From: a virus
Virus record (IMG/VR): IMGVR_UViG_3300021963_000828
Coordinates: 1 to 20,188 of that record
Strand: one strand, 5' to 3'
Length of the DNA stretch: 20,188 nt
The position numbers and the translations under genes are program-made. Below, one piece after another: positions 1-20,188 of the stretch; the first letter of the stretch is position 1, and every line of letters begins with the position of its first letter. A model generated the notes under the pieces. It saw only the letters and a list, made by a program, of their open reading frames with translations. It had not been told where the DNA came from and did no database searches.

Positions 1-1
1 A

Positions 2-1096
2 GGCACAAACTCTTACCTAAATTCTGCATCGAATTATATTTATTCGACAACTGCTGCTGCCACAATGTACTTGCAGATTTCTGGCGCTCATCAATGGTAC
101 AACGCCCCATCAGGCACAGCAGGAAACGCCATTACCTTTACTCAGGCAATGACATTGGATGCCTCGGGGAATTTGGCAATCGGAACTACATCGGCAGGAG
201 ACAGACTAACAGTCTCTGGTGGTCGCATCCGCATGGATCAGGATTATCAAATCGTATGGCAGAACGCTGGTACTAATCGTGCTCGTATTTATGGCGACAG
301 TGGCAACAACATTCTTTTTGAGAATGGTTCTGGTAACACAGAGCGTGCCCGTATAGACTCAAGCGGTAACTTGCTGGTGGGGACTACAAGTAACGCAGGA
401 AAATTAACTGTTGTTGGTGGTACTACATCATTATCCTTGAGTGCCGCTGGAACTCAAACTGTTCTTAAACTAAACAATGACGATACTACTGTTGGTACAA
501 ATGCGGTAAAACTTGGATTTACAAGTTCAAATGTCGTAAAGTCATCCATCAATGTTGCTGTGTATAACAACGACTACATGACATTTAATGTTGGTAGCGA
601 CACAGAACGGATGCGTATAGACTCAAGCGGGGCCTTGCTGGTGGGGACTACGAGTGCTTTGGGTAAAGTTGCTGTTGTTCCTACAACATCTCAATTCGGT
701 GTTGTTATTAATGCGCCTAGTTCTAGTGGTACATACTATTTTCATGCGTTTCAGGCTGCTGGGACAGGAATTGGTAGTATCACTTCAACAAATGGCACGG
801 CAACCTTGTACAACACCACATCTGACCAACGCTTAAAACAAAACATTCAAGATGCTGATTCTGCTTCTAGTTTGATTGATTCTTTAAAAGTTCGTAAGTT
901 TGATTGGAAATCAAATAACTCACATCAGCGTTATGGGTTTGTTGCTCAAGAGTTGTCTACTGTTGCTCCAGAGGCTGTATATCAACCTGAAGACGCAGAG
1001 CAAATGATGGCTGTGGACTACTCAAAACTTGTTCCAATGCTGGTCAAGGAAATTCAATCACTCCGTAAACGCCTTGCAGACGCAGGCATCGCTTAA
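2..1096 (+). CDS. Tail fibre/spike protein, 5'-partial, with C-terminal S74 intramolecular chaperone
   Basis: The reading frame is open from base 2 to the TAA at 1096, so the start lies before the window; the ATG at 65 is probably internal. The visible part is beta-rich and has three units of the type 'DSSGNLLVGTTS' (near 152, 352 and 616), a pattern common in phage tail fibres and appendages. The C-terminal part begins near the Ser codon at 821 in the motif 'SDQRLKQNI' and runs through 'YGFVAQEL' and 'VDYSKLVPMLVKEI' into a coiled-coil-like end. This is the signature of the peptidase S74 / endosialidase chaperone domain. In that family the domain trimerises the fibre and then cuts itself off just before the Ser. 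The protein is expected on the virion surface as the receptor-binding appendage. The S74 call is firm; receptor and host are unknown. Confidence 0.88.
   Translation, partial: GTNSYLNSASNYIYSTTAAATMYLQISGAHQWYNAPSGTAGNAITFTQAMTLDASGNLAIGTTSAGDRLTVSGGRIRMDQDYQIVWQNAGTNRARIYGDSGNNILFENGSGNTERARIDSSGNLLVGTTSNAGKLTVVGGTTSLSLSAAGTQTVLKLNNDDTTVGTNAVKLGFTSSNVVKSSINVAVYNNDYMTFNVGSDTERMRIDSSGALLVGTTSALGKVAVVPTTSQFGVVINAPSSSGTYYFHAFQAAGTGIGSITSTNGTATLYNTTSDQRLKQNIQDADSASSLIDSLKVRKFDWKSNNSHQRYGFVAQELSTVAPEAVYQPEDAEQMMAVDYSKLVPMLVKEIQSLRKRLADAGIA
350..654 (+). repeat. Two in-frame 41-bp repeats inside the tail fibre gene
   Basis: The 41 bases at 350-390 recur at 614-654 with 37 matches, 264 bp (88 codons) apart and in frame. 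Both encode the turn 'RIDSSG-x-LLVGTTS'. The near identity at DNA level suggests recent duplication or homogenisation of fibre shaft units. Confidence 0.8.
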
Positions 1097-1113
1097 TTTA
1101 AAAGGAAAACATC

Positions 1114-1407
1114 ATGACTACATTTTACTGGTCGATTAACACAATGGAACGTGACGTAGCTACAGGGTTTGTCTCAGTGGTTCATTGGACTTGCACAGCA
1201 GTAGACGGAGAACACTCTGCCTCTGCCTACGCAACAGTAAGCTGGGCTGAAGGCACTCCAGTCGTACCTTATGCAAACCTCACAGAAGCTGAAGTTTTGT
1301 CATGGGTGTGGGAGTCTGTTGACAAAGCAGCTACAGAGGCTTCTTTGGCGGCTCAGATTGCTTTGCTGAAGAATCCTGTAAAAAGCACAGGCGTTCCATG
1401 GAACTAA
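1114..1407 (+). CDS. Small conserved phage protein of unknown function (DUF7936-like)
   Basis: A 97-residue protein with a good Shine-Dalgarno (AAAGGA) about 8 bases before the ATG and only 17 bases after the tail fibre stop. It opens with the pattern 'W-S-I-N-x-M-E-R', followed by 'GFVSVVHWTCTA', and has a helical C-terminal half ('EAEVLSWVWESVD...LAAQIALL'). From memory this resembles a small protein often found next to fibre genes in aquatic phages (DUF7936-like), but I could not check it. It might be a fibre accessory or assembly protein, given its position. No catalytic motif, signal peptide or membrane segment is visible. Its last 10 bases overlap the homing endonuclease start. Confidence 0.7.
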   Translation: MTTFYWSINTMERDVATGFVSVVHWTCTAVDGEHSASAYATVSWAEGTPVVPYANLTEAEVLSWVWESVDKAATEASLAAQIALLKNPVKSTGVPWN

Positions 1408-1937
1408 CTAAAGAATTAGTGCATGAGTTATTCTATGAGGTTGATGGCATCTTATTCTGGAAGCCAAAACCTCTAAATGTAAGTCGTGCAAAATTTTTTA
1501 ATACTCTTTATGCAAATAAAGAGGCTGGTGCTTTTGATAAAAAAGGCTATAGACGAGTTATTTATAAAAATGGCTTTCCATCTACAGGTACTCATAGAAT
1601 AATTTTTCTAATGCACCATGGATATTTGCCTGAAGTTATTGACCATATAAATGGGAATCCTGCTGACAATAGAATTGAGAATTTAAGAGCCGCAACAAGG
1701 CAAACAAACAATCAAAATTCTCGACTTGCAAGGCATAATACTTCAGGTGTAAAAGGCGTAAGTTACAGCAAACAAAATAAATGCTGGAGATGCTCGTTGT
1801 CTTTTAACAATAAGACAAAAGAAGTTTCTGGATTTATTACAAAAGATGATGCCGCTGATTTTATGGATTTGTGGCGTTCAATTGCACACGGAGAGTTTGC
1901 AAACAACGGAAAACGAGAAGCCATCACTCGATCTTGA
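1398..1937 (+). CDS. Free-standing HNH homing endonuclease with AP2-type DNA-binding domain
   Basis: A 179-residue protein. Residues 66-97 carry an HNH_3-type nuclease core: H66-R67, the D82-H83 pair in 'VIDHINGNPADNRIENLR', N91 and N95-L96. Residues 114-172 ('NTSGVKGVSYSKQNKCWR...') fit an AP2/integrase-like three-strand DNA-binding fold, the common partner of such HNH nucleases. The N-terminal 60 residues ('GILFWK...AGAFDKKGYRRV') are typical of the family. Such enzymes nick or cut phage DNA at a defined site and copy themselves by recombination. The start sits inside the last codons of the previous gene with only a weak ribosome site, and the gene is visibly richer in AT than its structural neighbours, both consistent with late arrival. 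It appears intact. Confidence 0.9.
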   Translation: MELTKELVHELFYEVDGILFWKPKPLNVSRAKFFNTLYANKEAGAFDKKGYRRVIYKNGFPSTGTHRIIFLMHHGYLPEVIDHINGNPADNRIENLRAATRQTNNQNSRLARHNTSGVKGVSYSKQNKCWRCSLSFNNKTKEVSGFITKDDAADFMDLWRSIAHGEFANNGKREAITRS

Positions 1938-1957
1938 TGGCACACTAGGAGAAAATC

Positions 1958-2167
1958 ATGGGCGAGAAAAAAACAAACCCTGTGACAATCGATGGCGTTG
2001 AGTATCAGTTTGAAGACATGACACCTGAACAGCAGACATTGCTGAATCATGTTGTTGACTTAGACAGAAAACTTAACTCAGCAAAATTTAATGTTGACCA
2101 ACTTCAAGTAGGCAGAGATGCTTTCTTTGGTCTACTAAAAACAGCACTAAATACTGTGGAGCAGTAA
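1958..2167 (+). CDS. Small conserved protein (DUF6447-like)
   Basis: A 69-residue acidic protein with a strong Shine-Dalgarno AGGAG at 1947-1951, six bases before the ATG. It starts with 'VTIDGVEYQFEDMTPEQQ', a short beta segment, followed by one long helix ('LLNHVVDLDRKLNSAKFNVDQLQVGRDAFFGLLK') that looks like a coiled coil. This matches what I recall as DUF6447, a small family found in marine and freshwater phages near lysis or tail genes; its role is unknown. The stop and the next start share bases (TAATG), so translation is probably coupled to the membrane protein that follows. Confidence 0.72.
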   Translation: MGEKKTNPVTIDGVEYQFEDMTPEQQTLLNHVVDLDRKLNSAKFNVDQLQVGRDAFFGLLKTALNTVEQ

Positions 2168-2391
2168 TGAGCGATGTCAGCCACGAGCAAATCTATAACC
2201 GACTTTTAGCAGTTGAAGCCAAAGTAGATACCATTGATAAAAACACCAGTGATCTAGTAGGCGCTATTGAAGCGGCTAAAGGTGCTGTCAAGGTTCTGAA
2301 TTGGATAGCTTCTATTGCTCAACCTGTTTTATGGGTTGGTGGTTTGATCTTGGCAGCAGGTGCTGTTTGGCAAACTTGGATTAAAAAGTAA
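2167..2391 (+). CDS. Small membrane protein with one transmembrane helix, possible holin-type protein
   Basis: A 74-residue protein. Residues 1-45 are a soluble helical segment ('EQIYNRLLAVEAKVDTIDKN', heptad-like), followed by one or a hairpin of hydrophobic segment(s) at about 46-68 ('WIASIAQPVLWVGGLILAAGAVWQTW') and a basic end 'IKK'. The topology resembles small phage membrane proteins sometimes called haemolysin-XhlA-like or holin. It lies among tail genes rather than beside the endolysin, where another holin candidate exists, so a virion or superinfection role is also possible. It overlaps both neighbours by TAATG junctions. Confidence 0.65.
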   Translation: MSDVSHEQIYNRLLAVEAKVDTIDKNTSDLVGAIEAAKGAVKVLNWIASIAQPVLWVGGLILAAGAVWQTWIKK

Positions 2392-3041
2392 TGTCTAGTC
2401 AGAAACAACTAGATGTACCACCAGTTCCTAATTTGGGAACTTCTGGTGTTGCTTACTCTCAAGAAGTACAGAACCAGAATAATGGCACATTGAGGTTGTT
2501 TTTTATTAAGCTACTTAACGCTGTTCAAGCCTTAACTGCTAGAGTTGGTGGCAAGTACATCAACTTTCCTTATGGTGCGTTTCAAGACTCTACAGACCAA
2601 ACTGCCGCTAGTACAACTGTTGCCTATGCGATTACATTTAACACAACAGATTTCTCTAATGGTGTAACTTTATCTAATTCTTCAAGATTAAACGTAAGTA
2701 ACCCAGGTCTTTACAATTTACAGTTTTCCATTCAGTTTAAAAACACCACAAATGATGGTCAGGATGTGGATGTTTGGTTTCGCAAGAATGGGACAAACAT
2801 TGACAACTCAAACAGCAGATTTCACCCTCCACCAAGGAAAAGTTCAGGTGATCCTAGTCATATGATTGCTGCATTGAATTTCTTTGTTGACATGGCTGCT
2901 AATGATTACGTTGAGATTGTGTGGAGAACTGCTGACGTTGGTGTATCTATTGAAGCTTTTGGGACTAGCACAAGCCCAACGAGACCCGCAGTTCCTAGCG
3001 TTATTGCTACAATGAGCTTTGTTTCTAACCTACCTGATTGA
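2391..3041 (+). CDS. Virion-associated protein with jelly-roll/C1q-like C-terminal domain
   Basis: A 216-residue protein. The first 45 residues are polar with a short helix ('LRLFFIKLLNAVQALTARVGG'), a possible virion anchor. The rest is beta-rich: 'LNVSNPGLYNLQFSIQFKN', 'QDVDVWFRKNGTNIDNSNS', 'MIAALNFFVDMAANDYVEIVW' and 'SVIATMSFV' follow the strand order of C1q/TNF-like jelly-roll domains used in phage appendages and decoration proteins. The assignment is by pattern only. Its place between a membrane protein and the nozzle-like gene, in the structural operon, supports a virion role such as carbohydrate binding. Confidence 0.62.
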   Translation: MSSQKQLDVPPVPNLGTSGVAYSQEVQNQNNGTLRLFFIKLLNAVQALTARVGGKYINFPYGAFQDSTDQTAASTTVAYAITFNTTDFSNGVTLSNSSRLNVSNPGLYNLQFSIQFKNTTNDGQDVDVWFRKNGTNIDNSNSRFHPPPRKSSGDPSHMIAALNFFVDMAANDYVEIVWRTADVGVSIEAFGTSTSPTRPAVPSVIATMSFVSNLPD

Positions 3042-3047
3042 CAAAGT

Positions 3048-4523
3048 ATGGCCTACATTCCGCTCCAAATTCCTCCAGGTGTATTCAAGAATGGTACAGA
3101 GTATCAGGCTAAAGGACGTTGGAATAGTTCTAACCTAGTTCGTTGGTTTGAGGGTACTATTCGCCCTGTCGGTGGATGGAGAAAACGCACCACAACCCAG
3201 TTATCTGGTAAAGCTAGGGGTTTGATTAACTGGCGAGACAACTCAAACAACCGCAGAATTGGTATTGGAACTCATACAAATCTGTATGTTCTGAGCGAAA
3301 CAAACACTCTGACAGACATAACCCCTGCATCCTTCACTACTGGTGATGCAAATGCCGTACAGAAGATTGGCTATGGTTACAGTACTTATGGCAGTTTTGC
3401 TTATGGTGTTGCTAGACCAGATTTAGGATCTGTAACTCCTGCCACTACATGGTCTATGGACACATGGGGTGAATATCTGGTTGCTTGCTCATCTAAGGAC
3501 GGAAAACTGCTTGAATGGCAGTTAAATACAGCCAATGACGCTGCCGCCATCACAAATGCTCCTACAAGTTGTACAGGGCTGATTGTTACCCAAGAGCGAT
3601 TCTTGTTTGCCTTGGGTGCAGGTGGTAATCCTAGAAAAGTTCAGTGGTGTGACCAAGAGAACAATACAACTTGGACTCCTGCCGCAACTAACCAAGCAGG
3701 TGACTTTGAATTAACCACTGTTGGCTCTTTACAGTGTGCCAAGCGTGTTCGGGGTACTACCATTCTATTTACAGATGTGGATGTCCATACTGCCACTTAT
3801 ATTGGCCCACCCTTTATTTACAGTTTTGAGCGTGTTGGCACTGGTTGTGGAGTTATCTCCAAACAATCGGTAGCGGCTACTGACAATGCCTGTATTTGGA
3901 TGTCAGGGTCAGGATTCTGGATCTATGATGGTTTTGTCAAACCTTTGGTATCGGATGTCTCTGACTTTGTTTTTAGCAACCTGAACACTACCCAAGCATC
4001 TAAGATTTATTGTGTCCATAACTCAGCATTTGGTGAGATTTGGTGGTATTACCCAAGTGTGTCTACCAACGAGGTAGATTCCTATGTGACCTATAACTAT
4101 CGTGAGAATCACTGGGCTATTGGCACTTTGGATCGTACTTGCGGTACAGACAGAGGTATTTTCAGCAATCCTATTCTGGTATCTTCAGATGGATATGTCT
4201 ACGAGCATGAGGTTGGCAACAACTATGATTCACAGACACTATTTGCTGAGTCAGGACCAGTTGAATTAGGTAATGGCGACAGGGTAATGAGTCTTACAGG
4301 ATTAGTTCCTGATGAGAAGACTGCAGGTGATGTTAGGGCTAGTTTTAGTACTAAGTTCTACCCAAATGCTACTAAATACACGCATGGTCCATATACCTTG
4401 TCTTCACCTACATCAGTTCGTTTAACTGGTAGACAGATTGCAGTAAAGATTGAAGCTGTTGCTTTAACAGATTGGCGAGTTGGAGTTATCAGATTTGATG
4501 GGAAACCTGGCAGTTTGAGATGA
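3048..4523 (+). CDS. Probable tail nozzle / packaged-DNA stabilisation protein (P22 gp10-like or T7 gp12-like position)
   Basis: A 491-residue protein made almost wholly of short beta strands. It opens with 'MAYIPLQIPPGVFKNGTEYQ' and 'GRWNSSNLVRWFEGTIRPVGGW', a start characteristic of a family of podovirus proteins related to the P22 gp10 packaged-DNA stabilisation/tail hub protein. Repeated segments such as 'DTWGEYLVACSSKDGKLLEW', 'FLFALGAGGNPRKVQWCDQ' and 'ACIWMSGSGFWIYDGFVKPL' look like blades of a beta-propeller. It would close the portal exit and form the tail hub. Its place directly before a small GNAT-like gene and three internal virion genes is also that of T7 gene 12 (tubular protein B). 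The stop overlaps the next start by four bases (ATGA). Structural role likely; exact equivalence uncertain. Confidence 0.68.
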   Translation: MAYIPLQIPPGVFKNGTEYQAKGRWNSSNLVRWFEGTIRPVGGWRKRTTTQLSGKARGLINWRDNSNNRRIGIGTHTNLYVLSETNTLTDITPASFTTGDANAVQKIGYGYSTYGSFAYGVARPDLGSVTPATTWSMDTWGEYLVACSSKDGKLLEWQLNTANDAAAITNAPTSCTGLIVTQERFLFALGAGGNPRKVQWCDQENNTTWTPAATNQAGDFELTTVGSLQCAKRVRGTTILFTDVDVHTATYIGPPFIYSFERVGTGCGVISKQSVAATDNACIWMSGSGFWIYDGFVKPLVSDVSDFVFSNLNTTQASKIYCVHNSAFGEIWWYYPSVSTNEVDSYVTYNYRENHWAIGTLDRTCGTDRGIFSNPILVSSDGYVYEHEVGNNYDSQTLFAESGPVELGNGDRVMSLTGLVPDEKTAGDVRASFSTKFYPNATKYTHGPYTLSSPTSVRLTGRQIAVKIEAVALTDWRVGVIRFDGKPGSLR

Positions 4524-4924
4524 TTGACTACGAAAAATATAAAGTAGATGGTGAACTACCACTATGGGCTGTATATTTTAAAAAAGTAGAGAAAATTTTA
4601 GAACCTGCTTTAGAATACGATAATACGCATAATATGCAAGATGTAGCCGACTGTATTGACAGTAGTACGATGCAATTATGGACAAGTGATAACAGCGCAG
4701 TAGTCACTCAAGTGCAGATATTCCCAAGAATGAGGGTATTGCACATATTTTTAGCGGCAGGTGATCTAGCAGATCTAGAAACCATCACCCCCCGTATTCA
4801 GAAGTTCGCTGAAGACATGGGATGCCAAAAAATCACCCTGACAGGACGTAGGGGTTGGTCAAGAACTTTTGTATCTAAATTTAACATGAAGCCAACACAT
4901 TATTGGCTTTCTACGGAGGTGTAA
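4520..4924 (+). CDS. Small GNAT-like virion assembly protein (T7 gp13 position)
   Basis: A 134-residue protein starting in an ATGA overlap with the nozzle-like gene. The C-terminal part, with strands 'AVVTQVQIFPRMRVLHIFLAA', a helix 'ITPRIQKFAEDMGCQKITLTG' and the ending 'GWSRTFVSKFNMKPTHYWL', follows the layout of a GNAT acetyltransferase fold. A clear acetyl-CoA loop (Q/RxxGxG/A) is not visible, so it may be non-enzymatic. T7 gp13, a protein of similar length needed for virion assembly, holds the same position before the internal core proteins and also has GNAT-like features. An assembly or core-associated role is inferred from that gene order. Confidence 0.6.
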   Translation: MIDYEKYKVDGELPLWAVYFKKVEKILEPALEYDNTHNMQDVADCIDSSTMQLWTSDNSAVVTQVQIFPRMRVLHIFLAAGDLADLETITPRIQKFAEDMGCQKITLTGRRGWSRTFVSKFNMKPTHYWLSTEV

Positions 4925-4926
4925 TT

Positions 4927-6801
4927 ATGTCTGGTGGTTCTAGTCAACAAACAGCGCAGCTTGATCCTGCATTGCGTGACGCTTACTTGCAAAATGTGCA
5001 AACATCTAGAGATGTTGCGGGAGAATTAGCTCCTCGCCAGTTTGCGGGATACAACCAAGATCAAGCACGTGCAACTCAGTTAACCAGAGACTTTGCTAAT
5101 CCAAACAATGCCATATTCCAAGGTATTGGTGCTTCATTTGATGTCGCCAACAGAGCGGCAAACTATCAACCTCAGAATGTACAAGCACAGCAATTTGGTG
5201 GTGCTCAAGTAGCTCCATCTGCTATGGCGGCTCAGACAGGCTATAACCCTGCTACGGCTCAATCAGCTTCTGCTGGTCCTGCTACACAAGCACAAGCCAC
5301 TGGTTATCAGTCTCTTGGTTTTACTGGTCAACAGGCAGGTCCTACCGCTACTGCTAGGGGTCAAGGTTATACCTCATTAGGATTTACTGGACAACAAGCA
5401 GGTCCTTCAGCACAGGCTCTTGCAGCTCAAATGAATAGAGATACTGTTCGTGAAGTTGGTGCGGCAGGTGTTTCTGGTCAACAAGTAGCCTCTACTGCTC
5501 TGGGTCAGATTGCTCCACAAGCTCGTCAGAATATTCGTGATGTACAGGCAGGTTCATTCTTAAACCAGAATGTTCAGCAGTACATGAATCCTTATACTGA
5601 AGAAGTCACAAATCAATCTTTGAGAGATCTAGAGCGTTCTAGACAATTGCAACAACAACAGACTGCTGCTAGTGCTACTGCGGCTAAAGCCTTTGGTGGT
5701 TCACGCCAAGGTGTTGCTGAAGCAGAAACTAATCGAGCTTTTGGTGAGAATGCCGCTCGGTTGGTTGCCCAACAGAATGCTGCCGCTTTCCAAGCCGCAC
5801 AACAAGCTTCTGAGGCTGATTTGTCTAGGGCTATGCAAGCTCAACAACTTAACCAAGCACAAGATGCCGCCACTACCCAACAGGCTTTGGCTCTGTCTGG
5901 TCAGTTTGGTTTGGCTAACCAAGATGCAAGTCTACGTGCAGCATTGGCTAATCAAGGTGTTGATGTCACTACTGGTCAAGCTAATATGCAAGCTCAACAG
6001 CAAGCTAATCTGGCTAACCAAGCGGCTCAAAATCAGATGGCACAATTCAATGTTGGTAACCTCCAACAAGCAGGATTGGCCTCTCAAGCTGCGGCTAATC
6101 AGGCGGCTCAGTTTGGCGCTCAAGCAGGTAATGTCGCAGACTTGTCAAACCAAGCGGCACAGAACCAAATGGCTCAGTTTAATGCCCAACAACTTCAGCA
6201 AGCAGGTTTGTCAACTCAGGCCGCTGCCAATCAAGCCGCTCAGTTTGGTGCTGGCGCTCAAAACACTATTGCTGCTCAGAACGCTGCCGCTCAAAATCAG
6301 ATGGCTCAGTTCAATGCGGGCAATCAACAAGCAACCAACTTGGCAAACATGGGTGCTTTGAATCAAGCAGGTCAGTTTGGAGCTTCTGCATTTAATCAGG
6401 CAGGTTTGGCTAACCAAGCGGCAATCAATGCGGCTAATGCTCAACAAGCAGGTTTGACACAACAAGCAGGTTTGGCTAATCAGCAAAACTTCTTGCAAGC
6501 AAACTTGGCTAACCAACAAGCAGGTTTAGCGGGTAATCAGCAGAACTTAGCTGCCGCAGGTCAAATGGCAGGTATTGCTCAGAATGCTCAACAGATGGGC
6601 TTCCAAGGCGCTCAGAACTTGGCGGCTCAAGGTCAATTCCAACAGCAGTACACACAACAGCAATTGGATGCAATCCGCAATCTGCCTTTGGAACAACAAC
6701 AGATTATCAATCAGGCGTTGGGACTCAACATTGGTGGTGGATCTGGAATGCAAACAACTTCTGGTTCACGCCAAGGTTTGCTTGGTGTGCTTGGTCTTTA
6801 A
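4927..6801 (+). CDS. Gln/Ala-rich internal virion (DNA ejection) protein with 22/44-residue repeats
   Basis: The start at 4927 is chosen because GGAGGT at 4915-4920 lies six bases before it; the in-frame ATG at 4903 would sit inside the previous gene before that site. The 624-residue product is extremely rich in Gln, Ala and Asn. A head region (about 1-120) contains 'LDPALRDAYLQNVQTSRDVA', then come two 21-residue glycine-rich repeats (126-167), a region 'LRDLERSRQLQQQQTAASATAA' with 'AFGGSRQGVAEAETNRAFG', then long helical 22-residue repeats, and a Gly-rich tail ending in 'GSRQGLLGVLGL'. The composition and place just before two further internal proteins fit a T7 gp14-like or P22 ejection-type protein that leaves the capsid with DNA. 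There is no sequence motif that proves this. Confidence 0.7.
   Translation: MSGGSSQQTAQLDPALRDAYLQNVQTSRDVAGELAPRQFAGYNQDQARATQLTRDFANPNNAIFQGIGASFDVANRAANYQPQNVQAQQFGGAQVAPSAMAAQTGYNPATAQSASAGPATQAQATGYQSLGFTGQQAGPTATARGQGYTSLGFTGQQAGPSAQALAAQMNRDTVREVGAAGVSGQQVASTALGQIAPQARQNIRDVQAGSFLNQNVQQYMNPYTEEVTNQSLRDLERSRQLQQQQTAASATAAKAFGGSRQGVAEAETNRAFGENAARLVAQQNAAAFQAAQQASEADLSRAMQAQQLNQAQDAATTQQALALSGQFGLANQDASLRAALANQGVDVTTGQANMQAQQQANLANQAAQNQMAQFNVGNLQQAGLASQAAANQAAQFGAQAGNVADLSNQAAQNQMAQFNAQQLQQAGLSTQAAANQAAQFGAGAQNTIAAQNAAAQNQMAQFNAGNQQATNLANMGALNQAGQFGASAFNQAGLANQAAINAANAQQAGLTQQAGLANQQNFLQANLANQQAGLAGNQQNLAAAGQMAGIAQNAQQMGFQGAQNLAAQGQFQQQYTQQQLDAIRNLPLEQQQIINQALGLNIGGGSGMQTTSGSRQGLLGVLGL
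5302..5427 (+). repeat. Two 21-codon tandem repeats in the ejection protein gene
   Basis: Codons for 'GYQSLGFTGQQAGPTATARGQ'-like units occur at 5302-5364 and 5365-5427, an exact 63-bp period. The first 16 residues of the two copies differ only at Q/T and T/S, while several synonymous third positions differ, so selection on the protein is likely. Confidence 0.85.
6022..6417 (+). repeat. Three exact-period 132-bp (44-residue) tandem repeats, each two 22-residue halves
   Basis: The motif 'AAQNQMAQFN' starts at 6022, 6154 and 6286, exactly 132 bp apart. Each unit is made of two 22-residue halves of the form AAxNQxAQFx...Q ('AAQNQMAQFN' then 'AAANQAAQFG' 22 residues later). Looser copies extend on both sides. 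A 22-residue (2 x 11) period is that of hendecad-type amphipathic helices. Confidence 0.88.
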
Positions 6802-6810
6802 GGAGTTTAT

Positions 6811-8244
6811 ATGGCTTTCAATTTTGGTTTGCTGTCTGATGCGGCACTTACTGGTCTTAGTGATACTGAGAAAGAAAGTTTGCAAAAGCAAGCTACAACT
6901 CAGTTCTTGTTAGGTTCTTTGTTAAGCAATGATCCTGCAATGGGCTTAAGGTCTGCTATGTCTGTACCTGATCAGTACATTAGTGGTCAAAAAGCTATCT
7001 CTGAGATGAAAGAGAAACAACGTCAGCGTGGTGAAGTTGGTAGTTTCTTAGAGCAATATGCTCCAACTCCTATGCAAGCAGGTCAACGAGCATTAGCGGC
7101 AGGAGGCCGTGGTCCTACTGTTGCCGCAGGTCAAAACCAAATAGACATTTTGAATGCACCTATTGATTTCAACAGGGCATTGGCAGACTCATTGCGCTTG
7201 TCTGGTAATCCTGCACAACCACAAATTCGTGAAACATTGAAAGCAATGCAACCGACATTTGTTGATGGTTTGCGTGTTGACAACCAAGGAAATATTATTG
7301 GTTCTTTGCCACAACAAAGAGATTTAATTCAAACTCAATACAACAGTAGAACTGGTCAATTTGAAGCTAAACCAGTTGCAGGAGCATTACAAGCAAAAGT
7401 TGGTACTACATTGCCTGAAGTGCCAGTAGGAGCGCAACTAAGTTTTAATGATGCAGGATTAATGCAAACAAATCTGTTGCCAGGTATGCGCTCAGTTACT
7501 CAACAGTTAGGTTTTGACAAGCGATTTGGAGAAGGACAAGCTTCTTTACAAACAACACCTACTAATGTTGTTGTACCAGGTACAGGCCGAACACAGCGTG
7601 TTACTGAAGCACAAGCATTAGGTCAACCAACAGCACTGTCTCCTTCTGAAGTTCAAGCTTTTGAAGGTTACAAGCCAATCAGAGAAGCGGCTTTTAAAGG
7701 ATTCCAAGCGGCTTCAAGCTCTGATGCAAGTTTGCAAAACCTGCAAAACATTATCAATCGTGGTGCGTTTGAGCCAGGTAAGTTTGCGGCATTTAAGTCT
7801 GAAGCTGCGGCTATTGCAAGTGGCTTGGGCATTGGTGGTGAAAGAGCAAAAGCAGTGGCAGTTGATTCCCCTTTGTTCTTGCAATCTGTTGCTGATGTAG
7901 CTTCTGCCAACATCCAAGATTTAGTTGGTGCAACTTCTGATAAAGATATTCAATTTAGTGCATCTCGTGGACCACAAATTACAAATCCTAAAGAAGCTGT
8001 CCAATATTACTTAGATGTTACTAGGGTTGCAAATCAGCGCAAGAAGGATTATTACAACTATGTAACCAAGAATCCTGTGCCTGATGTGGTTGAGAAATGG
8101 TCACAAACTCCACAAGGTAGTGCATCAATTTTTGAAGATCCTAAATTGCGTAAGTATTTGCCTAGTTTCCCTGTGACAAGTGGTCCTGACAGAGGTAAAA
8201 CTGCTTATCAATTGCCAAATGGCGTTTTCAGGGTTTATGACTAA
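6811..8244 (+). CDS. Probable second internal virion protein (T7 gp15 position)
   Basis: A 477-residue protein with strong AAGGAG six bases before the ATG. It starts 'MAFNFGLLSDAALTGLSDTEKESLQKQATTQFLLGSLLSNDPAMGLRSA', a helical segment common to small internal proteins of aquatic podoviruses. It continues with Gln/Pro-rich linkers, a helical block at about 285-340 ('IREAAFKGFQAASSSDASLQNLQNIINRG') and a C-terminal part with 'YYLDVTRVANQRKKDYYNYVTKNP'. No enzymatic motif, signal or membrane segment is visible. It sits between the Gln/Ala-rich protein and the transglycosylase-bearing protein, with which it shares a TAATG junction, as T7 gene 15 does between 14 and 16. An ejection-complex role is inferred from position. 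Confidence 0.62.
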   Translation: MAFNFGLLSDAALTGLSDTEKESLQKQATTQFLLGSLLSNDPAMGLRSAMSVPDQYISGQKAISEMKEKQRQRGEVGSFLEQYAPTPMQAGQRALAAGGRGPTVAAGQNQIDILNAPIDFNRALADSLRLSGNPAQPQIRETLKAMQPTFVDGLRVDNQGNIIGSLPQQRDLIQTQYNSRTGQFEAKPVAGALQAKVGTTLPEVPVGAQLSFNDAGLMQTNLLPGMRSVTQQLGFDKRFGEGQASLQTTPTNVVVPGTGRTQRVTEAQALGQPTALSPSEVQAFEGYKPIREAAFKGFQAASSSDASLQNLQNIINRGAFEPGKFAAFKSEAAAIASGLGIGGERAKAVAVDSPLFLQSVADVASANIQDLVGATSDKDIQFSASRGPQITNPKEAVQYYLDVTRVANQRKKDYYNYVTKNPVPDVVEKWSQTPQGSASIFEDPKLRKYLPSFPVTSGPDRGKTAYQLPNGVFRVYD

Positions 8245-10703
8245 TGGCTACCAAAGAACAAGTTTACGAGTTTGCTAGGCAAGAAGCCGAAAGGCAAGGC
8301 GTTCCTTTTTCTTTGGTGCAAAAGATTGTAGAAACTGAGTCTGGTGGTTCGTTTAACGCTATAGGTCCTAAAACAAGATTTAATGATCGTGCTTATGGAC
8401 CTATGCAGTTGATGAGTGCAACTGCTAAAGATCTTGGCGTTAATCGAATGGATTGGAAAGATAACATCAGAGGTGGTGTTAAATATCTAGGCCAGTTAAC
8501 ACAAAGATTTCAAGATCCTACATTGGTTGCTGCCGCTTATAACGCAGGACCTAGCAATGTTGAGAAGTATGGTGGTGTTCCTCCATTCAAAGAAACGCAA
8601 AACTACGTACAGAAAGTTGTAGGTACAAACATGGCTACTTTTCGTGATATTGACCCATCTATGCTTGGTCAAGCAACACCCAAAATTGATCTGAGAGGCA
8701 TGGCTACACAAGAACAACAACAAAATGTTGGATATCGTGATGTTGATCCATCTCAACTTGGACAACAAATAGTCCCCAAAGCACCTGTAAGACAGAATCA
8801 AGACTCTGTTGCCCGTCAGGTAGGCTTAACTGCTCGCTATGGTTTAGAGGGTATTGGTCAGGTTGCTGACATTGTTGGCACACCTTTGAATATGTTGATT
8901 AACAGGGCTACTGGTAGTCAACTTGGTACTCCTAGTCAGTCCATGTCAAACATTGCAACCATGCTTGGTTTGCCACAACCACAGACAAACTTTGAACGTG
9001 GGATTGGTAATGTGACTCGTGCGGTAGCAGGTATCCCTGCAACTGGTGGTCTTGGCGGTATATTGCAACAATCTGGAAGAGCGACTACTCAGGCAGTTGG
9101 TCAGGGTTTAGCGGCTCAACCTGTTGCTCAAGTGGCAGGTGCTACTGTTGGTACTGGAGCTGCTGAAACTGCTCGTAGTCAGTTTGATATCAATAACCCA
9201 TTGGCATTGCTTGGTATTAACTTGGCGGCAGGTTTACCTGCTAGTGCTGTTGCCGCTAGAGCGGGTAATGTTCCAACAGGCACACGTTATCGTGAACCAG
9301 TATCAGGACAACTTATTGAATCTGCTCGCCAACGTGGTGTTAATGTAGATGTTGGTGATGTTGGTGGCCCAGGTGCAGGGACTATTGACAAATTGCGTCA
9401 ATTGGGTTTTTCAAAAGAATCATCAAATCAAACAAAAGCAGATCAAGTTAAAAAGTTAATTGAAAAAACTACTGAAAATCTTAAGCCATCAAGAATGTCT
9501 GAAGGTGGCGAGAAGAAGATTATTGCTGACGACTTACGTAAACAATATCAAACTGCTAAATCAAATGTAAGCCCTGAATTTAAGCAAGCAGAGGCGTTGG
9601 CTGGTAATGACATCATCCCGTTGCGTAATACAAACCAAGCAACAATTGATGTTATCAATCAATTTCCATCTACTTCTCAGACTCCTGTCATTGAAAAAAC
9701 TATTGAGAAGCTAAATACATTGATTCAAAATGGCGGTGGTTCTTACAGAGAATTGCGTGATTTGCAATCTACAGTTTTTTCTGAAATGGAACGTGTTCGT
9801 AAGGGTCTTGTGCCTGGCTCTTATAGCGAGAAACAGTTAAATTCAATAAATCAACTATACAAAGGTTTAGCTGATGATGTGGATGTATGGGCAACGCCTG
9901 GATTTGGTCCTGATGGTCTTCCATTGACCACACCTGCTGGCGCACAACACCAAAAGGCAATGGCTCAATTTAAAGAGACTGTTTTGCCTTTTAGACAAGA
10001 TTCAAACATCTACAAGCTTGTATCTAGCAAGACACCACAAAATGATATTGATTTGGTAGCGCAAAACTTTAGTTTTGACAAGAATCCTGCAACGGCAGAA
10101 CTTGCTTTTAGCTTGATGTCACCAACTGGTAAACAAGCGGCTCAATACTCTATCTTGAATGAAGCTAGAAACAGAGCTATTAATCCTGATGCGGCTACTG
10201 GTTTCTCAGCACCTGCATTTACAAGAACTTTGAATCTTGGCAGACCAGATAGTCCAACTGCACAACGTGTTGCATTTGCAGATAACCCTGCACTTTTAGA
10301 TGAAATAACTTTGTTGAGAGACATTGTTGATACAACTCGTGGTGCTGTTACACCAAAGGTAGCACCTGCAACTGGTGCAGCACTATTGCCTTATGTAGCG
10401 GGTGGAAGTGGTATTGCAGGTGGTTTTGGCCTCGGTGGTCAGATTGCTGAAGGTTTAGGGATGGGTGGATTTGGCACTGGATTAATTAGTGCCGCATCTG
10501 CTGCCGCTGTGCCAGTAGGTGCAAACAGATTAGCTAATGCACTTTCTAGCCAAACTGGAACTCGATTCTTACTTGGTGAACAATTACAAGGAGCTGGCGG
10601 TATGGGAACAGCAATGGGTCAAGCAATGAATGAATCTGTAAATAACCCAGATCAATTTGTTCCACAGAAACCTATTAAGGGTCTTTTAGACCTGTTTAGA
10701 TAA
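8244..10703 (+). CDS. Internal virion protein with N-terminal SLT lytic transglycosylase domain
   Basis: An 819-residue protein. Residues 8-125 are a soluble lytic transglycosylase (Slt/GH23-type) domain: catalytic E32 in 'VETESGGSF', then 'YGPMQLM' at 51-57 (the GLMQ-type motif) and 'AAAYNAGP' at 96-103. Such domains cleave the MurNAc-GlcNAc bond of peptidoglycan to open the wall during DNA entry. After this come two short repeats 'RDIDPSMLGQ' and 'RDVDPSQLGQ' (near 132 and 167), Gly/Ala-rich possibly membrane-interacting stretches (about 255-345), a charged helical middle ('KADQVKKLIEKTTENL') and a Gly/Ala-rich hydrophobic tail near 700-760. This is the layout of T7 gp16-like ejection proteins, though shorter. 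It starts within the stop of the previous gene (TAATG). Confidence 0.87.
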   Translation: MATKEQVYEFARQEAERQGVPFSLVQKIVETESGGSFNAIGPKTRFNDRAYGPMQLMSATAKDLGVNRMDWKDNIRGGVKYLGQLTQRFQDPTLVAAAYNAGPSNVEKYGGVPPFKETQNYVQKVVGTNMATFRDIDPSMLGQATPKIDLRGMATQEQQQNVGYRDVDPSQLGQQIVPKAPVRQNQDSVARQVGLTARYGLEGIGQVADIVGTPLNMLINRATGSQLGTPSQSMSNIATMLGLPQPQTNFERGIGNVTRAVAGIPATGGLGGILQQSGRATTQAVGQGLAAQPVAQVAGATVGTGAAETARSQFDINNPLALLGINLAAGLPASAVAARAGNVPTGTRYREPVSGQLIESARQRGVNVDVGDVGGPGAGTIDKLRQLGFSKESSNQTKADQVKKLIEKTTENLKPSRMSEGGEKKIIADDLRKQYQTAKSNVSPEFKQAEALAGNDIIPLRNTNQATIDVINQFPSTSQTPVIEKTIEKLNTLIQNGGGSYRELRDLQSTVFSEMERVRKGLVPGSYSEKQLNSINQLYKGLADDVDVWATPGFGPDGLPLTTPAGAQHQKAMAQFKETVLPFRQDSNIYKLVSSKTPQNDIDLVAQNFSFDKNPATAELAFSLMSPTGKQAAQYSILNEARNRAINPDAATGFSAPAFTRTLNLGRPDSPTAQRVAFADNPALLDEITLLRDIVDTTRGAVTPKVAPATGAALLPYVAGGSGIAGGFGLGGQIAEGLGMGGFGTGLISAASAAAVPVGANRLANALSSQTGTRFLLGEQLQGAGGMGTAMGQAMNESVNNPDQFVPQKPIKGLLDLFR

Positions 10704-10704
10704 C

Positions 10705-10797
10705 ATGAAAGACTGGCTGCTTGCATTCATTGCGGCAGTCAGTATGGTTGCCCTTGTCATTTGGAGTTTATCCATAATAATTTGGGCTTGGATATGA
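10705..10797 (+). CDS. Tiny single-pass membrane protein (30 residues)
   Basis: An ATG one base after the stop of the transglycosylase gene opens a 30-codon frame that is hydrophobic from 'WLLAFIAAVSMV' to 'SIIIWAWI', a single membrane helix after the charged start 'MKDW'. No good Shine-Dalgarno is present, so reinitiation from the upstream stop is likely. Its stop overlaps the next ATG as ATGA, which supports a real gene. Function unknown; a membrane or lysis accessory role is possible because it opens the small-gene cluster before the lysis genes. Confidence 0.55.
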   Translation: MKDWLLAFIAAVSMVALVIWSLSIIIWAWI

Positions 10798-10913
10798 TTA
10801 GTTTTTTACTGGCTGTATCTATTGAATACAGGTGTGTTAAGTGGACTTGGGTTGGAGATGTTTACAACCGCAGGGTCTACTGTATTGAATGGAAAAAGGT
10901 AGAGAAGAAATGA
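10794..10913 (+). CDS. Small basic protein, unknown (39 residues)
   Basis: This frame starts in an ATGA overlap with the 30-residue gene and ends in an ATGA overlap with the next. It begins with a short hydrophobic stretch ('MISFLLAVS') followed by 'EYRCVKWTWVGDVYNRRVYC' and a Lys-rich end. Tyr/Trp spaced with Cys and the pattern VYNRxVxCxxW look like a conserved small phage protein I recall in related genomes, without known function. The two flanking stop/start overlaps are the main evidence for expression. Confidence 0.58.
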   Translation: MISFLLAVSIEYRCVKWTWVGDVYNRRVYCIEWKKVEKK

Positions 10914-11404
10914 TTGATCCAATCACAGCTTTAAATGGCCTACAGAGTGCCATTTCAATGGTTAAGAAGGCTAGTAAGGTAGCCAACGATTTAGGTGGTC
11001 TTGCCCCCATGATTGGCAAGATGTTTGACGCTAAGAGTCAAGCAACAAAGGCTATGCTTCAAGCCAAGAGGGAGAAGAAAGGCTCAAACATGGGAGCCGC
11101 TCTTCAGATTGAGATGGCACTAGAGCAAGCCAGAGCCTTTGAAGAAGAATTAAAGATGTTGTTCATGCAAACAGGCAAGATAGATGTCTGGAACAAGATC
11201 AAAGCTAGACAAGCTGAGATGGATAGAGATGATGCCAAAGAGGTGGCAGCATTGAGAGCCGAGGAAAAGAAGGCCAAGGCCAAAGAAGAGGAAATGCAAG
11301 AGATTGCTATGATTATTGGCGGTATTGCTTTTGTTCTACTACTGGTCTTTATTGGTATAAATGAGTTGATGAGCCTATGTCCAAAGGGTGGTTGTGGTAG
11401 ATGA
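10910..11404 (+). CDS. Helical protein with C-terminal membrane anchor
   Basis: The start at 10910 is preferred over the ATG at 10889 because it makes an ATGA overlap with the previous gene; the product is then 164 residues. Residues 1-60 are mixed helices ('ITALNGLQSAISMVKKASKV', 'GGLAPMIGKMFDAKSQATK'), 70-130 form a long highly charged coiled coil ('AKEVAALRAEEKKAKAKEEEM'), and 133-153 are a transmembrane helix ('MIIGGIAFVLLLVFIGI') followed by a short tail 'ELMSLCPKGGCGR'. This is a tail-anchored topology with the bulk in the cytoplasm. It might be a lysis regulator or membrane-linked assembly factor; no known family is recognised with confidence. Confidence 0.68.
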   Translation: MIDPITALNGLQSAISMVKKASKVANDLGGLAPMIGKMFDAKSQATKAMLQAKREKKGSNMGAALQIEMALEQARAFEEELKMLFMQTGKIDVWNKIKARQAEMDRDDAKEVAALRAEEKKAKAKEEEMQEIAMIIGGIAFVLLLVFIGINELMSLCPKGGCGR

Positions 11405-11550
11405 ACGAGTACCAGAAGCAATTCGACTTGTTTTGCAGGGTGTTCTGCTATGGGTGTGTTGCTTGGTGGTTTCTAGGATTCTTGAGGTTCTTGCCTGATG
11501 ACTTGTCAGACAAGATTGTTAACCTTTTACTTGGAAAGATTGGGTTATGA
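11401..11550 (+). CDS. Small hydrophobic aromatic-rich protein (49 residues)
   Basis: This frame opens in an ATGA overlap with the upstream gene and closes in another with the downstream gene. The product has a central hydrophobic stretch ('FCYGCVAWWFLGFLRFL', about 15-31) and an amphipathic end ('DDLSDKIVNLLLGKIG'). A single membrane helix is likely. Function is unknown; it belongs to the chain of small coupled genes ahead of the lysis cassette. Confidence 0.55.
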   Translation: MNEYQKQFDLFCRVFCYGCVAWWFLGFLRFLPDDLSDKIVNLLLGKIGL

Positions 11551-11723
11551 AAATTACCACTTATCAAGAGAACGCTCGTATGCTATGGGAGGCTCATAGG
11601 GTGATCCACCAACAGAATATGCAAAGGTTGGCTGAGTTGAATCATCAAGTCCAACACCAACAAAAAGCCCAAGAGATTAAGACTCAATGGGTTAAGGCTT
11701 CACAAGTGGATGTGATGGCATGA
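11547..11723 (+). CDS. Small Gln/His-rich helical protein (58 residues)
   Basis: This frame is bounded by ATGA overlaps at both ends. The product is a single predicted amphipathic helix rich in Gln and His ('EAHRVIHQQNMQRLAELNHQ', 'VQHQQKAQEIKTQWVK') with no Cys or membrane segment. Function unknown. The unbroken stop/start chain from 10703 to 11723 is the best evidence that it is translated. Confidence 0.55.
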   Translation: MKITTYQENARMLWEAHRVIHQQNMQRLAELNHQVQHQQKAQEIKTQWVKASQVDVMA

Positions 11724-11920
11724 GATATCTGTTTTTAGTGTTACTTTTAACTGGATGCAAAGATGTTTATCGATACCCATGCCAGAACCCAGACAACTTT
11801 CACTTAGAGCAATGTCAGAAGCCTAAGTGTCTATTTACTCAAATGTGTCCAGAATATCTGGTAGCACCAATCTTGGAGAAAAAAGTTAATGATGTCCAAT
11901 CAGAAAAACCTAACCCCTGA
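11720..11920 (+). CDS. Small phage lipoprotein
   Basis: A 66-residue protein with a very short signal peptide 'MRYLFLVLLLTGC': the lipobox is LLTG-C13, so the mature lipoprotein would start at C13. The mature part has Cys at 21, 32, 36 and 43 ('YPCQNPDNFHLEQCQKPKC', 'TQMCPEY'), which may pair as disulfides in the periplasm. It starts in an ATGA overlap and its last 32 bases overlap the next gene. It is not proline-rich enough to be the obvious outer spanin, for which the nested gene at 12603 is a better candidate. A superinfection-exclusion or lysis-linked role is possible. Confidence 0.72.
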   Translation: MRYLFLVLLLTGCKDVYRYPCQNPDNFHLEQCQKPKCLFTQMCPEYLVAPILEKKVNDVQSEKPNP

Positions 11921-12395
11921 AGACATTGAAGTACGAGTTTGGGGCTTTGTGGTTGTCATAGTCACCCTGATCTTGTGTTTTATTGTTATTGCACTTTTGT
12001 ACTCTGTCACCTTTGTGACACAACCAATTAAGTCAATGGCTCCTATTGACCAAGCGTATACCAAGATGTTGAACGACATTGTTCTGCTGATTGTTGGTGG
12101 AATTGGTGGAGTTATGTCCAAAAGGGCTGTAGGAGCGGTTAATAACGCCATCAAGCCTTCAAATCCACCCAGTACAACACAACCTACCTGCTCACCACAA
12201 ACGAGCGTTACAAGCGTTTCTGGTCAACAACCAACTTATACATGGACAGCGCCTTCCAGTGACCTTCCTAAGTGGGTTAATCCTGAGTTGGATGAATCTT
12301 GGACTCCACCGCCACCGCCAAGCACTCCTCCAGATCACATGGAAGACAATGAATATCGTGAGCATTTAGCTATGGCAAGAAAAGAGGTTGACTAA
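11889..12395 (+). CDS. Two-helix membrane protein with Pro-rich tail, candidate holin
   Basis: A 168-residue protein (or 167 from the second ATG at 11892); GGAG at 11875-11878 precedes it. Residues about 17-43 ('VWGFVVVIVTLILCFIVIALLYSVTFV') and 63-80 ('DIVLLIVGGIGGVMSKRAV') are membrane helices, followed by a Ser/Thr/Pro-rich cytoplasmic or periplasmic tail with 'WTPPPPPSTPP' and a charged end. Two-helix proteins immediately before the spanin and endolysin genes are usually holins. The long proline-rich tail is unusual for one. It overlaps the spanin gene as TAATG. Confidence 0.6.
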   Translation: MMSNQKNLTPEDIEVRVWGFVVVIVTLILCFIVIALLYSVTFVTQPIKSMAPIDQAYTKMLNDIVLLIVGGIGGVMSKRAVGAVNNAIKPSNPPSTTQPTCSPQTSVTSVSGQQPTYTWTAPSSDLPKWVNPELDESWTPPPPPSTPPDHMEDNEYREHLAMARKEVD

Positions 12396-12889
12396 TGTTT
12401 GGCATACCACTTCCTTGGCTACTGGTTGGGTCATTCGTGATCTTATTTGGTACATATCGTGGTGGATACCATTTCGGTTGGTCAGATCGTGATGCTGAAA
12501 TGCAGATTGAGATTGCTCGGAAGAATGAGGAATCTCGTAAAACTGAACTAAAACTTACTGAGCAAATTAACTCTACTGCTACCAAACTTCAGGAGACTAC
12601 AAATGTTGTCAATCAAAAACAAAGTGCTTTGGATGCTGCCATTCGTGCTGGTAGGGTGCGGATCAGCGCCCCAAGTTGTGTACAAGCCCCCGCAAGTACC
12701 CCCGCTGCCCCCACAAATCCAGAAACAAGAAGTGAACCTGACAGACAGGCTGACCAAGCTTCTGATGCCGAGCGAGCAACCCTCCAAGCCATCGCAGAAA
12801 TAGTTGCCCAGGGTGATAGAAACACTGCCCAACTAAATGCCTGTATAGATGCTTATAACGATGTAAGGAATTTGTTAAATGGTAAATAA
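12395..12889 (+). CDS. Rz: Rz-like inner-membrane spanin (i-spanin)
   Basis: A 164-residue protein with an N-terminal transmembrane helix (about 4-22, 'IPLPWLLVGSFVILFGTYRGG') and then a long periplasmic coiled coil ('EMQIEIARKNEESRKTELKL', 'TATKLQETTNVVNQKQSALD'). This topology, location between a holin candidate and the endolysin, and the presence of a lipoprotein gene nested inside the frame match the lambda Rz/Rz1 spanin system. Spanins fuse the inner and outer membranes in the last lysis step of Gram-negative hosts. Two Cys in the periplasmic part ('ISAPSCVQAP' and 'QLNACIDAYN') could allow covalent dimers, as in lambda Rz. The part opposite the nested gene is Pro/Ala-rich with low complexity, as expected for dual coding. 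Confidence 0.82.
   Translation: MFGIPLPWLLVGSFVILFGTYRGGYHFGWSDRDAEMQIEIARKNEESRKTELKLTEQINSTATKLQETTNVVNQKQSALDAAIRAGRVRISAPSCVQAPASTPAAPTNPETRSEPDRQADQASDAERATLQAIAEIVAQGDRNTAQLNACIDAYNDVRNLLNGK
12603..12803 (+). CDS. Rz1: Rz1-like outer-membrane lipoprotein (o-spanin) nested inside Rz
   Basis: A 66-residue frame lying entirely within the spanin gene in another frame. AGGAG at 12591-12595 is seven bases before its ATG. The product has a basic start and signal peptide 'MLSIKNKVLWMLPFVLVGC' with lipobox VLVG-C19, and a short proline-rich mature part ('YKPPQVPPLPPQIQ') ending in a helix 'NLTDRLTKLLM'. This is what is expected of Rz1: a small, proline-rich outer-membrane lipoprotein that pairs with Rz across the periplasm. 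Fully embedded Rz1 genes are known from lambda-like phages. The conjunction of lipobox, Pro-richness, ribosome site and host gene makes this more than a chance frame. Confidence 0.82.
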   Translation: MLSIKNKVLWMLPFVLVGCGSAPQVVYKPPQVPPLPPQIQKQEVNLTDRLTKLLMPSEQPSKPSQK

Positions 12890-13475
12890 AGAACAACTTG
12901 CAAAGCTACACATTGGTGAGCAATGGGTTGATGCTTTGAACGCAACTTTTGAGCGTTTTGATATTAGCACTCCAGTTCGCCAAGCATCGTTTATTGGTCA
13001 ATGTAGCCATGAGTGCGGTAATTTTAAGATCTTAGAAGAAAACTTGAACTATCGTGCAGAGGCTCTACAGAAGTTATGGCCTAAACGCTTTGATTCAACT
13101 AAAGCACAGATGTGCGCTCGTAATCCAAAGGCTATTGCCAATACTGTTTACAGCTCACGTATGGGCAACAGGGATGAAGCCTCTGGTGATGGATATCGTT
13201 TCAGAGGCAGGGGTTGCATCCAGTTGACAGGCCATGCTAACTACTACCATGCAGGGCAAGCTCTAGGGGTGGACTTTGTGATGGAGCCTGATTTGGTTGC
13301 AACTCCAATGTATGCGGCTCTCACTGCTGGTTGGTTCTGGAATACCCAGAAACTCAACCAATTTGCAGATGTTCGTGACTATAAAACCATGACCAAGAAG
13401 ATCAATGGCGGTTTTATTGGTCTAGACGACAGGATTAAACACATAAATCACGCTATGCAGGTTCTGACTGCTTAA
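12879..13475 (+). CDS. Endolysin, glycoside hydrolase family 19 (chitinase-like muramidase)
   Basis: A 198-residue protein consisting of one GH19-type domain. The first catalytic Glu is E45 in 'GQCSHECGNF'; 'NLNYRAEALQKLWPKRF' follows; the second acid region is around D99/E100 in 'SRMGNRDEASGDGYRFRGRG'; 'CIQLTGHANY' (113-122) completes the family signature. Phage GH19 enzymes cleave peptidoglycan sugar bonds and act as endolysins. No signal peptide is visible, so export would depend on a holin. AAGGA at 12865-12869 serves the ATG, and the gene overlaps the end of Rz by 11 bases. Its 3' end overlaps the convergent MazG-like gene by 23 bases. Confidence 0.9.
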   Translation: MVNKEQLAKLHIGEQWVDALNATFERFDISTPVRQASFIGQCSHECGNFKILEENLNYRAEALQKLWPKRFDSTKAQMCARNPKAIANTVYSSRMGNRDEASGDGYRFRGRGCIQLTGHANYYHAGQALGVDFVMEPDLVATPMYAALTAGWFWNTQKLNQFADVRDYKTMTKKINGGFIGLDDRIKHINHAMQVLTA

Positions 13476-13767
13476 CAAATATCCCATATTCATTGAGATA
13501 TCCTTTGCGGTCCTTGATTTCTAAATAAGCACCTTTTAAGCAACTTACGAGATCAAGGTCAATACAAGCACAACCCAAGATAAGGGTCACCAAGATGTCT
13601 CCATAGGCATCCTTTATGGCCTCTCTATCTTCATTGTTGATAGCGTCAAACAACTCATCTAATTCTTCTTTAGTTTTGAGTGCTTGAGCAAATGCTGTGC
13701 TGTTCTGGACGATGCCACGAGCCTCACCCCACTGCACAACCTTCATTTCTAAATCTGCATAACTCAT
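13453..13767 (-). CDS. MazG-like nucleotide pyrophosphohydrolase
   Basis: A 104-residue all-helical protein. The start at 13767 makes an ATGA overlap with the upstream gene; an alternative GTG lies nine bases earlier. MazG/all-alpha NTP-PPase features are present: 'KTKEELDELFDAI' (E34, E35, E38) and 'AIKDAYGDILVTLI' (D53, D57), corresponding to the EExxE...ExxxD metal site, with Asp in place of the usual first Glu of the second half. The family hydrolyses (d)NTPs to monophosphates, and phage copies may clean the nucleotide pool or affect ppGpp; the substrate here is unknown. It is the last gene of the leftward block and converges on the endolysin. Confidence 0.8.
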   Translation of the reverse strand: MSYADLEMKVVQWGEARGIVQNSTAFAQALKTKEELDELFDAINNEDREAIKDAYGDILVTLILGCACIDLDLVSCLKGAYLEIKDRKGYLNEYGIFVKQSEPA

Positions 13768-14078
13768 ATTGACCACTCTCTTTCGTTGCGTCCTGAGTTT
13801 GATTTAACTGTTTTTCCAGTTAATTGGATAAGACCTAATACTTTCATTTCGCTTAAGCGTCTAGCGACTTGATTACCATCTAGGTCTGTCAATGCAGCTA
13901 TGCCATCTTTGCCAAGCGCACCATGTGTTCTTAGGCACTCTAGAATGACCTGGTGATGTTGTTTAGCAGATTCTTTAATCTGGTCTGCGGCCTCAAAAGA
14001 TGTTACTGGATCTGAGCTTCTAACTCGTGGAAACTCACCAATTGGGAACATCGTCTTAAATATTTTCTTATAGTCCAT
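13764..14078 (-). CDS. Winged-helix DNA-binding protein
   Basis: A 104-residue protein from the ATG at 14078, which is six bases after AGGAG (14089-14085); an ATG one codon earlier (14081) is also possible. Residues 25-45 contain 'SSDPVTSFEAADQIKES', a segment often seen in small phage proteins. The C-terminal 60 residues ('HHQVILECLRTHGALGKDGI', 'LTDLDGNQVARRLSEMKVLGLI', then a strand-turn 'GKTVKSNSGRNEREW') read as helix-turn-helix plus wing of the MarR/phage replication-regulator type. It may regulate the leftward operon or act in replication. It is coupled by ATGA to the MazG-like gene. Confidence 0.72.
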   Translation of the reverse strand: MDYKKIFKTMFPIGEFPRVRSSDPVTSFEAADQIKESAKQHHQVILECLRTHGALGKDGIAALTDLDGNQVARRLSEMKVLGLIQLTGKTVKSNSGRNEREWSI

Positions 14079-14080
14079 CA

Positions 14081-14152
14081 TTAACTCCTGTTGAATTGTG
14101 GTGGGGGTACTCGCTGCACCAAGTTGAAGCCAACATTTCTGTCGCATGGCAT
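14081..14152 (-). CDS. Candidate 23-codon minigene between SSB-like and winged-helix genes
   Basis: The 92-base gap between two leftward genes contains an ATG at 14152 opening a frame 'MPCDRNVGFN...PPPQFNRS' that ends in TAA at 14081, sharing its last base with an ATG of the winged-helix gene (TAATG). A G-rich run (GGGGGG) ends seven bases before the ATG and might serve as a ribosome site. The exact fit of start, stop and coupling is suggestive, but the frame is too short for confidence. The gap may instead be a structured leader: G5 and C5 runs lie near its two ends. Confidence 0.3.
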   Translation of the reverse strand: MPCDRNVGFNLVQRVPPPQFNRS

Positions 14153-14170
14153 CCGCTTTCCCCCCGAATA

Positions 14171-14416
14171 TTAGAATGGCATATCGTCTGGCATATCATC
14201 AAAGCCTGTAGATTTAGACCTTGCTGATGGTTTTGCTTGTGGCTCTTTAGGTGAGAGTGCTAGTCCCATGAACTTGCCTCCCTTACCTTCTTTAATCCAT
14301 GCAGATAGCCAAAAATCTTGACCATTTACTGTAATGTTACCTTTGTAGTCAGGATGGTTGCCTGTTTCTTTTTTGTCGTTCTTAAACAGAACACCTGAGT
14401 TGTCACGCTTTTCCAT
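14171..14416 (-). CDS. Putative single-stranded DNA-binding protein with SSB-type C-terminal tip
   Basis: An 81-residue protein. Residues 1-55 form a short beta-rich unit ('NSGVLFKNDKKETGNHPDYKG', 'ITVNGQDFWLSAWIKEGKGG', 'FMGLALSPKE') compatible with a small OB-like fold. A Lys/Ser/Pro-rich linker follows, and the last residues are 'GFDDMPDDMPF', closely resembling the acidic SSB C-terminal tip (DDDIPF in E. coli) that recruits recombination and replication proteins. The TAATG overlap with the upstream annealing-protein gene supports a joint recombination role. It is shorter than bacterial SSB, and the core does not show the classical SSB signature, so the binding activity is inferred. Confidence 0.65.
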   Translation of the reverse strand: MEKRDNSGVLFKNDKKETGNHPDYKGNITVNGQDFWLSAWIKEGKGGKFMGLALSPKEPQAKPSARSKSTGFDDMPDDMPF

Positions 14417-15033
14417 TAGATTTCCTTTGCTTTCTTTAACGCTGAACGCACTTTACTGGGAAGCAGTGTCCAGAGAGCTACTTTTTGTTCGCTATCTAGG
14501 TTCTCTGATTCCAACTTAACCCAAGCTGCCTTGGGATCACCTTGCTCACAAGTAGCAATTAATTCAACTGCTAACTCTTGCAAGTACTGTAATTCCTCTG
14601 GAGGAATATTATCCATTGCACCTTGTGTTGGTGTAATAACAACTTTATCTGATCGTCCACCCTCTTCTGGAAGGTCCTCACCTGCATAGATGTATAAACC
14701 GAGTCCATGCAAGCTAAGTGCTTTTGTCATACAACGCATGATGGCTGTATTAACTTGGAAAGCATCAGGATTAGGGATGGCTTTATTTCGATAGTCCATC
14801 ACAGGAAGTTGGCAGGTCATTGGTTTGCCAAACATGGTGGCAGTAACAAACACCATTGCCGTACCATTGATATCCATGAAACACTTGTCACCAAACATTT
14901 CTACCTTGTAGGACGCTGTAGGATCAGCTTTGAGAGCCTCTGCCCAAGCCCATGCCCATGACAGGTAGGTCAGATTATTTTTCTTCTCTGTGTGAGAATT
15001 AACATCTTTCTTCAGTAACGCCTCTATTGACAT
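14416..15033 (-). CDS. Single-strand annealing recombinase, DUF1071/Sak3-like
   Basis: A 205-residue protein; the ATG at 15033 is five bases after AAGGAG (15044-15039), whereas the upstream GTG overlaps that site. The N-terminal 120 residues show the DUF1071 pattern: 'KKNNLTYLSWAWAWAEALKADP', 'VFVTATMFGKPMTCQLPVMDYRNKAI', 'VNTAIMRCMTKALSLHGLGLYIYAGEDLPEE'. That family (PF06378) groups with Sak3 single-strand annealing proteins, Rad52-superfamily recombinases of phages. The C-terminal 70 residues are helical and variable. Together with the SSB-like gene downstream it forms a recombination pair; no partner 5'-3' exonuclease is seen next to it, although a small PD-(D/E)XK gene lies at 17359. Confidence 0.85.
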   Translation of the reverse strand: MSIEALLKKDVNSHTEKKNNLTYLSWAWAWAEALKADPTASYKVEMFGDKCFMDINGTAMVFVTATMFGKPMTCQLPVMDYRNKAIPNPDAFQVNTAIMRCMTKALSLHGLGLYIYAGEDLPEEGGRSDKVVITPTQGAMDNIPPEELQYLQELAVELIATCEQGDPKAAWVKLESENLDSEQKVALWTLLPSKVRSALKKAKEI

Positions 15034-15043
15034 ATTCACTCCT

Positions 15044-15226
15044 TTAAAAATTATTGTCTAACTCTTCATCGATGATTGCTTTTTGATCTTCAATGTCTAA
15101 ATCTCTGAAATCAATAAAGTGGTTTTCTTGGCAGCAATGCCATTTGTCACCTTTTGGTTCTAAGCAATAACAGCAATATTGAATGTCTGCAAATTGCTCT
15201 CTGTACTGTTCAAATAAGCTTTTCAT
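15044..15226 (-). CDS. Small Cys-rich protein, possible zinc binder (60 residues)
   Basis: The product has 'QYCCYCLEPKGDKWHCCQENHF': Cys at 18, 19, 21, 31 and 32 with nearby His, in a zinc-ribbon-like CxxC-poor arrangement. The rest is acidic ('DIEDQKAIIDEELDNNF'). It starts in an ATGA overlap with the upstream gene. Function unknown; such small zinc proteins are frequent in phage early regions and could bind nucleic acid or host proteins. Confidence 0.65.
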   Translation of the reverse strand: MKSLFEQYREQFADIQYCCYCLEPKGDKWHCCQENHFIDFRDLDIEDQKAIIDEELDNNF

Positions 15227-15381
15227 TGGATACGCTCTACCTTCTTTGCCAACAAGTATTTGTCACCAAGTCTAAGAACAGATCTAACCCACTTACGCTG
15301 GTTATGTTGGTTGATATCTTCTGAAACCAACTTGTTGTTGTAAAGCTGTCTAGCCTTACGCCTTAATTCTTCTGTATTCAC
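15223..15381 (-). CDS. Small basic protein, first gene of the leftward operon
   Basis: The frame is open further upstream, but the best start is the GTG at 15381, five bases after AGGAG (15390-15386), giving 52 residues. The longer form from 15429 would read through the promoter region and DnaA box. The product is basic and helical ('NTEELRRKARQLYNNKLVSE', 'NQRKWVRSVLRLGDKYLLAKK'), suggesting nucleic acid or protein binding. Function unknown. Confidence 0.6.
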   Translation of the reverse strand: MNTEELRRKARQLYNNKLVSEDINQHNQRKWVRSVLRLGDKYLLAKKVERIQ

Positions 15382-15396
15382 ATTCACTCCTATTTG

Positions 15397-15426
15397 TTTA
15401 TAAAAAATGTGGATAATTGCTGTCCA
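15397..15426 (-). promoter_or_regulatory. Candidate leftward sigma70-type promoter
   Basis: On the minus strand TGGACA (15426-15421) and TATAAA (15402-15397) are 18 bases apart, each one mismatch from consensus. Transcription would begin near 15390, right at the ribosome site of the first leftward gene, giving a very short leader. The only other spacer feature is the DnaA box lying between the two hexamers. Confidence 0.5.
15408..15416 (-). promoter_or_regulatory. Perfect DnaA box (TTATCCACA)
   Basis: TTATCCACA, the high-affinity E. coli-type DnaA box, reads on the minus strand at 15416-15408, between the -35 and -10 of the candidate leftward promoter. Only one perfect copy was noticed here, so it may act as a promoter-linked DnaA site rather than an origin, or be chance. 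Confidence 0.45.
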
Positions 15427-15453
15427 CACCGATAATGTGCCACATAGATTCCA

Positions 15454-15483
15454 TAATTTACATAGGTGTTTTCCCTAATTTAC
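15454..15483 (+). repeat. Direct repeat TAATTTAC, 22 bp apart, candidate operator
   Basis: TAATTTAC occurs at 15454-15461 and 15476-15483, each preceded by CC plus one base. The start-to-start distance of 22 bp is about two helical turns, so both copies face the same side of the helix. They overlap the candidate rightward promoter and may bind a regulator. Confidence 0.45.
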
Positions 15484-15507
15484 GCAACTTTTTTATCATG
15501 CTAGGCT
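15479..15507 (+). promoter_or_regulatory. Candidate rightward early promoter, weak, near-leaderless
   Basis: TTTACG (15479-15484) and TAGGCT (15502-15507) are 17 bp apart and the second has an upstream TGC (extended -10). An alternative -10 is TATCAT at 15494-15499 without a good -35. Either would start transcription within about 8 bases of the ATG at 15514, for which no clear Shine-Dalgarno exists, so a leaderless message is possible. Confidence 0.35.
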
Positions 15508-15513
15508 CATGGT

Positions 15514-15693
15514 ATGAACATCGAACAAATTGAACAAAAATGTGCAGAAACATTGCTTGATTACGCAATCACAATGTGTAATGCTTATGTTGACGAACCA
15601 GAGGACTTCAATGCTGCAGTTGTCGCACTGCTAGTTAGAGCATTAGAAAACCATGTAAATCGTCCTATCAACATCCAGGAAATGTACCAATGA
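15514..15693 (+). CDS. Small acidic helical protein, first rightward gene (59 residues)
   Basis: The ATG at 15514 opens a 59-codon frame ending in TGA at 15693 in an ATGA overlap with the winged-helix gene. The product is acidic and helical ('NIEQIEQKCAETLLDYAITM', 'DFNAAVVALLVRALENHVNR'). No known domain is recognised. It might be a partner or antagonist of the regulator it is coupled to. Confidence 0.6.
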   Translation: MNIEQIEQKCAETLLDYAITMCNAYVDEPEDFNAAVVALLVRALENHVNRPINIQEMYQ

Positions 15694-16058
15694 CACAAGC
15701 CAAGGTAATTAAAGCACTCCAGAATGGACCTTTGACCTCACATGAAGTAGCCAATTTAACTGGTATGCCACAGGCAACAGTACTGTCTACTGCTAAAAAA
15801 CTACGCCATCAAGATAAATTGACAACAGAAATAGTCAAAGTTGGCAAACACTGGGTAGCTCAGTACACGCTAGATGATGATCTTATCGAGTACAAACCAA
15901 AGAGAGATGATGAGGAAACACGCTGCAAGCTGAATCCTTTTGATATTCGCAATGCAAAGGGTATTTTTACACCTGCTGAGTACAAAGTGATGAACGCTCA
16001 AGCTCGTAGGATTTACAAATCAAGCCCAACAGAGATCACAAATAATCAATTTATTTAA
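15690..16058 (+). CDS. Winged-helix transcription regulator
   Basis: A 122-residue protein starting in an ATGA overlap. Residues 1-55 form a clear winged helix-turn-helix: 'AKVIKALQNGPLTSHEVANL', 'TGMPQATVLSTAKKLRHQDKL', and a wing 'EIVKVGKHWVAQYTL'. The C-terminal 60 residues are basic and contain 'FDIRNAKGIFTPAEYKVMNA' and 'ARRIYKSSP', perhaps for dimerisation or DNA contact. A candidate promoter with a duplicated element lies over its own stop codon, so autoregulation or control of the downstream replication operon is plausible. Target sites are not known. Confidence 0.75.
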   Translation: MTQAKVIKALQNGPLTSHEVANLTGMPQATVLSTAKKLRHQDKLTTEIVKVGKHWVAQYTLDDDLIEYKPKRDDEETRCKLNPFDIRNAKGIFTPAEYKVMNAQARRIYKSSPTEITNNQFI

Positions 16059-16086
16059 GTTTACAGTAGGCTTTTTTAAGTTTACA
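16054..16086 (+). repeat. Direct repeat TTTAAGTTTACA, 21 bp apart
   Basis: The 12-mer TTTAAGTTTACA occurs at 16054-16065 and 16075-16086, exactly 21 bp (two helical turns) apart. The first copy overlaps the stop codon of the winged-helix gene and supplies the -35 of the promoter described next; the second supplies most of its -10. Confidence 0.8.
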
Positions 16087-16088
16087 AT
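16060..16088 (+). promoter_or_regulatory. Strong candidate promoter for the replication operon
   Basis: TTTACA at 16060-16065 and TACAAT at 16083-16088 are separated by 17 bp, each one mismatch from the sigma70 consensus. Transcription would begin near 16095, leaving a leader of about 93 bases before the DUF1376 gene. A repressor binding the duplicated 12-mer would cover both hexamers. Confidence 0.65.
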
Positions 16089-16187
16089 GTTTTGAAACAC
16101 GGCTAGGAATGGATTGATCCCCGTTCCGAAAAGAGTTACTCCCTCTCCTGCCGCAGTTTCTTTTCAAGGGAGCATAAAAGGCGAGTT
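16089..16187 (+). promoter_or_regulatory. Untranslated leader with possible hairpins
   Basis: No gene is seen between the winged-helix stop and the ATG at 16188. Two inverted pairs are visible: GGAA...TTCC around GGA-TTGA-TCC (about 16105-16127) and CTCCCT (16139-16144) with AGGGAG (16167-16172). The likely ribosome site is AAGGCGAG just before the ATG. No T-run follows either stem, so they do not look like terminators. Confidence 0.35.
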
Positions 16188-16955
16188 ATGCACTACTACC
16201 AGTTTAATATTGGTGACTACCAAAGTCACACTTCACACCTTTCTGAAATTGAAGATCTAATCTATAGGCGATTGCTTGATTGGTACTATCTCCATGAAAT
16301 TCCAATTCCACTTGATGAAGCTGAAGTATCTAGACAGATAAGGATGCGTTCGCATACCGAAAGCATTGCAATCGTATTGCAAGAGTATTTCGAGCGCACA
16401 GATGATGGATGGATTCATCATAGGGCAAACAAGGAAATAGCTAAAGCTGGTGATAAATCAGAAAAGGCAAGTGCCTCTGCTAAAGTTAGATGGGGTAAGA
16501 AGGATGCGAACGCATTGCCAACGCAATCCGAAAGCAATGCTACACATAACACATTACACATAACACAAGACACAGAACACAAGACACAAAAGAAAGCAAC
16601 TGTCGTTGCAACACCTGTCGGTGTTTCTGATTCTGTTTGGCAGGAATTCAAATCTTTGAGGAAAGCCAAAAAAGCACCAATAACACAGAGAGCAATTGAC
16701 GCATTAACCAATGAAGCAAGCAAGGCTGGTTGGACTTTAGAGAAAGCCTTAGAGGAATGTATTGTTCGTGGTTGGCAAGCATTTAAAGCTGATTGGGTTG
16801 TTAAACCAAACCCTGCTGACAACATAAGGCTCACATTAGCTGCGTCAAATGAACCTGATCCTGCATTGTTAAAAATTAAGCAGGATGAAAAAATAACTCG
16901 TCCTCCAACACCAGAAGAACGAGCAATTCTTAACGCTTATAGGAGAAAAGCATGA
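16188..16955 (+). CDS. DUF1376-family replication-type protein
   Basis: A 255-residue protein. Residues 1-100 show the DUF1376 (YdaU-like) pattern: 'MHYYQFNIGDYQSHTSHLSE', 'EDLIYRRLLDWYYLHEIPIPLD', 'RTDDGWIHHRANKEIAKAG', then 'ASASAKVRWGKKDANAL'. A Thr/His-rich low-complexity linker follows (about 110-140), and a helical C-terminal domain ('SVWQEFKSLRKAKKAPITQRAIDALTNEA', 'ALEECIVRGWQAFKADWV') of the type found at the end of phage replication initiators. Family members sit where lambda O-like proteins do in many phages, so a DNA-binding initiator or loader role is inferred. It heads the operon behind the repeat-containing promoter and overlaps the next gene by four bases. Confidence 0.78.
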   Translation: MHYYQFNIGDYQSHTSHLSEIEDLIYRRLLDWYYLHEIPIPLDEAEVSRQIRMRSHTESIAIVLQEYFERTDDGWIHHRANKEIAKAGDKSEKASASAKVRWGKKDANALPTQSESNATHNTLHITQDTEHKTQKKATVVATPVGVSDSVWQEFKSLRKAKKAPITQRAIDALTNEASKAGWTLEKALEECIVRGWQAFKADWVVKPNPADNIRLTLAASNEPDPALLKIKQDEKITRPPTPEERAILNAYRRKA

Positions 16956-17077
16956 ATGATGAAGGATGGAAAGTTTTTGGCGAACTAATGGAAATTCTCA
17001 AAGATAGATTTGATGACCAAGAAAAAAGAATAAAAGAACTTGAGGAACAAATTAAATGTCTCACCACGAAGCCATGA
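16952..17077 (+). CDS. Small coiled-coil protein (41 residues)
   Basis: The ATG at 16952 overlaps the DUF1376 stop as ATGA and follows AGGAG by eight bases. The product is one charged helix ('KVFGELMEILKDRFDDQEKR', 'IKELEEQIKCL'), likely a coiled coil. Function unknown; coupling suggests a partner of the replication protein. Confidence 0.55.
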   Translation: MNDEGWKVFGELMEILKDRFDDQEKRIKELEEQIKCLTTKP

Positions 17078-17166
17078 AACTACTAGACAAGGTGCGTGAT
17101 GGCGTACCTTATCCTCTACACCTCATAAACAAAGCATTGGAGTTAACTGGTGACTTGGAGTCGTAA
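17056..17166 (+). CDS. Small conserved-looking protein (36 residues)
   Basis: GAGGA stands about nine bases before the ATG at 17056; an in-frame ATG at 17074 would make an ATGA overlap with the previous gene and give 30 residues. The product 'MKLLDKVRDGVPYPLHLINK' followed by 'ALELTGDLES' resembles tiny phage proteins with a xxINxALxLTGDL ending. Function unknown. It overlaps both neighbours in different frames. Confidence 0.5.
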   Translation: MSHHEAMKLLDKVRDGVPYPLHLINKALELTGDLES

Positions 17167-17362
17167 AAATGTAGAAAACCCAAGCGATAGGGTAATCCTT
17201 GAGCAAGCAGAGGCTCGTGAACTGTATCGCACTTGGGAAACAAACAAAGACAGAGACTTTGTGCGTGGTCGGCTAGAGAGAGCAGAACGAATCTATGGCT
17301 CTGGTGCTAGAGATCGTATCCGCACCTACATGAACATGATTAAAGAAGGGACATTTGAATGA
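17150..17362 (+). CDS. Small basic helical protein (70 residues)
   Basis: The start is a GTG at 17150 with GGAG at 17139-17142, seven bases ahead. The product is polar and charged ('VILEQAEARELYRTWETNKD', 'RDFVRGRLERAERIYGSGAR', 'DRIRTYMNM'), all helix. No catalytic motif is seen. Its stop forms an ATGA overlap with the nuclease gene, so it may act with it. Family not recognised. Confidence 0.6.
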   Translation: MTWSRKNVENPSDRVILEQAEARELYRTWETNKDRDFVRGRLERAERIYGSGARDRIRTYMNMIKEGTFE

Positions 17363-17625
17363 GGAGAGCAGCCCGTGTTGACGCAAATCAAGAGCAAATT
17401 GTCAGTGTGCTTCGTGCCGCTGGTGCAGTTGTTTGGATTATTGGTTTACCTGTTGATCTGCTTGTGGGATATAAAAACCATACTTTCCTTGTAGAGATAA
17501 AAACAGACCCCAAAAAGAGATTAACAAAACTACAAGCTGACTTTTTCGAGAATTGGTGTGGCGGTACATTGGCAAGAATAGACAACCCAGAAGCCGCCTT
17601 GAGAATGATTCAGACATTAGGGTAA
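17359..17625 (+). CDS. PD-(D/E)XK nuclease-fold protein (VRR-NUC-like)
   Basis: An 88-residue protein with the core of the PD-(D/E)XK superfamily: helix with E12 ('NQEQIVSVLRAAGAVVW'), then 'GLPVDLLVGYKNHTFLVEIKTD' giving D33, E46 and K48, and Q59 in 'LTKLQADFFENW'. This order E...D...ExK...Q is that of VRR-NUC and small Holliday-junction/structure-specific nucleases. In phages these process replication or recombination intermediates. The length is close to the minimal fold. It is coupled to the preceding gene by ATGA. Substrate unknown. Confidence 0.8.
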   Translation: MRRAARVDANQEQIVSVLRAAGAVVWIIGLPVDLLVGYKNHTFLVEIKTDPKKRLTKLQADFFENWCGGTLARIDNPEAALRMIQTLG

Positions 17626-17683
17626 GTCCTAATAGAAAAAGACAAAATAATTGATAAAGTGTAATTTTTAACAGGAGTAAATA

Positions 17684-17923
17684 ATGGAAAAAACTTGGGA
17701 ATTTGACACAACAACAGGCGAAGGTAGTGAGATCGTTAAAGTTGTTTACGAGTATGAGTACGATGGCGAGACTACATACAACGAGTCAATCAAAGAAGTA
17801 TGGTTTGAAGGCAGAGATGTCATTGGGATATTTTCTGAAGAGCAATTTAAAGAGCTTGAGATGGAAGCTGCAATGCGTTTCCAAGACCATAAGTTGAATT
17901 ACAAACAAGATTACGAACCATGA
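17684..17923 (+). CDS. Small acidic protein of unknown function (79 residues)
   Basis: A clear AGGAG stands seven to eight bases before the ATG. The product is strongly acidic with a beta-rich first half ('TWEFDTTTGEGSEIVKVVYE', 'YDGETTYNESIKEVWFEGRD') and a helical second half. The acidic, Tyr-rich, surface-like composition could suit a DNA mimic, but there is no direct support. The 58 bases before it (17626-17683) hold only a short inverted repeat at the upstream stop and no convincing promoter. Confidence 0.6.
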   Translation: MEKTWEFDTTTGEGSEIVKVVYEYEYDGETTYNESIKEVWFEGRDVIGIFSEEQFKELEMEAAMRFQDHKLNYKQDYEP

Positions 17924-18069
17924 TGCTAAATTGCAAACCATCACATCCAGATGCAAAGTGTGCAAACTGCAAAAGACCATTGTCTGAGCATAAAACCACA
18001 GTCCATGTCATTAACAGTAAAGACAAGGCTTGTATTTACATTCCTATTTCTTTACAGGTGAAGACATGA
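17920..18069 (+). CDS. Small Cys/His protein, possible zinc finger (49 residues)
   Basis: This frame opens in an ATGA overlap with the acidic gene and closes in another with the next. It contains C5, C14, C17 with nearby His ('LNCKPSHPDAKCANCKRPLSEH'), a zinc-knuckle-like set, and a beta-type second half. Function unknown. The two overlaps are the main support for translation. Confidence 0.5.
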   Translation: MMLNCKPSHPDAKCANCKRPLSEHKTTVHVINSKDKACIYIPISLQVKT

Positions 18070-18614
18070 CTAAAGACGAAGCATTACGCCTTGCATTGGA
18101 GGCGTTGGAAGATTTGGGCATGAAACACTACGAAAGCACTGGCGAAGTTCTTTACAAAGAAACATTCACCGCCATTAAAGCCGCACTAGAAGCGAAGGAT
18201 GAGCCTATAAAACTGCGTAGAGGCGACATCTTGCGATGTATTGAGACTGACGAACTTTGCACTGTATGGGCTACATCCTCATCTGGAAAGACGCTTATCA
18301 AATGGGGCGGTAACGACTTTACCAATTACACGGCAGAGCAGATTGGCGAACTTTTTTGGATTGAGCCAAAAGCGAAGGATGAGCCTGTGGCGGTTGCAAG
18401 TCATGGCGTAGTTAATTGGATTGCTGACAAACAGTTTCAACATGAGGCTGACCTCTACACCACCCCACCACAACGCACATGGGTAGGGTTGACAGAGGAG
18501 GAAATGGAAGCTGCAATTCCATTTGGAAATTTGTCTGGTGAATATTCATATGACGATATTCTTAACATTATTTTGCTTATTCAAGCCAAACTAAGGAGCA
18601 AAAACCATGACTGA
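18066..18614 (+). CDS. Modular phage accessory protein with MTKDEAL start
   Basis: The start at 18066 is chosen over an in-frame ATG at 18030 because it forms the ATGA overlap, follows AGGTGA and begins with 'MTKDEALRLALEALEDL', a start widely seen in phage accessory proteins. The 182-residue product has the helical first module (1-45), then a middle beta-rich module ('LRRGDILRCIETDELCTVWA', 'GGNDFTNYTAEQIGELFWI'), then 'LYTTPPQRTWVGLTEEEMEAAI' and a C-terminal helix. Modules are joined by duplicated linkers 'AKDEP'. The end segment 'YTTPPQRTWVGLT' is common in such proteins of temperate and lytic phages. Function unknown. Confidence 0.65.
   Translation: MTKDEALRLALEALEDLGMKHYESTGEVLYKETFTAIKAALEAKDEPIKLRRGDILRCIETDELCTVWATSSSGKTLIKWGGNDFTNYTAEQIGELFWIEPKAKDEPVAVASHGVVNWIADKQFQHEADLYTTPPQRTWVGLTEEEMEAAIPFGNLSGEYSYDDILNIILLIQAKLRSKNHD
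18190..18386 (+). repeat. Identical 17-bp linker repeat
   Basis: The 17 bases at 18190-18206 recur exactly at 18370-18386, 180 bp (60 codons) apart and in frame, both encoding the linker 'AKDEP'. Such exact linkers can serve as recombination points between modules. Confidence 0.8.
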
Positions 18615-18858
18615 CTGGACTCCAGAGGAAGACGAGGCTTTCAACATGGTTGAACAAAACAGTAACCTTGGCAAACAGATATTGAGAGCAAACAAATCTA
18701 GTGGCATGGACTGTTGCACTTACGACTGTACCCAAGGAAGGAACTGTCCTGTACGAAATAAGACGCTAGATGAGGTAGCCCATGAGTTCAGCTTAATGAA
18801 GTCATTGGGGGACACGGCACAGAGTTTCGCTGCTTTTGTAAGAGGTATGAAAAAATGA
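18607..18858 (+). CDS. Small Cys-rich protein with CCTYDCTQGRNCP motif (83 residues)
   Basis: AAGGAG precedes the ATG and the gene overlaps the previous one by eight bases. The product has an acidic N-terminus ('DWTPEEDEAFNMVEQ'), a Cys cluster 'GMDCCTYDCTQGRNCPVRN' (four Cys, possible metal site) and a helical end. The Cys cluster resembles one I recall in short accessory proteins of several phages; its role is unknown. Confidence 0.6.
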   Translation: MTDWTPEEDEAFNMVEQNSNLGKQILRANKSSGMDCCTYDCTQGRNCPVRNKTLDEVAHEFSLMKSLGDTAQSFAAFVRGMKK

Positions 18859-19247
18859 CTAAAACAGAATTGTTAGACCACTTTGCGGTTAACGCAATGA
18901 AAGCCCAAATTGAAAAAATGGGTATTACAAATCCATTTTCTACTGCACAAACCGCATATCGCATGGCGGTAGAAATGTTAGAACATCGTGAACGCATTTT
19001 GCGGGAATGGCAAAAAGAACAAGAGATGCAACACAAACAGCAAAACTCTGACATTAAAGACCTTGATTTGCCGATTAGGTATCACCGATGTTTAGTGTCA
19101 GAGAATATCTTAATGAAACAAGATCTTTGCAACTGGACAGAACGAGAAGTAAGACGAATTCCAAATCTAGGCGTAAAAGGATTGCAATTTGTTAAAGAAG
19201 CAATGGTTTTGCATGGATTGAAATTTAAAGGACAACAAGATGCTTGA
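18855..19247 (+). CDS. Protein with C-terminal RNA polymerase alpha-CTD-like domain
   Basis: A 130-residue protein starting in an ATGA overlap. Residues 1-63 are helical ('MTKTELLDHFAVNAMKAQIE', 'STAQTAYRMAVEMLEHRERI') with a Gln-rich linker. Residues 70-124 align without gaps to the E. coli alpha C-terminal domain: 'LDLPIRYHRCLVSENI...L...TEREVRRIPNLG' against LELTVRSANCLKAEAI...TEVELLKTPNLG. DNA-contact residues R265, C269, G296 and K298 are kept (R75, C79, G106, K108), while N268, S299 and E302 are changed to R, G and F. The helix-hairpin-helix fold therefore probably binds DNA. It has no alpha N-terminal domain, so it cannot assemble into polymerase by itself. A host-transcription modulator role is inferred. 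Confidence 0.78.
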   Translation: MTKTELLDHFAVNAMKAQIEKMGITNPFSTAQTAYRMAVEMLEHRERILREWQKEQEMQHKQQNSDIKDLDLPIRYHRCLVSENILMKQDLCNWTEREVRRIPNLGVKGLQFVKEAMVLHGLKFKGQQDA

Positions 19248-19407
19248 ACAAAAAAGGGACGCACCTAACAACCCTCCATATTGGGTATGCACTAACTGTA
19301 AATGGGCTTTTGAAGCATTACAGGCCGCAAATAGACATAGATGTAATAACCAAGATAAGGAAGACAATGGGCAAAGGTTCTACTCCAAGAAAATTCTCAG
19401 TAACTAA
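19240..19407 (+). CDS. Small zinc-finger-like protein (55 residues)
   Basis: AAAGGA precedes the ATG by about seven bases and the gene overlaps the alpha-CTD gene by eight bases. The product contains 'PYWVCTNCKWAFEALQAANR' followed by H-R-C, that is C17, C20, H34 and C36: a CxxC...HxC arrangement that suits one zinc ion. It ends with a basic 'YSKKILSN'. Function unknown. A longer frame from a TTG at 19244 in another frame is less likely. Confidence 0.55.
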   Translation: MLEQKRDAPNNPPYWVCTNCKWAFEALQAANRHRCNNQDKEDNGQRFYSKKILSN

Positions 19408-19555
19408 CGAAGAATACGCAAATAGATGGGATGCCATTTTCGGAAAAGATAATGAGAAAGAAAACAAAGAGAAAGCATTGGAATCTGATAGACCCGACTG
19501 TTCACGCAATAATCGGGGCATCGATAACCCAGAGGGACAAGCTGGACAAACTTAG
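19367..19555 (+). CDS. Small conserved phage protein with MGKGSTPR start (62 residues)
   Basis: AAGGAA six bases before the ATG at 19367 and the opening 'MGKGSTPRKFSVTNEEYANRWDAIFGK' fix the start; this opening is one I recall as recurring in small proteins of many phages. The rest is charged and low in complexity. The gene overlaps the zinc-finger-like gene by 41 bases and the next gene by 104 bases. Function unknown. Confidence 0.6.
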   Translation: MGKGSTPRKFSVTNEEYANRWDAIFGKDNEKENKEKALESDRPDCSRNNRGIDNPEGQAGQT

Positions 19556-19910
19556 ACTCCTTGAGTACTCAGCACTAGACGCAATGACAAAAGGCTCTGG
19601 AACTATCTCTGACTGGCGTACCTTGGTAGATGTTTTAAACCTGTCAGAAATGATGGGAAAGAGTGGGGTGGGTCCTGAAGTGCTACCTATCTGTGAGAAA
19701 GCACAAGAAAGCCTTCACAAAGCCGCTTTACGCTTTCAAGAAACAAAAAAGATGGGTTTGGATGGGCAAGGAATCAAGTCCATCAGGGATCTAATTGAGT
19801 ATGCAGATCTACAACAGGGAAGTATTTCTAGGTCTGAGTTTGAGAAATACATCCAGAAAACAAAGAATTACATTAAATCCAATGGCGATAAAGTGGTAGA
19901 AATAGAATGA
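19452..19910 (+). CDS. Helical phage protein with MRKKTKRK start
   Basis: The ATG at 19452 is preferred to the in-frame ATG at 19431 because GGAAAAG stands directly ahead and the protein then begins 'MRKKTKRKHWNLIDPTVHAI', a basic start typical of a phage family whose role is not established. The 152-residue product is mainly helical ('DKLRLLEYSALDAMTKGSGT', 'DWRTLVDVLNLSEMMGKSGV', 'ALRFQETKKMGLDGQGIKSI') with an ending 'KYIQKTKNYIKSNGDKVVEIE'. Similar proteins often lie near replication or nucleotide metabolism genes. No catalytic motif is visible. Confidence 0.65.
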   Translation: MRKKTKRKHWNLIDPTVHAIIGASITQRDKLDKLRLLEYSALDAMTKGSGTISDWRTLVDVLNLSEMMGKSGVGPEVLPICEKAQESLHKAALRFQETKKMGLDGQGIKSIRDLIEYADLQQGSISRSEFEKYIQKTKNYIKSNGDKVVEIE

Positions 19911-20188
19911 AAAAAGAACTTTTAATTGGTTGTGGCTCAAATCACAACAAAAGATTGGCCTCCGATGGCACTAAAGATTGGTCTAACCTGACCACTTTGG
20001 ACTACAACGAAGACCATAAACCTGATGTTGTGTGGGACTTGATGGAGCTTCCGCTGCCATTCCAAGACCAAGAGTTTGACGAAATCCATGCCTACGAGGT
20101 GCTAGAGCATCTTGGTCAACAGGGTGACTACAAACTATTCTTTGCTCAGTTCTCAGAGTTCTGGAGACTACTTAAACCAAATGGATAT
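19907..20188 (+). CDS. SAM-dependent methyltransferase, 3'-partial
   Basis: Starts in an ATGA overlap and runs off the window after 94 codons. The N-terminal part shows the class I methyltransferase pattern: 'LLIGCGSNHNKRL' (motif I, SAM loop), 'LDYNEDHKPDVVWDLMELPL' (motif II acidic residue), 'FDEIHAYEVLEHLG' and 'FWRLLKPNGY', as in Methyltransf_11-type enzymes. The target (DNA base, sugar or protein) cannot be told because the specificity part is missing. No DPPY or similar DNA methylase motif is seen, so a sugar or small-molecule target is as likely as DNA. Confidence 0.82.
   Translation, partial: MKKELLIGCGSNHNKRLASDGTKDWSNLTTLDYNEDHKPDVVWDLMELPLPFQDQEFDEIHAYEVLEHLGQQGDYKLFFAQFSEFWRLLKPNGY

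Follow-up and report, generated by a model that had tools for sequence, protein, structure and literature searches.

A predicted int-alpA-type three-way-junction RNA upstream of a phage replication gene carries a loop complementary to two sites in its own leader

In a 20,188-nt stretch of viral DNA taken from the IMG/VR record IMGVR_UViG_3300021963_000828 (hereafter the window), the gene for a predicted replication initiation protein of the DUF1376 family is preceded by a leader RNA predicted to fold into a three-way junction, and the 9-nt loop of its third hairpin, P3 (TTACTCCCT), is complementary to two sites located further downstream, s1 and s2, the second of which covers the Shine-Dalgarno sequence (SD) of the gene (Table 1). 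The RNA, its fold and the pairing between loop and sites are well supported by the comparison of related sequences, which also identifies the RNA as a divergent representative of the int-alpA type (Rfam RF02996). The reading that we favour, and consider probable, is that of a self-addressed antisense leader, that is, a promoter-driven folded RNA whose P3 loop would pair with s1 and s2, block the SD and limit synthesis of the replication initiator.

Table 1. Features of the leader region (window coordinates, except for the last row, which refers to the viral locus L079).
Feature	Position	Strand	Evidence or remark
12-mer copy 1, TTTAAGTTTACA	16054..16065	+	Covers stop of the 15690-16058 gene; gives -35-like TTTACA at 16060-16065
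12-mer copy 2	16075..16086	+	Pair kept only in the window, L002, L011 and L048
-10 box TACAAT	16083..16088	+	Predicted transcription start 16094-16095, the first bases of P1
Three-way-junction RNA (P1, P2, P3), int-alpA-like	16094..16160	+	Rfam match, fold z, covariation, own covariance model
P1 5' strand, GAAAC-A-CGGC	16094..16103	+	Pairs with 16150-16160
P2 hairpin, GGAATGG...CCGTTCC	16106..16127	+	All 6 scored pairs changed on both sides
Invariant linker GAAAAG, P2 to P3	16128..16133	+	Comparison of leaders
P3 hairpin, GAG-TTACTCCCT-CTC	16133..16147	+	100% of cells paired; loop 16136-16144 is the putative antisense address
P1 3' strand, GCCG-CA-GTTTC	16150..16160	+	P1 partner of 16094-16103
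Site s1, AAGGGAG	16166..16172	+	Complements P3 loop; duplex -10.4 kcal/mol; just 3' of P1
Site s2, AGG(C)GAGT	16179..16186	+	Over the SD; complements P3 loop with one bulged base; duplex -7.7 kcal/mol
DUF1376 / phage primosomal, O-like replication initiation protein (putative regulated gene)	16188..16955	+	PF07120, E 1.2e-23; phrog_6451 primosomal protein, E 7.4e-39
Second cassette of L079	3144-3066	-	Before HNH-like gene; s1/s2 match own loop

After the promoter, the elements of the leader follow each other in the order P1, P2 hairpin, GAAAAG, P3 hairpin, CTG and P1'. Viral contigs encoding relatives of the DUF1376 protein were fetched (n = 80). An alignment of 26 leaders had 94.9% pairing over the 18 pairs of P1, P2 and P3, as compared to 41-53% when the partners were slid against each other. 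In the same leaders, 66 cells had changed on both sides of a pair, whereas shuffles gave 17.3±3.1. The core (16094-16160) folds into this shape with a z of -2.63, equal stability being reached in 3 of 200 shuffles, while the minimum free energy of the whole leader (16089-16210) was not special (z -0.50). Furthermore, a covariance model made from the leaders scored the window at 89.6 bits and matched directly 5' of the DUF1376 gene in 74 of the 78 viral loci having upstream sequence; the exceptions were L047, L055 and L056, with no match, and L057, in which the copy precedes another gene. A different leader, with a GAATCAG/CTGATTC stem, a CCCCTGAA segment and a perfect downstream complement, TTCAGGGG, lies 160 nt before the DUF1376 start in L047; it had no Rfam match and perhaps represents a further class of RNA built on this principle.

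The sequence-only reading of this DNA had drawn attention to a 12-mer that occurs twice, 21 bp apart, in front of the leader. Exact copies of TTTAAGTTTACA were confirmed at 16054-16065 and 16075-16086, with no further exact copy within the window, and a 12-mer recurring at so short a distance (within 40 bp) is unusual, simulated windows giving an expectation of 0.08 each. As that reading stated, the copies supply TTTACA (16060-16065) and TACAAT (16083-16088) around a 17-bp spacer, which together agree with the sigma-70 consensus at 10 of 12 positions. A bare promoter match of this quality means little, since 7.2 kb contained 11 of them against a shuffle expectation of 14.9. In addition, a -10-like box, often of the extended form TGnTATAAT, was present in 50/50 non-redundant relatives; because the search spanned 18 positions, its mere presence is weak evidence, and its clustering at one distance, most commonly 14 nt 5' of the CTA of the RNA, is the stronger point. 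Given that the box keeps a nearly constant distance to a conserved RNA, and that the first helix of this RNA opens at 16094, the promoter at 16060-16088 is probably real, with a predicted start at about 16094-16095, in agreement with the start near 16095 that had been proposed.

The same reading proposed that a repressor, such as the product of the upstream gene (15690-16058), could bind both 12-mers and cover the -35 and -10 elements as an autoregulatory switch. The pair is improbable by chance and sits on the promoter, and the upstream product weakly matches an ArsR-type HTH (E 2.6e-4, narrowly missing the cut-off), all of which would fit such a repressor; the distribution of the repeat does not. 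Both copies, with up to two mismatches allowed, were found in only 4 of 77 leader-carrying loci, a set including the window and genome loci, and these four (the window, L002, L011 and L048) were also the only ones among the 19 loci in which the end of the upstream gene is retained, so that the pair was lost in 15 of 19 while the -10 box stays. The place of the repeat is taken in L007, L010 and L015 by one TTTGATACAAT stretch with an extended -10 box. Loss of the repeat in most relatives that retain the genes is the outcome that the sequence-only reading had itself named as counting against it, and we regard a repressor acting on the 12-mers as very improbable. As few relatives retain both copies although the -10 box persists, the repeat is probably incidental and the RNA downstream of it the feature of interest. 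The idea of an autoregulatory switch may hold in spirit, with the evidence placing the switch in this RNA and not in a DNA operator. The window also encodes a Sak-type single-strand annealing protein (14416-15039, minus strand; PF06378, E 1.5e-39), whose gene runs divergently from the HTH/DUF1376 operon.

The complementarity between loop and leader was evaluated by a permutation test with one representative per distinct loop, comprising 26 viral cases, 38 genomic int-alpA RNAs and 1000 permutations. In the viral set, complementarity to the own loop reached 6.15 nt at the first site (permuted 4.29±0.21, maximum 4.96) and 4.69 nt at the second (permuted 3.45±0.19, maximum 3.96), and 0 of the 1000 loop permutations attained the observed match. 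The genomic int-alpA loci, whose downstream genes are unrelated, behaved similarly, with 5.97 and 4.89 nt at the two sites against permuted maxima of 5.13 and 4.21, and a control region upstream showed no excess (3.62). Complementarity peaked at positions -25 to -19 and -12 to -7 relative to the ATG, the s1 zone and the SD zone each being significant by itself. Site s1 lies mostly 14-17 nt past the CTG in the viral set, and s1 and s2 are mostly 10-16 nt apart. In several subgroups s2 has one extra base with respect to perfect pairing, as in GG(C)GAG, GGGG(C)GTG and AAG(T)GGG, and some s2 matches are short or bulged, such as AAG(C)GG in the TTAACCCTT group. Both C-rich loops and SD-like sites are common in these leaders, and the matches might merely reflect a purine-rich SD facing a C-rich loop, with the RNA serving some other role, e.g. 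in protein binding or mRNA stability. The permutation preserves C-richness, however, and own loops still matched far better; the s1 zone, which contains no SD, was as strong as the SD zone; and the non-SD loops ACTTATCAC and TTCCCACTTTT each pair at two sites, with GTGATAA twice and AAGTGG twice, respectively. We consider this explanation very improbable.

Comparison across relatives indicates, furthermore, that the loop, s1 and s2 evolve together. The window, L007 and L065 have P1 in common and a nearly identical P2; their loops are TTACTCCCT, AAGTCTCCC and AATAGACCC, and both s1 and s2 have changed to match each of them. In L079, two cassettes with near-identical promoters carry the loops AACACCCCC and TTAACCCTT, each matching its own leader, and one of them lies before DUF1376 and the other before an HNH-type gene, as judged by eye. 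A further hairpin, GCATAA...TTATGC at 16170-16193, encloses the SD and the start codon and is specific to the window; it was not seen in relatives such as L041 and L048 and was treated as incidental.

According to the antisense reading, the promoter at 16060-16088 would start a transcript of which the first ~67 nt fold into the P1/P2/P3 junction. Most likely, some transcripts would end or be cut past P1, and the freed RNA could pair with s1 and s2 on other transcripts, among them transcripts from a superinfecting relative. Pairing at s2 would block ribosome binding at the DUF1376 gene and lead to less replication initiator, while s1, beside P1, would probably hold the loop in cis on uncut transcripts. 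As s2 lies over the ribosome-binding site of a replication gene, this gene is probably silenced. From these sequences we infer transcription, release or processing of the core, pairing in trans, translational repression as the direction of the effect, and a role in immunity or copy-number control. No terminator or processing site able to release the RNA was identified in the leader.

A switch acting in cis only has to be taken seriously as an alternative: pairing in cis would couple the evolution of loop and sites just as pairing in trans would, so that this coupling cannot distinguish the two. In such a switch the P3 loop would form mutually exclusive pseudoknots with s1, leaving the SD free, or with s2, blocking it, with no diffusible RNA and with the state set perhaps by a ligand, a protein, temperature or the transcription rate. 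RNA and target are on one strand and probably on one transcript, and the nearly fixed start of s1 past P1, together with the narrow range of s1-s2 spacing, also fits a purely cis pseudoknot. Against this, the predicted transcription start coincides with the 5' end of P1 in many loci, as though the RNA were a unit, and the downstream genes are unrelated (DUF1376, HNH endonucleases, DNA methylase and unknown cargo), which argues against a single shared ligand. We regard the cis-only switch as rather unlikely and retain the self-addressed antisense leader as the preferred reading.

Int-alpA-like leaders also stand before genes other than DUF1376. Second RNAs precede HNH-type genes in five viral loci (L009:3415, L024:5438, L034:4540, L048:4239 and L070:5947), with loops that differ from those of the DUF1376 copies; Pfam recognised HNH_3 downstream of the RNA in L009 and L048, and in L057 a DNA methylase gene lies under such a leader. 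The HNH_3 gene of the window itself, at 1398, is without one. Among further genes under int-alpA leaders, 17 of 20 proteins had no Pfam match, and a PADLOC search of 10 proteins gave no match to anti-phage defence.

The assignment to the int-alpA type is based on several lines of comparison. The RF02996 model matched the window RNA over its full length with 26.8 bits (E 0.001), a score below the gathering cut-off of 35.8 bits, and orthologous leaders at the same position in L029, L032, L048, L072 and L082 scored above it (36-38 bits). RF02996 matches above the cut-off were also present in Thalassomonas phage BA3 and Acinetobacter phage phiAC-1. The window RNA and int-alpA share the architecture P1-[P2]-CGAAAAG-[P3]-CCUG-P1' followed by an AAGGG tail, and in the window P1 encloses P2 and P3, with CUAG, CGAAAAG and CCUG at the junction. 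Additionally, our model R1, built solely from these leaders and one copy of the HNH/methylase type, recognised 17 int-alpA loci of bacterial genomes at E <= 1, all at the expected place and not counting the orthologous leader L095; it had no other match in 158 kb and none on P1 C4 or P4 CI. The window RNA differs from int-alpA in its shorter P3 and longer P2, and its surroundings differ as well: instead of following an integrase gene, it has a small HTH gene on its 5' side, a phage replication gene on its 3' side and a -10 box of its own. Many genomic int-alpA copies do follow integrase-like genes, as in E. coli TD225-C4, where integrase, int-alpA RNA and a hypothetical gene follow one another and isrK and C4 RNAs lie farther on in the same region. 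Int-alpA, isrK and C4 RNAs occur together in one integrated element of E. coli (L165:2503-4293). In L097, L116, L102 and L106, the gene ends upstream of the RNA resemble, by eye, HTH antitoxins or RelE-type toxins and not integrases.

The class, reportedly described in a 2017 paper, is annotated as 'sRNA' in Rfam, and the literature searched gave no function for it, naming int-alpA merely as a genome match. It is widespread in the proteobacterial genomes sampled: of 398 genomes from the phylum of a Nitrosomonas reference, 51 contained RF02996 (E <= 1e-5), as did 36 of 274 from the class of that reference; a search for plasmid copies found none. Two-site complementarity was present in most of the int-alpA copies read. 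We propose tentatively, as a possibility on which we stop short of an even judgement, that the whole int-alpA class may consist of self-addressed antisense RNA cassettes, in which a variable loop matches its own leader alone at two sites, providing orthogonal repression channels for replication genes, endonucleases and cargo genes as well as RNA-based immunity groups. The antisense reading provides an orphan Rfam class with a testable function; if the wider proposal is true, int-alpA copies within one phage or genome would be separate channels of repression and define immunity groups.

RNase P processes the C4 antisense RNA of phages P1 and P7, the loops of which bind to their target mRNA at its ribosome-binding site (PMC5320573; PMC12197685); C4 has two addressing elements, a' and b' (PMC5320573). 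Membership of the window RNA in the C4 family was rejected, as the RF01695 model, which scored 68.8 bits on P1 and 74.9 bits on the satellite P4, gave no match at E <= 5 in 15300-17000; likewise, RF02996 found nothing above its cut-off in P1 or P4. The likeness lies in the way of working: a three-helix RNA stands 5' of its target in the same direction, and a P3-type loop has its complement further downstream, at the ribosome-binding site. By this analogy, the leader probably acts like P1 C4 or P4 CI RNA in repressing the downstream gene. The systems differ in that C4 uses a' and b' whereas the present leaders address both downstream sites with a single loop, and in that P1 has an upstream c4-a1b1 target family whereas these leaders have no upstream excess of complementarity. 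As the address is just ~7-10 nt long, specificity from phage to phage should be readable from sequence. Our data suggest that RNA address control of the P1 C4 / P4 CI type is far commoner than those two systems, and that it serves the replication initiators of uncultured phages.
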